Below, piece after piece: positions 1 through 64,000 of a stretch of 64,000 nt of DNA. The notes below the pieces were generated by a model. The model had not been told where the DNA came from. It did not search any database and saw only the letters and a program-made list of their open reading frames with translations. The DNA is from Desulfonatronum lacustre DSM 10312 (lineage in GTDB: Bacteria; Desulfobacterota; Desulfovibrionia; Desulfovibrionales; Desulfonatronaceae). The stretch lies in contig NZ_KI912608.1 of the NCBI RefSeq assembly GCF_000519265.1, positions 199,665 to 263,664 on the forward strand, read 5' to 3'. The translations under genes and the position numbers were made by a program. The number at the start of each line of letters is the position of its first letter. Position 1 is the first letter of the stretch.

Positions 1-1
1 G

Positions 2-1753
2 ACCGTGGGGATCATGCCGTCCGTGGTCGCCGGGCGGCCCAGCCATGCCAAGGAGGCCCGTCCCGGAGACGTGATCGTGATGATCGGCGGGCGGATCGGC
101 AAGGACGGCATCCACGGGGCCACCTTTTCCTCCGAGGAGCTGCACGAGGACTCCCCGGCCACCGCGGTGCAGATCGGCGACCCCATCACCCAGCGCAAGA
201 TGTACGACTTTCTGATGACCGCCCGGGACCGGGGCCTGTACCGGGCCATCACGGACAACGGCGCCGGGGGCTTGAGTTCCTCGGTGGGGGAGATGGCCCA
301 GGACAGCGGCGGTTGCGATCTGGACCTGAGCCTGGCCCCCCTGAAATACGACGGACTGACGCCCTGGGAAATCCTGCTCTCCGAGGCCCAGGAACGGATG
401 ACCGCCGCCGTGGCCCCGGAGGAACTGGACGCCTTCCTGGCCCTGGCCCGGCGCATGGACGTGGAGGCAACGGCCCTGGGAACGTTCACCGACAGCGGGT
501 TGTTCCACATCCGTTTCGGCGACCGGGTGGTGGGCAGCCTGGAGATGGATTTCCTGCACAACGGCACGCCCCAGATGCGCCTGGAAGCCGTTTGGACGCC
601 GCCGGAGCAACATGACGTCCGGATCGAACCCGGCGGTGACATCGACCATGGCGGACTATTGGAACGCATTCTTGGGCGGCTCAACGTGTGCAGCAAGGAG
701 TACGTCATCCGCCAGTACGACCACGAGGTCCAGGGCGGCAGCGTGATCAAGCCCTTGATGGGTATCCTGGCCGACGGTCCCACGGACGCGGCGGTGCTTC
801 GTCCGCTGCTGGATTCCCACCAGGGTTTGGTGGTCTCTCACGGAATCTGCCCCAAGTTCAGCGACCTGGACACCTATTGGATGACCGCCAATGCCGTGGA
901 CGAGGCCGTGCGCAACGCCGTGGCCGTGGGCGCGGACCCCGGGAGGATGGCCGGAGTGGACAACTTCTGCTGGTGCGACCCGGTCCAATCCGAAAAGACC
1001 CCGGACGGTCGCCACAAGCTGGCCCAACTGGTCCGGGCCAACCAGGCCCTGGCTCATTATTGCCTGGCTTACGGCGTGCCCTGCGTTTCGGGCAAGGATT
1101 CCATGAAGAACGACTACTCCGTGGGCGGGGTGAAAATTTCCGTCCCGCCCACCGTGCTTTTCAGCCTGGTGGGCGTGGTGGAGGATGTCCGGGCCTGCGT
1201 GTCTTCGGACTTCAAGCAGTCTGGAGATCTGATCTATCTGTTGGGCGTGACCCGCTCCGAACTGGGCGGTTCCGAGCTGGCCGACGAGCTGGCCGACAAG
1301 CTTGGAGTGGCTGGCGGACCAGCTACGGGATTGGTCCCCCAGGTGGACGCCCTGGCCAATCGCCGACGCTACCATACCCTGCACAAAGCCATCCGCTCCG
1401 GCCTGGTCCGGGCGGCCCACGATCTCTCCGACGGCGGCCTGGGGGCGGCCCTGGCGGAAATGGCCATCGGCGGACGCCTGGGTGCGCGGATCGATCTGGC
1501 CCCGGTTCCGACCTGCCCCCACGACCTGCCCGTGACAACCCTGCTCTACAGCGAATCTTCCGGTCGCTTGCTGGTCTGCGTGGCCCCGGATCAGGCATCG
1601 GAATTCGAAGCCCTGTTCACGGGCCAAACCCTGGCTCGCATCGGCCACGTGGACCAGAACCCGACACTGCGCATCACCAACGCCGAAGCCCCGGTGCTTG
1701 TCGCGTCCGTGGAACGTCTGGCCTTCGCGTGGAAAGCGACCATGGATTGGTGA
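2..1753 (+). CDS. purL: Phosphoribosylformylglycinamidine synthase (PurL), 3' part, truncated by the window edge
   Basis: This is the C-terminal 583 codons of a PurL-type FGAM synthase, which converts FGAR, glutamine and ATP to FGAM in cytoplasmic purine synthesis. The start lies outside the window. Visible family signatures are the glycine-rich segment GGRIGKDGIHGATFSS early on, the DNGAGGLSSSVGEMA motif near residue 80, and, after about residue 235, a second AIRS-like ATP-binding half with SGKDSMKND and AHDLSDGGLGAALAEMA. This matches the long PurL class with two repeated AIRS-type modules. No glutaminase (GATase) domain follows, so a separate PurQ is expected elsewhere. A DEAD-box helicase gene follows after 52 bp on the same strand. 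Confidence 0.95.
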   Translation, partial: TVGIMPSVVAGRPSHAKEARPGDVIVMIGGRIGKDGIHGATFSSEELHEDSPATAVQIGDPITQRKMYDFLMTARDRGLYRAITDNGAGGLSSSVGEMAQDSGGCDLDLSLAPLKYDGLTPWEILLSEAQERMTAAVAPEELDAFLALARRMDVEATALGTFTDSGLFHIRFGDRVVGSLEMDFLHNGTPQMRLEAVWTPPEQHDVRIEPGGDIDHGGLLERILGRLNVCSKEYVIRQYDHEVQGGSVIKPLMGILADGPTDAAVLRPLLDSHQGLVVSHGICPKFSDLDTYWMTANAVDEAVRNAVAVGADPGRMAGVDNFCWCDPVQSEKTPDGRHKLAQLVRANQALAHYCLAYGVPCVSGKDSMKNDYSVGGVKISVPPTVLFSLVGVVEDVRACVSSDFKQSGDLIYLLGVTRSELGGSELADELADKLGVAGGPATGLVPQVDALANRRRYHTLHKAIRSGLVRAAHDLSDGGLGAALAEMAIGGRLGARIDLAPVPTCPHDLPVTTLLYSESSGRLLVCVAPDQASEFEALFTGQTLARIGHVDQNPTLRITNAEAPVLVASVERLAFAWKATMDW

Positions 1754-1805
1754 GTGGGGAAATTGCGGAAATCATCAGTAAATTCAAAGAAATGAGGAGC
1801 AACAA

Positions 1806-3371
1806 TTGACCGAAGCGAATAATAGCCAACAATCCCAGATAGCCGGGCCGAATCCTGAACTTCCCGAGGCCGAATTGGCCGGTTTGCCCGAGACGCTACG
1901 TGAGGGCTGTGCCCGGGCCGGGTGGTCCGACCTGACTTTGGTTCAGACCAAGGCCATTCCATACGTGCTGGCCGGACAGGACGTCATGGTTCAGGCCCGG
2001 ACCGGAAGCGGCAAGACCGGGGCCTTTATCCTGCCTCTGCTGGAGCGGATCGACGTTTCCCGTCCGGATTGTCAGGCCCTGGTGCTGACTCCCACCCGGG
2101 AGCTGGCCCGGCAGGTGGCCGAGGAGGCCAAGGTTTTGGCCGGGGAGAGCGGGTTGAACGTGGTCCCGGTGTACGGCGGCGTGGGCTACCAGGCCCAGCG
2201 GGACGCCTTTCGGTTGGGCGCGCATTTGGTGGTGGGCACCCCGGGCCGGATTCTGGATCATCTGCTGGGCCGCAACCTGACCCTGGATCGCCTGCGCACC
2301 CTGATTTTCGACGAGGCGGACCGGATGCTTTCCGTGGGCTTCTACCCGGATATGCGCGAGCTGCAACGCTACCTGCCGTCCTCGGGCTACGACGCCTTCA
2401 TGTTTTCTGCCACCTACCCGGAAAGCGTGATCCGTCTGGGGCGGGAGTTCCTGAGCGAGCCGGCCTTTCTTGGCCTGTCCGGGGATCAGGTGCATATCGC
2501 GGAAATCGACCATTCCTTCTGCGTGGTTCCGCCCATGCAGCGGGACAAGGTCTTGATCCGCCTGCTGGAGATGGAGAATCCCACCTCGGCGATCATTTTC
2601 TGCAACACGAAAAACAACGTGGAGTTCGTGGCGGCGATTCTCAAGCAGTACGGGTTCGACGCCGAGGATATTTCCTCCAATCTCACCCAGAACAAGCGCG
2701 AGGAAGTCCTGGCCCGGATCCGTTCCGGCAATCTGCGTTTTCTGGTGGCCACGGACGTGGCCGGACGGGGCATCGACATCCCCGGGTTGTCCCATGTCTT
2801 TTTGTACGAAGCCCCGGAGGACCCGGAGTCCTATATCCACAGGGCCGGACGAACCGGTCGGGCCGGTGCCTCGGGTTCGGTGGTCACCCTGGTGGACATC
2901 ATGGAGAAGATCGAGCTGGGTCGGATCGCAAACCGGTTCGGGATCAAGATGCTGGAGCGTCCCGCCCCGGAGGAGGCCGACGTTCTGCCCGCGTTGGAGA
3001 ACCGGATCACGGTGTTGTTGGAAAATATGCAACGCCGTTTGACCCTGGCCCAAAAAGAGCGGGCCGCCCGCTTTCTTCCAACCATCCCCAGGTTCGCCGA
3101 GAGCGAGGATACCGCGGCCCTGCTGGCCCTGCTCCTGGATGAGATGTACCAGCGCTCCATGAACGTCTCTCCGCCTCGTCCCGATGTCGAGGCCGAACCC
3201 AAGCGTCGGAAGAAGCCCGTTGTCCAGGTCTCACAGGCTGCCCAGGCCGATCCGTCCGTCGCGGCGGCCAGGAAGAAACGCCGCCGACGCAAGCCCAAGG
3301 CCAAGATCGAGGGAGCCGAAACAACGGCCGCTGAAAACGGGTCGGGGGGTATGGGCGGAGCTGAAGGCTGA
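1806..3371 (+). CDS. DEAD/DEAH-box ATP-dependent RNA helicase
   Basis: This encodes a 521-aa cytoplasmic RNA helicase. The order of motifs is complete: Q-motif region (near residue 45), Walker A ARTGSGKT, PTRELA, TPGR, DEAD in IFDEADRML, SAT in FSATYP, then the second RecA domain with ATDVAGRGIDIP and HRAGRTGR. After about residue 375 comes a family-specific extension, ending in a Lys/Arg-rich tail (KKRRRRKPKAK) that probably binds RNA. The start is TTG, supported by GAGGAG at 1794-1799, six bases upstream. The gene is convergent with the histidine kinase that ends at 3393, only 21 bp away. The exact RNA substrate cannot be told from sequence. Confidence 0.93.
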   Translation: MTEANNSQQSQIAGPNPELPEAELAGLPETLREGCARAGWSDLTLVQTKAIPYVLAGQDVMVQARTGSGKTGAFILPLLERIDVSRPDCQALVLTPTRELARQVAEEAKVLAGESGLNVVPVYGGVGYQAQRDAFRLGAHLVVGTPGRILDHLLGRNLTLDRLRTLIFDEADRMLSVGFYPDMRELQRYLPSSGYDAFMFSATYPESVIRLGREFLSEPAFLGLSGDQVHIAEIDHSFCVVPPMQRDKVLIRLLEMENPTSAIIFCNTKNNVEFVAAILKQYGFDAEDISSNLTQNKREEVLARIRSGNLRFLVATDVAGRGIDIPGLSHVFLYEAPEDPESYIHRAGRTGRAGASGSVVTLVDIMEKIELGRIANRFGIKMLERPAPEEADVLPALENRITVLLENMQRRLTLAQKERAARFLPTIPRFAESEDTAALLALLLDEMYQRSMNVSPPRPDVEAEPKRRKKPVVQVSQAAQADPSVAAARKKRRRRKPKAKIEGAETTAAENGSGGMGGAEG

Positions 3372-3392
3372 TCGTGATCCTGTAGACAGCCT

Positions 3393-6300
3393 CTAGGCGG
3401 CCTTCTCGTCGGCCCGCGTCACCAGGTCGCACACCGCCTCGAAATCCCGCTCCAAGCGTGGAAACAGGGCCCGAAGTGCGTCAAGGTCGTTGTTGCGGCC
3501 CGCGTCTTCCATTTTTCGGGCTGTCTCGGCCAGGAACGGGCAACTGCAGTTCAGGGCCGCGCCCTTCAGGCCATGGGCCTCGTTGCTCACGGCCCGTGCG
3601 TCGGCCCGTGCCAGATGGGCCTTGATGGCCGAGATCCGTGCGGCTCCGTTGTCAACCAGAGAACGGAGCACGTCATGAACCAGATCGTGATCCCCCATGA
3701 CCCGGCCCAGAAGTTCCGGCTTGTTGCAGACAGTGTCGGTTTCCGTGGTCGACTTCATGCCTGACTCTATGCAGGATGCGGTCTTGGAAAGAGACTCGTC
3801 GGGTGAGTTTGCCGGTTTCGTCCATTGGATCACGGTTTCGTGCAAGGCCTCGAACCGCAGTGGTTTGGCCAGGTAGTCGTCGAACCCCGCGGCCAGGAAC
3901 CGCTCTCGGTCTCCATGCACGGCGTGGGCGGTCAGGGCGATGATCGGCGTACGCCGATGGGGGGGCTGAGGGTTGAAACCTGAGACCTGAGGGCCGGAAC
4001 TCTGACTTCCGGCTTCTGACTCCTGACTCCTTATTTTTCTCGTCGCCTCCAGCCCGTCCATGATCGGCATTTCGATATCCATGAACACCAGATCGTAGAC
4101 CTGCTTTTTCACGGCGGCCACGGCTTTTTGGCCATTGTTCGCCGTATCCGCGAAAATGCCCATTTTCTGTAACATTTTCTGGGTCACGAGTTGGTTGACC
4201 GGGTTGTCCTCCACCAGCAAAACGCGAAGGCCGAGCCGAACTTGAGGAAGCTGTTCCATTTGTTCGGGCCGATGTGCTTCCCGAAGCATGGTTTGACTCG
4301 GACTTTCCGAGGCGCATGCGCTGGGCTGCTTAGCGAATTGAGCCGTGAACCAGAAGGAGGATCCCCGTCCCTCGGCGCTTTCCACGCCGATTTGCCCGTC
4401 CATCATTTCCGCCAGACGCTTGGAAATGGCCAAGCCAAGGCCGGTGCCTCCGAACTGCCGGGTGGTGGACGCGTCCACCTGCTGGAAGCATTGAAACAGG
4501 AGCTGGAGTTTGTCTGCGGGGATGCCCGGGCCCGTGTCGTGAACATTGAAGCGGAGATGTACCATATGGGGTTCACGGTTCACGGTTGGCTCCGGGTTGT
4601 TGTCGGAAGGTTTTGCCGTTGGCGCGATATCGCTGGGCGTAAGATTTCTCCTCCCTACGGCGACACCGCCGTTCGTCGTTTCACCAACCGTTGAACCGTT
4701 GAACCGTGAACCGTGAACCTCCGCAACAACAACCTCGATCTTCACTTCTCCAGTTTCCGTAAATTTTACGGCATTCCCACATAGATTGAGCAGGATCTGG
4801 CGCAGGCGCAGGGGGTCGCCCACAAGGGCGATGGGCACGTCGTCGTGTTTTTGCCAGGCGAGGTGCAGGCCTTTCGTCTGTGCCGTCACGGCCAGCATGT
4901 TCACCGTCGCGTCCAGAACCTCGGGGAGGGAAAAAGGCACTACTTCCAGTTCCAGCTTGTCCGCCTCGATTTTGGAAAAGTCCAGGATGTCGTTGATCAG
5001 CCCAAGCAGGGCCTCGCCGCTGGAGTGGATCACCTGGGCGTACCTGGACTGTTCCTCGTTCAACTCCGTATCCAGAAGCAGTTCGGTCATACCCACAACA
5101 CCGTTCATGGGCGTACGGATCTCATGACTCATGGTGGCCAAAAAGCGGCTTTTGGCGATATTGGCCCGTTCCGCCTCGGACCTGGCCGCCTTCAGCTCTT
5201 CCTCCCGACGTTTGCGTCGGATGACGTTGACCAGGAGTTCCGCCAGGACCTTGAACAGCTTGATCTCCGTGGCCGACCATTCCCTTCGACGCTGGACCGA
5301 GTCGAAACCCACGAACCCGATGCACTCCTGGCCGTCCAGCAACGGCACTGAGAGCACGGAGAGGATGCCTTGGTCCGCCAGATGCTTTCGCAAGGGGTCA
5401 GCTTCGGACATGGCGCTTACGTCGTCGATGTAGAAAGGCTCTCCGGATCGGTGGTGGTTGACCTGGTTCGGGGCTTCGTCGAACGAGACGCTTTGGAGGT
5501 TGCTGATTTCCGGCTCAACCCCCGGGGGGCACCATTCATATGTGTTGCGCATGGTTTGCTGTTGAAAATCGTAGGAGAAAATATAAACGCGATCGGTCTT
5601 GGAAAACGCTCCTACCCGGGCCAGGGCTTCCTGCAGGGCCTCGTCCAGGAAATCCATGGGCACGTTCAGGAAGAGCAAGGAGAGGTCCATAAGCAGGTGC
5701 TGCAGGTCGATCTGGTACTGGATCTGCTCGCGGGCCGCGACCCGTTCACTGATGTCCTGGACCGCTGAAAAAATGTGCGGCTCTCCATGAAAATGAATCA
5801 TCCTGGCGAACATCAGTCCGGTGAGCATCTTTTGGTTTTTCATCCGAAAAGTGGCTTCAAAGTGGGAGCATGCTCCATTCTTTCGCAGCAAGTCCAGGAA
5901 CACGTCTCGCTGTTCGGGATGTTCCCAAATATTCAGTCCCAGCGTGGTTCTGCCCAGGATTTCGTGACGGCTGAAGCCGCTTAACGTCATGAAAGCCTCA
6001 TTGATTTCTATGATCTCGCCGTCTTTCATTCGGGTCAGGATCAGCGGGTTGGGGCTGGTATGGAACAGAGTCTGAAAACGTTCCTGGGTCTCGCGCAGGT
6101 TTTGTTCCATCCGGTGCCGGTCCGAAATGTCGGACAAGGTCAGCAGGACTCTGCTCCGGTTGTCCGCCGTCAGCCTGGCCGTGGCCGCCAGCAGGACCAC
6201 GTCCCGGTGACCCTCCCCACTGACCAACGTGGTCCGGAATTCGATGTCCTGAAACGGAACGCCGGTTTGGAGCGTGTTCCGAATGGCGTTGTTCACCTCG

Positions 6301-6647
6301 CACGTGGTGCAGCTTTCGCCGTATCCGCACCCTCGCGGGTGTTCTTGAGCCCTGATGCATCCGAACACGCCGCAGGCCCGGCCGAGGCGCAAGTCTTCGA
6401 TGCTCATGCCCAGAAAGTTGCGCATGGCCCGGTTGGCGAACAGGATGCGTTGTTCCTCGTCCAGGGCGCAGATCATGGCCGGGGTGCTGTCGAACACGGC
6501 CATGATCTCGTCGGTTGCGGTCATGTTTGCGGTCGGTGTGGGATTTTCAGACATACTTGAGGAGAGGCGGTTGATGACGCAATGAGGAATGCCCTCATAC
6601 ATTTTCGCGACATTACGGAAACGTCGCCGGGGAGGCAAGATATTCAT
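3393..6647 (-). CDS. Hybrid sensor histidine kinase (PAS-PAS-GAF-HisKA-HATPase-REC-Hpt)
   Basis: This is a large phosphorelay kinase. An N-terminal PAS domain is followed by a CxxC-containing stretch, then a second PAS with a PAC-like segment, and a GAF domain around residues 310-480. The phosphoacceptor H-box is SHEIRTPMNG. The ATP-binding G boxes are DTGPGIP and GGTGLGLAIS. A receiver domain has its phosphorylatable Asp in MDIEMPIMDG, and a C-terminal Hpt domain carries AHGLKGAALN. No membrane segment is evident, so it probably senses a cytoplasmic signal. Two loops are enlarged by heptamer-type tandem repeats (4570-4715 and 3978-4033). The start is uncertain: the first about 31 residues look non-globular, no candidate has a good ribosome-binding site, and ATG at 6554 (MSENPT) is an alternative. 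Confidence 0.88.
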   Translation of the reverse strand: MNILPPRRRFRNVAKMYEGIPHCVINRLSSSMSENPTPTANMTATDEIMAVFDSTPAMICALDEEQRILFANRAMRNFLGMSIEDLRLGRACGVFGCIRAQEHPRGCGYGESCTTCEVNNAIRNTLQTGVPFQDIEFRTTLVSGEGHRDVVLLAATARLTADNRSRVLLTLSDISDRHRMEQNLRETQERFQTLFHTSPNPLILTRMKDGEIIEINEAFMTLSGFSRHEILGRTTLGLNIWEHPEQRDVFLDLLRKNGACSHFEATFRMKNQKMLTGLMFARMIHFHGEPHIFSAVQDISERVAAREQIQYQIDLQHLLMDLSLLFLNVPMDFLDEALQEALARVGAFSKTDRVYIFSYDFQQQTMRNTYEWCPPGVEPEISNLQSVSFDEAPNQVNHHRSGEPFYIDDVSAMSEADPLRKHLADQGILSVLSVPLLDGQECIGFVGFDSVQRRREWSATEIKLFKVLAELLVNVIRRKRREEELKAARSEAERANIAKSRFLATMSHEIRTPMNGVVGMTELLLDTELNEEQSRYAQVIHSSGEALLGLINDILDFSKIEADKLELEVVPFSLPEVLDATVNMLAVTAQTKGLHLAWQKHDDVPIALVGDPLRLRQILLNLCGNAVKFTETGEVKIEVVVAEVHGSRFNGSTVGETTNGGVAVGRRNLTPSDIAPTAKPSDNNPEPTVNREPHMVHLRFNVHDTGPGIPADKLQLLFQCFQQVDASTTRQFGGTGLGLAISKRLAEMMDGQIGVESAEGRGSSFWFTAQFAKQPSACASESPSQTMLREAHRPEQMEQLPQVRLGLRVLLVEDNPVNQLVTQKMLQKMGIFADTANNGQKAVAAVKKQVYDLVFMDIEMPIMDGLEATRKIRSQESEAGSQSSGPQVSGFNPQPPHRRTPIIALTAHAVHGDRERFLAAGFDDYLAKPLRFEALHETVIQWTKPANSPDESLSKTASCIESGMKSTTETDTVCNKPELLGRVMGDHDLVHDVLRSLVDNGAARISAIKAHLARADARAVSNEAHGLKGAALNCSCPFLAETARKMEDAGRNNDLDALRALFPRLERDFEAVCDLVTRADEKAA
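3978..4033. repeat. Heptamer tandem repeat inside the kinase receiver domain
   Basis: Eight consecutive 7-bp units can be read: ACCTGAG, ACCTGAG, GGCCGGA, ACTCTGA, CTTCCGG, CTTCTGA, CTCCTGA, CTCCTTA. They fall in the receiver domain just after the segment with the phosphorylated Asp and add about 18-20 Ser/Gly/Gln-rich residues in frame before the conserved PIIALTAHA strand. They resemble the short heptameric repeats (STRR) known from cyanobacteria in their unit length and degeneracy. Confidence 0.7.
4570..4715. repeat. Second heptamer-type repeat zone inside the kinase ATP-binding domain
   Basis: Two short heptamer runs flank this segment: GGTTCAC twice at 4570-4583, and AACCGTTG/AACCGTG units at 4686-4715, which are close to the reverse complement of the first. 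Together they enclose an extra segment of about 50 residues between the N box and the G1 box of the HATPase domain, where typical kinases have a short loop. The reading frame is kept. Confidence 0.6.
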
Positions 6648-6857
6648 GAGGTTGGACCGGCTTTCCGATGCTGATCAGGCGACGATCCGAAAGTGTTTCG
6701 AAAGTATTTTGGGAGCGTTTTGGAAAGTCTTGTGGTTCATTTTGGAACCTTGTAGGGAAAATAGAAGCGGAAAGGTCGAGAGCCTTGAACAACGAGGCAA
6801 GGGTCGCGGCATAACGGCTGAGCCAAACACCTGATTATCCGATTTACAGAGGACATC

Positions 6858-7988
6858 ATGCACCTCCACTTTCTTGAGGTCCCGAACTCCACGAACCTGG
6901 GCGCGCTGATCCAGCGGGTCGCGGACGATCCGGACGCCCGCTCCCTGATGATTCTGGCTTGCGACGCGGATAATCTGCAGGCCGAGGCTCTGAACCCGGT
7001 CCTTCGGTCCTGCCCGAAGCCGGTTTTCGGCGGCGTGTTCCCGCGCATCATCCACGACCGGAAAGCCCTGGAGCACGGGGCTCTGGTGATCGGGCTGCGT
7101 TTCGAAGCAAAGTGCGGCGTGATTCCCGGACTGAGCGATCCGGCGGGGGACTATTTCGGGACCATCCTGGACCTGTTCGGCGAAATGGACCCCACGGAGC
7201 AGACCATGTTCGTGTTCGTGGACGGGCTGAGCACCCGGATCACGGCCTTGATCGACTCTCTGTTCAACTGTCTGGGCCTGTTGCCCAACTATATCGGCGG
7301 CGGTGCGGGGTCCTTGAGTTTTCAGCAAAAGCCCTGCTTGTTCACCAACCACGGGCTGCTTCAGGATGCCGCGATCCTGGCCCTGGCGGACACCCGAAGC
7401 TCCATCGGCGTGGCCCACGGATGGGTCCCGATCAGCGATGCCTACAAGGTCACCGAAGCCGATCACAACACGGTGATCAGCCTGAACCGGCGGCCGGCTT
7501 TCGAGGTGTACAAGGAAGTCGTGGAGGCCCATTCCGGCCGGACTTTTGCCGCGGAACCGTTTTTCGACTTGGCCAAGTCCTATCCTTTGGGCATTGCCAA
7601 GCTGGACGCGGAGATGATCGTCCGCGATCCGATCATCCTGGACGGAACCAAGATGGTCTGCGTCGGCGATGTGGCCGAGGGCGGCCACGTGCATATTCTC
7701 AGCGGGAACCCGGACTCCCTGGTGGCCGGGGCGGCTCACGCCCGGGAACTGGCTGAGGCCGGGATTTCCGAAGAAGAAGGCTCAGGCCGGTCGATGCTCT
7801 TCGTGGACTGCATTTCCCGTGTCCTGTTTTTGGAGAATGATTTTGATCGGGAGTTGAAGGTGGTGGATGTGGGCCTGCCCATGGCCGGGGCCCTGACCCT
7901 GGGGGAAATCGCCAATACCGGAGACGCCTACCTGGAATTTTACAACAAGACGTCGGTGGTCGGAATTTTTGATGACCAGCGTGCCTGA
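6858..7988 (+). CDS. FIST N- and C-domain sensor protein
   Basis: A 376-aa soluble protein with the FIST_N then FIST_C layout. The FIST_N half has the GGVFPRIIHD region and the glycine-rich YIGGGAGSLSF segment near residue 150. The FIST_C half has features such as FEVYKEVVEAHSGR and DVAEGGHVHILSGN. FIST domains are thought to bind small ligands such as amino acids and usually accompany signal-transduction genes, in keeping with the divergent hybrid kinase next door. AGAGGA at about 6847 supports the ATG. The 3' end overlaps the start of crcB by 17 bp, so the two are probably co-transcribed. The ligand is unknown. Confidence 0.85.
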   Translation: MHLHFLEVPNSTNLGALIQRVADDPDARSLMILACDADNLQAEALNPVLRSCPKPVFGGVFPRIIHDRKALEHGALVIGLRFEAKCGVIPGLSDPAGDYFGTILDLFGEMDPTEQTMFVFVDGLSTRITALIDSLFNCLGLLPNYIGGGAGSLSFQQKPCLFTNHGLLQDAAILALADTRSSIGVAHGWVPISDAYKVTEADHNTVISLNRRPAFEVYKEVVEAHSGRTFAAEPFFDLAKSYPLGIAKLDAEMIVRDPIILDGTKMVCVGDVAEGGHVHILSGNPDSLVAGAAHARELAEAGISEEEGSGRSMLFVDCISRVLFLENDFDRELKVVDVGLPMAGALTLGEIANTGDAYLEFYNKTSVVGIFDDQRA

Positions 7989-8397
7989 GCGCCTCCCATC
8001 TCCACCCTTGTCCCCTATGGCCACGGCCCTGCTCATCGGGCTGTTCGGAGCGGCCGGGGCTTTGGCCCGGTACGGGATATCTTCGGCGGCCTCCCTGCTG
8101 CCGGGCCCCTTTCCCTGGGGCACCTCCCTGGCCAACGTCCTGGGCTGCTTCCTTTTCGGCCTGATCTGGGCGCTTTCCGAGCAACGCGCCCTGATCCCCA
8201 AACCCCTGGGCCTCGTCCTGCTGACCGGCTTCGTCGGCTCCTTCACCACCTTTTCCACCTACGTCTTCGAGGCCGAGGTATTGCTCCAGCAGGGTCTATG
8301 GCTGATCCTCGCCCTGAAAATCATCGGGCAAAACCTGCTGGGCTTCGCGGCCCTGGCCGCGGGGTTTCGGGTCGGGTGGTGGGGAGGGGAACGATGA
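7972..8397 (+). CDS. crcB: Fluoride efflux channel CrcB (first copy)
   Basis: A small four-helix membrane protein of the CrcB/Fluc family, a fluoride channel that works as a dimer and protects the cytoplasm from fluoride. The family signature GFVGSFTTFSTYVFE is present in the third helix, and GALARY and NVLGCFLFG sit in the first half. The start is ambiguous: ATG at 7972 overlaps the FIST gene, while ATG at 8016 would remove 14 proline-rich residues and start just before the first helix. Neither has a strong ribosome-binding site, so translational coupling to the FIST gene is likely. A second crcB lies 13 kb away. Confidence 0.9.
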   Translation: MTSVPERLPSPPLSPMATALLIGLFGAAGALARYGISSAASLLPGPFPWGTSLANVLGCFLFGLIWALSEQRALIPKPLGLVLLTGFVGSFTTFSTYVFEAEVLLQQGLWLILALKIIGQNLLGFAALAAGFRVGWWGGER

Positions 8398-8545
8398 AAC
8401 GGCTCGCGGGGTGTCATAATTTCGCTCTCTTCTTGGTGACCTTGCGTCCTGTACGAAGCGGGCGGTTCATTCTTCACGTCAACAGATTTGAACCATCCCG
8501 TAAACTCTTCAACAGAACGCAGGTGAGGAGTTACGCTGTCGAAAA

Positions 8546-9493
8546 TCAGAACAGAAATCCGATCACGTAACGTCCGCCGGTAAAGACCAGAATGAAGGCC
8601 AGGAGCCACTTGATGGCCTGGGCCGGGACGAATTTTTGCATCCGGGCTCCGGCGTACATGCCGATCATCCCCCCCACGCCCATCAGAATGCCCAGGGTCC
8701 AGTCCGGGGCCACGGCCATGTGCGGGTAGAGCGGGGCGATGGCCTGGTAGAAGACGGCCGCCACCACGGACGTGATGAACGTGCTCATCAGGCAGGCTCC
8801 GGCGATGGTGTACACCGGCAGCTGGAACACGGCCACGAAGAAGGGGGCGATGATGGCCCCGCCGCCGATGCCGTACATCCCGCCGACAACGCCGACAATG
8901 GCGCTGAGCCAGAAGATGCCCATGGTCGGGGCGCTGATGTTCTCACCGTAAAAGGAGTAATCGATGGTCTTCAGCCCGATCTGGTCAACTTTGACTCTTG
9001 GAAGGGGCTCTCCGGACCTGGCTTCCTTTTTCCGAAACCCGGCCACCAATTCTTGAAATCGTTTTTCCGATGAAGCCTTGTCCGATCCGGGAGCAGGCCC
9101 CTTGATCTGTGAGCGGACCATGATGAAGCCGATATACAGCAGCACCAGTCCGGCAAACGCCTTGAAGTGGGTCGGGTCGGGAAGGTATTTGACCCGCAGG
9201 ATGACGCCCAGCAAAACGCCGGGCACGGTTCCGGCGATGACCACCCAGGCCAGGGGCCAGACCATCCGGCCTTCCCGGATGAAGCGGTAGACTCCGCTGG
9301 GAATGGCCACGATGTTGAACAGGTGATTGGTGGCGCTGACCGCCGGGGTGACGAAGCCCAGCACGCTCATCTGAAAGGGCAGCAACAGGTTGGCCCCGGA
9401 TACGCCGCCCATGGAGCAGATGAAGGCCACGGCAAAACCGGCCGCAAAGGGAATCCACGGGGCCACTTCGACTCCGGAGACGGGGAAAAGCAT
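8546..9493 (-). CDS. TauE/SafE-family (DUF81) sulfite/sulfonate-type membrane permease
   Basis: A 315-aa integral membrane protein with about eight to nine hydrophobic helices, split by a charged cytoplasmic loop (about residues 125-175). The N-terminal GGVSGANLLLPFQM and the internal repeat GGMYGIGGGAIIAPFFV are the paired glycine-rich motifs of TauE/SafE (COG0730) transporters, which export sulfite, sulfoacetate and other anions. The start at 9493 is set by AGGAGG six bases upstream. A longer reading of 22 residues upstream is not supported. It is convergent with crcB. In a sulfur-metabolising anaerobe a role in sulfite or organosulfur export is plausible but unproven. Confidence 0.88.
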   Translation of the reverse strand: MLFPVSGVEVAPWIPFAAGFAVAFICSMGGVSGANLLLPFQMSVLGFVTPAVSATNHLFNIVAIPSGVYRFIREGRMVWPLAWVVIAGTVPGVLLGVILRVKYLPDPTHFKAFAGLVLLYIGFIMVRSQIKGPAPGSDKASSEKRFQELVAGFRKKEARSGEPLPRVKVDQIGLKTIDYSFYGENISAPTMGIFWLSAIVGVVGGMYGIGGGAIIAPFFVAVFQLPVYTIAGACLMSTFITSVVAAVFYQAIAPLYPHMAVAPDWTLGILMGVGGMIGMYAGARMQKFVPAQAIKWLLAFILVFTGGRYVIGFLF

Positions 9494-9674
9494 GGGGAAC
9501 CTCCTGGCTTGAGGACGACGGGCAGTTCTGCCTCCGGAGCTTCGGGAAGCTTCCGGCATTCTTGATCCGGGCGATTAACATGAAAAATATTTATTGCGTG
9601 TCAGTTCAGGGCTACACCCGGAAGATTGTCGTGTCAACGGGCCGGGCTTGCGGGATTCAGGGCTATTTTGATTT

Positions 9675-9876
9675 CTGAAAAATATCTATAATTTCAGAGT
9701 CGTAGATTGTAGGGTGTTCAAGCCCCCCCCCAAGGGAAGGCCAGCAATCATCGAAATCGACATCGAAATCGAAATCGAAATCGGAATGTTACCAAAAATC
9801 GATTTCGATCACGATTTCGGTTTCGATACCGATCCAGAGTGCCCGTGGTTCGAGAACAAAATTGCCCTGCTTGCGG
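9675..9876. repeat. Hexamer hairpin element A with conserved flanks
   Basis: The core at 9749-9836 is a long imperfect hairpin. The left arm (9749-9787) repeats TCGAAA-type hexamers, and the right arm (9797-9836) repeats TCGATT-type hexamers. The flanks are also repeated in element B at 20183-20375: CTGAAAAATAT on the left, a C-run followed by GGCCAGCAATCATCG, and on the right CAGAGTGCCCGTG, TTCGAGAACAAAA and TGCCCTGC. The element fills most of the 428-bp gap between the TauE permease and recQ. No gene is visible in that gap. Confidence 0.85.
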
Positions 9877-9921
9877 GATTCAAACAGCGATGCCGGTCGG
9901 CTGGCGTTGTAAGGTGCCGCG

Positions 9922-12816
9922 TCATCTCTCTTGCCCGCTCAGGACCACATGCAGCCGGACCAGATGCAGGTCGTCGTACCCGACGGTCCCTTCCAGGGCG
10001 TCGAACACCGGGCGGAGGCGGTCCGGGCCGTGTTCGGCGAAGGCATTGAGAGCCCGGTCCAGGGTGTCCGGGGGCAGGGAAATTTGGTCGGCCAGGGTGT
10101 CGCCGCGAACGGGGCGGCCGGCCTGGAGGGCTTGCCAGAGGTGGTTGATGATCGTGCCCGGTTTGACCGAGAATGTTTCGCAGAGTTGGGCGATGGTCCG
10201 GCCCTGCTCGTGCAGCGCGAGGACTTCCAGGGTCCGGGCGCCCAGGCCTTCGGTCTGCTTGCGGGGGACGGCGGGTTGGGCTGAGGGGAACTGTTCGGCG
10301 ATGCCGCGCTTTGCGCAGTAATCGCGGATTATGGGCAGGAATTCCTCGGCATAGCGGGCCAGCTTGGCCTCGCCGACCCCGTGGACCATGGCCAGGGCGC
10401 CGGGGGACTGGGGAAACAGCGCGGCCATTTCCACCAGGGTGCGATCCGAGAAAATCACGTAGGGCGGGACATTGGCCGCCTCGGCCAGGGCCTTGCGCTT
10501 GGCGCGCAGCAGCGCGAACAGATCCGGATCATGGTCCCGGCCCGTCGGGCCGGAGGACGGCGCGGCGGCGTGGTCCGGCTCGGGAAGCACGCCCAGGACC
10601 TTGCGGCCCCGGAAGACTTCGTAGGCCTCCGGCCCGAGGCGCAGGCCGCCGTGTTCCATGTCCTGGATCAGCAGGCCCTGCTGGATGAACTGGCGGGCCA
10701 GATGCTGCCACTGCTTCTTGGAGTACTCCAGGCCGATGTTGTAGGTGGACAGGGCGTCGTGGCCCCGGCTGAGCACCTTTTCCGAGCGGGAGCCGCGCAG
10801 CACGTCGATGACGTGGGTCATCCCGAACATCTCGCCGGTGCGCTTGACGCAGGACAGGAATTTCTGGGCGGCCACGGTCATGTCCTCGGGCTCCCGGCGC
10901 GGGGTGAGGCAGTTGTCGCACATCCCGCAGTTTTCTTCCGGATACGACTCGTTGAAGTAGCTCAGCAGGGGAATCCGGCGGCAGACCGTGGATTCGGCGT
11001 AGCCGAGCATGGCTTCCAGCTGCATCCGGGCCGGTTTTTGTTGGGCCGGGTCCATTTTCTTGATGAAGGAGGCCGTGGTCTGCACGTCGCCGTAGGTGAA
11101 CAGCAGCAGACAGTCCGCCCGCAGCCCGTCCCGCCCGGCCCGGCCCACCTGCTGGTAGTAGCTCTCCAGGTTTTTGGGCAGGTCGTAGTGCACCACGTAG
11201 CGGATGTCGGACTTGTTGATGCCCATGCCGAAGGCGATGGTGGCCACCATGATCCGGACATCGTCGCGGATGAACCGGCGCTGGTGACGCATCCGGGTGG
11301 GGGCGTCCAGGCCGGCGTGGTAGGGCAGGGCATCGTGGCCCCTGGAGCGCAGCATTTCGGACAGTACGTCCACTTGCTTGCGGGTGGCGCAGTAGATGAT
11401 TCCGGCCTGGTCCGCACGGGCCTGAACAAATTCCATAAGTTGGTCCGCGGCCCGTGCCTTGGGGGCAACCTCCAGAAAAAGATTTTCCCGGTTGAAGCCG
11501 GCCAGGTGCGTCTGGGCGTCGCCAATGCCCAGGGCGGCCTTGATGTCCCGGCGGACCAGCTCCGTGGCCGTGGCCGTGACCGCCAGGCAGACCGCGGCGG
11601 GCAGCAGGCGGCGAACTTCCAGCAACCGGCGGTACTCCGGACGGAAATCATGGCCCCATTCGGAAATGCAGTGGGCCTCGTCAATGGTCAGGCAGTCCAC
11701 GGCCACGCTTTTCAGGAGTTCCAGAATTCCGGGCAGAAGCAGGGTTTCCGGAGCCGCGTAGAGCAGTTTGACCTGCCCGGCCCGGATATCCGTCAGCACC
11801 GCCTGATACTCGTGCCCCGGAAGGGTGCTGTTCAGAAACACGGCGGGCAGCCCCAGTTCCCGGGCCTGCATCACCTGGTCTTCCATCAGGGCGATGAGCG
11901 GGGAGACCACCACGGTCAGCCCCGGAAACATCAGGGCCGGAAGTTGGTAGCACAAGGACTTGCCGCTGCCCGTGGGCATGATCGCCAACGTGTCCCGCCT
12001 GGCCAGCACATCGGCAATGACCTCGGCCTGTAATGGCCGAAAGGCGTCGTAGCCAAAGACCTGCTTGAGGATGGTCGCCGGGTCGGCGGAAGCGAACCGG
12101 CTCAGGTCCAGGAGCGGAAGGGGCGGCGAAACGGACTCGGGCCGTGCTGCTTCCTCCAGGTCTTGATCCTGGTTCCCCGGCATGTCCGCGTCCGTGAGCG
12201 GCGGGGCGTCGTCTTCCGGCGGGGCGAAGCGATCCGTTGGATCGGGCTCGTCCGCTCCGTCCGTCACGCTCACTCCGTCCATCGCGTCTTCATGGCCGGG
12301 CTGCTCGCTCAACCCCGAAGCATCCCGCCGTGCCGGCACCGCTGCCTGGGAGATCAGCGCGCCGTGTTCGTCGATATGGACCACGGGCACGCCTTCCGCC
12401 GCCAGACTCGTTCCGATCAACAGGGCCCGGTGACAGTGCTCCGGCCTGGCCTCGCAACAGAGCAGGGCCACGCGGGCCTGCTGGGCAAAGGCCTTGCGCA
12501 GCCGGGCCAGCCCCCGGCGGAAGGCCGGGGAGTGAGTCGGGGACTGCCGCGGATTGTCCTTGCCCGGCCCAGGTGCCGCGCATTCTTCGGAATCGTCCGG
12601 CAAGCCTCCCAGGTCGTCGCCCATGAACACGTAGCGCGGACCGTTCGCTTTCAGCCGCTCTTCCAGGGCTTTCTTGGCGTATTCCGGACGCCGCTTGGAG
12701 TACGGTTTGGAGCGGACATCCAGGAGATAGTCGATGTCGTGCGCCCGGAGCAGATCCAGTAGTTCCTCAATGGTTCGGGAGCCGTAGCCGATGGTGAAGA
12801 TGGGAATTGGATGCAT
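9922..12816 (-). CDS. recQ: DUF488 domain fused to RecQ-family ATP-dependent DNA helicase
   Basis: A 964-aa fusion. Residues 1 to about 165 form a DUF488 domain (FTIGYGSRTIEELLDLL, DVRSKPYSKRRPEY, LLCCEARPEHCHR). An acidic linker leads to RecQ from about residue 245, with Walker A MPTGSGKS, DEAH box TIDEAHCISEWGHDFRPEY, and motif VI QQVGRAGRDG. A zinc site follows (one Cys in TVCRRIP and CGMCDNC), then RQC-like winged helix, an HRDC domain around residues 760-830 and a C-terminal HTH-like module. RecQ unwinds DNA in recombination and repair. DUF488 has no settled function. It lies 20 bp downstream of a response regulator, probably in one operon. The DUF488 fusion is the unusual part. Confidence 0.92.
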   Translation of the reverse strand: MHPIPIFTIGYGSRTIEELLDLLRAHDIDYLLDVRSKPYSKRRPEYAKKALEERLKANGPRYVFMGDDLGGLPDDSEECAAPGPGKDNPRQSPTHSPAFRRGLARLRKAFAQQARVALLCCEARPEHCHRALLIGTSLAAEGVPVVHIDEHGALISQAAVPARRDASGLSEQPGHEDAMDGVSVTDGADEPDPTDRFAPPEDDAPPLTDADMPGNQDQDLEEAARPESVSPPLPLLDLSRFASADPATILKQVFGYDAFRPLQAEVIADVLARRDTLAIMPTGSGKSLCYQLPALMFPGLTVVVSPLIALMEDQVMQARELGLPAVFLNSTLPGHEYQAVLTDIRAGQVKLLYAAPETLLLPGILELLKSVAVDCLTIDEAHCISEWGHDFRPEYRRLLEVRRLLPAAVCLAVTATATELVRRDIKAALGIGDAQTHLAGFNRENLFLEVAPKARAADQLMEFVQARADQAGIIYCATRKQVDVLSEMLRSRGHDALPYHAGLDAPTRMRHQRRFIRDDVRIMVATIAFGMGINKSDIRYVVHYDLPKNLESYYQQVGRAGRDGLRADCLLLFTYGDVQTTASFIKKMDPAQQKPARMQLEAMLGYAESTVCRRIPLLSYFNESYPEENCGMCDNCLTPRREPEDMTVAAQKFLSCVKRTGEMFGMTHVIDVLRGSRSEKVLSRGHDALSTYNIGLEYSKKQWQHLARQFIQQGLLIQDMEHGGLRLGPEAYEVFRGRKVLGVLPEPDHAAAPSSGPTGRDHDPDLFALLRAKRKALAEAANVPPYVIFSDRTLVEMAALFPQSPGALAMVHGVGEAKLARYAEEFLPIIRDYCAKRGIAEQFPSAQPAVPRKQTEGLGARTLEVLALHEQGRTIAQLCETFSVKPGTIINHLWQALQAGRPVRGDTLADQISLPPDTLDRALNAFAEHGPDRLRPVFDALEGTVGYDDLHLVRLHVVLSGQER

Positions 12817-12836
12817 GGGGCGAGGGGCTTGGCGGA

Positions 12837-13292
12837 TCAGGGGGACGTGTCAGGAGAGGTTTTAGGAGAGGTTTTAGCGTCTTCCTCCGGAAAAGGCCCT
12901 TTGTCGATCAGGCCGTGATTGCGCAGGATTTCCAGGAGCATTTCCGGCTCAAAGGGTTTGGTCAGATAGGCGTCGGCCCGTTCCTCGAACTGGGCCTTGA
13001 GGATGTTGTCATAGTCCGCAAGGCTCGAAACCATCACGGCCTTGGTCCGGATGCCGCCCAGGCGCTGCTCTTCCAGGCGGCGGATCATGCTCAAGGCCTG
13101 GTGCCCGTCCAGAACCGGCATCTCGATGTCCATCAGGATCAGGTCGAACAGCTTTTTGTCCTCCAGGGACCGAATAAAGGCGTTCACGGCCTGTCTTCCG
13201 TCGGGCACCTGAACGACCCGGCCGTAGGGCGCCACGATCTCCCGAAGATGTTCCCGCATGCTTCGGCTGTCCTCAACAATCAGCGTGCGCAT
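12837..13292 (-). CDS. Single-domain response regulator (CheY-like)
   Basis: A 151-aa receiver protein. The acidic pocket is seen in LIVEDSR, the phosphorylatable Asp in LILMDIEMPVLDG, the switch Ser in VMVSSLAD and the conserved Lys in LTKPFEP. There is no output domain beyond a short Ser/Thr/Pro-rich tail (KTSPKTSPDTSP), so it probably acts by protein-protein contact or as a phosphorelay intermediate. ATG at 13292 is preferred because AAGGA lies seven bases upstream. An in-frame GTG nine codons upstream has no comparable site. It sits between the Rsm22-like gene and recQ on the same strand. Its partner kinase is not evident, although the hybrid kinase at 3.4-6.6 kb is in reach. Confidence 0.88.
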   Translation of the reverse strand: MRTLIVEDSRSMREHLREIVAPYGRVVQVPDGRQAVNAFIRSLEDKKLFDLILMDIEMPVLDGHQALSMIRRLEEQRLGGIRTKAVMVSSLADYDNILKAQFEERADAYLTKPFEPEMLLEILRNHGLIDKGPFPEEDAKTSPKTSPDTSP

Positions 13293-13322
13293 AGACTGTC
13301 CTTGTTTTGATGGTGACACGGA

Positions 13323-14753
13323 CTAATCCGGTTTCGATTTGGGACGTTTTTTCGAGACTTTCGCCGAAGGCCCGGCGGGTCGCGGTCGCGAGTCTCTTTT
13401 TCGATCCATGCCCGTCGATTCTTTGGAAGAGGCTTGCTTCGGTTTGTCGGAAACGGTCGCCTTGGGCATGGTTCCTTGCTTCGGTTTCGGCTTGTCCGTT
13501 CCGGACTTTGTTTTGCCCGCGGTCGAAGACAACTCGGCCACCACGGCATGGCTTTTGGGGTCGCGCCAGGAAGGTTCAGCAAGGCGGACGGGGACGAGAT
13601 CGCCGGAGCGCGTACCGGGTGCGCCCGGCGCGGAGAGGATCAACAGTTTGCCCTGGGCCGCGCAGCCGTAGCGTCCGATCATTTGTCCGTGGTCCCGTGT
13701 CGGAACGGAAAATTCGGCGCTGATGACTCTGGCCGATCCCGCCCCGGCGTCCGGGGCTTTGGGGGCCGGGGCGGGATCGGCCACATCGGGCCCGGCCAAA
13801 TACGCGTAGCTCAGGCTCACGTCCCGTTTGGTCAATTCGGCTTCCCGGGACAATTCCGCGAGCCAGGGCGGACAGCCGCGGGTGGACAGGGTGAAATGGC
13901 ACCAGGATGTTTCCCGGTATTCGAGCATCGGACAGGCCTGGTGATGGGTGCAGGGGCCGAGCACGCGCCAGCCCTCGGCCACGGAGCTTTCCCGGACCAG
14001 GCTGACCAGCTTCCCGCCGAGGCGGTTTCCGGGCTCCACGAACAGGCACCGGCCGCCGTGCCGCTGATGCGCGGCCACGGTCCGGAAAAAATCCGCGACT
14101 TGTTCGCCGAGAGGATCCCGGCGATGCCAGGGCAGTTCGTTCAGGAAATTGGCCGCGGTGAGCAGGTCGGCCCGGGGCAGGTCTTTGAGGCCCACGTGCC
14201 ACGGGGCGTGAACGAGATGGATTTTCCACCGGCTTTGGCCCTGGGCCAACGTGTTTTCCAGGCTGTTCACCAGGCCGTGGTACAGTTTCCGGCCTTCGCG
14301 CATCGGCTTGGGCGTGGCGTCCAGGCAGTGGAAGTGCAGCTCCCTGGTCAACAGGTCCGGCCTGGCCAAGGCCAAAGCCTGGACCACGGTCAGCGGTCCG
14401 GAGCCCAGGTCCACGATGGTCGCACCGTCGGGCAGGTCCAGGTCCAGTCCGCCCAGCAGTCGGCTCAGGCGCACCAGGTTCCAGGGCAGGAAGTACCACA
14501 GATAGGCCCCCAGGGCCGCCGGAGCGTGCAGGTAGTCCCGCCCCAGAAATTCGGCGCGGTCTTCGATGAGAAACGAGGACAGTTCCTGAATGTTGTCCGC
14601 CAGCCTGCGCCGATGGGCGGCCTTCATCGGCATGACCTCCCGCAGCAGGTCGGCGTAGTCCGTCAGGGCCCGCTGGGCAGCAACGGAAAGATCGGGAAAC
14701 GGCGCGCCGGAGAAACCGGGGGTGCCGACAGGGCGAGATGGGGCGTCAGACAT
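13323..14753 (-). CDS. Rsm22/METTL17-family methyltransferase-like protein with four-Cys cluster
   Basis: A 476-aa protein with a Rossmann methyltransferase core: the SAM-binding loop VDLGSGPLTVVQAL is near residue 115. After the fold comes the hallmark of the Rsm22 family, a cysteine set in GPCTHHQACPM, SWCHF and STRGCP, which in mitochondrial Rsm22/METTL17 binds an iron-sulfur cluster and links the protein to small-subunit ribosome assembly. The last about 110 residues are Lys/Ser/Pro-rich and probably disordered, perhaps RNA-binding. The start overlaps the end of the ASKHA gene by 8 bp, so translation is coupled. Whether it methylates rRNA is unknown. The family is poorly studied in bacteria. 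Confidence 0.8.
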   Translation of the reverse strand: MSDAPSRPVGTPGFSGAPFPDLSVAAQRALTDYADLLREVMPMKAAHRRRLADNIQELSSFLIEDRAEFLGRDYLHAPAALGAYLWYFLPWNLVRLSRLLGGLDLDLPDGATIVDLGSGPLTVVQALALARPDLLTRELHFHCLDATPKPMREGRKLYHGLVNSLENTLAQGQSRWKIHLVHAPWHVGLKDLPRADLLTAANFLNELPWHRRDPLGEQVADFFRTVAAHQRHGGRCLFVEPGNRLGGKLVSLVRESSVAEGWRVLGPCTHHQACPMLEYRETSWCHFTLSTRGCPPWLAELSREAELTKRDVSLSYAYLAGPDVADPAPAPKAPDAGAGSARVISAEFSVPTRDHGQMIGRYGCAAQGKLLILSAPGAPGTRSGDLVPVRLAEPSWRDPKSHAVVAELSSTAGKTKSGTDKPKPKQGTMPKATVSDKPKQASSKESTGMDRKRDSRPRPAGPSAKVSKKRPKSKPD

Positions 14754-16473
14754 GGCGAAAGACCAACCTTTGCGTGTAGTGTGAAAAAAAATCCGGTTCC
14801 TGGCCGATATTCAGGGTCGTGATCATCGGCGCGGTCCTTTCGATCCAGTCCCTGGCCTCGGGGTTGTTCACCAGCAGGGCGGCCCCGGCCAGGGAACTGT
14901 TGCCCACGGGATGGATCCGGCGTCGGTAGCCGGGCGGGACGAAACCCAGTTCCTCCAGGGCGGAAAGATCCGCATGCTCGCCCAGGGCCCCGGCCAGATA
15001 TACGGCCCGCAGCGCCTCCGGTTGAATGCCGCCCTCGGCCAGCAGCCGGGAAAAGGCCAGATTGAAGGCCGCTTTGACCTTGAGCACCTCTTCCACGTCG
15101 CGTCCGGTCAGGTAGACGTCCGGACCGAGCAAAAAGCGCCGTTCACCGTCCCGGTCCGCCAAGCCCAATCCGACCCGCCGGGCCAGAGGGCTGTCCCCGG
15201 CCGCGAAGCCCCCGGTGCGGTCCAGGAGCCCCAGGCGCAGCAGCCCGGCCAGCAGGGCCAGGTACCCGGTCCCGGAAATTCGCTGTCGATCCGATTTTCT
15301 TTGGGCCTCGCTTCTGTTTCCCGCACCTGAGTCTTCCCTGTCCGGGTCTTCAAGGGGCCGGGGCCGCAGTCCAAACGGCGTCACGGCCACGTCCACCCAG
15401 ACCCCGGGCAGGGCCGCGGAACCACAGGACATGCCGATGCCTTCCAAAGCCGGCCCCATGGGCACGCTGGCCGCTAAATACCGCTTTGGCCCCAGGGCCA
15501 GAATGAACTCGCCGTTGGTTCCCAGGTCCGCCAGGAGGAACGGATAGGTCGGCGGGGGGGCGGCGGTGAAATGCAGGGCCGCGAGTCCGGCGCTGAGGTC
15601 GCCGCCGATAAACGGCGCTGGTTGCGGCGGGATGTAGGTTCGCCCGCCGTCGGGGCTCCCGGTATCTTCTGGAGCGCCTTCGCTCGCTGTTTCTGGGTTC
15701 GCTGTTTCCGGGTTCGTTGTTTCCGGCAGCGCTTCCTGAAAAGGCAGCCTGGTCCAGAATCCGCCTTCGTGGGGCTTCTGATACGGGGCCGCGGCCAGCC
15801 CCTTCAGCGGCCATTCCAGCAGCAGGGCAGTCATCACCGTGTTCCCGGCCACGCAGATCCGCTCCACCGGAGCAGGCAGGGCCATGGTCAGTTCGCGCAG
15901 CCGTCGCGACACCACGTCCCGGAGCATCCGGGCGTTGTCCGGAGCGGCCAGGGCGAATCCCAGCCGGGACATCACCTCGCTGCCGGCGGCCAACTGCGGA
16001 TTGAGTTCCCGCCCCTGGGCCAGGACGCCCTTGTCGTCCAGGAATTGCCAGTGCAGGCTGGTGGTCCCCAGGTCCACGGCCAGGGCCAATGACCCGCTGA
16101 CGGCCCGCTCCAGGGCGATTCCCTTCGTTTCGAAAGCACCGGCAAATTCGGCGGCAGTTCCGGGAAACGCAAACGGCAGCCGGACCCTCAGTCCGCCTTC
16201 GGCCTGGCGGCGGCAGGCCAATCGCCCGCCTTGCTCCAGGATCTCCGGGGCCAGGGTCTTCCGTTCGTCCGTCGTTGGCTCGGAATCGCCAGCCACATAC
16301 ACCAGACAATGACCGCATCGCCCCAGACCGCTGCAAAACGGCTTCGTCGGCCAAAGTCCCTCCAGAAACAAGACTTGGGCCAGGGTCCGTTCCGGAGTTA
16401 TCCGGACCAGTCGGGTGAACCGGAGAGCGTCCTCGACGACAAGCACGTCGGCCGCGCCGGATTCGCTGGTCAC
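14746..16473 (-). CDS. Ferredoxin-ASKHA (DUF4445) protein, corrinoid reductive-activator type
   Basis: The N-terminal 90-100 residues form a plant-type [2Fe-2S] domain with ligands in FCSGLGRCGHC and a fourth Cys in LACR. After that comes an ASKHA ATPase fold (LAVDLGTTSLHW, CVAGNTVMTALLL, LADLGTNGEF, YLAGALGEHA). Such proteins (RamA/RACE/AcsV-like) use ATP to drive reduction of inactive corrinoid methyl-transfer proteins. The substrate corrinoid protein is not in the window. A linker around residue 290 contains a 5-residue repeat (NPETA) encoded by a 15-bp tandem repeat. The start at GTG 16473, 5 bp after the RCKP stop codon, is inferred; a GTG at about 16449 is possible. The upstream extension to 16641 is not real because it reads through the RCKP gene. 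Confidence 0.82.
   Translation of the reverse strand: MTSESGAADVLVVEDALRFTRLVRITPERTLAQVLFLEGLWPTKPFCSGLGRCGHCLVYVAGDSEPTTDERKTLAPEILEQGGRLACRRQAEGGLRVRLPFAFPGTAAEFAGAFETKGIALERAVSGSLALAVDLGTTSLHWQFLDDKGVLAQGRELNPQLAAGSEVMSRLGFALAAPDNARMLRDVVSRRLRELTMALPAPVERICVAGNTVMTALLLEWPLKGLAAAPYQKPHEGGFWTRLPFQEALPETTNPETANPETASEGAPEDTGSPDGGRTYIPPQPAPFIGGDLSAGLAALHFTAAPPPTYPFLLADLGTNGEFILALGPKRYLAASVPMGPALEGIGMSCGSAALPGVWVDVAVTPFGLRPRPLEDPDREDSGAGNRSEAQRKSDRQRISGTGYLALLAGLLRLGLLDRTGGFAAGDSPLARRVGLGLADRDGERRFLLGPDVYLTGRDVEEVLKVKAAFNLAFSRLLAEGGIQPEALRAVYLAGALGEHADLSALEELGFVPPGYRRRIHPVGNSSLAGAALLVNNPEARDWIERTAPMITTLNIGQEPDFFSHYTQRLVFRHV
15685..15726. repeat. 15-bp in-frame tandem repeat in the ASKHA gene
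   Basis: There are 2.8 copies of a 15-bp unit: CGCTGTTTCTGGGTT at 15685, CGCTGTTTCCGGGTT at 15700 and a partial CGTTGTTTCCGG at 15715. On the coding strand it yields the repeating peptide N-P-E-T-A/T in a linker. The unit length keeps the frame. Confidence 0.8.
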
Positions 16474-16477
16474 CGGA

Positions 16478-16591
16478 CTACTTCTGCTCCTGCTTGGCCA
16501 TGGTCCCTTTCTCGCCGCACTTGGGACACTTCTGGGGTTTGCATCGGCCTTCCTTCTTTTCACCGCACTTGGAACAAATGAATTCCGCCAC
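16478..16591 (-). CDS. RCKP-type rubredoxin-like zinc-ribbon microprotein (37 aa)
   Basis: This short gene encodes a 37-residue protein with two CxxC knuckles, FICSKCGE and KCPKCGE, separated by the diagnostic RCKP tetrapeptide. It matches the small RCKP-type rubredoxin-like family found in anaerobes, which should bind one iron or zinc ion. The GTG start at 16591 is well supported by AAGGAG seven bases upstream. The stop codon lies 5 bp before the likely start of the ferredoxin-ASKHA gene, so the two are probably co-expressed, and an electron-transfer partnership is plausible. The same DNA read in the next frame gave a false N-terminal extension of the ASKHA protein. Confidence 0.85.
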   Translation of the reverse strand: MAEFICSKCGEKKEGRCKPQKCPKCGEKGTMAKQEQK

Positions 16592-16685
16592 GGGGGGGCT
16601 CCTTGTCGTTTGGGTTGTTGAGGGTGAATGTTTACGTCCACTTTGCCTTCAAAAAGGATGTCCTCAGGTCAGTCACGCATTGAGA

Positions 16686-16781
16686 CCGGATCGAAATCGG
16701 TATCGAAATCGAAATCGAGAAAAGCAGGTGCGTCAATAATTTACGCCGATACCGATCTCGATCTCGATTTCGATTTCGACC
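16686..16781. repeat. Hexamer hairpin element C
   Basis: The left arm (16686-16719) is built of ATCGAA-type hexamers and the right arm (16744-16780) of TCGATT/TCGATC units, with an AT-rich loop between. It lies between the RCKP gene start and the 3' end of the next minus-strand gene. CCAGAGT directly to the right matches the flank of element A, read on the same strand. Confidence 0.8.
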
Positions 16782-16825
16782 CAGAGTTACACCCTGGCTG
16801 TTGAATGTGTGGAAGGTATGCGCCC

Positions 16826-17746
16826 CTACTCCAGGCCGAACGTGACCGATCGCTCCTGGACGTACTGGCGGACATGGCGTTCCAGGGCTTCCCGGTCCAT
16901 GGTCACGATCCGCCAATTGGCCTGGTATTGGCCCGATTGCACCGAGACGCCCAGCAGGTCGATGGTGTCCGTGGAGACATCCAGGCCCCGCAGATGCCTG
17001 TCAAAGGCCTGAATATCCCCGGCGGAGCGCCATCCCTGGGTGACCAGGGTCATCGCGCCTTCGAAGCCTCCGCGAACCCGGTCCAACCGGAAGTAATTGC
17101 CCCACAGAGCGGCCCAGGTTTCCGGCAGATCCCGTCCCGCAGCGGTCCAGACCATTCCCTCGTAATCCAGCACGCCTTGCCACCCACCTTCGCTCAAAAA
17201 CGCGAGGCGCAAAATCAGAGAGTCCGAGCCGTCGTCGTGCACGCCGGAGAGCAGCTCCAAGCTCCGGACCACTTCCAGCTGCTCCGATGCCAGGCCCTGG
17301 GGGTCGAGTCGGTAGCCGATTCGGTGGCCCCGTGTATAATATGTACCCAAAGACCGCAGAAAATTTTGCAACGCCTCCCGGTTGACCCGGACATTCAGGT
17401 GCAGGACCGCGCCCCATTCCGTGGGCAGATATTCGATTTCTTCCCAGCCCAGGACGTACTCCTCGGCCCGGGACTCCAGAATCCGTTCCAACGCGGCCCG
17501 TCGTCCCCCGCTCAGCTCCTCCCGCATCAGAATCTCCGCCTCCTGGGTCACCCCTTGAGCGAGAGCCCGGCGCAGGGCCGAAGGGCGGGGCTCCGAAACA
17601 CCGGCTTCATCGGCCTCCACGAAGATGCGGACATCCTGCCCGGCCAGTAGAAACGTGGGCAGGCTTGAAAAAAGAACGGCCATCAGCGTGGAGAGGAACC
17701 ATGTTTTTGGGCTGTTGCTTCGCAAAACGTCGTCTCCTTTCTTCAT
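16826..17746 (-). CDS. Exported protein of unknown function (possibly DUF2066-like)
   Basis: A 306-aa protein with an N-terminal signal peptide: after a short charged segment, a hydrophobic stretch (FLSTLMAVLFSSLPTFLLAG) ends in a plausible signal peptidase site, so it is probably periplasmic. I see no catalytic motif. The order of segments (EPRPSALRRALAQGVTQEA, a mid-domain with ALERILESRAEEYVLGW) recalls DUF2066-type periplasmic proteins, but this is a weak match. It overlaps the 3' end of miaA by the ATGA arrangement (start at 17746, miaA stop at 17743-17745), so it is translationally coupled to miaA. Function is unknown. Confidence 0.7.
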   Translation of the reverse strand: MKKGDDVLRSNSPKTWFLSTLMAVLFSSLPTFLLAGQDVRIFVEADEAGVSEPRPSALRRALAQGVTQEAEILMREELSGGRRAALERILESRAEEYVLGWEEIEYLPTEWGAVLHLNVRVNREALQNFLRSLGTYYTRGHRIGYRLDPQGLASEQLEVVRSLELLSGVHDDGSDSLILRLAFLSEGGWQGVLDYEGMVWTAAGRDLPETWAALWGNYFRLDRVRGGFEGAMTLVTQGWRSAGDIQAFDRHLRGLDVSTDTIDLLGVSVQSGQYQANWRIVTMDREALERHVRQYVQERSVTFGLE

Positions 17747-18744
17747 ATGGATCGATATGTGTTCGGGTCAGTCCGAAGTCCGGACCCGACCCGCGGACCC
17801 GCTGCAAGGGTTTCCACGAGGCGGACGACCGCGGCCTGGTCTCCGGCCGAGATCCAGTGGACCTCGGGGATGTTGTTGAACCACGTTTCCTGGCGCTTGG
17901 CGTAGGCCCTGGTCCGGAACAGCCACAGGTCCTTGGCTTCTTCGAGGCTGGTCTCTCCGCGCAGGTGGGCCAGCAGTTCGCGGCAACCGATGCCGGAAAA
18001 TCCCGTGGCTTCAGGGTTTGGACAGCCTTCCCAGGCTCGCTGGATTTCCCGGATCGCCCCCAGCTCCAGCATCACGTCGATGCGGCGGGCCAAACGGGCG
18101 TGCAGTTCCGGCCGGGGCAGGCGCAGGCCGATGATGAACAGCTCCAGACCCTGGGCCGAGCGGGCATGGGTATGCCACCAGGACAAGGGACGCCCGGAGG
18201 ACTGGAAGACTTCCAGGGCCCGGCAGACCCGCTGCCGGTCCCGAGGGTGAATCCGGGTCGCGTAATCCGGGTCCACGTCGCTCAATCGGGCGTGCAGGGC
18301 TTCGGGACCGTGATCCGCGCATTCCTGGAGCACCGCTTCGCGCACCTGGGCGGGCACGTCCGGAATATTCGCCAATCCGCCGGCCAGGGCGCGCAGATAC
18401 AGGCCCGTGCCGCCCACCAGAACGGGCATGCGGCCACTCGCCCGATCATTCTCCCGACCATTTTCTTGGCAAGACGCCACCGCTTTTCGAGCCTCGTCCA
18501 TGAACCTGCCCGCGGAAACGGTTTCATCCATGCCCAGGAAACCGTACAGCAGATGCGGGCATTGGGCTTGCTCAGCGGCGTCCGGCTGGGCGGTGATGAT
18601 CGGCACGTCCCGGTAGACCTGACGCGAATCCGCGTTGATCACGGTCACCGGAAAATGCCGGGCCAATGTCAGGGCCGCGGCCGTCTTGCCGGTCCCGGTG
18701 GCCCCCACCAGGCAGACGATGGGCGTGAGGTGATCGCGGAGCAT
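17743..18744 (-). CDS. miaA: tRNA dimethylallyltransferase MiaA
   Basis: This enzyme transfers a dimethylallyl group to N6 of A37 in tRNAs that read UNN codons. The P-loop LVGATGTGKTAAAL is at the N-terminus, followed by NADSRQVYRD (substrate site), GGTGLYLRAL, and a Zn-less C-terminal region including SGIGCRELLAHLRGE and YAKRQETWF, all typical. At 333 aa the length is normal. The start is ATG 18744 with AAGG close upstream. The open frame extends 44 codons further, but that part is translation of hexamer element D (an Asn/Arg/Tyr-rich low-complexity peptide) and is rejected. The downstream exported-protein gene overlaps by 4 bp. Confidence 0.95.
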   Translation of the reverse strand: MLRDHLTPIVCLVGATGTGKTAAALTLARHFPVTVINADSRQVYRDVPIITAQPDAAEQAQCPHLLYGFLGMDETVSAGRFMDEARKAVASCQENGRENDRASGRMPVLVGGTGLYLRALAGGLANIPDVPAQVREAVLQECADHGPEALHARLSDVDPDYATRIHPRDRQRVCRALEVFQSSGRPLSWWHTHARSAQGLELFIIGLRLPRPELHARLARRIDVMLELGAIREIQRAWEGCPNPEATGFSGIGCRELLAHLRGETSLEEAKDLWLFRTRAYAKRQETWFNNIPEVHWISAGDQAAVVRLVETLAAGPRVGSGLRTDPNTYRSI

Positions 18745-18770
18745 TTTGGCCTTAATTCCCGCCCGCTGTC

Positions 18771-18856
18771 TGAATCGGTATCGAAATCGAAATCGTGATC
18801 GAAATCGATTTTCTACAAGCACTCGATTTCGATAGCGATTTCGATTTCGATTGATA
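18771..18856. repeat. Hexamer hairpin element D
   Basis: The left arm (18771-18811) begins TGAATCGGTATCG and continues with AAATCG units. The right arm (18822-18855) consists of TCGATT-type units, with the loop TCTACAAGCAC. The left arm is nearly identical in phase to the reverse complement of the right arms of elements A, B and F. It lies 27 bp upstream of the miaA start and downstream of the coaD end, so it is within the 258-bp gap between two minus-strand genes. Confidence 0.82.
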
Positions 18857-19002
18857 TCTGCCCAACATGGGGGCATCTCCTGAACACCCGGACATTTGCT
18901 GGGTTGGTATCATAACGTTGTCACTGAGAACGGAATTGCCCTGGGGCAGGCCTCCGAAAGTTTGACTACCTGGGTACGCGCCAAACCCAAGGCTGTTCCC
19001 GC

Positions 19003-19512
19003 TCAGTCCTTGCTCGTCCCATACTTTTGATGCAGTCGGCGCAGCACGGGTTCCGGCACCAGGCCCTGGACGTCTCCGTGCAGCTTGGCCGCTTCCTTGA
19101 TGATCGTCGAACTGATGTACAACCACTTATAATCGGTCATCAGAAACATGGTCTGCAAGCCGCGATTCAGGCGGCGATTCATCAGGGCCATCTGAAATTC
19201 ATACTCAAAGTCCGACGTCGCCCGCAACCCGCGCAGAATTACGCTGCCGCCGCGCTCTCGGACATAGTCCACCAGCAGCCCCTGGAACCCCTCGCCGATA
19301 ACCCGCGGCTCCGGGGCGAAAACTTCGTCGATCATTTCCAGGCGCTCTTCCAGGGAGAACAGCGGGGTCTTGGGCGTATCCCATGCCACGGCCACGATGA
19401 TCTGGTCAAAGACTTCCAAGCCGCGCCGGATCAGGCTGACATGGCCGTTGGTCAGGGGGTCGAAGGTGCCGGGGTAGACGGCGATGCGTTTTTTGCAGAA
19501 ATTTTTGTCCAT
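19003..19512 (-). CDS. coaD: Phosphopantetheine adenylyltransferase
   Basis: CoaD adenylates 4'-phosphopantetheine in coenzyme A synthesis. The nucleotidyltransferase signature YPGTFDPLTNGH (with the TNGH variant of HxGH) starts at residue 12, and the ISSTIIKE segment near residue 128 matches the SSS/T-xx-R/K motif. The protein is about 169 aa, as usual. The start at ATG 19512 is preferred: the 11 further upstream codons are translation of a GGTTCAC tandem repeat that fills the spacer to rsmD. It is probably transcribed with rsmD. Confidence 0.95.
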   Translation of the reverse strand: MDKNFCKKRIAVYPGTFDPLTNGHVSLIRRGLEVFDQIIVAVAWDTPKTPLFSLEERLEMIDEVFAPEPRVIGEGFQGLLVDYVRERGGSVILRGLRATSDFEYEFQMALMNRRLNRGLQTMFLMTDYKWLYISSTIIKEAAKLHGDVQGLVPEPVLRRLHQKYGTSKD

Positions 19513-19516
19513 TTTG

Positions 19517-19561
19517 GGTTCACGGTTCAACGGTTCACGGTTCAACGGTTCACGGTTCAGG
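19517..19561. repeat. GGTTCAC/GGTTCAAC tandem repeat between rsmD and coaD
   Basis: Units of 7 and 8 bp alternate: GGTTCAC (19517), GGTTCAAC (19524), GGTTCAC (19532), GGTTCAAC (19539), GGTTCAC (19547), GGTTCAGG (19554). The repeat occupies the whole 44-bp spacer between the rsmD stop and the coaD start, and the same GGTTCAC unit occurs inside the hybrid kinase gene at 4570-4583. Confidence 0.85.
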
Positions 19562-20150
19562 AGGTAGGCGAGGGCGGTCGGGTCGTCCAGATGCAGATGC
19601 GGGTTTGACCGTAGGTGCGGTCGGTTTCCAGTTCAAGTTCGGGAAGGGTCAGGGCGGCGGGCGTCCAGGCTTCCTCCACCTCGGCGCAGATCAGGGCGTC
19701 CGGGGCGATCCAGCCGTGGTTGCGGGCCAGGGCCAGGGCCGGGGCCAGGAGGTCGCGGCCATACGGCGGATCAAAAAACAAGACCCCGTATCCTCCCGGT
19801 CTGGCCTGCCTGGGAGCTCCGGCCAGGGTGCGCAAGGCGTCTCCGGCCAGAATCCGGACGCGTTGTCCGGGACGCTCGAAGGTCGGAGCCTGGTCCCGCA
19901 GCAGACGCAGGGCCTTGGGGTCGTTTTCCAGAAAGCACACTTCCGGTGCTCCCCGGCTCAACGCCTCCCAGCCCAAGCTTCCGCTGCCGGCGAACACGTC
20001 CAGCACCCGGACCGCGTCCCAATGCACGCCGCGCGAAGCGAGCATGGAAAACAGGGCCTCGCGAACCCTGCCCATGGCCGGACGATAGCCTTCGCCCTCG
20101 GTCGTCTTGATCCGGCGGCCCTTCCAGTGTCCGGCGATGATTTTGACCAC
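19557..20150 (-). CDS. rsmD: 16S rRNA (guanine(966)-N(2))-methyltransferase RsmD
   Basis: A 197-aa SAM-dependent methyltransferase that modifies G966 of 16S rRNA. Family features are RPAMGRVREALFSML near residue 25, the SAM loop VLDVFAGSGSLGWEALSRG, and the catalytic motif FFDPPYGRDLL near residue 128. The GTG start at 20150 has GGAGA five bases upstream. It is divergent from smr across hexamer element B, and coaD follows downstream as in many bacteria. Confidence 0.94.
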   Translation of the reverse strand: MVKIIAGHWKGRRIKTTEGEGYRPAMGRVREALFSMLASRGVHWDAVRVLDVFAGSGSLGWEALSRGAPEVCFLENDPKALRLLRDQAPTFERPGQRVRILAGDALRTLAGAPRQARPGGYGVLFFDPPYGRDLLAPALALARNHGWIAPDALICAEVEEAWTPAALTLPELELETDRTYGQTRICIWTTRPPSPTS

Positions 20151-20182
20151 GGCTGTCTCCGTCTCCAGGACAATTTTGTTCT

Positions 20183-20375
20183 CTGAAAAATATTTATTAT
20201 TTCAATGGCGTATATTGTAGGGCGTTCTAACCCCCCCCAAGACTGGGCCAGCAATCATCGCAATCGAAATCGCTATCGAAATCGGAAAGTTGCCGGAAAT
20301 CGATTGCGATCACGATTTCGATATCGATATCGATTCAGAGTGCCCGTGCTTCGAGAACAAAAATGCCCTGCCTCG
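20183..20375. repeat. Hexamer hairpin element B with conserved flanks
   Basis: The core (20251-20340) has a left arm of TCGCAA/TCGAAA hexamers and a right arm of TCGATT/TCGATA hexamers. The element is a near copy of element A over about 190 bp, including the CTGAAAAATAT left flank, the C-run, GGCCAGCAATCATCG and the right flank CAGAGTGCCCGTG. It sits between the divergent rsmD and smr genes, so it cannot be a simple terminator. No gene is visible in the 357-bp gap. Confidence 0.85.
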
Positions 20376-20507
20376 GTCTCGCCTTTGTCTTGCCTTTGCA
20401 TATTCGTCAGGATACTGTCTCGCTTAGAGCCCGTTTATCGGCGTTGCAAGGGCGACCTGCCTTCCTACCCACTCCACGAAACCGAATCAAGCAGCCCCGT
20501 CCAGGCC

Positions 20508-21236
20508 ATGAAGTTCACCTCCCTCGAAGACCTCTCCGCGCTGAAGAAGAAGTTCCCCAAGAAGGAGCGCGTCAAACGCATCGTTCCCAAGCCGCGACCA
20601 AAAGAAGAACCGGAGAATCCGCCCAATGACGACGCGGACCTGTTCGTCCGGGCCATGTCCGAAGTCACGCCCATCTCCGGCGGGACCAAAGGCCGGGAAG
20701 TGCCCGGCGAATCCCGGCTTTCGCAATCCGTGACCACCGAACGCAAGCAAAATTTGGCCGAGAACGACGACCTTTGGGTGGCGGATTATCTGCGCAATTT
20801 GGTGCAGGGAACGGTGGAGTTCGAGCTGTCGTATTCCGAGGAATACATGCACGGCTATATCCAGGACCTGGACAAAAAAGTGCTGGGCAAGCTCAAGGCC
20901 GGGCAGTTCAGCGTGGAAGCCCATCTGGACATGCACGGATTGAACGCGCTGCAGGCCAGGGACGCCGCCCTCGACTTCCTGCGCGGCCAGTATTACCTGG
21001 GGCGACGCTGCGTGTTGCTGATTCCCGGGCGCGGCAAGAACTCTCCCGGGGGCCTGGCCCTGATCCGTGAGGAGCTGCCCCTCTGGCTGACCCGCGAGCC
21101 GTTGCGCCGGGTCGTCCTGGCCTTCTGCACGGCCCTGCCCCAGCACGGCGGAACCGGGGCGCTCTATGTCCTGCTGCGCAAGCGCAAGAAAACCGGAGGC
21201 AAGGTTCGCTGGGATCTTCCGGCTTCCATGGAGTAA
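20508..21236 (+). CDS. Smr-domain protein (putative nuclease domain)
   Basis: A 242-aa protein. The N-terminal half is charged and probably disordered (KKKFPKKERVKRIVPKPRPK). The C-terminal Smr domain (about residues 135-235) shows the HGLNALQARDAALDFL motif and IPGRGKNSPGG, matching the MutS2 C-terminal fold, which has endonuclease activity in studied members. This stand-alone type (YdaL/SmrB-like) is associated with collided-ribosome or DNA processing in other bacteria; which applies here is unknown. ATG 20508 is chosen because the longer frame upstream is translation of element B. Confidence 0.88.
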   Translation: MKFTSLEDLSALKKKFPKKERVKRIVPKPRPKEEPENPPNDDADLFVRAMSEVTPISGGTKGREVPGESRLSQSVTTERKQNLAENDDLWVADYLRNLVQGTVEFELSYSEEYMHGYIQDLDKKVLGKLKAGQFSVEAHLDMHGLNALQARDAALDFLRGQYYLGRRCVLLIPGRGKNSPGGLALIREELPLWLTREPLRRVVLAFCTALPQHGGTGALYVLLRKRKKTGGKVRWDLPASME

Positions 21237-21276
21237 TCGCGGCTTTTTGAACGCCGTAAAACCTCGATCCTTCCGA

Positions 21277-21651
21277 ATGCAGGAAATCCTTTTTCTCGGC
21301 CTGGCCGGCGCATTGGGCGCCATGTCGCGGTACTGGCTCTCCTCTGCCGTGTATGCGCTTCTGGGCCGGGAATATCCCTGGGGCACCACCACGGTGAACG
21401 TCCTGGGAAGCTTCCTCTTCGGGCTGGCCTGGGTGCTGAGCCACGAGGTCGGGGCCATCCCGCCGCAAGCCCGAGTGATCATCCTGGTCGGCTTTCTGGG
21501 ATCGTTCACCACCTTTTCCACATATATTTTTGAAACCCATCTGCTGTTTCAGGAAGGAAAACGCCTGAAACCGATCCTGAACCTGATCGTCCAGAACCTG
21601 ATCAGCCTCGCGGCCCTCTACTGCGGTTTTTTGCTGGGCCGGATGTGGTAA
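21277..21651 (+). CDS. crcB: Fluoride efflux channel CrcB (second copy)
   Basis: A 124-aa four-helix membrane protein with the CrcB signature GFLGSFTTFSTYIFE, plus GALGAMSRYW and NVLGSFLFG. It is about half identical by eye to the copy at 7972-8397, but they are in different neighbourhoods, so they are probably paralogues and not an adjacent heterodimer pair. The start at 21277 follows smr by 40 bp, and no fluoride riboswitch fits in that space. The xdhC gene follows after 20 bp. Confidence 0.92.
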   Translation: MQEILFLGLAGALGAMSRYWLSSAVYALLGREYPWGTTTVNVLGSFLFGLAWVLSHEVGAIPPQARVIILVGFLGSFTTFSTYIFETHLLFQEGKRLKPILNLIVQNLISLAALYCGFLLGRMW

Positions 21652-21671
21652 GGCGATGATGAGAGAATCCA

Positions 21672-22829
21672 ATGATCCGACTTGAAGATGAAATCCTGAC
21701 CTTGCTGGAGGCTGGAGAGTCGGCGGCTCTGGCCACCATTGTCGGTCAAACCGGTTCCGCGCCGCGGACTCCCGGAACCCGGATGGTCGTGCGTCGGGAC
21801 GGTTCCATCCTCGGAACGATCGGGGGCGGACGCCTGGAGGCCGAGGTTATTCAGACCGGGCTGGAGGTCTTGCGTTCCGGTTTCAGCCGACTCCAGCACG
21901 TTACCCTGACCGGCACGGACGCCGGCGATATGGACATGATCTGCGGCGGGGAACTGGACGTGCTGGTGGAGCCGTTGCGTCCGGTTTCCCGAACCATGGA
22001 GCTGTTCCGGCTCCTGGGCCGCCAGCGCGAACAGGGTGGTGATTGGCTTCTGGCCACCGTGCTCCGGGAGTCTCCCGGTGGTCAGGCCGGGCTGCTCTCC
22101 GAGTCGTATCTGGTCCAGCGCTCAGCCTCGGGCTTGCGCTTTTACCCGGAGCAGCCGGACAATCCGGAGCGACTGGCAAGCCTTCCGACAAGCCTTCTGG
22201 AAAAGGTCCGGCTCGAATGTCGCCCGATTCTGTGCATGGCCGGAGACTCACGAGTGGTGATCGAGCCGATTCGGGCCAAGGAGACGGTGCATCTGTTCGG
22301 CGCGGGCCATGTCGCCAGAGAAGTGGCGATCCTGGCCCACCGGGTGGATTTTCGCGTGGAAGTCCATGACGACCGGCCCGACTTCGCCAACCCGGAGCGT
22401 TTCCCGCTGGCCGACGCCGTCCACGTCCCGGAGAACATGGGTCATGCTCTGACCCAGGATGGGTGCCGAATCGACGGGAACAGCTACGTGGTCATCGTCA
22501 CCAGGGGCCATACGCACGACATGGACGTCCTGGCCCAGGCCCTTGGCACCCAGGCCGCCTACATCGGTATGATCGGCAGTCGCCGCAAGCGGGACGCCAT
22601 CTACGCGGCCCTGCGCGGGCAAGGCTTCCGTCAGGACAATCTCTCCGGCGTCCACTGCCCCATCGGCCTGGATATCAACGCCCAAACCCCCGCCGAGATC
22701 GCCCTGAGCATCGTTGCGGAACTGGTGAAAATCCGCGCGATTGCAAGGTCCGCGATGGGGGGCCGTGACAACCTCCGGCTTCTTGCTATCGAAGGATCGC
22801 GAGCGCTACCCGCGAAGCGTGGCCGCTAG
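21672..22829 (+). CDS. XdhC/CoxI-family molybdenum enzyme maturation protein
   Basis: A 385-aa protein with the XdhC_CoxI domain at the N-terminus (TGSAPRTPGTRMVVRRDGSILGTIGGGRLE) and a Rossmann XdhC_C domain after about residue 190 (VHLFGAGHVAREVAIL, VIVTRGHTHDMDVL, IGMIGSRRKRD). Such proteins bind and modify the molybdenum cofactor, for example by sulfuration, for xanthine-dehydrogenase-family enzymes. In selenium users they can also serve Se-dependent hydroxylases. No hydroxylase gene is in the window. The 3' end overlaps the convergent HAD gene by 24 bp. Confidence 0.9.
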   Translation: MIRLEDEILTLLEAGESAALATIVGQTGSAPRTPGTRMVVRRDGSILGTIGGGRLEAEVIQTGLEVLRSGFSRLQHVTLTGTDAGDMDMICGGELDVLVEPLRPVSRTMELFRLLGRQREQGGDWLLATVLRESPGGQAGLLSESYLVQRSASGLRFYPEQPDNPERLASLPTSLLEKVRLECRPILCMAGDSRVVIEPIRAKETVHLFGAGHVAREVAILAHRVDFRVEVHDDRPDFANPERFPLADAVHVPENMGHALTQDGCRIDGNSYVVIVTRGHTHDMDVLAQALGTQAAYIGMIGSRRKRDAIYAALRGQGFRQDNLSGVHCPIGLDINAQTPAEIALSIVAELVKIRAIARSAMGGRDNLRLLAIEGSRALPAKRGR

Positions 22830-23276
22830 ACGGAGAGGGTGGCGCAGGAGGTCCAGGGCGTCCAGGATGGAGCTGCAGACCACGTCCGCGGCGGCCAAGG
22901 TATGGGCGGCCGCCCCTTCCTCCTGGAGCAGGGCGATGCCCAGGGCCGCTTCCCGGAGCATCAAGGCATCATTGCGGCCGTTGCCCATGGCCGCGGACAG
23001 GGTGGGATCGAAAGCCCGCAGATGGTCGGCCTTGGCTTGGGCTTGGTTTTGGGATGGGATGATCAAAAGGTCGCAGGGGAGCGTTCCCAGTGCTTCCCGG
23101 ACGCTGCCGAAGGTGTCCGCGGTAAGGACGTGGATGTCCAGGTGCCGGGACAACTCCTCCAGGCGCTGTGCGACGCCGGGCAGAAGACGTCCGTCCAGGG
23201 CCAGGGTACCGTTGTAATCCAGGAAGAGGTGGGCCAGACGCAGCGTTTTCCAGCCTGGAACGTCGATGTGCAACAT
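22806..23276 (-). CDS. HAD-superfamily hydrolase (soluble P-type ATPase-like, COG4087)
   Basis: A 156-aa single-domain HAD protein. The nucleophile motif is FLDYNGTLALDG (first Asp in DYNGT), the second motif VLTADTFGS, and the acidic motif MGNGRNDALMLREA. It lacks a cap domain, as in the COG4087 family that resembles the phosphorylation domain of P-type ATPases. The physiological substrate is unknown. GAAGGA lies upstream of ATG 23276. It begins 21 bp after the double-cubane reductase gene, so it is probably the last gene of that operon. Confidence 0.85.
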   Translation of the reverse strand: MLHIDVPGWKTLRLAHLFLDYNGTLALDGRLLPGVAQRLEELSRHLDIHVLTADTFGSVREALGTLPCDLLIIPSQNQAQAKADHLRAFDPTLSAAMGNGRNDALMLREAALGIALLQEEGAAAHTLAAADVVCSSILDALDLLRHPLRLAATLRG

Positions 23277-23297
23277 GCGTTTTTCCTTCGTGTTCGG

Positions 23298-24458
23298 TCA
23301 GCTCATTTCCACTACTTCCAGAAACGCCTCGATGCGCGTCCGGAGTTGTTCCGTGTCCGACTCCGAGTAGTCGGTTTCAATGTGCAGAAACGGAATGTTC
23401 AACGTCTGTTCAGCCAGTGTTTTTATTCCGTGGGCTTCGACGTTGTAGGTGTGGCAGCATTGCCAGGTCTGGTCGACGATGCCTTGGACCTTGAAATCTC
23501 GGGTAAGTCTGGAGATCAGGTCGAACCGACCCTGGTTGGGGGTCATGCAGGAGCAGGGGGTGCGCAGGTAGCGGCGGGCCAGGGCCTCGAACGGGTCGAC
23601 GGTTTCCTCCACAAGAAGGTCGAAATTCTTGAAGCCGGTGCAGTTTTCCAGACAGACCACCACGGCCCCGCTGTCCTCGATCAGTTTCAAGACCTTGTCC
23701 GATCCTTTGCCCACCGGGCATCCGGTGAGCAGAATGCGCGGCGCGTCGGGGCCGCGGACGGACAGACCCCGAGCCTTCATCTCGGTCAGTTCCTGAACCA
23801 GAGTTTCCAGCAGTCCGGCGAACTCGGGCAGATTCACGACAAACGACGAACTTTCAAAAACACGCATGGCGTCCAGGCCGGAAAGTGGGACCGGATGGTC
23901 GTCGGCCAGGTAGGCGATTTCCTTCAGGAGCCGTCGCACCCGGTTGGCGTCACGGATTTCTCGCTGGATCCGGTCCCGGGTGACCCGTTGCCCGGTGGTC
24001 TGTTCGAGAAAGGCTTGCATGCGCTGGATCTGGTCCATCCAGAAGGCCAGGGCCGTGGCGTCGTCCTGCAGATAGGGCAGGTGGAGCAGGTGCAGCGGCT
24101 TGATGTCTTGGAGCAGCTCGAACATCTTCTTCTTGCCGTCGCAGGTTGTCTCCCCGAGGATGAAATCACTGGCCGCGAAGAAGGGGCAGGTGTCCGTGAC
24201 GGCATAGCCGTAACTGGATTTGATCAAGGGACAGAGGTTGGCTGGAAGGTGCTTTTCAGCAGCCCCGATGGGCTCCTGCTTCTTTCCGCACAGGGAAACG
24301 GGCACGGCCCCGGCGGCCCGGACCAATTCCAACGGCGCGTAGGTGCAGAACACCCCGGCGATTTTCGTACCTTCTCGGCGGGCCGTATCCAGGTCCAACA
24401 GGCTCTTTTCCGCCCAGTTCTCGAACCTGGTGAAGCACTGGGGTTTTGGCGTTGTCAT
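23298..24458 (-). CDS. Double-cubane-cluster reductase (2-hydroxyacyl-CoA dehydratase D-like)
   Basis: A 386-aa cytoplasmic protein of the 2-hydroxyacyl-CoA dehydratase/HgdB family. The stretch CPLIKSSYGYAVTDTCPF and the motif TTCDGKKKMFELL are characteristic of the double-cubane-cluster protein (DCCP) branch, which holds an [8Fe-9S] cluster and reduces small molecules after ATP-driven electron injection by an activase. Many cysteines are conserved (FCTYAPLE, TGCPVGKG, CENCTG-like ENCTG, TPCSCMTPN, WQCCHTY). The start at ATG 24458 is backed by AAGGAAA. It follows the ABC permease by 23 bp. The likely activase is encoded at 36363-37151 and shares a promoter module with this operon. The natural substrate is unknown. 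Confidence 0.87.
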   Translation of the reverse strand: MTTPKPQCFTRFENWAEKSLLDLDTARREGTKIAGVFCTYAPLELVRAAGAVPVSLCGKKQEPIGAAEKHLPANLCPLIKSSYGYAVTDTCPFFAASDFILGETTCDGKKKMFELLQDIKPLHLLHLPYLQDDATALAFWMDQIQRMQAFLEQTTGQRVTRDRIQREIRDANRVRRLLKEIAYLADDHPVPLSGLDAMRVFESSSFVVNLPEFAGLLETLVQELTEMKARGLSVRGPDAPRILLTGCPVGKGSDKVLKLIEDSGAVVVCLENCTGFKNFDLLVEETVDPFEALARRYLRTPCSCMTPNQGRFDLISRLTRDFKVQGIVDQTWQCCHTYNVEAHGIKTLAEQTLNIPFLHIETDYSESDTEQLRTRIEAFLEVVEMS

Positions 24459-24481
24459 GGAAACATTTCCTTGGCTGAAGA

Positions 24482-25438
24482 TTATGGCTGCAATTTGGCC
24501 CGGCTGCGATCCATCCAGGCATAGATGGAAACCGAACCCACGACGATCACCCCGTAGGCCATCCGGGTCCAGAATCCGGAGAAGCCCGCGCTGATGATGC
24601 CCGCCTCGAGCATCCCGATGATCACCGCCCCGATGAGCGTCCCCACGATGGTCCCCGTCCCGCCGAACACGGACGTTCCGCCCACAAAGACCGCGGCAAA
24701 GACCGGCAGCAGATAGCCTTCGCCCTGGGTAGGCCACCAGTTGGCCATTTCCATGCAGACCATGGACCCGCTCAGGGCGGTCAAAGCCCCCAGGAGCATG
24801 AACGCTCCGATTTTCGTCGCTCCCACGTTGATGCCCATGGCTCGGGCCGTTTGGGCGCTGTCCCCGGTGAATTTGACGTTCGCGCCGAAGACATGGCGGT
24901 TCAGGACCAGCCACAACACGGCGACCAATCCCAGGCACCAAAGCGCCTGGGCCGGGATGCCCCAGAACAGGCGGCCCACGAAGAAGGTATGGGTCACGGT
25001 GTCCCGAATGGCCACAATATTGATGGCCAGGCCGGAGCTGACGACCATGGTGAAACCGCTCCAGAAGAACTGGGTGCCGATGGTGGCGATGATCGAGGGC
25101 ACCCCGATTTTGACGACGATCAGACCGTTGATCAGTCCGATCAGGGCTCCGACGGCCATGGCCGCGACGAGGCCCAGGAGGGGATGGCCTCCGCCGGCAA
25201 AGATCATGGAAAAGACGAATCCTGCCAGGGCCATGGTGGAGGGGAAGCTCAGATCGATTTCCCCGCTGATGATCACGAAGGTCGCCCCGAGGGCCACGAT
25301 GGCCGGAAAGGGGATGATGGACATGTAGGAGAGGTAGATGCGGGAGGAGAGAAAAGTCTCCGGGCTGAGCAGGATGAAGACGCTCAAGACGATACCCAGG
25401 ATCAGAAAAATGGTGCAGTTGACGTTGCAAATTTTCAT
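24482..25438 (-). CDS. Sugar-type ABC transporter permease (RbsC/BPD_transp_2 family)
   Basis: A 318-aa inner-membrane permease with about nine to ten hydrophobic helices. The family signatures are LGATFVIISGEIDLS near residue 52, GLINGLIVVKIGVPSIIATIG, and VFAAVFVGGTSVFGGTGTIVGTLIGA near residue 245. This class imports ribose, xylose, autoinducer-2, inositol or other small ligands using a periplasmic binding protein. It overlaps the ATPase gene by 4 bp (ATGA). Its binding protein is the gene at 30212-31207, separated by an intervening phosphonate-type transporter. Substrate unknown. Confidence 0.92.
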   Translation of the reverse strand: MKICNVNCTIFLILGIVLSVFILLSPETFLSSRIYLSYMSIIPFPAIVALGATFVIISGEIDLSFPSTMALAGFVFSMIFAGGGHPLLGLVAAMAVGALIGLINGLIVVKIGVPSIIATIGTQFFWSGFTMVVSSGLAINIVAIRDTVTHTFFVGRLFWGIPAQALWCLGLVAVLWLVLNRHVFGANVKFTGDSAQTARAMGINVGATKIGAFMLLGALTALSGSMVCMEMANWWPTQGEGYLLPVFAAVFVGGTSVFGGTGTIVGTLIGAVIIGMLEAGIISAGFSGFWTRMAYGVIVVGSVSIYAWMDRSRAKLQP

Positions 25439-26214
25439 GAATGGCCACCTGGCCGAGTCGGGACCTCGCCATCGGCAATGCGGATCATGATCTTGATCAG
25501 CTCTTCCAGGGTCGTCCCGTCCTTGGGAAGGTCCAGAGCGATCTTCCCTTTGTCTACGATCACGAACCTGTCCGCTACGGCATGCACCTGGTTCATGTTG
25601 TGCGATATGTAGACGCAGGCCTTTCCTTCCCGCTTGATGTGCCGGACAAAGGACAAAACGTTGTCGACCTCGCGCAGGGACAGGGCCGTGGTCGGCTCAT
25701 CCAGCACGACGATCCGGGAATTGAAGTGCATGGCTCGGCCGATGGCCACGCCTTGCCGCTCCCCGCCGGAAAGGGTTCCGGCTATGGTCTCGGGCCGAAG
25801 ATTGCTGGCCTGGAGCCCGAGAATGTTCCCAAGAATTTCCCGGGTCACGCGCATCTCGGCCGCCACGTCGATGAAGCCCCAGCGATTGGTCAGGTGTCTG
25901 CCCACGAAGAAATTGCTCCACAGAGGCTGCTTCTCTCCCAGGGATTTATCTTGAAAAACAGTCTCGATGCCCAGCTTGCGAGCCTTGGCCACGGTGTGCC
26001 CGCGAGGGTCGATGGCTTGCCCGTTGATGTGCATGGTCCCGGCATCCGCCCGGGTCACGCCGGCCAGGATCTTGATCAAGGTGGACTTGCCCGCGCCGTT
26101 GTCACCCAACAGGCCGACCACCTCGTTGGAGCCGAGGGCAAAGCTCACGTCGTCCAGGGCTTTGATCTCTCCATAGGACTTGGAGATGTTGGCCATATCC
26201 ACAGTATAGGTCAC
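25435..26214 (-). CDS. Sugar-type ABC transporter ATP-binding protein (single nucleotide-binding domain)
   Basis: A 259-aa ATPase with Walker A GDNGAGKSTLIK, signature LSGGERQGVAIGRA, Walker B VVLDEPTTAL and the H-loop ISHNMN. The phrase SGGERQGVAI is typical of the RbsA/XylG/CUT2 class, but only one nucleotide-binding domain is present instead of the usual two in RbsA, so it must work as a homodimer. The GTG start at 26214 has GGAG about eight bases upstream. It is translationally coupled to the permease downstream. A 138-bp gap with no visible gene separates it from phnE upstream. Confidence 0.92.
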   Translation of the reverse strand: MTYTVDMANISKSYGEIKALDDVSFALGSNEVVGLLGDNGAGKSTLIKILAGVTRADAGTMHINGQAIDPRGHTVAKARKLGIETVFQDKSLGEKQPLWSNFFVGRHLTNRWGFIDVAAEMRVTREILGNILGLQASNLRPETIAGTLSGGERQGVAIGRAMHFNSRIVVLDEPTTALSLREVDNVLSFVRHIKREGKACVYISHNMNQVHAVADRFVIVDKGKIALDLPKDGTTLEELIKIMIRIADGEVPTRPGGHS

Positions 26215-26352
26215 GGCATTGCTCCGTAAGTTGGTTCACCCGCTGACTTCATGGAGAGCAGATCATCTGTGATCATGGCTGTTTCTCCGGTTCTGTACTG
26301 CCCTGGATAGCAATAACGTCTTGTCGTCTTTTCGAAATAGCGAAATATCATG

Positions 26353-28260
26353 TCAGCAGCTGACCCTGGACAGGTTCATCATTCGGGAGATGCGATCAAT
26401 AATTATTGTCAGGGCGATGATCATCAGCAAATAGGTTCCGGCACGCTCGAAGCGGAACCACTCGAAATTGAATGTGAAGAAAAAGCCCAGTCCACCGACG
26501 CCGACAATTCCGAAGACCACGGCCGTTCGGACGTTGCTCTCAAATTGGAAGAAGCTGTAGGTCATCCAGTCCCGCCAGGACATGGCCCCCGCTGTGTAGG
26601 CAAAACAGTTCAGGCGTGATCCGATGAAGGACTGTTCGAATCGCCTGTACGGAATATTGTCCACGGACTCGCTGAAAACCCGCACCAGGACTCCCATGCT
26701 GTGAATGGCGATGGCAATGGTACCAGCCAGCAGCCCTGGGCCGAAAAAGGCGATGAACAGAAAGGCCCACATCACGTCAGGTATGCCGCGTGAGATAAGC
26801 CCCGTGCCTTTGGCCACGACCAACTGCGCCATTCGCTGGACACGAACCCACCACGGCGGAGACTCTCCGGAAAAATGCGACGATTCCACCATGAAGGCAT
26901 AAGAGTGGGGGTAGGTCAGAGCCATGGCCGCAAGCACCCCCATCAATGTCCCGACAATGGCCATGGCCAGAGGGATCGAGGAAGATTTGACGACCCGCCA
27001 GACAAACCATTTGCGAAGTTCCAGTTCCCAGGCCACCCAGGCCGAGGGTTTCCAGAACTCTCGAAAACGGTATTCCGCGAACAGGTCCACCGTCTTTCCT
27101 TCTGCTTGCAGGGCACGGACCTTTTCCCGGTCGCCGAGGCCGACAGCTTCCAGATCCAGTTCCGGATTGAGCATCCGCTCGAAGAATTTCAGGTTTTGCC
27201 ATGACTCGGAAGTAATCAGCTTGATGGCCGGTTCCAAGTAGTTGCGACTTTGCTGACTCGGGGGCGCATTGTCGCCCCAGCCCATGAACCACACCGACCA
27301 GCACACCACCAGCAGGGTAAAACCCACACCGACATAAGCCCGGGAAAGCTGACCAAAAGTGGATTTTGCCCGCACCGTGCGCGGATGGTTCGGGTCGCTG
27401 CGCAGTTGGCGACGGATGAAGTTGCTGGCCAGATCGGCTGTCAAGGTCAGGGCCAAGGTGAACAAGAGCAGCGTCGTCACCTTGGACCAAGCGCCGAACT
27501 GAATCTGGTACCAGATGTCGGCGCCAAGTCCGCCCCCGCCCACCGCGCCGATGACGGCGGCGTTCCGAATGGCGCATTCGGCGCGCATCAAGGTGAAACT
27601 TTGCACGCTGCGCGCCGCCAGGGGGGCGATGCCGTAAAAGAGGGTCGCCAAGCGGCCTCCTCCGAGGATTCGGACTTGCTCGTACGAACTTTCCTCGACG
27701 CTGTCCCATAATTCGCTGTAAACCTTGGCCAGAATTCCGGTGATGTTCAAGGCCAAGGCCAATGCGCCGGTCAACGGTCCGAGTCCGATGACCGCCACCA
27801 GGATGACCGCCCAGACAAAATCCGGAACGGCTCGCAGAATGTCCTGGGTCAGGCGGCAGAGAGAACACATCAGGGCTGCTGGACTGCGCAAGGGAAAATG
27901 GCGCATCCAGCCACGAGCTTTTTCTTCCCCGACCATTACGTTCTGAGCGGACCCCATGGCCAGCAACGAGGCCAGAACAACGGCCAAAGAGATGCCCAGG
28001 ATCGCCGCGGAAAGCGTTTGCAGGGTCAGAGCCCAGCTGTGTTTCAGGAATTCCGGGCTGAAATCCGGAGATGAGAAGGTTTTGATCCAAGCCAGCATTC
28101 GAGTGAAGGCTTGGCTGCGTTGCTGCGAATCAAGAAGAGAGGAGAAGTCCCATTCAGCCGAAGTGAACGCCCCGGCCACCAGGACGAGAATGATGACCAT
28201 GCCGGCCCAATGCTTCCAAGGTCGCTTCGAGCCGTACCGATCAAGTTGCCTTGGTTTCAT
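26353..28260 (-). CDS. phnE: Phosphonate/phosphite-type ABC transporter permease, two domains fused (PhnE-PhnE)
   Basis: A 635-aa membrane protein that carries two complete binding-protein-dependent permease domains in one chain. The first has AVPDFVWAVILVAVIGLGPLTGALAL and ECAIRNAAVIGAVGGGGLG (about residues 140-260). The second repeats this with GIPDVMWAFLFIAFFGPGLLAG and ESNVRTAVVFGIVGVGGLG (about residues 510-620). Most PhnE proteins are single-domain homodimers, so this is a fusion of two copies. The start at 28260 overlaps the end of phnC by ATGA. Together with phnC and phnD this makes a complete importer for phosphonate, phosphite or a related oxyanion. A selenate-type assignment cannot be excluded. 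Confidence 0.88.
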   Translation of the reverse strand: MKPRQLDRYGSKRPWKHWAGMVIILVLVAGAFTSAEWDFSSLLDSQQRSQAFTRMLAWIKTFSSPDFSPEFLKHSWALTLQTLSAAILGISLAVVLASLLAMGSAQNVMVGEEKARGWMRHFPLRSPAALMCSLCRLTQDILRAVPDFVWAVILVAVIGLGPLTGALALALNITGILAKVYSELWDSVEESSYEQVRILGGGRLATLFYGIAPLAARSVQSFTLMRAECAIRNAAVIGAVGGGGLGADIWYQIQFGAWSKVTTLLLFTLALTLTADLASNFIRRQLRSDPNHPRTVRAKSTFGQLSRAYVGVGFTLLVVCWSVWFMGWGDNAPPSQQSRNYLEPAIKLITSESWQNLKFFERMLNPELDLEAVGLGDREKVRALQAEGKTVDLFAEYRFREFWKPSAWVAWELELRKWFVWRVVKSSSIPLAMAIVGTLMGVLAAMALTYPHSYAFMVESSHFSGESPPWWVRVQRMAQLVVAKGTGLISRGIPDVMWAFLFIAFFGPGLLAGTIAIAIHSMGVLVRVFSESVDNIPYRRFEQSFIGSRLNCFAYTAGAMSWRDWMTYSFFQFESNVRTAVVFGIVGVGGLGFFFTFNFEWFRFERAGTYLLMIIALTIIIDRISRMMNLSRVSC

Positions 28261-29093
28261 TGGCAGGCTGGACCAGGACACTTTTTTGTTTCGATGCTCT
28301 GCTCGTTCAAGTGCATCACTCGATATTCCGCCCCGTAGAGTTCGCGCAGCAGTTCGCCGGATATCTGTTCAGGCGTGCCGGACCAGAAAATCCGACCGTC
28401 TTGCAAGGCGATGACCCGTTCAAAATGACCGTGCAGCAGTTCAAGGGTGTGCAGGTTGACCAGAAGCGTGGTGCCCAACGAAGCGGCAATGCCGTTCAGT
28501 AGTTCAATGATCTCCCGTCCAAGGCGAATATCCAGTTGGCTGACCGGCTCGTCCGCAAGCATCACCCGGGGCTGCTGCACCAGCAGACGAGCCATGGCCA
28601 CGCGCTGCTGCTGGCCACCGGACAACTCTCCCGGCATGGCCCAGAGCTTGTCCTGGAGTTCGACCCTGGTCAAAGCCGCCTTGGCCAGGTGCAGATTCTG
28701 CGGCCAAATTAAGGAGAGCAAGGCCCGTGGCAGGGACCACCGCCCGAGTCGGCCCATCAGGACGTTGTGTACGACTCGCAAGTGCGGGATCAGGTTGTCT
28801 GTCTGGTAAAGGATGCCGATTTCCCTGCGCAGTTTGCGCAACGACCTGCCTCGCAACCCTTTCGTGTCCCGACCAAGTGTCGTGATCCGTCCGGTGGTGG
28901 GCTTGAGCACGGCGCTGAGCAACCGAAACAAGGTTGTTTTCCCGGCTCCCGAGGGGCCGATTACGGCCAGCCGTTCCCCTTCGAATATGTCCAGGGAAAT
29001 GTCCCGCAACACCGCGGCATGTCCGAAGGACATGCCGACATGCTCGAGGTGAAATGCCCGCTTCGTGGCCGGCTCGACGCTTTGTTTCGTCAT
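28257..29093 (-). CDS. phnC: Phosphonate-type ABC transporter ATP-binding protein
   Basis: A 278-aa ATPase with Walker A GPSGAGKTTLFRLL, Q-loop in YQTDNLIPHL, signature LSGGQQQRVAMARL and Walker B VMLADEPVSQLD. The wording around the signature and the ADEPVSQLD box is typical of PhnC-type ATPases. ATG 29093 is chosen as the start. The longer frame (to 29147) runs into the intercistronic hairpin at 29121-29158. Downstream it overlaps phnE by 4 bp. Confidence 0.9.
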   Translation of the reverse strand: MTKQSVEPATKRAFHLEHVGMSFGHAAVLRDISLDIFEGERLAVIGPSGAGKTTLFRLLSAVLKPTTGRITTLGRDTKGLRGRSLRKLRREIGILYQTDNLIPHLRVVHNVLMGRLGRWSLPRALLSLIWPQNLHLAKAALTRVELQDKLWAMPGELSGGQQQRVAMARLLVQQPRVMLADEPVSQLDIRLGREIIELLNGIAASLGTTLLVNLHTLELLHGHFERVIALQDGRIFWSGTPEQISGELLRELYGAEYRVMHLNEQSIETKKCPGPACQ

Positions 29094-29120
29094 TGATCGT
29101 AAAAGAAGTGCTGCGAGTGA

Positions 29121-29158
29121 TCGCCAAGGGGATGTTCCCAGGAACATCCCCTTGGCGA
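29121..29158 (-). other. Intercistronic 18-bp perfect hairpin between phnD and phnC
   Basis: The arms at 29121-29138 and 29141-29158 are perfectly complementary, with a 2-base loop (CA). No T-run follows in the direction of transcription, so this is more likely an mRNA-stabilising or attenuating structure after the binding-protein gene than a full terminator. Such hairpins commonly allow higher expression of the binding protein than of membrane components. Confidence 0.75.
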
Positions 29159-29168
29159 AGATTCACCT

Positions 29169-30071
29169 TCAGCCGCCGATGTCCACTCCGGACTTGATCA
29201 AGTCCACGTAGCCCATCCATTCACTCATGTCCGCATCCACGAACTGTTTGGATTTCAGATAGCCGAGAGCTTTTTGGCCTTCGGGTGATTCATGCAGGGA
29301 GAGCAGCGCGGCATGGATTTGCCCGATAAGTTCCGAGCCCAGCGCTTTGCGGGTTGAGAAGTTGTAATTGGTAAATTTGGGCGTGGTGTAGATAATGGGA
29401 GCCTTGAGTTTGAGCTCGTCGGAAGCCCGGTCATACGGTGGCTGGCCCAGTGCGCCGATATGAAATTCCCCATTGGCCACTTTTTGCAGGACCACGTCGT
29501 GACTGCCGCTATAGGCGACGGTTCTGAACACCTCTTCAGGATTTTGCCCGCTTTGGTCGGTGAAAAAACTCCGTGGCATCATGTGGCTGGAAGTGCTGCT
29601 CTTGCTGCCGAATGTGAACGTCCAGTTTTTGTCCTGTGCCAGTTCCGCCAGTTCCTTCAGGTCGTTGACAGGAGGTATTCCCGCGTCCGCATTGGCGATG
29701 AAGTAGCCGATGAATTCCTTGTCGATGTCCCGGGCCGCGATGACTTCCAGCTCATCACCCATCACAATGTACGCCTGAGCCGTGGTCACCGCGCCGAACC
29801 ACGCCAGATCAGCCTGCCCTGTTGCAAGGGCAGTCACGCTGGCGGCGTAGTTGGCCACATGAACATATTCGGTCGGAATGCCGACTTTGTTTTCGATGTG
29901 CTGCGTGATCAGCCCGAAAAATTCGCGCATGTTTTCCGCGCTGTCGTCCGGAATGGCGGTCATGACTAATTTTGAGGGTCTTTCCGCAGTAAAGGCTGGA
30001 AGAGTGCTTCCAGTAACGACCAATCCCAGCGTCCAAATCATAATCATTGCCGACAAAATAATTCGCTTCAC
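29169..30071 (-). CDS. phnD: Phosphonate/phosphite-type (PhnD-like) periplasmic binding protein
   Basis: A 300-aa exported protein. After a signal peptide (hydrophobic segment IILSAMIMIWTLGLVV, cleaved near FTAERP) the mature part shows the PhnD pattern: LVMTAIPDDSAENMREFF, YVHVANYAASVTALATGQADLAWFG near residue 80, and FGSKSSTSSHMMPRSFF near residue 155, which contributes the anion-binding Ser/Thr loop. The GTG start at 30071 has AGGAGG five bases upstream. Putative selenate-binding relatives share this fold, so phosphonate, phosphite or selenate are the candidate ligands. Confidence 0.87.
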   Translation of the reverse strand: MKRIILSAMIMIWTLGLVVTGSTLPAFTAERPSKLVMTAIPDDSAENMREFFGLITQHIENKVGIPTEYVHVANYAASVTALATGQADLAWFGAVTTAQAYIVMGDELEVIAARDIDKEFIGYFIANADAGIPPVNDLKELAELAQDKNWTFTFGSKSSTSSHMMPRSFFTDQSGQNPEEVFRTVAYSGSHDVVLQKVANGEFHIGALGQPPYDRASDELKLKAPIIYTTPKFTNYNFSTRKALGSELIGQIHAALLSLHESPEGQKALGYLKSKQFVDADMSEWMGYVDLIKSGVDIGG

Positions 30072-30211
30072 ATTTTCCTCCTGTAAGGTTTGGTGGTAAT
30101 AATGAAAGGGCCAATTGGTACGCAACGTCTCTTGAATATCGATCAAGAAATTACTCTGAATAACTGGGCCTACGGTGATAATGTCATTTTCCAGGAAACT
30201 GCTTCAATGAA

Positions 30212-31207
30212 TCACCGAACTCCCTTCTTCGCCAGGGGCGCAATCTGGGCGATGTTTTCGGCGTCGATCATCCCGCCGCCGGTGTCGACTTCCAGGCCGG
30301 TGAAGCCGTATTTTTTGGTCAGGACGATCTGGAGCACTCCGAGGTAGCCCATGAGGTAGGGCTGGGCCTCGGAGACAAGGCTGACGTAGCCGTTCTCGAT
30401 GGCCGAGGCCGTGGCCGGGGAAAGGGAGAAGCCGGCCACGAAGATCTTGCCCGGTTCCACGGCGGCGGCGCGCAGGAAGTTTTCCATCTGGGAAGTCAGC
30501 GCGCCGTGGTCCACGATCATCATTTTGCAGTTTGGATTGCTGGAGAGGTAGCCGGTCACCAGGGGCACGCCCATGGAGGTGTCCTTGTCCACTTCCGGGG
30601 AGATTTCATAGTAGTCGACCTTCATGCCCGCGGCCTCCATGACGTCCAGGATGGCCTGGGCCCGCCGACCGCGTTCCTGCAAGCGCTTCAGGCCCCAGAC
30701 GAATACCTGGTCTCCGGGTTCGAGCTGAGCCCGTTTCAGAGCCTCTTCGGCCAGGGCTTTGCCCTGGGCGTAGTTGTCCGTGCCGACGTAACCGAAGCCC
30801 TTGGTCTTGTGGGTGGCAACCATTTTGGACAGTTTTGTGTCCACGCTGGTCACGATGATCCCCTCGGACACCGCCTCGTTGATGAAGGGCTCGTAGGCGT
30901 CGTCCCCGGGATGGCCCATGACCACGATGCCGTCGGGCTTGGCGGCCATGGCCTGCTTGAAGTTGGAGATCATTTTTTCCGGGCTCCAGTCGGAATAGAG
31001 CAGGCGCAGCGTGACCCCCAGATCATCGGCCGCGGCCTGGGCGCCGTTCTGAACAATGGTATTGTACGGCCCGCCTACGCTGCCGCCGGTGTCAAACCAG
31101 ATCGTGACGCCTTTGCCGCTGGGTGTTTTTTGCGCCTCCGCGTGGTTCGCGACAAGCATGGTCAGCAACAACGCCGCAAAGAACAGTAAACCGTACCTGG
31201 TTCTCAT
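30212..31207 (-). CDS. Sugar-type ABC transporter periplasmic binding protein (Peripla_BP_4)
   Basis: A 331-aa exported protein with a signal peptide (LLFFAALLLTMLVANHAEA) and a ribose-binding-protein fold: VTIWFDTGGSVGGPYNTIVQNG at the mature N-terminus, KPDGIVVMGHPGDDAYEPFI near residue 95, and FGYVGTDNYAQGKALAEEAL near residue 150. The start at 31207 has GGGAG nearby. It is the partner of the ATPase and permease at 24.5-26.2 kb but is separated from them by phnDCE. A promoter with a conserved upstream module lies 57 bp upstream (see 31264-31339). The ligand is unknown. Confidence 0.9.
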   Translation of the reverse strand: MRTRYGLLFFAALLLTMLVANHAEAQKTPSGKGVTIWFDTGGSVGGPYNTIVQNGAQAAADDLGVTLRLLYSDWSPEKMISNFKQAMAAKPDGIVVMGHPGDDAYEPFINEAVSEGIIVTSVDTKLSKMVATHKTKGFGYVGTDNYAQGKALAEEALKRAQLEPGDQVFVWGLKRLQERGRRAQAILDVMEAAGMKVDYYEISPEVDKDTSMGVPLVTGYLSSNPNCKMMIVDHGALTSQMENFLRAAAVEPGKIFVAGFSLSPATASAIENGYVSLVSEAQPYLMGYLGVLQIVLTKKYGFTGLEVDTGGGMIDAENIAQIAPLAKKGVR

Positions 31208-31263
31208 GAGCTGCTCCCTCGATTTCAGGTGAAAAAAGTCACATACCCGCATTAGCGTTGCCT

Positions 31264-31339
31264 ACTTAACGCATTTCCGGACTTGGTGTCTAATTGGAAA
31301 AAATAATGCACATTGCACTTGTTGATTGCTTTTTTCGAT
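31264..31339 (-). promoter_or_regulatory. Promoter with conserved upstream module for the binding-protein/double-cubane operon
   Basis: On the minus strand a -35-like TAGACA (31287-31292) is followed after 17 bp by TTAAGT (31264-31269). Upstream, ATCGAAAAAAGC (31328-31339) lies at the same distance from TAGACA as in the promoter region at 37230-37305. The ACATTGCA region between also aligns in part. The start codon of the binding protein is about 57 bp downstream. The promoter assignment is inference from the matching spacing of two sites. Confidence 0.6.
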
Positions 31340-31342
31340 GTT

Positions 31343-31842
31343 TGGCAGTGTTTTTCGCCTGTCTTTGAATATGAATATTTTAAAAAAAATAGCGTGTTAG
31401 TGACTAAAACAGTGTTCGCGTCTAAATTTTGACGATATTTGTTGTCACCTGCACTTGGATGTGCTGCCTTTTTGTTGAGAATTTGAAGTCAATTTTGAAA
31501 CCGAATGCCATTGCTTCAATTCAATAGAAAAACTCTATTTGACATTATTTGTCTTTGATCGTAGCAGGCCACATATGCTTAAAACAAAAGATATTCATTC
31601 GGGTGCATCGATGAAACCTTGCTGTTTCCATCACAAAGGCATCTGAGCATTCTTTGCTTCGGGGCGAGGTCGTCCCGCTATTGCAATGGAAGCTCAAATC
31701 CTTTTTGAACGCCATGCTTCTACAAGCCAATGGACGTCGGTTGACGCCGTCCGACCACCCTCAGCCCCGCTCCACGGGACACCTGTCGCATAGCAGGCGT
31801 CCACCTTTTCTATTTTTCTTTACAGATATTCTTTCATTTCTT
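31343..31842. other. AT-rich intergenic region upstream of fdhA, no convincing gene
   Basis: This 500-bp stretch between the divergent binding-protein and fdhA genes is clearly more AT-rich than its surroundings. A TTGACA hexamer at about 31550 might be part of an fdh promoter, and GGACACCTG/CAGGCGTCC near 31777-31803 forms a small hairpin followed by a T-rich stretch. I see no open frame with a credible product. Confidence 0.5.
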
Positions 31843-31880
31843 CGCCGGCCCTTTATCAACTCGTTGATAAAGGGCCGGCG
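31843..31880 (+). terminator. 18-bp perfect hairpin in the fdhA leader (terminator or attenuator)
   Basis: The arms at 31843-31860 and 31863-31880 are perfectly complementary with a 2-base loop, followed by TTCTTTATTG. It ends 107 bp upstream of the fdhA start codon. If transcription starts upstream, this would be a leader hairpin that could terminate or attenuate transcription into fdhAB; alternatively it insulates fdhAB from upstream transcription. Confidence 0.6.
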
Positions 31881-31987
31881 TTCTTTATTGTTCTGGTTTC
31901 AAGGAAGCCTTGATTACCGAAAGGAAGCGGATCCCTCGAGATTTGCCGCAGGGATATATCTGTTCACCCTCAACACAAGGAGATGCC

Positions 31988-34900
31988 ATGCAGATCAGCA
32001 GAAGGAACTTCATGAAGTTTTCGGCCGTAGCCGGTTCGGCCCTGGCCTTCGGCGGTCTGGGATTCAATCTCAGACCCGCCGTGGCCAAGGCTGAATTGTC
32101 GAAATTGCGGGACGCCAAGGAGACAACCTCGGTCTGTTGCTACTGTTCCGTGGGCTGTGGCCTGATCGTCCACACAGCCCTTGGCGGGAAGGGGCGGACC
32201 GTCAACGTGGAAGGGGATCCGGACCATCCCATCAGTGAAGGCTCGCTGTGCGCCAAGGGGGCCTCGGTCTACCAATTGGCCGAGAACGAGAACCGGGTGA
32301 CCAAGGTGCTCTACCGTGCGCCCTATGGCGACAAATGGGAGGAAAAATCCTGGGATTGGGCCATTGACCGAATCGCCCGGAAGGTCAAGGAGGCCAGGGA
32401 CCAGACTTTCGTGACGAGCAATGCCCAGGGGCAGGTGGTCAACCGTACGGACGGGATCGCCCATGTGGGGTCAGCGGCTCTGGATACCGAGGAGTGCTGG
32501 TACCTCCAGGGCCTGATGCGCAGCCTGGGGCTGGTGTACATCGAGCATCAGGCCAGATTGTGCCACAGCTCCAGCGTGCCGTCCCTGGCAGAGTCTTTTG
32601 GTCGCGGGGCCATGACCAACCACTACAACGACCTGATGAACAGCGACTGCATTTTGATGATGGGCGGGAATCCGGCGGAATGTCACCCGGTTTCCTTCAA
32701 ATGGATCATGAAGGCCAAGGAGCGGGGCGCGACGCTGATCAGCGTGGATCCGCGCTTCAACCGGACCTCCAGCAAGGCCGACATCTACGCCCCGATGCGC
32801 TCCGGTACGGACATTCCCTTTCTGGGGGGGATGATCAAGTATATCCTGGACAATGAAATGTATTTCAAGGACTACGTGGTCAACTACACCAACGGCGCCT
32901 TCCTGGTGAACCCGGAATTCGGCTTTGACGACGGGCTGTTCACAGGCTGGGATCCAGAGAAAAACGCCTACGACAAGTCGACCTGGACCTATCAGTTGGA
33001 CGACAAGGGCGTGCCCAAGCGCGACCTGTCTTTGAAGGACAAGAATTGCGTGTTCCAACTGCTCAGGAAGCACTACGACCGGTACACCCTGGACCGGGTC
33101 TCTGAGACCACCGGCACGCCCAAGGACAAGTTGCTGGAAGTCTACAAGGTGTATTCGGCAACAGGAAAACCGGACAAGTCCGGGACCAACACCTATGCCA
33201 TGGGCTGGACCCAGCACACCATCGCGGTCCAGTTGATCCGGACCATGGCCATGATCCAGCTCCTGCTGGGCAACGTGGGCAACGCCGGCGGCGGAGTGAA
33301 CGCCCTGCGTGGCGAGGCCAATGTCCAGGGCTCCACGGACAGCGCTTTGCTCTATCACATCATCCCGGCCTACAATCCCGCTCCCCGGGCGGTCTGGCCC
33401 ACGTTGGCCGATTACAACAAGGCTAACACTCCCGTCAGTCACGATCCCAAGAGCGCCAACTGGTGGCAGAACCGGCCCAAGTACATCGCCAGCCTGCTCA
33501 AGGCCATGTATCCGGACAAGACGCCCGAGGAGAGCTACAACTACATGCCCCGGCTGGACGTGGGCCAGAACTGTTCCTGGCTGGTGATGTTCGACCATAT
33601 GCTGCAAGGCAAGTTCAAAGGCCTGTTCGCCTGGGGCATGAACCCGGCCGTCAGCGGCGCGCACTCCAATAAGACCAGGGAGGCCATGACCAAGCTGGAC
33701 TGGCTGGTCAACGTGAACATCTTCCGGAACGAGACCGGCTCATTTTGGCACGGCCCGGGCATGGACCCCGCCAAGGTCAAGACCGAAGTCTTCATGCTTC
33801 CGGCCGCAGTGTTCTATGAAAAGGAAGGCTCCATCACCAATTCCGGGCGCTGGGCCCAGTGGCGCCATGCCGGTCCCGAGCCGTTGGGAGAGAGCAAGGC
33901 CGACGGGGACATGATGGTCATGCTGCTCAAGCGGTTGAAGGAACTCTACCAGGAGGAAGGAGGCGCGTTTCCCGATCCCGTAGCCGGTTTCACCCTGGAC
34001 GCCGTGGTCACGGACGGCAGGTTCGATCCGGTCAAGATGGCCAAGCTGCACAACGGCTACTTCCTCACCGACAAGAAGATCGGAGACGTGACCTACAAGG
34101 CCGGGACCCAGGTCCCCGGCTTCGCGCTGCTTCAGGACGACGGCTCCACGGCCTGCGCCAACTGGCTGTACTGCGGGTCCTTCACCGAGGCCGGAAACCT
34201 GATGGCCCGCCGCGACAAGACCCAAACCGAGATGCAGGCCAACATCGGTCTGTTCCCCAACTGGGCCTGGGCCTGGCCGGTCAACCGACGGGTCCTGTAC
34301 AATCGGGCTTCCGTGGACCAGCAGGGGATGCCATTTGCCCCGCAAAAAGCGGTCATCAAATGGGAGCAGGGCAAGTGGGTCGGCGACGTACCCGACGGCC
34401 CCTGGGCTCCTTCGGAGAGACACCCCTTCATCATGACCACCGAGGGCTTCGGTCGTCTTTTTGGACCGGGTCTGGTGGATGGACCGTTCCCGGAACACTA
34501 CGAGCCCCTGGAATGTCCCTTTGAAACGCAACCGTTCTCCAGTCAGCTGCATAATCCCACGGCTCTGCACTTTTCCGGGCCATTGGAGAAGCGGGCCGTG
34601 TGTGATCCGCGCTATCCGTTCGTTGGAACCACGTATCGGGTCACCGAGCATTGGCAGACCGGGGTCATGACCCGATGGACCCCATGGCTTCTGGAATGTC
34701 AGCCCCAGATGTTCGCGGAGATCGATCCGGAACTGGCCAGGCTCCGGGGCATCGCCAACGGGGACAAGGTGATCGTGGAGAGCATCCGTGGCCAGGTGGA
34801 GTGCGTGGCCATCGTCACCCCCCGGCTGAAACCCTACAAGGTCATGGGACAAAGCCTGCATATGGTCGGCGTGCCCTGGCACTACGGCTGGGTGCATCCC

Positions 34901-35005
34901 AAGGACGGCGGGGACGCGGCGAACCTGCTGACTCCGGCCGTGGGCGATCCGAACACCGGTATTCCGGAGACCAAGGCGTTCATGGTCAACATCCGCAAGG
35001 CATAG
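31988..35005 (+). CDS. fdhA: Formate dehydrogenase catalytic subunit (periplasmic, Cys-containing)
   Basis: A 1005-aa molybdenum/tungsten enzyme that oxidises formate to CO2. The Tat signal SRRNFMKF at the N-terminus predicts export folded with its partner. A [4Fe-4S] cluster is bound by CCYCSVGCGL and a later Cys in GSLCAKG. The metal ligand is Cys192 (TGC codon at 32561) in RLCHSSSVPSLAESFGRG, where many sulfate-reducer homologues have selenocysteine. The C-terminal molybdopterin-binding domain includes VTEHWQTGVMTRWTPWLLECQP. AAGGAGA supports the ATG at 31988. The beta subunit follows after a 112-bp repeat element. No cytochrome subunit is encoded nearby, so the two-subunit FdhAB type is likely, passing electrons to periplasmic cytochrome c3. 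Confidence 0.94.
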   Translation: MQISRRNFMKFSAVAGSALAFGGLGFNLRPAVAKAELSKLRDAKETTSVCCYCSVGCGLIVHTALGGKGRTVNVEGDPDHPISEGSLCAKGASVYQLAENENRVTKVLYRAPYGDKWEEKSWDWAIDRIARKVKEARDQTFVTSNAQGQVVNRTDGIAHVGSAALDTEECWYLQGLMRSLGLVYIEHQARLCHSSSVPSLAESFGRGAMTNHYNDLMNSDCILMMGGNPAECHPVSFKWIMKAKERGATLISVDPRFNRTSSKADIYAPMRSGTDIPFLGGMIKYILDNEMYFKDYVVNYTNGAFLVNPEFGFDDGLFTGWDPEKNAYDKSTWTYQLDDKGVPKRDLSLKDKNCVFQLLRKHYDRYTLDRVSETTGTPKDKLLEVYKVYSATGKPDKSGTNTYAMGWTQHTIAVQLIRTMAMIQLLLGNVGNAGGGVNALRGEANVQGSTDSALLYHIIPAYNPAPRAVWPTLADYNKANTPVSHDPKSANWWQNRPKYIASLLKAMYPDKTPEESYNYMPRLDVGQNCSWLVMFDHMLQGKFKGLFAWGMNPAVSGAHSNKTREAMTKLDWLVNVNIFRNETGSFWHGPGMDPAKVKTEVFMLPAAVFYEKEGSITNSGRWAQWRHAGPEPLGESKADGDMMVMLLKRLKELYQEEGGAFPDPVAGFTLDAVVTDGRFDPVKMAKLHNGYFLTDKKIGDVTYKAGTQVPGFALLQDDGSTACANWLYCGSFTEAGNLMARRDKTQTEMQANIGLFPNWAWAWPVNRRVLYNRASVDQQGMPFAPQKAVIKWEQGKWVGDVPDGPWAPSERHPFIMTTEGFGRLFGPGLVDGPFPEHYEPLECPFETQPFSSQLHNPTALHFSGPLEKRAVCDPRYPFVGTTYRVTEHWQTGVMTRWTPWLLECQPQMFAEIDPELARLRGIANGDKVIVESIRGQVECVAIVTPRLKPYKVMGQSLHMVGVPWHYGWVHPKDGGDAANLLTPAVGDPNTGIPETKAFMVNIRKA

Positions 35006-35011
35006 CCGTCC

Positions 35012-35123
35012 GTTGAAAAACTCCCAATTGCCGCGTTGCCGCGAAAAGTTCAAATTCTCACGTATGAAGATATACGCTTCGATCTTGAGCTTTTTTTGCG
35101 CATTGCACTTGGGGTTTTTGAAC
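35012..35123. repeat. Miniature inverted-repeat element between fdhA and fdhB
   Basis: The ends GTTGAAAAACTCCCA (35012) and TGGGGTTTTTGAAC (ending 35123) are inverted copies with few mismatches. Inside, AAAGTTCAA and TTGAGCTTT, and CGTAT and ATACG (35060-35075), continue the pairing, so the whole 112 bp can fold into one long interrupted hairpin. It looks like a small mobile or REP-type repeat sitting between two co-transcribed genes. Confidence 0.65.
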
Positions 35124-35171
35124 GAACAGCGGACAGGGACAACTCACACGAAGACTGGAGGAAACTGAGTC

Positions 35172-35897
35172 ATGCAAGGAAAAACGTTTTTCGTCGACCT
35201 GACCAAGTGCACAGCCTGTCGGGGCTGCCAGGTGGCCTGCAAGCAATGGAAGAAGCTGCCCGCCGAGGAAACCAAAAACTGGGGCTCGTTCCAGAACCCC
35301 AAAGATCTGTCCTTCAACACGTTGAAGCTGGTCCGGTTCTCTGAAGTGGAGGAGAACGGGGAGTTCAAGCACTGGTTCTTCTTTCCGGACCAATGCCGGC
35401 ATTGCGTGCATCCGCCGTGCAAGATGGTCGGCGACATGTATGACGACACGGCTATTCTTCACGATCCGGAAACCGGCGCGATCCTTTTCACGGACAGCAC
35501 CAAGAATCTGGACGGCGAGGAGATCCGGATGTCCTGCCCTTACGACATCCCCCGCTGGGATGAAACCAAGGTGCAGGCCAAGTGCGACATGTGTCTGGAC
35601 CGGGTGCAGAATGGGCTGTTGCCGGCTTGCGTGCTGTCCTGTCCCACCGGGACGATGCATTTTGGGGACCGTGAAGAAATGCTGGAACTGGCCGGGAAGC
35701 GCCTGGCCGAAGTCCGGGCCTACCGACCCAACGCCGTGCTGGTTGATCCGGAGGATACGCGGGTTGTCTTTCTGTGCGAGGAAAGCCCCCGCAAGTATCA
35801 CGGCTACGCCATGGCCCATGCGGACGTTCCCGGGGCGCTGAGCCGGAAAAGAATGCTGGCCGCCGCTGTTTCGCCCGTAAGGCGCTTGTTGGGATAA
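35172..35897 (+). CDS. fdhB: Formate dehydrogenase iron-sulfur (beta) subunit
   Basis: A 241-aa electron-transfer subunit with four [4Fe-4S]-type cysteine groups: CTACRGCQVACK near residue 13, CRHCVHPPCK near residue 75, a single C in MSCPYD, and CDMCLDRVQNGLLPACVLSCPTG near residue 140. It takes electrons from FdhA. It has no signal peptide, so it is expected to be co-exported with FdhA by the Tat system. GAAACTGAG before ATG 35172 is a weak ribosome-binding site. It lies 166 bp after fdhA, with most of the gap taken by a repeat. Confidence 0.94.
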   Translation: MQGKTFFVDLTKCTACRGCQVACKQWKKLPAEETKNWGSFQNPKDLSFNTLKLVRFSEVEENGEFKHWFFFPDQCRHCVHPPCKMVGDMYDDTAILHDPETGAILFTDSTKNLDGEEIRMSCPYDIPRWDETKVQAKCDMCLDRVQNGLLPACVLSCPTGTMHFGDREEMLELAGKRLAEVRAYRPNAVLVDPEDTRVVFLCEESPRKYHGYAMAHADVPGALSRKRMLAAAVSPVRRLLG

Positions 35898-35912
35898 GGA
35901 TTCGTCAATTCA

Positions 35913-35961
35913 CAAGGGCCGTGCCCGATCCCCAAATGTTTGGGGATCGGGCACGGCCTTG
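35913..35961 (+). terminator. Strong hairpin after fdhB, probable terminator
   Basis: The left arm starting CAAGGGCCGTGCCCGA pairs with the right arm ending GCACGGCCTTG, with one bulged G; the 18-bp inner stem is perfect and the loop is TG. There is no T-run immediately after, so it may be a factor-dependent terminator or an mRNA 3'-end stabiliser for fdhAB. Confidence 0.65.
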
Positions 35962-35994
35962 TCATGTCAACCTTGTAACCAATCGTAAGGAGAA

Positions 35995-36306
35995 ATGAAG
36001 AAAATGATTGAGATCACCCCTTCCGTGAAGCAGCAACTGGACAACCGACTTTGTCGGCAAGCCCGCGGCCTCGATTCGCGTTTATCTGGCCGCGGGCTGT
36101 GGTGGAGAGCACCTCGCCCTGGCCCTGGACGAGAAGCGGGACACGGACCTGGTCCAGGAAATCAGCGGCTATGCCTTTCTCGTGGACAAGGAATTGAGCG
36201 AGAGAACCGGAGCCATCAAGGTGGACATGACGCCGTATGGATTTTCCGTCACTTCCGAGGTCCAGGTGGGTGGCGGGGGGGTGGGGGAGGGTGCTCCGCC
36301 TGCTGA
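35995..36306 (+). pseudogene. HesB/IscA-like protein gene, frameshifted
   Basis: The N-terminus MKKMIEITPSVKQQLDN is in one frame. After position about 36048 the conserved remainder continues in the next frame as DFVGKPAASIRVYLAAGC, then GGEHLALALDE, SGYAFLVDKEL and a domain end near SEVQVGGGG. At the very end the first frame ends in GGGGGCSAC, a typical Gly/Cys-rich tail of this family. A single extra base near 36048 and a compensating shift near 36270 would restore a protein of about 105 aa. The family relates to HesB-like, sometimes selenocysteine-containing, iron-sulfur or redox proteins; here the Sec position is Cys. It may be a true pseudogene or a sequencing error. A strong AAGGAG precedes the start. 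Confidence 0.6.
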
Positions 36307-36362
36307 GGAGCCGTGTGGTAGTGAATGCAAAAAGGGGCGCGGCTCAGCAGTTGCGTCTCTTT

Positions 36363-37151
36363 TTACGAATCCCGCCGCAACGCGCCGTGCATGGCCGCGC
36401 CCAGAGCGCCGACCATGTCCGGTTGTTCCGGGACGATGATCCGCCCTCCGATCCGTTCCTTTAGCAGATTGACCACGCAAGGGTTGTGGGCCACGCCGCC
36501 CGCAAAGCAGAGTGGCTGCTCCAGGCCGACCCTGCTGAGCATGGCCATGGTTCGTTCCACGATGGCCAAGTGGAGGCCCATGGCGATATTTTGCGGTTGT
36601 TCACCACGGCCCATGAGGGAGGTGGCCTCGGATTCGGCGAAAACAGCGCACATGCTGCTGATTTGCACCTGTTTGTCCGCGGCCAAGGCGAAGTCGCCGA
36701 ACTCCTCGATGGGAACTTGCAGCGAAGTGGCCATGATCTCCAAAAACTTGCCCGTACCCGCGGCGCAGCGGTCGTTCATCTCGAACTTCAGCACCCGGCC
36801 TTCAGACCCTAAAGAGATGACCTTGGTGTCCTGACCGCCGATGTCCAGGACGGTGCGTGCTTCGGGATACAGTTTGGCTGCTCCCAGGGCGTATGCCTGG
36901 ATTTCGGTAATTGCATCGCACGGATTCAGGATGCCGTTTTTCACGAACAGCTTGCGGCCGTACCCGGTGGCCGTGATCCGGCGTACTCGCACTCCCGTGA
37001 GGATCTCGCGACATTGCCGCAAAGGGTCGAAGGTGGTGGGGACTTTGGCTTGGTGCGTGATTTCCCCGGTCGGGCTGAGAACGACCAGTTCGATGGACCG
37101 GGAGCCAATGTCTATACCTGCGGCTCCTTCGGTATATTCGGCGTGTAACAT
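36363..37151 (-). CDS. Acyl-CoA-dehydratase-type activase (BadF/BadG/BcrA/BcrD ATPase; activator of the double-cubane reductase)
   Basis: A 262-aa ASKHA ATPase of the HgdC/CompD type. It shows AAGIDIGSRSIELVVL (phosphate-binding loop), TGYGR, VLDIGGQDTKVISL, and the two cysteines that bridge a [4Fe-4S] cluster at the dimer interface in NDRCAAGTGKFLEIMA and SSMCAVFAESEATSL. Such proteins use ATP to inject low-potential electrons into 2-hydroxyacyl-CoA dehydratases or double-cubane proteins. The only such partner in the window is at 23298-24458. ATG 37151 lacks a good ribosome-binding site; a TTG at 37205 would add 18 residues. A promoter module shared with the partner operon lies about 80 bp upstream. 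Confidence 0.9.
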   Translation of the reverse strand: MLHAEYTEGAAGIDIGSRSIELVVLSPTGEITHQAKVPTTFDPLRQCREILTGVRVRRITATGYGRKLFVKNGILNPCDAITEIQAYALGAAKLYPEARTVLDIGGQDTKVISLGSEGRVLKFEMNDRCAAGTGKFLEIMATSLQVPIEEFGDFALAADKQVQISSMCAVFAESEATSLMGRGEQPQNIAMGLHLAIVERTMAMLSRVGLEQPLCFAGGVAHNPCVVNLLKERIGGRIIVPEQPDMVGALGAAMHGALRRDS

Positions 37152-37229
37152 AAGTGAAAATACTTGATCAAAGGTTGGTTTGCCCCCTCCCAAAATCTCT
37201 TCCAATCAACGGGGAATCATCTTTGAAAT

Positions 37230-37305
37230 CCTTATCGCAATTTTGGGTTTTATGTCTAATTGTAAATAATGATGCATGATTCCTGATTAGATAGCTTTTT
37301 TCGAT
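37230..37305 (-). promoter_or_regulatory. Promoter with conserved upstream module for the activase gene
   Basis: On the minus strand TAGACA (37253-37258) is followed after exactly 17 bp by ATAAGG (37230-37235). ATCGAAAAAAGC (37294-37305) lies 41 bp from the start of the shared TGTCTAATTG (plus-strand reading), the same spacing as at 31264-31339. CAATTAGACA and the TGCG before the -10 are also shared. This suggests common control with the 31.2-kb operon. Confidence 0.6.
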
Positions 37306-37392
37306 TGATTTCCGGCATGGACGTTTATTAATGCGTTGCGGCGATTTAAAGAAACTCCTGTCAGTGCCATTTAACATAGAACCGACGTTGAA

Positions 37393-37410
37393 CTGTAACA
37401 CAACTGTAAC
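37393..37410 (+). promoter_or_regulatory. Pho-box-like site upstream of the GGDEF-EAL gene
   Basis: Two perfect copies of CTGTAAC at 37393-37399 and 37404-37410 are separated by ACAA, the 7-4-7 layout of PhoB boxes (consensus half-site CTGTCAT). It lies 110 bp upstream of the coding start, in the 368-bp gap between the divergent activase and GGDEF-EAL genes, and is oriented toward the latter. Confidence 0.7.
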
Positions 37411-37519
37411 CACGTGATTCACGTTGGGGTGATATGGGTATCTCGAACAACGGCGTCCCGGAGCAATTTGCTCTTTCCGATAAACCACGAGAAAAACAGC
37501 AGGGGGCACAAGGACAGAC

Positions 37520-39394
37520 ATGACGACAGCCATGACCGCTCAAGTCGATTATCTGATGCCGAAAAACGATGTTTCTTCTCCGCCTTCGCCCAACATTCAC
37601 CCCGTAACACTGAACTATCCGGCATGCTCCAACGGCCGTCCGGACACGTCCTCTCCCAGGGCCTGCGTCCTGATGCGTCCGGCTCCGTACGTCGCCCCCA
37701 CCATGCCTCTGCTCAATGTTTACGATACCTTCCGCAATCACCCGGATCTGATGGTCTTGCCCGTGGTTCAGGAAGGCAGACCGGTGGGGCTGATCAATCG
37801 CTTCAAGCTTCATGAGATGTTCAGCCAACCGTTCACCCGGGAACTGCATGGCCGCAAACCCATCAGCATGTTCATGGCCTCCAATCCGGTGGTCGTGGAC
37901 AAGAATGTGTCCCTGGACGATCTGGCCCGGATCATCATCGACGCCGGGATGCAGCACATGTACGACGGCTTCATCCTGACGGAGCAGGGAAAGTACGCCG
38001 GTATCGGCAACGGGCATGACCTCCTCGGGGCCATCACCGAGCGCAAGCAGGCCCACCTGTTCTACCTCGCCCACTACGACGCCCTGACGGACCTTCCCAA
38101 CAGGCTTCTGTTCAAGGATCGACTGGGCCAAGCCTGTACCCGGTCCCAGCGCAACGGCCACTCCGTGGCCCTGATGTTTCTCGACCTGGATCGTTTCAAA
38201 TTGATCAACGACACCCTGGGTCACTCCGTGGGGGATCGGCTTTTGAAAAGCGTGGCGGCCCGTTTATTGGACACCGTGCGGAAAAAGGACACGGTATCCC
38301 GACTGGGCGGGGACGAGTTCACGATTATTCTGGATGACGTCGAAACGCCTCAGGACGCGGCGGTGGTCGCCCAGAAAATACTCTACGCCATGGGTCAGCC
38401 CTTTGTTCTTGAGGGCAACGAGGTGGTGGTGACCACGAGCATCGGCGTGGCTTTTTATCCCCAGGACGCCGCGAACCCGGAGGAATTGCAGAAAAACTCC
38501 GACGCGGCCATGTACCATGCCAAGGAAAGGGGCAAGAACAACTACCAGTTTTTCAAGTCGGAAATGAACCTTCAGGTCAACGCCCGGCTGAGCCTGGAAA
38601 ACCACTTGCGCAAGGCCGTGGAAGCGGAGCAGCTCCTGCTGCACTACCAGCCCCAGGTGGAGCTGAGCACCGGCAGGGTCGTGGGCGTGGAGGCCCTGCT
38701 GCGTTGGCAGCATCCGGAGCTGGGGTTTGTCCCTCCTTTGAACTTCATCCCTCTGGCCGAGGAGTTGGGGCTGATGGCCTCCATCGGCGAGTTCGTGCTT
38801 CACGAGGCCTGCCGTCAGAACAAGCAATGGCGGGACGAACTGGGAGTGCGGGTCTGCATGGCCGTGAATCTGGCCGGATGGCAACTGGAGCAGCCCGATT
38901 TCCCGGATACCGTGGAGCGCATCCTGCGCAAAACCGGCCTTTCCCCGCGTTGCCTGGAATTGGAGCTGACGGAAAACGTGCTCATGGAGAACATCGAGCA
39001 GGCCCAGAGCGCACTGAACGTGCTCGGCCAAATGGGCGTTCTCGTGGCCATCGACGACTTCGGCACGGGGTATTCATCCCTGAGCTATCTGCTCAACCTG
39101 CCCATCGACACCCTGAAGATCGACAAGTGTTTTATCCAGAGCATCGGCCAACAGGAAGACGGCGCGACCATCGCCACCGCGGTCATCGCCCTGGCACGCA
39201 GCCTCAAACTCAACGTCGTGGCCGAAGGCGTGGAAACGGCAGAACAGCAGGAGTTTCTCCGCGAACAGGGCTGCGATTTCATTCAAGGCTATTTTTTCTG
39301 CCGCCCCCTGCCCGCAGCGGACCTCGTTCCAATCTTCGCCAAACACGCGAAAATCCCCACCTCCCGCAAACTCAACTGCCTGGCCGCGGACTGA
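37520..39394 (+). CDS. GGDEF-EAL protein with N-terminal CBS-like region (c-di-GMP turnover)
   Basis: A 624-aa cytoplasmic protein. Residues about 60-180 resemble a CBS-pair or similar ligand-binding region (LPVVQEGRPVGLINR, ASNPVVVDKNVSLDDLARIIIDAG). The GGDEF domain (about 190-355) has an intact active site RLGGDEF and an upstream RKKD that fits the inhibitory I-site (RxxD five residues before GGDEF). The EAL domain (about 375-615) keeps the EALLRW and DDFGTGYSSLSYL motifs. Both cyclase and phosphodiesterase activities are therefore possible. The Pho-box-like repeat upstream suggests induction at low phosphate. Its last 20 codons are duplicated at 40665-40743. Confidence 0.92.
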   Translation: MTTAMTAQVDYLMPKNDVSSPPSPNIHPVTLNYPACSNGRPDTSSPRACVLMRPAPYVAPTMPLLNVYDTFRNHPDLMVLPVVQEGRPVGLINRFKLHEMFSQPFTRELHGRKPISMFMASNPVVVDKNVSLDDLARIIIDAGMQHMYDGFILTEQGKYAGIGNGHDLLGAITERKQAHLFYLAHYDALTDLPNRLLFKDRLGQACTRSQRNGHSVALMFLDLDRFKLINDTLGHSVGDRLLKSVAARLLDTVRKKDTVSRLGGDEFTIILDDVETPQDAAVVAQKILYAMGQPFVLEGNEVVVTTSIGVAFYPQDAANPEELQKNSDAAMYHAKERGKNNYQFFKSEMNLQVNARLSLENHLRKAVEAEQLLLHYQPQVELSTGRVVGVEALLRWQHPELGFVPPLNFIPLAEELGLMASIGEFVLHEACRQNKQWRDELGVRVCMAVNLAGWQLEQPDFPDTVERILRKTGLSPRCLELELTENVLMENIEQAQSALNVLGQMGVLVAIDDFGTGYSSLSYLLNLPIDTLKIDKCFIQSIGQQEDGATIATAVIALARSLKLNVVAEGVETAEQQEFLREQGCDFIQGYFFCRPLPAADLVPIFAKHAKIPTSRKLNCLAAD

Positions 39395-39418
39395 GCTGAA
39401 TGCTCGGCGTTCAGCTCT
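39339..39418 (+). repeat. Direct repeat, copy 1 (3' end of the GGDEF-EAL gene)
   Basis: About 80 bp covering the last codons of the GGDEF-EAL gene and 24 bp beyond its stop are repeated at 40665-40743 with roughly 85% identity. Shared stretches include ATCCCCACCTCCCGCAA, GGCCGCGGA and TGAGCTGAATGC. Confidence 0.8.
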
Positions 39419-39702
39419 CCGGAGCGGTGGGCAATATGTCGGGAATGCAACGACCCCGCTTTTGTCGTCGACGTCTCTGATCTCGCTTCCCGGCAATGAA
39501 ATCATTGATACTCCCAAAATGGTGCAGGCAGTTTTCCAGGCTGTGAATCCCGCTGAAAATTGCATGGAGAGGCAGCTTGCGCTAAACACGAATCGGTTCG
39601 AAAGCTGACCCGAGTCTGGCAATTGTTCACGTATTGAATCGCGGCTTGGCTGGCGCCGCGGGACTGGTTTCGACGATTCCGCGTTCGTGGAGGTTTTCAG
39701 GT
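39419..39702. other. Intergenic region upstream of mntA, nothing identified
   Basis: Nearly 300 bp between the GGDEF-EAL gene and mntA. I find no credible open frame, RNA gene or strong hairpin. The mntA ribosome-binding site GGAGG is at 39689-39693. Confidence 0.5.
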
Positions 39703-40227
39703 ATGGGCGACGAATCAGTGCAAAACAAACACTCCGAAAGAGCTAACACCGCTGTGACAGGTCAGCTCCATCATCAGGGCAAGCGGACCGGCAATCTCTA
39801 TTTCCCGAAATCAGCCGATTTGGCGGCGCTTCTTCAGCCGGTACTCTCGCGGGAAAGCACGATCATCGCCGCGTATCTTTTCGGCTCCGCGGCCAGGGGG
39901 CAGATGCGGGTCGGCAGCGACATCGATGTCGCGGTCATCCTTGACAGCCTCGGCCCCAAGATGGATCGTAAACAACTGTTTGACCGGCTTCTCCCCCGTC
40001 TTTGCCGCGCCGTCCGCCATGACGTCCATCTTGTCGTTCTCAATGATGCGTCCTACCTGCTCCGAGTCCAGGTCGTCCACGACGGGAACCTGATTCACGT
40101 CGCGAATCGGGAAAAAATGGCCCGGTTTCAGATGGTCAGTACGGTCCTTTACGCGGATTTTTCTCCCATTTTGGAAATGACCCGATCCGGGCTACGGCAA
40201 AAACTGCGGGAGCGTACTCGTGCTTAG
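39703..40227 (+). CDS. mntA: MntA-type nucleotidyltransferase antitoxin
   Basis: A 174-aa protein with a minimal nucleotidyltransferase fold: LFGSAARGQMRVGSDIDVAVIL carries the GSx10DxD metal-binding motif, and a third acidic residue is in RHDVHLVVLND. In HEPN/MNT (type VII) toxin-antitoxin pairs MntA inactivates the HepT RNase by AMPylation of a tyrosine. The chosen start, ATG 39703, follows GGAGG by nine bases. The 3' end overlaps hepT by 8 bp. An unusually long N-terminal part (about 45 residues before the fold) is present. Confidence 0.85.
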   Translation: MGDESVQNKHSERANTAVTGQLHHQGKRTGNLYFPKSADLAALLQPVLSRESTIIAAYLFGSAARGQMRVGSDIDVAVILDSLGPKMDRKQLFDRLLPRLCRAVRHDVHLVVLNDASYLLRVQVVHDGNLIHVANREKMARFQMVSTVLYADFSPILEMTRSGLRQKLRERTRA

Positions 40228-40633
40228 GGACACCCTTTGGGCCAAGATATCGGCACTGGAATTTCACTTGGAGCGGATCAAGGAAAAGAGAAATGTGCGG
40301 ATGGAAACATTTCTCAACGACCTGGACCGCCAGGAGAGCGTGCTCTTCAATCTGCAAATGGCCGTTCAGAATTGCATCGACATGGCGGCGCACATTGTCA
40401 GCGAAAACCGCATGGGCATTGCGGGCAGTACCAACGAGCTGTTCTATCTCTTGGAGGAGCGGGGAATCATCGAGACTGAGTTGACGGAAAAGATGGTCCG
40501 GGCGGTCGGTTTTCGCAATTTGGTTGTCCATGAATACGGAAAAGTCGACCTTGAGATCGTCTTTCGCGCCGCACACGAGAATATTGACGACTTGATGGTT
40601 TTCTCCGAGGTCGTTGCTGAGCGGTTTGGATGA
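40220..40633 (+). CDS. hepT: HepT-type HEPN toxin (DUF86)
   Basis: A 137-aa all-helical HEPN protein with the RNase motif RX4HXY in GFRNLVVHEYGKVD near residue 97. The tyrosine of this motif is the known AMPylation target of MntA. The first half has the typical FLNDLDRQESVLFNLQMAVQN segment. The GTG start at 40220 lies inside the end of mntA, so the pair is translationally coupled. The order antitoxin-toxin and the overlap support an intact module. Confidence 0.9.
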   Translation: MLRDTLWAKISALEFHLERIKEKRNVRMETFLNDLDRQESVLFNLQMAVQNCIDMAAHIVSENRMGIAGSTNELFYLLEERGIIETELTEKMVRAVGFRNLVVHEYGKVDLEIVFRAAHENIDDLMVFSEVVAERFG

Positions 40634-40634
40634 T

Positions 40635-40743
40635 ATGCCAACAGGACGACGGCGCGATTCTCACAAAACACCCGCATATCCCCACCTCCCGCAATCTCAA
40701 CCACAGGGCCGCGGAATGAGCTGAATGCCCGGCGTTCGGCTCT
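40635..40743 (+). repeat. Direct repeat, copy 2 (internally deleted copy of the GGDEF-EAL 3' end)
   Basis: Right after the hepT stop, GCCAACAGGACGACGGCGCGA (40637-40657) matches an internal part of the GGDEF-EAL gene at 39148-39168 with one mismatch, and 40665-40743 matches its 3' end at 39339-39418. The segment is thus a partial duplicate lacking about 170 bp. With copy 1 it flanks the mntA-hepT pair. Confidence 0.75.
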
Positions 40744-40834
40744 ATTGGTCGACGGCGTCGCGGAAGGCTTCGAGCCCGAAGCACGCCGCTGGGCGCGTTT
40801 CGGGCTCGTGTTGGGAATCAATCGCGGCGTGCTC

Positions 40835-41206
40835 TCAGGCCCAGGCCAGCGCGCCCATGGCCGACTCCCGTTCCCGTTCCTGCTGGCAACACACGCACAG
40901 GGTGGAAGTGGGGTGGATTTCCAGGCGCTTGAGGGGGATTTGCTCGCCGCATTCCTGGCAAACGCCGTAAGAGCCGTCGTCAATGCGGGACAACGCGGCC
41001 AGGATTTGCCGCGCCAGATTCCTTTCGCGCTGACCGATCAGGATCAGCATGTGTCGATCCGATTCCAAGGAGGCCCGGTCGTTCAGATCCGGGCAAGCCT
41101 GATAGATTTCGCTGATCGCCTCGGCCGTGGCCGTGCCCTTGTCCCGAATCTGATCCATCAAGCCGTGCAACAGGTTCCGAAACACAAACAGTTGATCGTG
41201 GGTCAT
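40835..41206 (-). CDS. DksA/TraR-family zinc-finger protein
   Basis: A 123-aa protein with an N-terminal helical hairpin and a C-terminal C4 zinc finger, CQECGEQIPLKRLEIHP then LCVCCQQE. DksA-type proteins bind in the RNA polymerase secondary channel and adjust transcription with ppGpp. The coiled-coil tip (DLNDRASLESDRH) is shorter than in E. coli DksA and lacks a clear DxxDxA tip motif, so it may be a DksA-like regulator of other specificity. A strong AGGAGG precedes ATG 41206. It is divergent from the ugp-type operon. Confidence 0.87.
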   Translation of the reverse strand: MTHDQLFVFRNLLHGLMDQIRDKGTATAEAISEIYQACPDLNDRASLESDRHMLILIGQRERNLARQILAALSRIDDGSYGVCQECGEQIPLKRLEIHPTSTLCVCCQQERERESAMGALAWA

Positions 41207-41400
41207 AGCGCTCCCTCCTGGTTTTTTTCAGAACACCACTACCAAGGGCGTATGACGAAAACATGTCGGGAATGCGACGTTTTCTCGTCAATGCGAAAGG
41301 GGGAGGATTCCCATTGACGTTTGACCTTCGCCTCGGTGCATCCGCCCCTCGGCGCGAGCGATTCATGGTTGGAGCGTGATCGGGAAGACGCCGTACCTGA

Positions 41401-41429
41401 TTGCCACAAAACTGTAACGGAAATGTCGC
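41401..41429 (+). promoter_or_regulatory. Pho-box-like array upstream of the ugp-type operon
   Basis: Three half-sites with 11-bp spacing, TTGCCAC (41401), CTGTAAC (41412) and ATGTCGC (41423), are oriented toward the ABC transporter whose first gene starts at 41519. A TACGAT about 22 bp downstream could be the -10. PhoB control fits a glycerol-phosphate transporter. This sits in the 312-bp gap between the DksA-like gene and ugpC. Confidence 0.6.
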
Positions 41430-41518
41430 GAACGGATTGACGCTTTCGGCTACGATCTTGTAGTTAGCCGCCATTAAGGTGACGGAAGGCAGGCTTTTAA
41501 CCAAATGAAGTTGCATCA

Positions 41519-42595
41519 ATGCGCATTGAGTTGAATCAGATCGGCAAGCTCTTCAAGAGCGCTGTGGCTCTGGACGATATCACTTTTACCGTTGAATCCG
41601 GGGAGTTGGTGGTGATTCTCGGGCCGTCCGGGTGCGGAAAGTCGACCTTGCTGCGAATCATTGCCGGCCTGGACGACGCCAGTTCGGGGATGGTGCGGAT
41701 CGGCGAGCAGGACGTGACCAGACTGTCTCCGGATCGCCGCGGCATTTCCATGGTCTTTCAATCCTACGCCCTGTTTCCACACCTGAGCGTCGCGGAGAAT
41801 ATCGTCTTTGGGCTGCGCATCCGGAGGCGGAGCAAGGCCGAGATCCAGAAACGGCTGAACCATGCCGCGGTCATGCTGGGACTTGAAACCCTGCTGGACC
41901 GCAAGCCGGCTCAGCTTTCCGGAGGCCAGCGCCAGCGGGTGGCCCTGGGACGGGCCATCGTCTCGCAGAAGCCGATCTGCCTGATGGACGAGCCCCTTTC
42001 TAATCTGGACGCCAAGCTGCGCCATGAAATGCGCCGGGAGATCCTGGAACTGCAACGCGAGCTGCGCCTGACCATGGTTTATGTGACCCATGACCAGGTG
42101 GAGGCCATGACCATGGCCGATCGCATCGTGCTCCTGGATCATGGCCGCGTGGCCCAGATTTCCTCGCCGGCGGATCTCTATGCCCGGCCCTCCAGCTTGT
42201 TCGCGGCCCAGTTCATCGGGTCACCGCCGATGAACATGCTGGCCCTGGAACCCTTCGGCGAGGGCTGCGCGCTTGCGGGAGGTGAGAGGCTGATCGTCCG
42301 GGGCGGGTGCGAGCCGTTGTTTCTTGGGGTTCGCCCGGAGGACGTCCGCCCGGCTGAGGATGGAATACCCGGCCTAGTCACCCGAACGGAGTATCATGGC
42401 GCGGACACCCTGGTCGCCGCCCGAGTGAGCGGGCAGGAGGTGGTCATGCGTTTGTACGGCAAGCACGACTATCAGGCCGGAGATGCGATCCACGTGATTT
42501 GGGACCGGGAAAGCAGCCACCTTTTCAGCGCGGAGAACGGGGAGCGTCTCGAAGGACTGGAGCCTCGGCTCGTGCTCCCGGAAATCGCCCGCTGA
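41519..42595 (+). CDS. ugpC: ABC transporter ATP-binding protein (UgpC/MalK type)
   Basis: A 358-aa ATPase with Walker A GPSGCGKSTLLR, Q-loop VFQSYALFPH, signature LSGGQRQRVALGRA, Walker B CLMDEPLSNLD and a C-terminal TOBE-type regulatory domain (LGVRPEDVRPAE). This is the CUT1 layout used for glycerol-3-phosphate, maltose and related sugars. It is the first gene of a four-gene operon. The Pho-box-like site upstream favours import of glycerol-3-phosphate or glycerophosphodiesters, but the ligand is not proven. Confidence 0.88.
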   Translation: MRIELNQIGKLFKSAVALDDITFTVESGELVVILGPSGCGKSTLLRIIAGLDDASSGMVRIGEQDVTRLSPDRRGISMVFQSYALFPHLSVAENIVFGLRIRRRSKAEIQKRLNHAAVMLGLETLLDRKPAQLSGGQRQRVALGRAIVSQKPICLMDEPLSNLDAKLRHEMRREILELQRELRLTMVYVTHDQVEAMTMADRIVLLDHGRVAQISSPADLYARPSSLFAAQFIGSPPMNMLALEPFGEGCALAGGERLIVRGGCEPLFLGVRPEDVRPAEDGIPGLVTRTEYHGADTLVAARVSGQEVVMRLYGKHDYQAGDAIHVIWDRESSHLFSAENGERLEGLEPRLVLPEIAR

Positions 42596-42681
42596 GCGAT
42601 GACGGGGCGGACTAAAGGTCGAATGTCCAGGGGCATCTTTTCGGCCTCTTTATCCTGAAACCAGAAACAAGGAGAGTTTGC

Positions 42682-43962
42682 ATGCGCCTTATCGCGACCG
42701 CCGTGGTTTTCTGCCTGCTGCTCATGACGAGCACGTCTGCTCTGGCCCAGAACGTCAATCTGACCATGTATTACCCCGTGGCCGTGGGTGGCCCGATCAC
42801 CAAGATCATCGACGAGATGATCGCCGATTTCCAAAAGGACAATCCGGGGATCACGGTCCAGGCCGTGTACGCCGGGAACTACGACGACACGCGGACCAAG
42901 GCCCTGGCCGCGCTGAACGCCGGAGAGCCGGTGCAGCTTTCCGTGCTGTTTTCCATCGACGTTTTCGATCTGATGGATCAGGACGTGATCGTGCCTTTTG
43001 ACGATCTGGTCGCCACCGATGAGGAGCGCGAGTGGCTGCGAAGCTTTTATCCCGCGCTGATGCAGAACAGCACGGTGGACGGGAAGGTGTACGGCATCCC
43101 GTTCCAGCGCTCGACCATTGTGATGTACTACAACAAGGACGCGTTCCGGGATGCCGGACTGGACCCGGAGAGCCCGCCGGCCACTTGGGACGAAATGGTC
43201 CAGGCTTCGAAAAAGCTGACCAAACGCGACGCTTCGGGCAACGTGACCCAGTGGGGCGTGCACGTCCCGTCCTCGGGATATCCCTATTGGATGTTTCAGG
43301 CCTTTGCCATGCAGAACAACCAGGTGTTGATGTCCGGTGACGGCACCGAGGTCTACTTTGATCATCCGGCTGTGGTGGAAAGTCTGGAGTTTTGGCGCGA
43401 CCTGTCCCATGCCCACGACGTCATGCCCAGGGGCGTGATCGACTGGGGAACGCTGCGCCAGAAATTCCTGGAGGGCAGCACGGCCATGATGTGGCACACC
43501 ACCGGCAACCTGACTCCTGTCCGCAACGAGGCCCGTTTTGATTTTGGAGTGGCCATGCTCCCGGCCAAACAGCGCCGCGGCAGCCCCACGGGCGGCGGCA
43601 ATTTTTACGTGTTCAAAAACGCCAGCGCCGAGGAGCAGAAGGCGGCTTTGCAATTCATCCGTTGGATGACCTCCCCGGAGCGGGCCGCGGACTGGTCCAT
43701 CGCCACCGGGTACGTGGGTGTTCGCCAGGACGCTTACGCCACCCCAGCGTTGTCCGAGTACGTGGAAGGTTTTTCGGCGGCGGCCGTAGCCCGGGATCAA
43801 CTGGAGTACGCCACCGCGGAGTTCTCCACCTTTGAGACGGCCCGGGTGAAGAAGTTCCTGGACGACGCCATACAGTCGGTGCTCACCGGGCAGGCCCAGC
43901 CAGCCCAGGCTCTGCAAGGCGCCCAGGCCGCGGCTGAGCGCGTGTTGCGCGCGTACAAATAG
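42682..43962 (+). CDS. ugpB: Extracellular solute-binding protein (UgpB type)
   Basis: A 426-aa periplasmic protein with a signal peptide (FCLLLMTSTSALAQ). The mature N-terminus LTMYYPVAVGGPITKIIDEMIADFQ and the later ERGKNN-like WSIATGYVGVRQDAY region match the family 1 binding proteins of CUT1 transporters, such as UgpB. GRWEIV-like aromatic positions cannot be matched to a ligand by eye. The ribosome-binding site AAGGAG lies before ATG 42682. It follows ugpC after 86 bp. Confidence 0.87.
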   Translation: MRLIATAVVFCLLLMTSTSALAQNVNLTMYYPVAVGGPITKIIDEMIADFQKDNPGITVQAVYAGNYDDTRTKALAALNAGEPVQLSVLFSIDVFDLMDQDVIVPFDDLVATDEEREWLRSFYPALMQNSTVDGKVYGIPFQRSTIVMYYNKDAFRDAGLDPESPPATWDEMVQASKKLTKRDASGNVTQWGVHVPSSGYPYWMFQAFAMQNNQVLMSGDGTEVYFDHPAVVESLEFWRDLSHAHDVMPRGVIDWGTLRQKFLEGSTAMMWHTTGNLTPVRNEARFDFGVAMLPAKQRRGSPTGGGNFYVFKNASAEEQKAALQFIRWMTSPERAADWSIATGYVGVRQDAYATPALSEYVEGFSAAAVARDQLEYATAEFSTFETARVKKFLDDAIQSVLTGQAQPAQALQGAQAAAERVLRAYK

Positions 43963-44051
43963 ATGCAGTTTGATGGTCCGCCCCGGTCCGGTACTTCGGA
44001 TCGGGGCGATTCCATCGCAACGGTTTTCTCTTCTTCTTTGCGGCGCGAGGG

Positions 44052-44933
44052 GTGACGGTGGTTCGCGTTTCCAATCAAGTGTACGGATGGCTGCTTTTTT
44101 TTCCGGCGGCGGTGATGTTTTTTCTCTTCACCCACTACCCCATCCTGGCCACCCTGAAGGCCAGCTTTTTCTCCACGCCGCGCGGTGCCCGTCCGGCCAG
44201 GTTCGTGGGTCTGGAAAACTACCGGGTAATGTTTGACGACCCGGTTTTTTGGAAGGTCCTGGGCAACAACTTCATCTTTGCCGCCGGAACCATTCCGCTG
44301 AGTATCGGCCTGGCCCTGCTGATGGCCGTCTGGGTCAACGGCAAGCTGTCCGGCCGCAGCATCGTGCGCACCGCGTACTTCACACCCACTGTGCTGCCCA
44401 TGATCGCCGTGGCCAACATCTGGCTCTTTTTTTACACCCCGCAGATCGGTCTGCTGGACGGCTTGACCGGGCTGCTCGGTTTTCCCAGCCGCAACTGGCT
44501 GGGTGAACCGTCCACCGTGATGAGCTGTTTGATCGTGATGACCATCTGGAAGGAGGCCGGCTTTTTCATGATCTTCTATCTGGCCGCGCTCCAGTCCATC
44601 TCTCCGGAACTGCAAGACGCCGGGCGGATCGAGGGGGCCGGCAGGTGGTACTTCTTCCGCCGGGTGACCTGGCCGCTGTTGATGCCCACCACGGTGTTCA
44701 TTCTCTTTAATGCTGTAATCAACGCCTTCAAGCTGGTGGACCACCTGTTCATCATGACCAAGGGCGGCCCGAACAACGCCTCTTCGCTGCTACTGTACTA
44801 CATCTATGAAGTGGCCTTTTCCTTCTGGGATACCGCCTACGCCTCCACCCTGACCATGGCTCTGCTGGCCGTCCTGGCCGTTTTGGCCCTCAGCCAGTTC
44901 GTGTACCTTGAACGGCGGACCCACTACCAATGA
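44052..44933 (+). CDS. ugpA: ABC transporter permease (UgpA type)
   Basis: A 293-aa inner-membrane permease with six hydrophobic helices. It has LFFPAAVMFFLFTHYPIL at the N-terminus and the EAA loop in EAGFFMIFYLAALQSISPELQDAGRIEGAG near residue 175, the interface with the ATPase. FxGLENYRVMF-like ARFVGLENYRVMFDDPVF is typical of UgpA/MalF permeases. The 3' end overlaps ugpE by 4 bp. Confidence 0.9.
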   Translation: MTVVRVSNQVYGWLLFFPAAVMFFLFTHYPILATLKASFFSTPRGARPARFVGLENYRVMFDDPVFWKVLGNNFIFAAGTIPLSIGLALLMAVWVNGKLSGRSIVRTAYFTPTVLPMIAVANIWLFFYTPQIGLLDGLTGLLGFPSRNWLGEPSTVMSCLIVMTIWKEAGFFMIFYLAALQSISPELQDAGRIEGAGRWYFFRRVTWPLLMPTTVFILFNAVINAFKLVDHLFIMTKGGPNNASSLLLYYIYEVAFSFWDTAYASTLTMALLAVLAVLALSQFVYLERRTHYQ

Positions 44934-45745
44934 TTTCCGCTAAAATTTCCCACTACCTGGAAAGTTTCGGAGCCTGGCTCCTGGCCCTGATCTGGGCCGG
45001 GCCGCTGCTGTACGCGGCCTGGGCCGCTTTTCACCCTCCGGCGTACATCGCCAATTTCGATCTGTTCGCGCCGTTGACCCTGGACAATTTCCGCACGGCC
45101 TGGAACACCGCTCCCTTTGCCCGCTACTTCCTGAATTCCTTCGCCTACGTGAGCATGACCCTGGCCGGGCAGTTCGTCTTGTGCACCCTGGCCGCCTTTG
45201 CCTTTGCCCGGTTTTCGTTTCCCGGGCGGGACATCGCCTTCATGCTGGTCCTGGTGCAGCTGATGATCATGCCGGACCAATTGATCGTAAAGAATTACGA
45301 ACTGATGAGCCGCCTGAATCTGGTGGACACCACCACGGCCATTTCCCTGCCCTACATGGCCTCGGCCTTCGGCACCTTCCTGCTGCGTCAGACCTTCAAG
45401 CAGATCCCCAGGGAGCTGGAGGAAGCGGCCCGGGTGGAGGGCGCGGGCTGGCTGCGGGTGCTCTGGAAAGTCTACGTCCCCCTGGGCAAGCCCACCTACA
45501 TCGCCTACGGCCTCGTCTCGGTGAGTCACCACTGGAACAACTTTCTCTGGCCCCTGGTGATTACCAACTCCGTGAACACCAGACCCCTGACCGTGGGGCT
45601 GGCCATTTTCGGCGCACCCGAATCCGGCGTGAACTTCGCGATCATCACCGCCGGAACATTGATCGCCGTTGCCCCGCTGCTCATCGCCTTCCTGCTGTTC
45701 CAGCGCCAGTTCGTGCAGAGCTTCATGCGCTCGGGCATCAAGTGA
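44930..45745 (+). CDS. ugpE: ABC transporter permease (UgpE type)
   Basis: A 271-aa inner-membrane permease with six hydrophobic helices. The EAA loop is in RQTFKQIPRELEEAARVEGAG near residue 155, and the motif HHWNNFLWPLVI follows, both typical of the second CUT1 permease. The start overlaps the ugpA stop (ATGA), so translation is coupled. It ends 53 bp before the convergent molybdopterin oxidoreductase gene. Confidence 0.9.
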   Translation: MISAKISHYLESFGAWLLALIWAGPLLYAAWAAFHPPAYIANFDLFAPLTLDNFRTAWNTAPFARYFLNSFAYVSMTLAGQFVLCTLAAFAFARFSFPGRDIAFMLVLVQLMIMPDQLIVKNYELMSRLNLVDTTTAISLPYMASAFGTFLLRQTFKQIPRELEEAARVEGAGWLRVLWKVYVPLGKPTYIAYGLVSVSHHWNNFLWPLVITNSVNTRPLTVGLAIFGAPESGVNFAIITAGTLIAVAPLLIAFLLFQRQFVQSFMRSGIK

Positions 45746-45798
45746 TCGCCCTGGTCTCAGGGCCGGCATTCACCTGTTTTTGAGTTGGACCACAAGGA

Positions 45799-48507
45799 TC
45801 ACCGGGGCTCCCGGCCCTTGCCGCGGAGCCGGAGCCATGCCTGGGCGGCCTTGTCGCAAAAAGTTGTCGCGTCGGCGAGGAGCAGGGGGAGGCGTCTGGA
45901 CAGGTCCGTATAATACGCATCAGGGAACTGGTCCTGGTAGGCGCGGTAGGCGGGAATGCCTCCCTGGCGAAACAATGTCAGCCAATCGGCGAGAATCGTT
46001 GAATCCGCCTCCAGGTGGAATTGAAAGCCGTACGAGGCGCGGCCGACCCGGAAGCACTGGTTGGGACACGTCTCCCCCTGGACAAGCAGGGTCGCGCCGG
46101 GGGGCAGGGTGAACGAGTCCTCGTGGAACTCCATCAAGGGAGGCAGGGGCAGGGCCGCGCTGATGACCGGATCGTCCTCGGCCGCCGGGGTTGGGTGGTG
46201 CTGAACGAATCCGAACTCCAGCCCGGAAAGGGTGTAGGTGGTTCCACCGTGGGCCCGGGCCAGCAGTTGCGCGCCCAGACAGATGCCGGCCACGGGCCGT
46301 TGCTTTGCCTCAAAGGTGCGCATCAGGTCCAGGAGCCGGGGGAAGTGCGGGGCCGATGCGTCGTCAAAGGCATGTTGCGGCCCGCCCAGGACCACGAGCC
46401 CGGCGAAGTCGTCCAGCTCTTTCGGCAGATCATCGCCGTCCATGGGACGCAGAGTGGTCACCCGTGCGCCCTGGCGCAGCAACGCCTTGACGAAGTTGCC
46501 CCCCGGTGCCAGGCGACTGTGCTCAATCACGAGGATACGGACATCCTGGACGTCTTCGGCGGGCCACGGAGCTATGGCGACACGTGTTTCGTAATAGGGG
46601 CAGCCGTCGCCGACCCGGCTGGCCATATCCCGGGTCAACTGGTTCAGGCCGTGCCCACCCTTGACCCACCCTCCCCGCTCGGCCACGAGAATGTCCTCAC
46701 GCATCCCAGAGGCTACGCTCAGACGAGCCTTGACCGCCCCGTACGGACTGAAGACCTTGACCATCCGTCCTTCTTCGAGCTCTAGCCTCGCGGCCTGACA
46801 CGTGGACAGAACGACTACGGGCAGCGGTTCATGGTCGGCCAGGGTTCGTTCGGAGCAGATGGCGTCATGGGGAGCGACGGTCAACAGGGTGTAGGGGAAT
46901 TCCGGAGTCTCCGGAGACGGGTCGGGATCGTCCAAATGTTTCAGGAAGCGGAACTTTCCGGACGGAGTCGGAAAGCGGCGGTCCGCGTAGGGAACCATGG
47001 GCGCGTTGACCCGGAAGGGGCGACTTCGCAGCGCCTGCAAGTCCCCTCCCTGATCCCGGAGTGGTGCGCAAAGGTCTTCCAACCAGGCTTCCAGATTGCG
47101 ACAATAGGCCTCGGCAAAGGGAAACCGTCGGGCCAGTTCCTGAAACATCCGGAATTCCGACCGGCACTCGCCCACCGGCTCAATGACCCTGTTCACCGCG
47201 CCGACGTAGTTGTGGCCGTAGCTGGCCATGACGTCCTGTTCTTCCAAAAACGTGGTCGCGGGGAGAAAGGCATGGGCGTGGTCCGCGGTGTCGTCCAGGA
47301 AGTGACCGCTGTAGACCACGAACTCGGTTTGGCGAAAGGCCCGGCTGACTTTGTCGCTGTTGGGCGCCATGCACACGGGGTTGGAAGCGGTGACGAAAAT
47401 CATCCGGATTTTCGGGTTCGTCGCGTTCAGAATCTCCTCCCCGATCCTGGGCATGAGCAGGGTCCGCCGAGGCGGATGCAGTCCATTTCCCCACAATCGC
47501 TGGTCATAGGGCCCGTACTCCTCGAACCCTTGACTGACGCCTCCTCCGGGAACGCCCAGGTTGCCGCTGAGCGCTCCCAGGGCGTCGATGGCCTGGATGG
47601 ACTGATGGGCCAAGGCGTGCCGGTGCAGGCCCCAGCCCAGGAGAATGGACGTGGGCTTGGACGTGATCAGGGTGTCGGCGAAAAGCCGGACCTGATCCTG
47701 ACCAACTCCGGCTTTTCGGCACAGTTCGTCCAGGCTGAAACCGCCCACCAGCTCCAAAAACGCCTCGCCTCCCTGGCTGCACTGCTCCAGGAATGTTTTG
47801 TCCTCGGCCCCGGCGGCCAGGATCAGCTTGGCCGCGGCCAGGGCCAGGAAGACGTCGCGGCCCGGCCGCACCGCGATATGGTGATCCGCCAGGGCCGCGG
47901 AACGGGTCCGGGCCGGGTCGACCAGCAGAATCGGCCCGCCTCGTCGGCGCAGATCCCGGATGATCGGGATCAAGCCGGCGTTGGTGGAAACCGGATTGCG
48001 GCCCCAGAGAATCATGGACCGACTGTTGGCGTGATCCAGCGGGTCATGGGAGACCCGGTCGCCGACACTGAGATTCTGGGCCGCCTGACCCGTCCCGCCG
48101 CAGAGAGAGCCGCGCGGGGTGGTCACGCCGCCCAGCAGGCTGAAGAAATAACGGTTGAGCAGCTTCAGGGCCGTGCGTTCTCCGTACCCTTGGTAGGAGA
48201 GGATGGCTTCCGGCCCGGATTCGGCGATCACGGTTTTGATCCGCTCGGCTACAAGGTCCAAGGCAGCGTCCCAGCTCACGATCTCCCAGCGGCCATCACG
48301 TCGGACCATCGGAGCCGTGACCCGTTCCGGACTGTAGACCCGCCGCACATACCGCGCCGTCTTGCCGCAGGCCGCCCCCCTGGTCAGCGGATGCTCGGGG
48401 TTCCCGCTCAACCGGACCAGGCGTCCGTTCTCCACGGTTGCCAAAAGCCCGCAGGTGCTGGGGCAGTCCCGGGTGCACGTCGTTGGGATGATTGTTTTCA
48501 TGGTCAT
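45799..48507 (-). CDS. Molybdopterin oxidoreductase fused to a class I glutamine amidotransferase domain
   Basis: A 902-aa fusion. The first about 660 residues form a molybdopterin enzyme of the DMSO-reductase superfamily: [4Fe-4S] ligands in CTRDCPSTCG and AACGKTARYVRR, a possible metal-ligand Cys in RGSLCGGTG, ILWGRNPVSTN and a C-terminal cofactor-binding domain (LLTVAPHDAICSERTL). No Tat or Sec signal is present, so it should be cytoplasmic. From about residue 675 comes a GATase1 domain: FAGLVVLGGPQHAFDD, nucleophile VAGICLGAQLLARAHGG and His-Glu pair YGFQFHLEAD, so the amidotransferase triad looks intact. The redox substrate is unknown. Start ATG 48507 has no clear ribosome-binding site; ATG 48501 is an alternative. 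Confidence 0.87.
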   Translation of the reverse strand: MTMKTIIPTTCTRDCPSTCGLLATVENGRLVRLSGNPEHPLTRGAACGKTARYVRRVYSPERVTAPMVRRDGRWEIVSWDAALDLVAERIKTVIAESGPEAILSYQGYGERTALKLLNRYFFSLLGGVTTPRGSLCGGTGQAAQNLSVGDRVSHDPLDHANSRSMILWGRNPVSTNAGLIPIIRDLRRRGGPILLVDPARTRSAALADHHIAVRPGRDVFLALAAAKLILAAGAEDKTFLEQCSQGGEAFLELVGGFSLDELCRKAGVGQDQVRLFADTLITSKPTSILLGWGLHRHALAHQSIQAIDALGALSGNLGVPGGGVSQGFEEYGPYDQRLWGNGLHPPRRTLLMPRIGEEILNATNPKIRMIFVTASNPVCMAPNSDKVSRAFRQTEFVVYSGHFLDDTADHAHAFLPATTFLEEQDVMASYGHNYVGAVNRVIEPVGECRSEFRMFQELARRFPFAEAYCRNLEAWLEDLCAPLRDQGGDLQALRSRPFRVNAPMVPYADRRFPTPSGKFRFLKHLDDPDPSPETPEFPYTLLTVAPHDAICSERTLADHEPLPVVVLSTCQAARLELEEGRMVKVFSPYGAVKARLSVASGMREDILVAERGGWVKGGHGLNQLTRDMASRVGDGCPYYETRVAIAPWPAEDVQDVRILVIEHSRLAPGGNFVKALLRQGARVTTLRPMDGDDLPKELDDFAGLVVLGGPQHAFDDASAPHFPRLLDLMRTFEAKQRPVAGICLGAQLLARAHGGTTYTLSGLEFGFVQHHPTPAAEDDPVISAALPLPPLMEFHEDSFTLPPGATLLVQGETCPNQCFRVGRASYGFQFHLEADSTILADWLTLFRQGGIPAYRAYQDQFPDAYYTDLSRRLPLLLADATTFCDKAAQAWLRLRGKGREPR

Positions 48508-48655
48508 GGTATTGCTCGGTTCAGTGAAGGAATCCCGCATTCCCGACGAGAGTTCGCGCGGCACTCGCCGAAGTCATGACCGCGATCGTCGGGAGTCTGT
48601 GCTCGACATGGATTTCCCGCAAGGCTTCAATGGCTTCGATTTTGTTGCTGTCGGG

Positions 48656-50311
48656 CTACGATTGATGGTCCTGGGTCTGGGGGGTGGCGTCGGAAGCGGC
48701 GGTGGGCGCGACCAGGGCGAGATAGCGGCCCAGCAGCCAGATGGTTCGCTCGAAGAGACTGGTGGCCGCGAACAAGGATTCCTGCACGGCATACGACAGT
48801 TCCTCTGTATGGCGCAAGAGACCGTGCCGCAAACGCTCCATGAGTGCGGAACGGTCCGAGGTCATGGCCGCCAGCATGGCCGCGTCATCTTCGTCGAGAT
48901 CGATTTTATCCGATGCACTCAGCGTTTCGGCCATGGTGCGCAGGATGGCGTGCATCCCTTCGGTCAGGGATCGCTCCAGGTGGGTTCGGTCGCGCAATGC
49001 ATCCGCGGGCCCCAGCATCCGTCGCAAGGCGAAGAGGCTCTCCCGGAGGTCGCCGAGCACCCTGTTTCGGGCCTGATGGTTCAGGATGCGGTGCATGGTT
49101 TGGCGGTCCTGGGTGCGATCGATCAACTCGGAGAGAAACAGCTCGATCTCGCGCAATACGCCGGCATTGCCGTTGTAAAGCGCCTGGATGTCTTTTCGGG
49201 CGGTTTCAACGGCCTGGTCCGCCGTGACGATATAGTCGGGCAGGCAGCTGAAGAGGCGGTTTTGCTCCCTGCTGACCAAGTCCAGGGCGGTTTCCGCGTC
49301 TCCCAGGGCCTGATCGTAGAGGTAGACCGGTCTGGCCAGTTCCTCCTCCTGGGTGGCCGGGGCCAATCTGCCCAGCAATCTGAGGACCGGCCCCAGGAGC
49401 ATGGAGGCCAGGATGCAGCCCAGCAGCTGTTGCAGAAGATAGACCCAGGCGGCCTGGAGGCTGATGGACGGAGTGATCCAGGCGGTCAGGGCCTGGACCA
49501 GGGGGATGTGCCGCCACTGTTCCAGCCCAAACAGGATGAGCATGATCGCCGTGGAGCCAATCTTGAGGATGACCTGCTGCAGGATGATCCGACGGGAGGT
49601 GCCGGTGAGATTGGCGGAAAGAAACCACAAACTGCCCGCGGACCCCAGGCCCGCTCCGTAGATGACCATCATGGTCTGGGGCATGGTCAGCAGTCCGACG
49701 CTGGTCATGGCCACGGCCACGATGGAAACCGTGGCCGAGGACTGGGCGACCAGGGTCAACGCCGCGCCGATGCCGAAGACCATGAGATAGGAGTCCGCCC
49801 CCAGTTCCAGCAGGTCCCGCACCGCCTGCATTTCCCGGAGCGGGGCCGCGCCTTGCTTGATGAACTGCAACCCCAGAAACAGCAGGGCCACGCCCAGCAG
49901 CGCGCCGATGAGATGCCGGAATCGACTTGATCTGTCCAGATTGAAGTAGAACGCCGCGCCGACCATGCCCAGCAGGTACAGGACCAGAACGCGGATATCC
50001 ACCGTGGCCGCGAGCACCAGGGCCGAAGTGCCCAGGTTGGCCCAGATGACCACGGGCATCGCGCCGCGTAAGGACATGAGTCCGGCCGTGGTCATGCTCG
50101 TGGCGATGTAGGCCACGGCGTTGGTGCTTTGGGTGGCGGCCCCGGCCAGAACGCCCAGCAAAGCGCCTCGTACCGGGTTGTTCACGACCTTGGTCACGAT
50201 CTTCCGGAACTTGCGACCGCTGAGTTGCTTGAGATGGTCCCCCACCAGCTTGACGCCGATGAAAAACAGCCCCAGCCCGGCCGTTATCGTTCCCAGAATT
50301 TCGATCAGCAT
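48656..50311 (-). CDS. Na+/phosphate cotransporter family protein with PhoU-like C-terminus
   Basis: A 551-aa membrane protein. Two Na/Pi-cotransporter repeats occur in the first about 300 residues (FFIGVKLVGDHLKQLSG, GAATQSTNAVAYIATSMTTAGL, and LVAQSSATVSIVAVAMTSVGLL), where the QS-T/S motifs form the substrate site. The C-terminal about 220 residues are helical and PhoU-like (DRTQDRQTMHRILNHQARNRV). These NptA/YjbB-type carriers move phosphate with sodium, in import or export. It is 20 bp downstream of a membrane sensor-like gene and probably in its operon. The cation preference suits a sodium-adapted bacterium, but this is inference. Confidence 0.9.
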   Translation of the reverse strand: MLIEILGTITAGLGLFFIGVKLVGDHLKQLSGRKFRKIVTKVVNNPVRGALLGVLAGAATQSTNAVAYIATSMTTAGLMSLRGAMPVVIWANLGTSALVLAATVDIRVLVLYLLGMVGAAFYFNLDRSSRFRHLIGALLGVALLFLGLQFIKQGAAPLREMQAVRDLLELGADSYLMVFGIGAALTLVAQSSATVSIVAVAMTSVGLLTMPQTMMVIYGAGLGSAGSLWFLSANLTGTSRRIILQQVILKIGSTAIMLILFGLEQWRHIPLVQALTAWITPSISLQAAWVYLLQQLLGCILASMLLGPVLRLLGRLAPATQEEELARPVYLYDQALGDAETALDLVSREQNRLFSCLPDYIVTADQAVETARKDIQALYNGNAGVLREIELFLSELIDRTQDRQTMHRILNHQARNRVLGDLRESLFALRRMLGPADALRDRTHLERSLTEGMHAILRTMAETLSASDKIDLDEDDAAMLAAMTSDRSALMERLRHGLLRHTEELSYAVQESLFAATSLFERTIWLLGRYLALVAPTAASDATPQTQDHQS

Positions 50312-50331
50312 CTCGGGATGCGGTCCGCGGT

Positions 50332-51006
50332 TCAGCCGCGGCGAACGGCCAGGCCGAGCATGATCAGCAGGAGAATGGTGGTCGCCCCGGCCCCGATGAC
50401 CAGGACACGAGTGGTTGTCGCGTCCCGGGCCATGAACTCACGGGACAGCTCCAGACGCATCGCGGCGGCGCGGATGAGCAGCTCGTTCACCAAGCCGTCC
50501 AGGTTCACGTTCAGTTCCCGGTCGATTCCGCGCAATTCGTGATCCACGTCTCCGGCCTGACCGGCCAGATCCTCCCCCCACAGATTCAGCCGTTCTTCAT
50601 AGGCCTTCAGGATCAGATCGTGCTCCGCCAAAAGAGGAGCAACCAACCCGGCCTCGGGTAATCGCAGTTCCTCCATGCCCTCGCGCGCAACGCTCAATCT
50701 CTCCCGCATCCCGGACGCTTCCCGCCGCATGGCCGCGGCATAGAAGGCCAGATCGTCCGGGTCCGCGCCGCGCAGCAGAACGTTTTTCCACTCTTGCACC
50801 TGGTTCTTGAAGTGGACCTGGGCCTGTCTCGCGTTGTCCGATGTTTCCATGAGCTGATTCAGGGTCTGCATGTCCCTGGCGTACCGTTGGCTTGCCAGGC
50901 GCAGGCTGAAGAGGCCGGCGGCGCTGTTCACAACGAACAGCAGGATGATCAGTCCAGCCAGGCGAACCAGAAAGCCGCGTCGGTCGGGAAAAGTGGTGGA
51001 GGACAT
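50332..51006 (-). CDS. Membrane protein with periplasmic helical sensor-like domain, no output domain
   Basis: A 224-aa protein with a hydrophobic helix near the N-terminus (LVRLAGLIILLFVVNSAAGLF), a periplasmic helical region (about 40-195) like the four-helix-bundle sensor of chemoreceptors, and a second helix at the C-terminus (VLVIGAGATTILLLIMLGLAV) that ends in VRRG. It therefore looks like the sensor half of a methyl-accepting or kinase protein without HAMP or signalling domains. It lies directly upstream of the phosphate cotransporter gene in the same orientation. Whether it is a truncated receptor or an accessory protein of the transporter is unknown. Confidence 0.72.
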   Translation of the reverse strand: MSSTTFPDRRGFLVRLAGLIILLFVVNSAAGLFSLRLASQRYARDMQTLNQLMETSDNARQAQVHFKNQVQEWKNVLLRGADPDDLAFYAAAMRREASGMRERLSVAREGMEELRLPEAGLVAPLLAEHDLILKAYEERLNLWGEDLAGQAGDVDHELRGIDRELNVNLDGLVNELLIRAAAMRLELSREFMARDATTTRVLVIGAGATTILLLIMLGLAVRRG

Positions 51007-51290
51007 GGGGTCGATCTCTTGATGAAGAGGTGATCAAGGAAAAAGGCAATGGGCCATGAACCTGCCGGGAGCGTGAGAAAAGCTGCTCGCAGGGTGTCCA
51101 AGTAGTGCCAATGGAGAACCTTGGCAATGCCGGTGAGCCGGAAAAGGCGGGGTCAGCCCTGACGGGGCGAGGGGTTTTTGAGGTTGGTTTTGATTTCCGA
51201 CCAGAGGTCGACGTAGGACGCGACGCAGTCCTAAGCGTCCGGGGGGCGAAAAGCGTAATTGACGGATATTTTTCTCTGGATGGGCAATGC

Positions 51291-51330
51291 CTGTCGTGAA
51301 AATGTCGTCAACTCGTCACGAAATCGTGAT
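51291..51330 (+). promoter_or_regulatory. Four-repeat Pho-box-like array upstream of the 50-aa microprotein
   Basis: Half-sites CTGTCGT (51291), ATGTCGT (51302), TCGTCAC (51313) and TCGTGAT (51324) repeat at exactly 11-bp intervals with 4-bp spacers (GAAA, CAAC, GAAA), as in tandem PhoB boxes. The array is oriented toward the gene at 51454. It is in the 447-bp gap between divergent genes; I see nothing else in that gap. Confidence 0.65.
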
Positions 51331-51453
51331 GCATCGCCGTGCGAGCCGCGGTAGGAATGCTTCCGTCCATCCCGGGAACGAGGACCGTCGCGAGGATCAT
51401 TTGATGTTCGCGGCCCGGGCCGAACAATCAAGCAGCCAAATCAGGAGGAAGCC

Positions 51454-51606
51454 ATGGTGAATCTGGAAAAGGCGCAGGACGAGTATCGCAAACGACAACT
51501 GGAACTGAACACCATTCGCAGACAGCATGAAGCGCAGATCAAGGATTATTCGGAGTTCATGAGGACCATCAGACAGCGCGATGGTCGCAAAGCCTCGCGG
51601 GGTTAA
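51454..51606 (+). CDS. Unknown 50-aa charged microprotein behind a Pho-box-like array
   Basis: A 50-codon frame starting ATG 51454, with AGGAGGA six bases upstream, an excellent ribosome-binding site. The product is rich in Glu, Gln, Arg and Lys (VNLEKAQDEYRKRQLE at the start, FMRTIRQRDGRKASRG at the end) and should form one amphipathic helix or coiled coil. It has no Cys and no membrane segment. I recognise no family. A terminator-like hairpin follows at 51667-51704, so it appears to be a monocistronic unit. A role in phosphate starvation is inferred from the upstream site only. Confidence 0.68.
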   Translation: MVNLEKAQDEYRKRQLELNTIRRQHEAQIKDYSEFMRTIRQRDGRKASRG

Positions 51607-51666
51607 CAGCAACCGAGAAGACGACCCCCCTCCGCTTCCAACCAGGCAAATTCCAACCAGCCAAAA

Positions 51667-51704
51667 GAAAGCCGACCCCGTCCAGGAAGACGCGGTCGGC
51701 TTTC
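51667..51704 (+). terminator. Hairpin terminator-like structure after the 50-aa gene
   Basis: GAAAGCCGACC (51667-51677) pairs with GGTCGGCTTTC (51694-51704), with further possible pairing in the 16-base interval. It lies 61 bp after the stop codon. TTTC in the right arm gives only a weak T-run. Confidence 0.6.
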
Positions 51705-51803
51705 GGCGTTTGGAGGCGTCGCCACGGGCCGCTACAGGCTGGAGGCCAGGACCATGTCCGCGATGGGGCCGCGGGAGTGGGCGCCTTTGAGCACCCTGAT
51801 GGT

Positions 51804-52330
51804 TCAGCCGTCCTTGCGTTTCGTGTTCAACAAATGGAGATTACCCAAAAACTGCTCGGTGCAACGTTCCCAGGAGTAGGTTTCGGCATGGATTCGGCAG
51901 GCTTGGGGAGAGATGGGTAGGGCCTGGTGCACGGCTTCATGCAGATTCTCGGACAGCCATCCGGTCTTGCCGTGGACGACCACGCTTTGGGGGCCGGTTA
52001 CCGGATAGGCGGCCACGGGGACGCCGCAGGCCATGGCCTCCAGGAGGACCAGGCCGAAGGTGTCCGTTGTGCTGGGGAAGACGAAGACGTCTGCGGCGGC
52101 CAGGTGGGCGGCCAGTTCCTCGCCGCGTTTGGCTCCGACGAACCGGACGTCCGGATAGGCCGCTTTGAGCTTCGCGAAAGCCGGGCCGTCGCCGACCACG
52201 TACTTGGTGCCGGGAATATCCAGGCGGAGGAAGTCCTCGATATTCTTCTCCACCGCCACCCGGCCCATGAACATGGAGATCGGACGCGGAGCGTCCACGT
52301 TTCCGGCTCGACCCGTCACGTGCTCACCTC
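51804..52330 (-). pseudogene. Truncated GT4 glycosyltransferase (C-terminal half only)
   Basis: From about 52300 down to 51804 the frame encodes the nucleotide-sugar half of a GT4 glycosyltransferase: ISMFMGRVAVEKNIEDFL, KYVVGDGPAFAKLKAAYP, and ADVFVFPSTTDTFGLVLLEAMACGVPVAAYP with the E-x7-E motif. The acceptor half of about 180 residues is missing; what precedes (to 52556) looks unrelated and is not a credible domain. The closest relative within the window is the glycosyltransferase part of the gene at 55713-58163. It is probably a remnant of a lipid glycosyltransferase. Confidence 0.75.
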
Positions 52331-52720
52331 TGGCGCGGTTGTCTGAATTGGGGAATCGGAGGGGGGCCAATGAAGAGGGGATCATGGTTTTTGACCGTCG
52401 CTTTTTGGAATTTTTCACGGCGTTCAAGGGCCTGAAAAGCAACACCGTCAAGTATGCCCGGTCAATGTTACAGAAAGATGGTGGTTTTGTGGCAATTCTG
52501 TCGAACCCGGCATGAGGGGCCATGCGGCGCAAATCGTCATATGGACGGCATCCCACCTATACTATATTCAGCCTCGGTCGCAGGCCTTTCACAGCGGCCT
52601 TGCTGACGTCATCAACGCCTCGGCGGGGACGACGTTCGCCTACTCATGGAAGACTAGAAGGCGGCTGGTTTGGGGTAAGGTCGTATTTCGCGCATCATGA
52701 GCGGTGAATTAGTAAAAAAA

Positions 52721-52902
52721 ATCTAGTAACTACTCAGCACCGAGTAGTGCCGTTGTCGGTATCGGAATCGGGATCGGGATCGAAAACGCTGGGAAGCGTT
52801 CAAAATTTTTCCTGTTCCGATTCCGATTCCGATAGCGACCCCGACTCCGATTGCCGGAGCAAGGGCGGATACAAAATGTGCTGAGTAGATACAAAATCTA
52901 GA
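52721..52902. repeat. Hexamer hairpin element E with terminal inverted repeats
   Basis: The core has a left arm (52756-52790) of TCGGAA/TCGGGA hexamers and a right arm (52811-52858) of TCCGAT-type hexamers. It is enclosed by perfect 11-bp inverted repeats, CTACTCAGCAC (52730-52740) and GTGCTGAGTAG (52878-52888), with ATCTAG just outside both. The arms use GGAATC-type units in place of the GAAATC of the other elements. It lies between the truncated glycosyltransferase and the divergent RsbW-GNAT gene, in a 353-bp gap with no visible gene. Confidence 0.78.
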
Positions 52903-52909
52903 GGATATC

Positions 52910-54427
52910 ATGCAGCAGCACTCCGATGTCGTTTCGATTACCTTCCCTTCCAAAGCGACCTTGATCCCTGTTTTCGGGGCAGCGATTCGGGAATATGCCA
53001 CGCTGGCTGGTTTTTCCGCGAAGGATGCCGAACGTCTTTGTCTCGCCTTTGAAGAAGCCGCTTCCTACGCCATTTCGCTGGGTTTTGGGCAGGAGGACGA
53101 CGTGTTGCGGCTCGGATTGTCCCGCACCACGATCGGCCTTGAGATGGTTGTCCGCTCCAAGGGGCTGCCCCTGGAGGACGAGGCGCTTCCGACCTTCGAT
53201 CCGCAACGGTTCGCGGTCGCAGGGGACGACACCGGGTTGCACTCTTTTCTTGCCCGGCAAATGGTTGACGAGGTGACGTTTTCTCTACTGGAGGGTGGAG
53301 AGCGGGAGATCCGACTCGTCAAGCATGGGGGCGCCCAGGAAGGTGGACAGGACAAGGGACGGGAAATGAGGGCACTGTCGCGGAAGCCTTCCACCGGTCC
53401 GCCCAAGCGTCGGACACTGACCAGCCACGCCGTTCGCCTGGGCAAGCCCGAGGATGGCGAAGGCATCGCCCGGTTGGCATTGCGGGCGCATGGCGCGGTG
53501 TTCTTCAATGAAGCCATCTATTATCCCGCCCGAGTTCGCGAGATGCTCGAGCAGGGGGAGATGGTCTCCGTGGTGGCTGAAACGGCAAGTGGAGAACTCA
53601 TGGCGCATTGCGCCCTGGTGGCCGACACGCCGGGAGCGCGCGTGAGGGAACTGACCTATGCCTTCCTGGATACGCGGTTCAAGAGCCCCGGCGTGAACGA
53701 GGCCGTGTACGCCTTTCTCAGCGAGAGCGCCCGAACGCTGGGTCTTCGCGCGATGTGCGCCCTGGCGGTCACGAACCATATCCATTCCCAGCGCAACCTC
53801 CTTCAGCAAGGATTTAAGGAAAGTGCACTGCTTTTGGCGGCAAGCCCGGCCTCCCGGAGTTGGCGGGAAAAGGACGGGCATGATCCGGGGCGCATCGCCA
53901 GCGTCGTGTTCGTCAACTATCTGTGCGGAGGCGACGAGGCCCTCCTCCACGTTCCGGACAGGCACCGGCCCATGGTCAGGCAAATATTCCAGCATCTGGG
54001 GAAAAAATATCGCTTTTCCGATGATTCGGGGCGCGGTCTGCCTGAAGGCCCCGCACAGATTTATTCGGAATCCGACTTCAAGGAAGGGTGGACGTGGATC
54101 AGCGTCGCTCAATACGGATACGACATCCTGAAACACGTGGGCGACCGGTTGGCATTGTCTTGCGGACAGGGAATCCCGGTCGCGCACCTCGAGCTTCCCT
54201 TGGCGGACCCGGCCACCGGAGCGGTGGCCGATCTTGTTGAAAAGATGGGGTTCTTCTTTGCCGGAGTCGGCTTGAACGACGATGGAGGAGAGGTTCTTGT
54301 GCTCCAGTACCTGCATGGCGTGGATCCGGGCTACGACTCCACCCACCTTGCCACCCCCTTTGGCCGTGAACTTTTGGAGTATGTGCGCAGCGTGGAGCCC
54401 GGCACGTATTCTGATTCGCGTCCGTGA
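52910..54427 (+). CDS. RsbW-like ATP-binding domain fused to a GNAT acetyltransferase
   Basis: A 505-aa cytoplasmic fusion. Residues 1-145 form a HATPase_c_2 (anti-sigma kinase, RsbW/SpoIIAB-like) domain: SFxxLA-type AERLCLAFEEAASYAISLGF with the N-box Glu, and the DTGLHSFLARQMVDEVTF segment. After a basic linker, residues about 170-320 form a GNAT domain (VRLGKPEDGEGIARLALRAHG, VAVTNHIHSQRNLLQQGFKESAL). A further region to the end has a second GNAT-like stretch (QYGYDILKHVG). RsbW-type domains bind ATP and partner proteins; the GNAT substrate is unknown. GAGGAT before ATG 52910 supports the start. Confidence 0.8.
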   Translation: MQQHSDVVSITFPSKATLIPVFGAAIREYATLAGFSAKDAERLCLAFEEAASYAISLGFGQEDDVLRLGLSRTTIGLEMVVRSKGLPLEDEALPTFDPQRFAVAGDDTGLHSFLARQMVDEVTFSLLEGGEREIRLVKHGGAQEGGQDKGREMRALSRKPSTGPPKRRTLTSHAVRLGKPEDGEGIARLALRAHGAVFFNEAIYYPARVREMLEQGEMVSVVAETASGELMAHCALVADTPGARVRELTYAFLDTRFKSPGVNEAVYAFLSESARTLGLRAMCALAVTNHIHSQRNLLQQGFKESALLLAASPASRSWREKDGHDPGRIASVVFVNYLCGGDEALLHVPDRHRPMVRQIFQHLGKKYRFSDDSGRGLPEGPAQIYSESDFKEGWTWISVAQYGYDILKHVGDRLALSCGQGIPVAHLELPLADPATGAVADLVEKMGFFFAGVGLNDDGGEVLVLQYLHGVDPGYDSTHLATPFGRELLEYVRSVEPGTYSDSRP

Positions 54428-54455
54428 CCAGGCTCGGACAGGAAGGGTGAATCTA

Positions 54456-54622
54456 CATCGAAATCCAAATCGCGATCGAAATCAAATCGAAATCGAAATC
54501 GGAATCGGAATCGGAATCGGAATCGGAATTAATAAAATGGTGTCTACCATCCCGTAATTGCGTCACCTTCTTGGTCATGACGTTCGATTTCGATCACGAT
54601 TTCGATTTCGATGCCGATTCAG
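54456..54622. repeat. Hexamer hairpin element F
   Basis: The left arm (54456-54529) contains TCGAAA-type hexamers followed by five tandem GGAATC units. The right arm (54583-54622) repeats TCGATT-type hexamers, ends in GCCGATTCAGA and is almost identical in phase to element A, B and D arms. The flank TCGAGAACAAA and CCCTGCTCGG after it resembles the right flanks of A and B. It lies between two convergent genes (stops at 54427 and 54706). Confidence 0.82.
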
Positions 54623-54705
54623 ATAGCGAGTGGGGTCGAGAACAAATCTACCCTGCTCGGACACGAAGGGGAACGCCAGGGGAGGATATCAGGGGGCGAA
54701 ACGCA

Positions 54706-55641
54706 TTAGCACACTGATTCCGTTGCAAGCGATACGCTCACGAAACTGTTTTCGATTTTTCCTTCCAATGACTCCCGCATGGACCGGATGACCTGCTGGA
54801 CTTCGCCAACGCGTTGGTCGGGGTCAAATTCCAAAAAGATTTCAATGAAGACCCGCCCTCCCGTTCTCCGCGAGCGGACACCGTGATAGTGGACATACTC
54901 ATGATAAAATTTCGCCAGTTCCTGGGTGATGATGATCTGGTATTTTTCTTCGAGGGTTCTGTCCAGGAGGTCGAAGAGAGAACTTTTTATCAGCCCGTAA
55001 AAGGAATAGATGATGACGCCGCCTAATGCCAGGGATATGACGGGGTCGATATAGAGCGACCATGCGTATTTCCGCAGGAGAATCATGGCCAGCAGGCTGA
55101 CCAGTATCCCTCCGGCGATGACCGTGTCGGACATGGGCACCCGCCATTGAATGTCCGTAACCGGAGAAGGGATCCTTTTGTGGATCCGATAGTTGCGAAT
55201 CCAGAGATAGCCGCTTGAAATCATGGATGCCAACATGATCACGGCTCCCATGGCCAGGTGGCCGGGATCAAGAGGAACGGGCGAAACAAGCCGCCCGATG
55301 GACGTGTAAATGATGTATCCGACGGAAAGCACAACAAACCAGGCGCCGATCACGCCAATGAGATTTTCAATTTTCCCCGCTCCGTAGTCAAAATTGGCGC
55401 CCATCCCTTTTTTCATTTTGTGAAGAATGAAAAAAAGCATGGCATTGGCGAATAAAACGTTGAAATCGCCGAGAAGATCCGCATAGAGCGTCATGGAATT
55501 CGCAAGAACGGCAATGACGAGGGTCGGGCCGAGAAAGGCCAGGTCCATGATGACTGAAATGAGCGCCGTTCGTTCCTTCGTGGCGTCGGCGTTTGTGTTG
55601 GCTGGCGTGTTCATGTGGGGATTGATACTCCGTAATGTCAT
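54706..55641 (-). CDS. Cation diffusion facilitator (CDF) family transporter
   Basis: A 311-aa protein with six hydrophobic segments and a cytoplasmic C-terminal domain (about residues 215-305, with GVRSRRTGGRVFIEIFLEFDPD), the standard CDF architecture for divalent metal export (Zn, Fe, Mn, Co). TM2 has YADLLGDFNVLFAN, but the usual HxxxD of TM5 is replaced by MSDTVIAGG, so metal choice may differ from ZitB/FieF. ATG 55641 and ATG 55614 are both possible starts. It is tail to tail with element F and 71 bp downstream of the PHP-glycosyltransferase gene on the same strand. Confidence 0.88.
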   Translation of the reverse strand: MTLRSINPHMNTPANTNADATKERTALISVIMDLAFLGPTLVIAVLANSMTLYADLLGDFNVLFANAMLFFILHKMKKGMGANFDYGAGKIENLIGVIGAWFVVLSVGYIIYTSIGRLVSPVPLDPGHLAMGAVIMLASMISSGYLWIRNYRIHKRIPSPVTDIQWRVPMSDTVIAGGILVSLLAMILLRKYAWSLYIDPVISLALGGVIIYSFYGLIKSSLFDLLDRTLEEKYQIIITQELAKFYHEYVHYHGVRSRRTGGRVFIEIFLEFDPDQRVGEVQQVIRSMRESLEGKIENSFVSVSLATESVC

Positions 55642-55712
55642 TTGGGTAAACCGCCGGCATTGCCGGGAGACTTACGGAGCGAGACAGTTCCTGGAGTACC
55701 ATTGAAAGCGCC

Positions 55713-58163
55713 TCACCCCGTCTGCCCGTAATACGCCCAGACCTGGTCGAAGGATTGGCCGAAGGAGCGGGTTTCCATGTAGTTTCGGGCTTGGGCGCGC
55801 ATTTTTTGGAGCAGGTCCGGGTTGTCCAGCAGGGTGGTTATGGCCTGGCAATAGGCTTGGGCGGTGGTGGAGGGGACGATGAAGCCGGTTTGGTCGGGGA
55901 TCAGGTTTTCCTGGGGGCCGCCTTCGGCGGAGACGATCACCGGCAGGCCGGAGGCCTGGGCTTCCAGGACCACGTTGCCGAAGGTGTCCGTGGTGCTGGG
56001 GAAGACGAAGACATCCGCCGAGGCGTAGGCCTGGGCCAGGGCTTCGCCGTCCAGGTAGCCAGTGAACACCGCGGGCGTGCCGCCGAGGTTGCGCTCCATC
56101 TCCTCCCGATACGGGCCGTCGCCCACGATGATCAGCCGCACGTCGTTTCGTTCCCGGGCAAGCTCCCGGAACGCCTGCTCCAGGATGTGCAGGTTCTTTT
56201 CCTTGGACACCCGGCCCACATAAAGCAGCCTGGTTTCGTTTCGGAACTGGAAGCGCTTTTCATAAAAGCCGTTGCGCTTGGAGGGGTGGAAGCGATCAAT
56301 GTCGATGCCCCGTGGATAGACCCGGACCTTTTCCGGGCTCAGGCCCTTGGCGATCAGTTCGTTGGCCGTGGCGTGGGACGGGGCGAAGACCAGGTCCATC
56401 TGGTCATAGTACCAGAGCGTGAACCGCCACATCAGTTCCTCCATGGCGGAGTCCTGGGTCAGGCACTGGGTGTATTGGGGCAGGGAGGTGTGGTAGGTGC
56501 CGTAGATGGGCAGGTGCATCATCTTGGCCAGGGCCAGGGCGGTCAGGCCGATGGGGCCCGGGGTCGCGGTGTGAATGTGGGTGATTTCCTTGTCAAAGCA
56601 AAAGCGCATCATTTCCAGCAGCGGCGGGTAGAACAGCTTCAACTCGGGGTATTCCGGCAGCTCGAAGACCCCGATGGGCGTGAAGTTTTGCACGCCGTCC
56701 GCGGCCCGGACCGCCTCGTCCGGGGCGCAGGTGATGATGGTCATGTCCTTGCTGGTGGCCAGGGCCAGGGAAAGCTGCTGCTGAAGGGTCAGGGCCACGC
56801 CGTTGACCTCGTAGAAGGTGTCCGTGAAATGGGCCACCCGGGGGGCCGAGGCGCTTCTGGATTCCAGAAGTCCCTTGTCCGCGGCGAGTGATTCCCGGAT
56901 TTCGCGGCTGAATTTCCGGTCGTGGGCAAACATGGAGTAGGAGAGGAAGTAGGGGGCCAGCAGGGTGTACAGGGCTCCGGCCGAGCCCAGGGAGTGGAAG
57001 ATGTTGAAGATGCTGCCCTGGGCGATCTTGCGCAGCATGTGGTCCGCGGAATGTTTCAGAACCTGGTTGGCGGAGCGGTTCACAAAGGAGAACCATGCCT
57101 TGCCCTGGCCTTCGCGTCCGTTGTCGCTGGAGCGGACGATGGACATCAGTTCCGGGTCGTTCCAGATCAGCCGGGCCGTCTCGTAGCGCAGCAGATCCTG
57201 GAGCTGTTCCGGGGGATTGCGGTGGGAGCCGGGGCCGATTCTGGGCCGAATTCTCTGGGACCAGAGGGCGTGCAGGGAGCCCAGCAGCCCGGATGCGTCC
57301 TCCCGGCCGGGATACAGGTTGCGGTCGATGAACTTGAGCAGAATGTCCTTGTTGACGTGTTTTCTCAGCTCGAATTGTCGGGCGTAGAACTGGTAGGCGA
57401 TGCTGTAGAGGTTGTGGGCCAAGGTCTGGGGAGAGGACGAAACGCCCACTGGAATGGCCTCGCCGTCACGGACGCCATTGAGAAAGCCGACTGGGTCCCG
57501 GTGTCCGGACATTACCGTGTGCGTCCGGGCCATGTTCAGGGAACTGTGGTCGTCCGAGCCGCCGGTGAGGTGCTTGATCCAGGGTTCCGGAGGCAGGGCG
57601 GCCCTGTCGTGGACGTTCTCCAGTCGCTGGATGTCCTCCGGAGAGAGGCCCCCAAGGATGCGCTTCAGGTTGATGTTCAGGTGCTCGTCCCGGGCTCCGT
57701 TGATCTCGAAATGCTTGAACAGCAGCAGGAGCTGTTCGAAATGGGCCTTGGTCAGCTTGTCGTTGACCGAGAACAGCGGGTGGGCCAGAACGTGCACTAT
57801 CCCGGTTCGTTGCAGGTACGCGGCCAATTCGAAGACGTTGTCGCGGTACTTCTGGATTTCCCGGTGCTGGACCTCGGTGATGTCGTAGGCCAGCACGTGG
57901 ACCTTGCAGCGATCCTCGGGGAAGTAGGCCGTGATCTCCTCGCTGACGAAGGTGCCCGGCAGGTGGGCGATGTCCAGGCTGCCCTCGATGGTGTTGTGAT
58001 CCGTAATGGTGATCAGGTCCATGCCCTTGTCCCGCAACATGCGATAAATGTGCAACGGTTCGGTGTAGCTTTCCGAACATCCGATTTTTTGCAGCACCCA
58101 TTGCGATGGTCGCTTGGAGTACTTCGAATGCACGTGCAGATCGGCCTTGGTCGTCGGTTCCAT
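55713..58163 (-). CDS. PHP-domain/GT4 glycosyltransferase fusion (candidate glycolipid synthase)
   Basis: An 816-aa fusion. Residues 1 to about 270 form a PHP metallohydrolase domain (KADLHVHSKYSKRP, ITITDHNTIEG, VLAHPLFS, GGSDDHSS). After a middle region, residues about 465-815 form a GT-B glycosyltransferase: APRVAHFTDTFYEVNGVALTLQ, TYHTSLPQYTQCL, LYVGRVSKEKNLHIL, VGDGPYREEMERNL and ADVFVFPSTTDTFGNVVLEAQA. The acceptor is unknown; a diacylglycerol-type lipid is plausible because a four-repeat Pho-box array precedes it and an ornithine lipid synthase diverges from it. GGGAGGTGA before ATG 58163 fixes the start. Confidence 0.85.
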   Translation of the reverse strand: MEPTTKADLHVHSKYSKRPSQWVLQKIGCSESYTEPLHIYRMLRDKGMDLITITDHNTIEGSLDIAHLPGTFVSEEITAYFPEDRCKVHVLAYDITEVQHREIQKYRDNVFELAAYLQRTGIVHVLAHPLFSVNDKLTKAHFEQLLLLFKHFEINGARDEHLNINLKRILGGLSPEDIQRLENVHDRAALPPEPWIKHLTGGSDDHSSLNMARTHTVMSGHRDPVGFLNGVRDGEAIPVGVSSSPQTLAHNLYSIAYQFYARQFELRKHVNKDILLKFIDRNLYPGREDASGLLGSLHALWSQRIRPRIGPGSHRNPPEQLQDLLRYETARLIWNDPELMSIVRSSDNGREGQGKAWFSFVNRSANQVLKHSADHMLRKIAQGSIFNIFHSLGSAGALYTLLAPYFLSYSMFAHDRKFSREIRESLAADKGLLESRSASAPRVAHFTDTFYEVNGVALTLQQQLSLALATSKDMTIITCAPDEAVRAADGVQNFTPIGVFELPEYPELKLFYPPLLEMMRFCFDKEITHIHTATPGPIGLTALALAKMMHLPIYGTYHTSLPQYTQCLTQDSAMEELMWRFTLWYYDQMDLVFAPSHATANELIAKGLSPEKVRVYPRGIDIDRFHPSKRNGFYEKRFQFRNETRLLYVGRVSKEKNLHILEQAFRELARERNDVRLIIVGDGPYREEMERNLGGTPAVFTGYLDGEALAQAYASADVFVFPSTTDTFGNVVLEAQASGLPVIVSAEGGPQENLIPDQTGFIVPSTTAQAYCQAITTLLDNPDLLQKMRAQARNYMETRSFGQSFDQVWAYYGQTG

Positions 58164-58204
58164 ATTCACCTCCCTGGTATGTTGGGGAAGTGGTACCCGG
58201 AACA

Positions 58205-58244
58205 GGTGACGAAATGACGACAAGGGGGTGACCAAAGATGACAG
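58205..58244 (-). promoter_or_regulatory. Four-repeat Pho-box array for the PHP-glycosyltransferase gene
   Basis: Read on the minus strand the half-sites are CTGTCAT (58244-58238, identical to the PhoB consensus half), GGTCACC (58233-58227), TGTCGTC (58222-58216) and CGTCACC (58211-58205), at exact 11-bp intervals. The start codon at 58163 is 42 bp downstream of the array. Confidence 0.75.
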
Positions 58245-58272
58245 GCTTGTAAAAATCTCGTGACATTTCGGG

Positions 58273-58301
58273 TTGTCACCGAATCTTCACATCTCGGTCA
58301 C
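58273..58301 (+). promoter_or_regulatory. Pho-box-like array for the ornithine lipid synthase gene
   Basis: Half-sites TTGTCAC (58273), TCTTCAC (58284) and CGGTCAC (58295), at 11-bp intervals, are oriented toward the acyltransferase gene at 58388. It is 28 bp from the oppositely oriented array at 58205-58244. Confidence 0.65.
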
Positions 58302-58387
58302 CCGGCGGTCATGCTTCGGAGCGGGAATAGGATAGTGAGCGGGCGGTAGTTCACTTTCCCTGAACCTTCAGCCGGAGGATGTCCGTG

Positions 58388-60331
58388 ATGAGCGCCACCG
58401 CTCCTGCTTCGCATCGCCTGATCGACCTGCCTTCACCCTTTGTCCGCCCGCTGCCCAGCAAATTGTTCGGCCTGGCCAAGCCATCCCTGGAGAAAGTGCT
58501 GGCCCTGAGCTATTTGAATCGCAAGTACGGGGAAGTCCTGTCCGGTCTGGATCAGACGCTGGGGGGCCGGGACCGGGTTGATTTCCTGGACCGGTCCTTG
58601 AAAGCCCTGAACATCAGCGTGGTCCTGGACGACGCGGAATTGGAGCGCATTCCAAAGGAGGGAGCGGTGGTCGTGGTGGCCAATCACCCCTTCGGGGCGT
58701 TGGAGGGGCTGGTCATGGCCGCGGTGCTGCGCAAACGGCGGCCGGATCTGAAGATCATGGCCAATCATCTGTTGGAACGGGTGGAGGAGTTGCGGGACTT
58801 GTTCCTGTTTGTCGACCCCTTCGAGGGTGGGGCAAACACGGTGCATGGCAACGGGGCGGCCCTGAAGAAGATTTTGGCCTGGCTGCGGGAGGGCGGATTG
58901 TTGGGGGTGTTCCCGGCCGGTGAGGTCTCTCACTTGCAGGTTCGGCGGCGGACCATGGGCGATCCGCCCTGGAACGAATCCGTGGCCCGGATCATCCGCA
59001 AGACCCGGGCCACGGCGGTGCCGATGTTCTTCCAGGGAACCAACGGTCCGCTGTTTCATATGGCCGGACTGATTCATCCGCTGCTGCGGACCGTGCTGCT
59101 CCCCCATGCCCTGGTGCGCAAAGCCGGTTCGGAAGTCCGCGTGCGCATCGGTCGGCCCCTGGGACCGAAGCACCTGGCCAACTGTCCCACGGACGCCGAT
59201 TTGATCGGATATCTGCGCCACCGGACCTATCTTCTGCAATGCGGGGCCAAGTCGCGACCGAAACCTGCGCGGTCTTTTCCGCCCTTGTCGGTCTTGCCGT
59301 CCTTGCCCCCATTGCCGTTAGGCCCGGAGTGCCCGGAGGGACTGTCAGGGGCTCCGCGCGCCGTCGGGAACCCGTTGCATCTCGAACAGCAAGCCCTGTC
59401 CGCGGACCAGACTCTGCTGGAAACCGATGATTTTTGCGTCCATCTGGCCGAGGCCCACCGCATTCCGCATCTGCTGCACGAAATCGGTCGGTTGCGGGAA
59501 ATGACCTTCCGACTGGCCGGGGAAGGCACGGGCAAGGAAGTGGACCTGGACATCTTCGACGCCCACTATCTGCACCTGTTTCTTTGGGACAAGCGGGAGC
59601 AACGGATCGCCGGGGCCTACCGGCTCGGGCGCACGGACGTGATCCTGAAGAACCACGGTGCCAAGGGACTGTACACCACCACGCTCTTCTCGTTCCGGCC
59701 CGGGTTCTGGGACAAGGTCGTCCCGGCCCTGGAACTGGGGCGGTCCTTCGTGCGCCCGGAATACCAGAAGAATTACGCGCCACTGCTCCTGCTCTGGAAG
59801 GGCATCGCCCGGTTCATCCTGCGCCATCCCCAATACCGCACCCTGTTCGGCCCGGTGAGCATCGACAACGAGTACCATCGCTTTTCCCGGCAACTGATGG
59901 TCGGCTTTCTGCGGGCCAACGGCCACATGCACGAACTGGCCGACCACGTCCGGCCCCGCCGCCCCTTTCGCCAACGCCGCCTGTTCCGCCTGGACGACTC
60001 CCTGCTGACCATGATGTCCAAGACCATCGACGACATCTCGGACATCATCACGGACATCGATCGGCACAAGATCGGAGTCCCGGTGCTGCTGCGCCAATAC
60101 CTGAAACTGGGCGGGAAAATGCTCGGGTTCAACGTGGACCGGGAGTTCAGCGATGTCCTGGACGGCCTGGTCCTGGTGGACCTGCTCCAAACCGACCGCC
60201 GCACCCTGGATCGGTATTTGGGCAAGGAAGGGGCCAGGGATTTTCTGGCCGTTCATCAGGCTGGGGAAGGAGAGCCGAAAGAAGAGGAGAGCGGATTGAG
60301 CGGCGGAGGTCTAGCCGCGATGGCGGGGTGA
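58388..60331 (+). CDS. olsF: Bifunctional ornithine lipid synthase (OlsF type: acyltransferase plus GNAT)
   Basis: A 647-aa membrane-associated enzyme. The N-terminal half has a PlsC-like acyltransferase (VVVANHPFGALEG, FPAGEVSHLQ, PWNESVARIIRKTRATAVPMFFQG, and GRPLGPKHL). The C-terminal half, from about residue 330, is OlsB-like (a GNAT-fold N-acyltransferase; REMTFRLAGEGTGKEVDLDIFDAHYLHLFLW, ELGRSFVRPEYQKNY). OlsF proteins make ornithine lipid from ornithine and acyl-ACP, a phosphorus-free membrane lipid used when phosphate is scarce. The acyltransferase H-x-D motif reads HPFGALE, with Glu in place of Asp. GGAGG at 58374-58378 is nine bases upstream of ATG 58388. A Pro/Ser-rich linker joins the halves. 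Confidence 0.82.
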   Translation: MSATAPASHRLIDLPSPFVRPLPSKLFGLAKPSLEKVLALSYLNRKYGEVLSGLDQTLGGRDRVDFLDRSLKALNISVVLDDAELERIPKEGAVVVVANHPFGALEGLVMAAVLRKRRPDLKIMANHLLERVEELRDLFLFVDPFEGGANTVHGNGAALKKILAWLREGGLLGVFPAGEVSHLQVRRRTMGDPPWNESVARIIRKTRATAVPMFFQGTNGPLFHMAGLIHPLLRTVLLPHALVRKAGSEVRVRIGRPLGPKHLANCPTDADLIGYLRHRTYLLQCGAKSRPKPARSFPPLSVLPSLPPLPLGPECPEGLSGAPRAVGNPLHLEQQALSADQTLLETDDFCVHLAEAHRIPHLLHEIGRLREMTFRLAGEGTGKEVDLDIFDAHYLHLFLWDKREQRIAGAYRLGRTDVILKNHGAKGLYTTTLFSFRPGFWDKVVPALELGRSFVRPEYQKNYAPLLLLWKGIARFILRHPQYRTLFGPVSIDNEYHRFSRQLMVGFLRANGHMHELADHVRPRRPFRQRRLFRLDDSLLTMMSKTIDDISDIITDIDRHKIGVPVLLRQYLKLGGKMLGFNVDREFSDVLDGLVLVDLLQTDRRTLDRYLGKEGARDFLAVHQAGEGEPKEEESGLSGGGLAAMAG

Positions 60332-60498
60332 AGGGGACGGGTATTGGGCTGAACGACGATATCGGATTATCAGTATTCGTGTACTCATCTTTTGGCCGGA
60401 TGCCCTCCCGTGCTTTCCTCAATCCGACTATCTCCGTCACACAACTGTCATCAAAACATTTGGGAGTTTGTCGGTGGCTATGGAGAAGTCCTGCCTAC

Positions 60499-60711
60499 CT
60501 ATATTTTCTCCTCAAACACCTCATCAAAAAAAGTATCCTTCTCCAAACCGTCTTGCCATTTCCTGTGTCTTCGCACACTTTCTTCGCGAACATCTCGCGG
60601 AATGGACAAAAATCTAAGAGCATCCGTATATCCAAGCTCTTTAAACAGGATTTTTGTTCCCTTTTCCAAAAGAATCGTCTCGTCAGTATGTTTCAGCATG
60701 GTCGTTGTCAT
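60499..60711 (-). CDS. Small protein of unknown function, antitoxin-like (70 aa)
   Basis: A 70-aa charged protein with AAGGAAG seven bases before ATG 60711. The KGTKILFKELGYTDALRFL segment resembles short proteins often found as antitoxin partners, but no toxin gene adjoins and no motif settles it. The ending KDTFFDEVFEEKI is acidic. Its base composition is less GC-rich than that of the surrounding housekeeping genes, which may signal transfer. Confidence 0.6.
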   Translation of the reverse strand: MTTTMLKHTDETILLEKGTKILFKELGYTDALRFLSIPRDVREESVRRHRKWQDGLEKDTFFDEVFEEKI

Positions 60712-60816
60712 TTCAGATCTTCCTTTTCACAAAAAAAGATCGGAGAACCGGTCCAGATATCCAGGGTACGCCCAGATTTCCGAAGGCTGGAGAATGGGCA
60801 GGCGCGAGGCCTGCCC

Positions 60817-61566
60817 CTACCTGATATTGCCTGGCTGCCGACCCAAAAGCTCTAACAATCCGGATATGTCCGGCAGGACGATGTCGGCCTGGGAAGCCAG
60901 CGACGCCATGGTTCCCGCACCGGTGAGCACGCCGACGCACAGGCGTACCTCGGCCGAGCGGCCCATGATCATGTCGTGCCTGCTGTCGCCCACCACGGCC
61001 ACATGGCGGGGCGAAAGCCCCACGGATTCGCAGAAAGCCAGGGCCATGCCCGGTCCGGGCTTGGCCCCGTATCCGCTGTCATATCCGGCGACAAAGCTCA
61101 CGAATTCCTTCAGGGCGTAGCGCTCCACGGTGGCCGAGGCCGAGGCTTCGCTGTCGTTGGTGGCGATGCCCAGGCGCAGATTGAGCCGGGTCAGGTGCGT
61201 AAACAGGATGCTTAAATCCGTCACGGGCACGGCGCCGGCCAAGGCCTCCTCGGCAAAGATGGCATCCAGTGCACGCTGCAAGTCGCTCCGAGGGAGAACA
61301 GCGCCCAGATCGCGCCACAACTCGGCCAACTCTCCGACATGCCCCGCCGCGATGACCGAGTCGGCCTGAAAACGACACGTCGCCGCGTCATACCCGCCCG
61401 CTTCCATCATCACCCGTGCAAGATCTTCACTCCCGCCAGAAGCCATGGCCGCCGCCTTGGTTATGACCGAGCGCCATGTTTGGTGAAAGTCGAACAGGGT
61501 GCCGTCCTTGTCGAAAAGGACGCCGTGTATTTGTCTCGCGGGCATTGATGACATGGTTTTACTCAC
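60817..61566 (-). CDS. HAD-family hydrolase (phosphoglycolate-phosphatase-like)
   Basis: A 249-aa HAD phosphatase with FDKDGTLFDFHQTW (nucleophile Asp and acid Asp), IATNDSEASA, the Lys in GYGAKPGPGMAL and VVGDSRHDMIMGRSA. A cap domain of the Gph type lies between the first two motifs. It hydrolyses small phosphoesters; the substrate is unknown. The GTG at 61566 and ATG at 61554 are alternative starts with no strong ribosome-binding site. Confidence 0.85.
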   Translation of the reverse strand: MSKTMSSMPARQIHGVLFDKDGTLFDFHQTWRSVITKAAAMASGGSEDLARVMMEAGGYDAATCRFQADSVIAAGHVGELAELWRDLGAVLPRSDLQRALDAIFAEEALAGAVPVTDLSILFTHLTRLNLRLGIATNDSEASASATVERYALKEFVSFVAGYDSGYGAKPGPGMALAFCESVGLSPRHVAVVGDSRHDMIMGRSAEVRLCVGVLTGAGTMASLASQADIVLPDISGLLELLGRQPGNIR

Positions 61567-61653
61567 GATTTTCGAGTACGGTGGTTTCGGTGTCGGGTTG
61601 GTCGTTGAGGATGACGACGGGGTTGCGACTGAGCGCTGGATTTGCGTGGCGGC

Positions 61654-61851
61654 TCAGATGTTCAGTTCTTCCCGAACAGAGCTGAGTAGGGTGACGGGGG
61701 CGTTCATTTCTTCTGTTTTTGCCGCGCGAAGATCCTTGAGAACCTCGTAATCCTCGAGTTCTTCCCGAACCTTTTGGAATTCCTCGTAAGGTAAAACAAC
61801 GAAGGCTTTTTTGCCGTCGTGTTCCAAAATACTTGGATTCAAAGTAATCAT
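61654..61851 (-). CDS. Type II antitoxin-like protein (Phd/YefM style, 65 aa)
   Basis: A 65-aa protein beginning MITLNPSILEHDGKKAFVVLPYEEF. The pattern of a hydrophobic strand, then PYEEFQKVREELEDYEVLKDLRAAK, fits short Phd/YefM-family antitoxins, which bind DNA by the N-terminus and a toxin by the C-terminus. AAGGA precedes ATG 61851. No intact toxin is adjacent; only a fragment at 61869-61925 resembles the end of a RelE toxin. Confidence 0.6.
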   Translation of the reverse strand: MITLNPSILEHDGKKAFVVLPYEEFQKVREELEDYEVLKDLRAAKTEEMNAPVTLLSSVREELNI

Positions 61852-61868
61852 GCCTTTTTTCCTTCGAT

Positions 61869-61925
61869 TTACCGATAAACTTCGCGACGATGGACAATCC
61901 GGTACACGAAAATCGTCGGCTTGAC
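61869..61925 (-). pseudogene. RelE-type toxin remnant (C-terminal end)
   Basis: Read on the minus strand, this short frame encodes VKPTIFVYRIVHRREVYR and a stop codon. The VYRIVHRREVYR ending is typical of RelE/ParE toxins. The rest of the toxin is missing; upstream the next gene ends at 61932. It suggests a decayed toxin-antitoxin module. Confidence 0.4.
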
Positions 61926-61931
61926 GGAGCG

Positions 61932-62345
61932 TCAGGACATCTTGGCCAGAAGCGCGGTGAAGTCCGCGCGGATTCGGTCCACGCGGCGGCGGTTCGCGCC
62001 CAGGTCCCAGTACCCGGTGCGCGAGGCCGAGCGGATGTGGATGACCGCAGCTTCATGGTCGAAATGGAACTCCAGGTCGTCCTTGAAGCGAAACAGGGCG
62101 CTTTGGACCACGGCCTTGACCAGGGAAGGGGATTGCTCGGTGATCTCGGTGCGCGGCAGGTCGCGGAGTACCTGGAGGAGGGTCTTCAGGGCCAGCTGCT
62201 CCTGGCCTGGGGGATAGGGCAGAGGCTCCACCCGGCGGGCCGGGTTCGTGGCTTGGCTGGAAACGCAGTTGGGGCTAGTGGGGCAGTCCAGCAACGTCAT
62301 CTTATTTACCGCCTTGATCCGGGAGCCGGATGGAAAATGTGACAT
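61932..62345 (-). CDS. DUF1499-family protein
   Basis: A 137-aa protein with the DUF1499 signature CPTSPNCVSSQ near residue 21, then FRFKDDLEFHFDHEAAVIHIRSASRTGYWDLGANRRRVDRIR, which is the most conserved part of the family. Function is unknown. There is no obvious signal peptide, in contrast to many homologues. A short frame with its own AGGAG-preceded ATG (MNVTFSIR) overlaps the start out of frame; the gene start at 62345 is therefore not certain, and ATG at about 62301 is also possible. Confidence 0.82.
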   Translation of the reverse strand: MSHFPSGSRIKAVNKMTLLDCPTSPNCVSSQATNPARRVEPLPYPPGQEQLALKTLLQVLRDLPRTEITEQSPSLVKAVVQSALFRFKDDLEFHFDHEAAVIHIRSASRTGYWDLGANRRRVDRIRADFTALLAKMS

Positions 62346-62384
62346 TCATTGGAATTCTCCTGTGCTGGCTATAGAGAACAGGTT

Positions 62385-63269
62385 TTAAGTTTTCCTGGCA
62401 ATACCACCAACAGCCCCACTACCTGAAGCATCAGAGCCCCAGACGAAATTCAAATCTACTTTTACCACCTTGCGTTTTGGTGAGATTTCGTAAATTTTTT
62501 CTAGCAAAACGGCTTCTGTCTCGTCAGGCAAAGAAAAGACCTCCTGGGCAATGGCACCATCCGTAATTATTGACAACTGAAGTAGGCCCTTTTGTACTAG
62601 AAAACGCCCTGCGGAATAGACTTTATTTGGCATCAGCTCCCCGGATGTTTGGGTGCCAAACGGAATTTTTTCCGCCCAAAAAATACTGAGAAATTCTTGA
62701 TGATGTCCACGGATATTGTCTACCGTATGAGTAATGACCTTAAGTAACTCTGAATTTTCATATTCAATTAGCAGGTTCTTCACGCACGGATCAAGCTTCG
62801 CGACAAATTTGCTAGCAGATGTTTGCACTGTTTTATGCATCCACTTCTCTCTGAGAAGCCAGGCAACGCCTCTTTCGCGGAGATCAATCGTTGTTTCAGA
62901 ACTCTTAAGTCTAGTTAGTAAATCCAATATTTCTTTATCCAGAGCGGGAAGAGAAATGCGTACATTTTCTTTAAACTCCTCGTGTTGCACTTGAGATCTT
63001 GATTTATCTTTTAATTTATCAATAAATTTCCAGACTTTTTGCGTCCAAAAAATAACGAGGCAGACGGACAAATATGAGAATGTCAGCGTGGCCATAACAA
63101 CGATGGGGAAAATATAGTCTTCAGGAATAGATCTTTCTAATGTGACCTGTGATAGCCATGGCCACACGACTAAAGTCACCACGACGCACAGCAAAACTGT
63201 CGCGGCATTAGTCGCGGTTACTTTAGAAAGAAAAAAATTTGATAACCATTCTGTCATCACAAAATCCAT
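62385..63269 (-). CDS. AT-rich membrane-anchored protein, possibly SieB-like superinfection exclusion
   Basis: A 294-aa protein with two N-terminal hydrophobic helices (ATVLLCVVVTLVVWPWL and FPIVVMATLTFSYLSVCLVIFW) followed by a charged cytoplasmic part. This layout resembles SieB superinfection-exclusion proteins, but no diagnostic motif is seen, so the assignment is tentative. The gene is far more AT-rich than its neighbours and uses different codons, which suggests horizontal transfer. It has no obvious partner gene. Confidence 0.55.
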   Translation of the reverse strand: MDFVMTEWLSNFFLSKVTATNAATVLLCVVVTLVVWPWLSQVTLERSIPEDYIFPIVVMATLTFSYLSVCLVIFWTQKVWKFIDKLKDKSRSQVQHEEFKENVRISLPALDKEILDLLTRLKSSETTIDLRERGVAWLLREKWMHKTVQTSASKFVAKLDPCVKNLLIEYENSELLKVITHTVDNIRGHHQEFLSIFWAEKIPFGTQTSGELMPNKVYSAGRFLVQKGLLQLSIITDGAIAQEVFSLPDETEAVLLEKIYEISPKRKVVKVDLNFVWGSDASGSGAVGGIARKT

Positions 63270-63536
63270 AAAATTTTAAGAAAAAACTGTCATTTGCTCC
63301 ATGTGGTGCTAGATAAAATTATTTTGAGGAACAGGTTAATCCTTCCACTTCAACAAACTCTTAAAATGCCCAGAGAACAGGGGCATGGTGGTCTTGTCCA
63401 TTCTATAAAAGACAATAATATAATACGAGAAGACCAATCTTGTCCAGGCGTAACGGGAGGTTGAATGAAGGGATGGCGATGTAAGGCCTCTGGAGTGGCG
63501 ACTTGGGGAGGGGCATGTGGGGTCGGCGTTGCGTGA
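63270..63536. other. AT-rich intergenic region, nothing identified
   Basis: About 270 bp upstream of the AT-rich membrane-protein gene. I see no frame with a credible product and no clear promoter. It is followed by two hairpins at 63537-63615. Confidence 0.5.
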
Positions 63537-63566
63537 CCAGGATTCCCGCATACGCGGGAATCCTGG
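63537..63566. repeat. Short palindromic repeat of the ATTCCCGC type
   Basis: The arms CCAGGATTCCCGC (63537-63549) and GCGGGAATCCTGG (63554-63566) are perfect inverted copies with loop ATAC. The ATTCCC...GGGAAT core is like small intergenic palindromes that are dispersed in many proteobacteria (such as Neisseria dRS3). Confidence 0.7.
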
Positions 63567-63582
63567 CGTGGAGGGGGAGCTT

Positions 63583-63615
63583 TAAAAAGGTATCCGCCCT
63601 TTTTGGGGCGGATAC
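63583..63615 (-). terminator. Rho-independent terminator downstream of yedF
   Basis: On the minus strand GTATCCGCCC pairs with GGGCGGATAC (63590-63599 and 63606-63615) and is followed by CTTTTTAAAG, a T-run. It lies 25 bp after the yedF stop codon. Confidence 0.8.
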
Positions 63616-63639
63616 GATTTCAGGACATTCGGCGATTCG

Positions 63640-64000
63640 TCAGGGCCGGATGACATTTCCGGCCAGTTGGAGGCTGGTGACCACGTCCAGCATGTTGGTG
63701 GTCTGGCCCACGGCTTTTTTGTCCAGCAACTCGAAGTGGGTCAGGCAGGTGCCGCAGACCAGGATGGTTACTCCGGCCGCTTCCAGTTTTTGCAGCGCTT
63801 CCAGGCCGGGGCTGCCTTCCACGGCCAGCCGCACGGCGCCGTTGACCAGGATCATCCGCCACAACTGAGGCCCCATTTCCGGCAGGGTGGCCAGGAAATT
63901 GAGCATCAGTTTTTCGCCCAGGCCCGGATCGCCTTCGCCAATTCCCGGAGCCGCCAGGAAGATCAGGGTTTTGGCGCCCTGGGCCGGCGTGGCGGTTTGG
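63640..64000 (-). CDS. yedF: YedF-like sulfurtransferase-like selenium metabolism protein, 3' part, truncated by the window edge
   Basis: The last 120 residues of a YedF-type protein run off the right edge. FLAAPGIGEGDPGLGEKLMLNFL and ILVCGTCLTHFELLDKKAVGQTTNMLD are features of the C-terminal DsrE-like domain of YedF, where CGTC carries the paired cysteines. YedF is found with selenium-utilising pathways. Its N-terminal TusA-like domain should lie outside the window. A good terminator follows at 63583-63615. Confidence 0.85.
   Translation of the reverse strand, partial: QTATPAQGAKTLIFLAAPGIGEGDPGLGEKLMLNFLATLPEMGPQLWRMILVNGAVRLAVEGSPGLEALQKLEAAGVTILVCGTCLTHFELLDKKAVGQTTNMLDVVTSLQLAGNVIRP

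Follow-up and report, generated by a model that had tools for sequence, protein, structure and literature searches.

Desulfonatronum lacustre DSM 10312 encodes a double-cubane-cluster reductase (DCCP) in a transporter operon, and the gene for an activase of this kind of protein lies in a separate unit nearby. A sequence-only reading of a 64,000-nucleotide stretch of this genome (the window) proposed that both units carry the same promoter words at identical spacing and answer to one regulator. Are these nonadjacent genes controlled together, and if so, by what sort of element? The two regions at issue are the following.

31263..31339, minus strand: regulatory module copy 1, whose 3' end is 55 bp before ATG 31207 of the transporter/double-cubane operon
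37229..37305, minus strand: regulatory module copy 2, 77 bp before the activase ATG at 37151

The words are present as described. On the minus strand, ATCGAAAAAAGC occurs at 31328-31339 and 37294-37305, and CAATTAGACA at 31287-31296 and 37253-37262, with the left ends of the matching blocks offset by 41 bp on the plus strand at both loci. TTAAGT or ATAAGG follows 17 bp after the second block, with TGCG in front. The separation of ~5.9 kb with fdhAB in between also holds, the blocks being 5,966 bp apart. The fixed spacing of the words is thus borne out, but they are not three isolated words, because all belong to a single ungapped 77-bp block in which 54 of 77 positions are identical between the copies. 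When the two 300-bp upstream regions were shuffled 2000 times with dinucleotides preserved, the best 77-bp match had a mean of 36.1 identities (sd 1.5) and a maximum of 43. The flanks of the two copies are unrelated, with a between-locus identity of 23-27% as compared with 66% inside the block. The exact CAATTAGACA occurs only four times in the 3.76-Mb genome, and two of these occurrences are at these copies.

The genes of the two units, and the formate dehydrogenase gene between them, are listed below.

30212..31207, minus strand: sugar-type (rhizopine-like) periplasmic binding protein, operon gene 1 (Peripla_BP_4; NF052284 below cut-off)
29169..30146, minus strand: PhnD-type binding protein (best NCBIfam model TIGR04553, "putative selenate," 185.7 bits, under the cut-off of 250)
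28257..29147, minus strand: PhnC-type ABC ATPase (TIGR02315, below cut-off)
26353..28281, minus strand: double-length PhnE-type permease with two domains (TIGR01097 over cut-off, in two stretches)
25435..26214, minus strand: sugar-type ABC ATPase
24482..25438, minus strand: sugar-type ABC permease (BPD_transp_2)
23298..24443, minus strand: DCCP (NF040772, 491.6 bits, cut-off 350)
22806..23276, minus strand: small HAD/P-type-ATPase-like phosphatase, last operon gene, conserved with the system
31985..35005, plus strand: fdhA, Cys-type formate dehydrogenase (ARLCHSSS), between the two units
36363..37151, minus strand: activase (ATP-dependent activator of DCCP), 262 aa from ATG 37151 (TIGR00241 over cut-off)

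The window DCCP matches the DCCP structures 7yyl and 6eno at 2e-80. It falls within the NF040772 equivalog, and its ligand cysteines are invariant in the alignment, including against 7yyl. The activase is a BadF/BcrA-type ATPase that matches 7yyl_E, the activase chain of the DCCP complex, at 5.8e-46, with 4eht_A and 9gai_D scoring slightly above this chain. The operon had been thought to end at the double-cubane gene, but the HAD-type gene begins only 21 bp after it. A scan of the fdhAB operon's own promoter did not find the module. Besides fdhAB, the interval between the blocks holds a hesB/iscA-like gene (window 35995-36306, between fdhB and the activase gene), which is frameshifted.

The sequence-only reading would be refuted if the motif did not recur upstream of orthologous genes. 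The window's genome (G000) was compared with 120 relatives from its order, and eight genomes represent the sulfate-reducing genus Desulfonatronum. The binding protein is found at E <= 1e-40 in only six other genomes among the 120 relatives, and the carriers of the same genus are G001, G003 and G007. The module is present before the operon in all three of these genomes, and before the activase gene in G005, so that the reading withstands this check. The activases of G001 and G003 have no module upstream. Thus, placement of the activase under the module holds in G000 and G005 but fails in these two relatives, and co-control is not universal even within the genus.

A sequence-only model, R1, was built from six sites preceding binding-protein (SBP) and activase genes. 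A scan with R1 produced two further sites, one in G000 (C1:1872600) and one in G005, and both precede a gene that we call X.

G000:C1:1872600-1872676 (L082:7601-7677): module copy 3 of the window's genome, before X, 1.64 Mb from the window
L082:7742-8362: gene X at 1.87 Mb, encoding a 206-aa uncharacterised protein

Because X had no part in building R1, these sites are the strongest evidence for the module. Of the 34 columns without variation among the other six sites, they match 32, as compared with ~42% of the remaining columns. In G001, G003 and G007, the operon driven by the module includes an X orthologue downstream of DCCP, and another orthologue adjoins DCCP in G009. G004 has X without a module, and both DCCP and activase are absent from that genome. 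No module was found in the 150 bp upstream of X in G006. Searches of X against Pfam, NCBIfam and PDB sequences did not assign it to a family; our impression is only that it has a RelE/ParE-like look. At L082, X is adjoined by an intact homologue of the frameshifted hesB/iscA-like gene.

A second model, R2, was built from all eight sites. Across the eight genus genomes it detects eight strong sites and no more (64-75 bits, with the runner-up at 22 bits), all of which are 55-77 bp ahead of a gene of this system. The module is thus present in G000, G001, G003, G005 and G007, and absent from G002, G004 and G006. G000 has only three strong sites (next best, 16 bits), and within the window copy 1 scores 75 bits and copy 2 scores 64.5 bits. 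The element therefore precedes several transcription units of the same pathway, is conserved at orthologues, and is rare elsewhere in the genome. The 22-bit matches, in G001, G003 and G004 (positions 12-54), were rejected as belonging to the ordinary AT-rich promoter of another gene.

Outside the genus, R1 gave just scattered weak matches among the 120 order genomes. A pattern scan of ~85,000 species returned two genus-type records and three unrelated matches of the kind expected by chance. As far as these searches show, the module is confined to Desulfonatronum-type genomes. The same genes are often adjacent outside the genus, where no module was found.

These distributions also bear on whether the blocks are alike only because DNA was recently duplicated, without functional consequence, as genes were rearranged. 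The genes near fdhAB and hesB clearly occur in shuffled orders from one relative to the next, which would provide the opportunity. However, no residual similarity is left in the flanks, and the conservation follows a pattern in which certain columns stay invariant from locus to locus and from species to species. Moreover, the X sites match what was predicted from other loci, and the orthologous X of G004 lacks the block. We consider duplication a very improbable explanation.

The proposal that one regulator co-controls the operon and the activase is supported by the presence of the module at orthologues and by the third site before X. Judged from sequence, the block of ~77 bp is very probably a genuine cis-regulatory module that co-controls separated units of one system. 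The arrangement strongly suggests that three separated pieces are switched on together. As far as our searches show, this three-unit cis-regulatory set is previously undescribed, although the enzyme system is of a known kind.

The conserved elements of the module are ATcGAAAAA, CAT, ATTAGACA, AA, TGC and TAA. The promoter character ascribed to the block stands in part. TAGACA is a possible -35 element that agrees with TTGACA at five of six positions, and TGC-N2-TAA is conserved at the distance of a -10 element, but this "-10" does not have the sigma-70 consensus. The block was rejected as a canonical sigma-70 promoter (TTGACA-16/18-TATAAT), as only the -35-like TAGACA is present. Neither A at -11 nor T at -7 is conserved, which makes the -35/-10 reading a weak one.

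These features raise the question of whether the block is simply a core promoter, of an unusual sigma-70 type or for an alternative sigma factor, with no dedicated regulator. The near-consensus TAGACA, the retention of TGC-N2-TAA at the -10 distance, and the occurrence of the -35-like CAATTTGACA at an ordinary promoter in G001 and G003 are compatible with this explanation. However, three copies genome-wide are few for a sigma factor, which should have a larger set of target genes, and half of the conserved columns (ATCGAAAAA, CAT) are upstream of any core promoter. In addition, the modules go undetected in a scan for sigma-70 promoters. A plain core promoter is thus improbable in our estimation. 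Together with the poor -10, the lack of a match in the promoter scan suggests activator dependence.

The blocks are 55-77 bp ahead of start codons and could be partially transcribed, so that a riboswitch-like RNA leader element might be envisioned. However, the block is A+T-rich with fixed spacing, and no stable or covarying structure is evident. The consensus energy is -0.31 kcal/mol, folding is no better than that of shuffled sequences, and an Rfam search returned no family. A transcribed RNA element is therefore extremely improbable.

Most likely, then, the module is an activator-dependent promoter. One putative regulator would bind the ATTAGACA/TGC-TAA element, the A-tract element ATCGAAAAA located ~43 bp (four helical turns) upstream, or both. 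Once bound, it presumably recruits RNA polymerase to a promoter with a poor -10. A search of the module for a dyad or the signature of a known regulator yielded nothing convincing, and no regulator gene is beside any module. Three units would be under this control: (i) the operon for import and the double-cubane reductase; (ii) the ATP-dependent activase, predicted to pump electrons into the double-cubane protein; and (iii) the small protein X, encoded at 1.87 Mb. These units probably descend from a single operon, activase-DCCP-transporter-X-HAD, with the genes that split off retaining or acquiring copies of the module.

Independent observations link the activase with DCCP. Among the 120 genomes, 69 have both genes, 42 have neither and nine are discordant (69/4/5/42; Fisher p ~5e-22, in a test that ignores phylogeny). 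Both genes are thus present in 69 of the 78 order members that have activase or DCCP. Of 45 DCCP-A loci, 27 have an activase gene within 8 kb, and in G008 and G049 the DCCP, transporter and activase genes are still in a single run. In G005, the module-driven activase gene is directly followed by an 80-bp remnant that is 96% identical to the start of DCCP in G000 and G007. Behind this remnant, a stretch of 186 bp shares 86% identity with the junction between the DCCP end and the TauA start of G007. Because of this remnant, activase and DCCP probably once shared an operon. G005 is most simply explained by an ancestral operon in which a single module preceded both activase and DCCP, followed by deletion of DCCP in this genome. 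Thus, co-occurrence, adjacency and the remnant all support the functional link between activase and DCCP, independently of the module.

At 24 of 29 DCCP-A loci in the order (including L117, L121, L123, L047, L115 and L124), a TauABC-like (NMT1-type) ABC importer is encoded no more than 8 kb away. This proximity suggests that DCCP acts on an imported compound.

The closest characterized counterpart is the pair formed by DCCP and DCCP reductase of Carboxydothermus hydrogenoformans (6eno, 7yyl), as both window proteins match chains of the solved complex. Unlike this pair, DCCP and activase in the window are separate transcription units, and DCCP shares its operon with two kinds of ABC importer. 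In C. maritimus, the DCCP and activase homologues have neighbouring tags (RS14820/RS14825), and both are down-regulated under CO (PMC7306483). No physiological substrate is known for double-cubane cluster proteins (PMC11971306). A common promoter would tie DCCP, the activase, specific importers and an uncharacterised protein into one functional unit, which makes the inducing condition and the transported ligand directly testable. It would also provide a case of a split operon whose parts stay co-controlled.

The selenocysteine-assisted organometal (SAO) transport system offers another comparison. G005 encodes SaoE, SaoX and SaoB over cut-off and a MerB-like SaoL. These genes are behind the module-driven activase gene and beside a second DCCP (L114; G005:C42:9000-26728). 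SaoE is over cut-off only in G005 among ten genomes searched. The window operon was rejected as an SAO system, because none of SaoX, SaoA, SaoP, SaoL and SaoE is over cut-off among the window genes; unlike those of SAO, the window binding proteins are sugar-type and PhnD-type.

Selenium or organometal chemistry is indicated by several leads, none of which is conclusive. DCCP-type and activase genes have been linked to selenium gene neighbourhoods (PMC5322559, PMC10418091). Specifically, HGD-D/DCCP-type and activase genes are reported to be functional neighbours of LysR_Se-associated selenium genes (PMC5322559). The order resembles this situation in that DCCP is beside selD in four genomes (G036, G048, G067 and G018, at <=6 kb, versus 0.31 expected; three of them are of one genus). 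In contrast to the LysR_Se case, the modules have no identified LysR-type gene next to them, and PMC5322559 does not provide a binding motif for comparison. A further lead is that the best NCBIfam model for the PhnD-type protein is "putative selenate," albeit below cut-off. Also, the window fdhA is of the Cys type, whereas its paralogue at C1:2378682 contains an in-frame TGA (selenocysteine), and this Cys-type fdhA also borders module units in G007 and G005.

We guess that the inducing signal is scarcity of the imported substrate, possibly selenium, and selenium limitation is the signal that we favour as an unproven guess. A full selenium-limitation response is a tentative and rather unlikely interpretation. 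In such a response, the operon would import a selenium, organometal or organoselenium compound, the activase-driven DCCP would release the element reductively, and the Cys-type formate dehydrogenase would replace its selenocysteine isozyme. If true, this interpretation would assign a physiological role to the double-cubane protein family and fit X into it. With regard to other genes of the system, X is near selD in G006, and a TauA-like gene is near selD in G066.

Follow-up and report, generated by a model that had tools for sequence, protein, structure and literature searches.

A molybdopterin oxidoreductase fused in one protein to a class I glutamine amidotransferase (GATase) is encoded in the window (the whole 64,000-nucleotide stretch of DNA that was analysed), and in 17 of the 31 genomes that carry this fusion it is the terminal gene of a conserved cluster. 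By analogy with known systems, we tentatively place this two-domain enzyme in an amine pathway that works by gamma-glutamyl tagging, in which the GATase would remove the tag and the Mo/W domain would perform a redox or hydration step, a proposal whose chances we place slightly below even.

The fusion is read on the minus strand from the ATG at 48507 to a TGA stop as a single uninterrupted frame of 902 aa, in agreement with the original prediction, which had not given the strand. From aa 5 to 645 it is an enzyme of the DMSO reductase superfamily, and from aa 656 to 895 a class I GATase. The features are as follows:

45799 to 48507, minus strand: coding sequence of the 902-aa oxidoreductase-GATase fusion (ATG at 48507, stop at 45799; same protein in 31 genomes)
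48331 to 48489, minus strand: [4Fe-4S] domain, aa 7-59, with Cys11/15/19/47 (Pfam PF04879 Molybdop_Fe4S4; Cys residues invariant in 27 relatives)
47128 to 48324, minus strand: molybdopterin oxidoreductase core, aa 62-460 (Pfam PF00384; AlphaFold model matches NapA and FdhH, Z about 35)
48100 to 48102, minus strand: Cys136, predicted Mo/W ligand (alignment to 7bkb; invariant in 27 relatives)
46591 to 46845, minus strand: molybdopterin dinucleotide-binding domain, aa 555-639 (Pfam PF01568 Molydop_binding)
46543 to 46590, minus strand: interdomain linker, aa 640-655, variable among relatives (alignment)
45823 to 46542, minus strand: class I glutamine amidotransferase domain, aa 656-895 (Pfam PF00117 and fold match)
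46279 to 46281, minus strand: GATase nucleophile Cys743 in GICLGAQ (motif, alignment of relatives)
46015 to 46017, minus strand: GATase His831 in FHLE (motif, alignment of relatives)
46009 to 46011, minus strand: GATase Glu833 in FHLE (motif, alignment of relatives)

The [4Fe-4S] motif (C11-x3-C15-x3-C19...C47) and the intact residues in GICLGAQ and FHLE bear out the sites noted originally. No Tat signal was seen at the N-terminus of the fusion (MTMKTIIPTTCTRDC), in line with the cytoplasmic location that had been predicted. All Pfam matches (aa 7-59, 62-460, 555-639, and 671-837 in the GATase) exceed their gathering scores, PF00117 with 43.5 bits against a cut-off of 22.8. The three domains and the fold place the first half in the DMSO reductase superfamily (Mo/W-bisPGD), its metal cofactor being predicted, and the Cys-His-Glu triad (C743/H831/E833) together with the GATase domain places the second among class I GATases. 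The partner of the GATase is the oxidoreductase and not a synthase domain of the kind found in GuaA, CarAB and others.

Neither half reached the cut-off of any NCBIfam equivalog. The closest models are formate dehydrogenase TIGR01591 for the oxidoreductase (221 bits, cut-off 666) and PRK07053 for the GATase (123 bits, cut-off 250). In the alignment to 7bkb, Cys136 is followed by Gly137, where formate dehydrogenases have His; identity as an FdhH-type formate dehydrogenase was rejected on the missing Cys/Sec-His pair and the missed TIGR01591 cut-off. In the AlphaFold model of the fusion (mean pLDDT 88, pTM 0.88), the oxidoreductase part matches NapA and FdhH at the Z value given above. Fold and cofactor domains are common to the fusion, E. 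coli FdhH and bacterial NapA, although identity is 20-22% and a GATase is absent from the latter two. The GATase part is nearest to 8khs (DnfC; Z 30.4, rmsd 2.0, 229 aa aligned, 29% identity), with 3m3p at Z 30.0, and plant gamma-glutamyl peptidase 1 is among the profile matches of the domain.

Two other molybdopterin oxidoreductase frames were noted. The first, at window positions 31910-35005 (plus strand), encodes a second large enzyme, roughly 1,000 aa long. Its start is Tat-like, a CHSSS motif marks it as formate-dehydrogenase-like, and part of it matches the fusion at 29% identity. The second lies outside the window (G000:C1:2380857-2381564) and contains one in-frame TGA, possibly for selenocysteine.

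A domain search across genomes, proposed with the original prediction as a check, covered 247 Desulfovibrionales genomes, with the oxidoreductase called at E <= 1e-100. The oxidoreductase is present in 59 of them and fused in 31. Since the same head-to-tail protein occurs in 31 genomes, at 57-89% identity, the fusion is neither chance nor an assembly error, and an assembly or frame artefact was ruled out. Recent joining of two neighbour genes in the window genome (one contig, 3.76 Mb; a close MAG relative is 86% identical) was likewise ruled out, the fusion being common to many genera. Among the matches listed in a GATase-only search of 395 genomes of the phylum, frames of fused length came only from Desulfovibrionales, and stand-alone GATase relatives are common in the phylum.

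The final oxidoreductase tree excludes outgroup rows containing stops, which gave very long branches. All fused copies fall within one supported clade, where the g13 clade and G507, two lineages with an unfused oxidoreductase, are nested among them. The simplest history suggested by this tree is one fusion event, then two losses of the GATase domain. The orthologues that lack the GATase in these two lineages, or that have a dead triad (G487, G566, G612), stand at 62-67% identity, and the outgroup, also without a GATase, is 45-54% identical. Near the unfused copies neither a GATase remnant nor a separate GATase gene was found, the latter being an arrangement named originally as speaking against the prediction.

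Several relatives deserve separate mention. Plasmid records held only unfused ones, near 30% identity over the oxidoreductase. The 660 aa that extend the N-terminus of the G494 relative are an antisense reading of a sensor kinase and were rejected as a fusion. Genome G561 carries both the fused form (L090, 65% identity) and an unfused relative (L113, 54%). In genus g263 (L118, L119, L125) the unfused relative adjoins nifHDK, and a gene for a PAS sensor kinase lies just upstream; cut-offs for nifD, nifK and nifH were passed beside it in L118. In genus g276 (L112, L113, L114, L115, L117) a CobW-type GTPase gene, a call backed by Pfam in L112, lies within about 125 bases after the unfused relative.

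Analysis of genome context, also suggested at the outset, revealed the cluster mentioned above. Its order is GS-like ligase, C45 hydrolase, Tat-type binding protein, two permeases, two ATPases, radical SAM protein and, last, the fusion. Upstream on the opposite strand lies a sensor kinase gene, usually accompanied by one for a sigma-54 response regulator; a scan for sigma-54 -24/-12 elements before the ligase gene gave no score above shuffles. Ligase and C45 genes occur in the same 17 of the 247 genomes, all of which have the fusion, and the radical SAM gene occurs in those 17 and as a fragment in G594. Within the order, ligase, C45 and radical SAM genes are therefore all-or-none and never found without the fusion, the fragment aside. 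This fragment (L077, 1009-1446) is the C-terminal half of the radical SAM gene next to an intact fused gene, and the locus reads as the cluster caught in decay. A search of the open-access literature yielded no paper that describes the cluster or links GATase integrity to it, and the cluster is apparently undescribed.

The fusion stands without the cluster in the remaining 14 of the 31 genomes, that of the window included. None of the ligase, C45, radical SAM and binding-protein genes of the cluster was found anywhere in the window genome, which, judged from its sequence, has lost the cluster. An ABC operon convergent with the fusion (window 41519-45745, plus strand) encodes a UgpC-like ATPase, a UgpB-like binding protein and two permeases. 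It was rejected as the cluster importer, its genes being only 26-40% identical to the cluster ABC genes and its binding protein UgpB-like. ABC genes are likewise convergent with the fusion gene in G005 (L087).

Outside the order, genome G272 has ligase (55%), C45 (49%) and radical SAM (40%) genes together, with an unfused oxidoreductase (45%) nearby; no GATase relative was found in it. Because the set occurs there with an unfused oxidoreductase, the association of the four may predate the fusion, and because no GATase relative was found, the GATase seems not to be essential to the core set. Two dynamin-like GTPase genes lie between the radical SAM and oxidoreductase genes of this genome (L140, 6912-10746, minus strand).

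Among solved structures, the operon ligase best matches NpaA1 (8wwu; 8wwv/8x6z), scoring 203 bits where the next GS scores 187, which puts it nearer to GoaS than to GS by a modest margin. NpaA1 is a ligase joining glutamate to aromatic amines (PMC11335346). Where GS has the Glu of its YEAP motif, each of the ten aligned operon ligases has Phe (SFAP or TFAP). An Asp is still present opposite Asp50', which is reported lost in GoaS enzymes (PMC11335346), and a GoaS label for the ligase is therefore tentative. The cluster binding protein shows weak likeness to sugar-binding proteins. A Rieske dioxygenase is absent among the conserved cluster members, and by this measure the cluster is not an AtdA-type aniline system.

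The radical SAM protein has a CxxxCxxC motif and eight further invariant cysteines, and its model resembles SPASM/RiPP maturases (SuiB Z 17.8, SkfB 16.9) and anSME. This resemblance, and the inclusion of penicillin acyltransferase in the C45 family, would suit a biosynthetic cluster, in which a radical SAM/SPASM maturase, the ligase and a C45 acyltransferase would make a peptide or small metabolite, or alter one, and the fusion would remove gamma-glutamyl or amide groups from it. We consider this unlikely, however, since viperin and BlsE folds score about as well as the SPASM maturases, the genes around radical SAM are tightly packed and, judged by spacing, leave little room for a precursor peptide, and an importer (Tat-type binding protein, permeases) is encoded.

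In the gamma-glutamyl-tagging pathway that we prefer, the ABC importer of the ancestral cluster setting would bring in a nitrogen compound, the C45 hydrolase may release an acyl group or pass it on, and the GS-like ligase would join glutamate to the amine. The Mo/W domain would then act on the tagged compound by a redox reaction or a hydration. The fused GATase would use a thioester at Cys743, together with His831/Glu833, to cleave the gamma-glutamyl amide, and this hydrolysis would release the product or recycle unused tagged substrate; the fusion would hold tag removal next to the redox site. We infer tag removal from the NpaA1-like ligase, the GAT-like hydrolysis in aniline and naphthylamine systems and the activity of DnfC, and the gamma-glutamyl substrate, the order of steps and any part played by the radical SAM protein are likewise inferred. 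Since the other cluster genes are gone from the window genome, the fused enzyme there would have to use another or residual gamma-glutamyl or glutamine substrate. Free glutamine may also serve the GATase, the family being close to ordinary glutaminases.

Three options had been raised originally for the GATase domain: hydrolysis of a glutamyl or related substrate, release of ammonia for a reductive amination, and lost glutaminase activity. The first is the best supported, its ancestral neighbour being a ligase of the gamma-glutamyl-organic-amine type and its nearest characterised fold DnfC, and the other two are weaker for the window copy. Our best reading of the domain is thus a putative gamma-glutamyl-amide hydrolase tied to a redox step, as in the AtdA/NpaA and Dnf systems. 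If this is true, the tagging logic of aerobic aniline, naphthylamine and ammonia oxidation would also exist in anaerobes with a molybdenum enzyme, and the reading points to a defined cluster for a substrate hunt.

The full triad is present in 28 of the 31 fused copies, comprising all 17 cluster copies and 11 of the 14 orphans. In the other three, Arg replaces Cys and Gly replaces Glu (G487), Ser replaces Cys (G566), and Arg replaces His (G612). Triad loss in these genomes and whole-domain loss (g13 clade, G507) are all found without the cluster. Counting unfused clade members as decayed, 17 copies are intact and 0 decayed where the cluster is present, as against 10 intact and 9 decayed where it is absent (Fisher p = 0.0012 on 36 tree rows, ignoring kinship). 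About four or five separate decay events are indicated, all without the cluster; kinship-independent pairs number 3 for and 0 against, too few for significance. This natural series of intact, decayed and lost domains allows a comparative test of the domain role.

In most pairs the dN/dS of the GATase domain is 0.08-0.35. Between the window copy and that of the nearest relative, G005, both from genomes without the cluster, it is 0.12, against 0.09 for the oxidoreductase. Because the value is this low though the cluster is absent, the window GATase looks constrained by purifying selection and not a relic. Furthermore, the tree has ten intact copies, the window's included, whose genomes lack the ligase, which means that the GATase is of some use beyond the cluster. 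Lost glutaminase activity is not indicated for the window copy by its triad and dN/dS, and is likely in G487, G566 and G612; since this is so, the decayed triads named originally as contrary evidence do occur, in a few lineages.

Class I GATases usually feed a synthase. Following this rule, the domain would hydrolyse glutamine and channel ammonia to the molybdenum site for reductive amination, and the intact triad and the good confidence with which both domains are modelled agree with such a role. We find it improbable, and less likely than gamma-glutamyl-amide hydrolysis, since the oxidoreductase is kept without a GATase in the g13 clade, G507 and the outgroup, and with a dead triad in G487, G566 and G612, which weakens the original suggestion of ammonia release. 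In addition, we know of no reductive amination by a Mo/W-bisPGD enzyme. There is also little to recommend a chance joining, by which the domain would be a glutaminase or gamma-glutamyl peptidase of general function, unrelated to the oxidoreductase reaction: stand-alone relatives are common and the domain persists in genomes without the ligase, but many genera retain the fused form, and within the order no cluster lacks it. That the domain is a scaffold or regulatory element with dispensable catalysis is very improbable, for although three relatives keep the whole domain minus a catalytic residue (G487 minus both Cys and Glu), the triad is intact in every cluster copy, dN/dS is low in most pairs, and decayed copies are all in lineages without the cluster.

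The gamma-glutamyl-tagging reading can be set beside known systems. The original prediction held a redox partner to be unexpected for an amidotransferase, which was overstated, as AtdA2 and DnfC act beside oxygenases and a fusion with such a partner was tabulated in 2018. In that survey of molybdenum use, DMSOR-GuaA1 (COG0518) forms a table row among new fusions of the DMSOR family (PMC6147048). The fusion itself is therefore not new; the tabulated one joins the same two domain types in one protein and is likely the present family. The survey passages on DMSOR-GuaA1 name no organism, cluster or function (PMC6147048).

In the Dirammox system of Alcaligenes (DnfABC), DnfC, for which both glutamine and gamma-glutamyl hydroxamate are substrates of hydrolysis (PMC11440038), also acts beside a redox enzyme. 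However, the Dirammox genes are separate, the oxidase is an aerobic di-iron enzyme and the cell's GlnA serves in place of a dedicated ligase, whereas here the two domains are fused. Closer in its ligase is the aniline/1-naphthylamine type (AtdA1-A5 / NpaA1-A5), in which the gamma-glutamyl amine formed by a GS-like ligase is the substrate both of a redox enzyme and of hydrolysis by a GAT-like enzyme (PMC11335346). It is possible, if rather doubtful, that sulfate reducers have a new oxygen-independent amine pathway of this kind, with a Mo/W enzyme replacing the oxygenase and redox step and tag removal fused. The redox partner in AtdA/NpaA is an O2-using Rieske dioxygenase, whereas here it is an oxygen-independent type of Mo/W enzyme, with the GATase fused to it and with C45, radical SAM and importer genes alongside.
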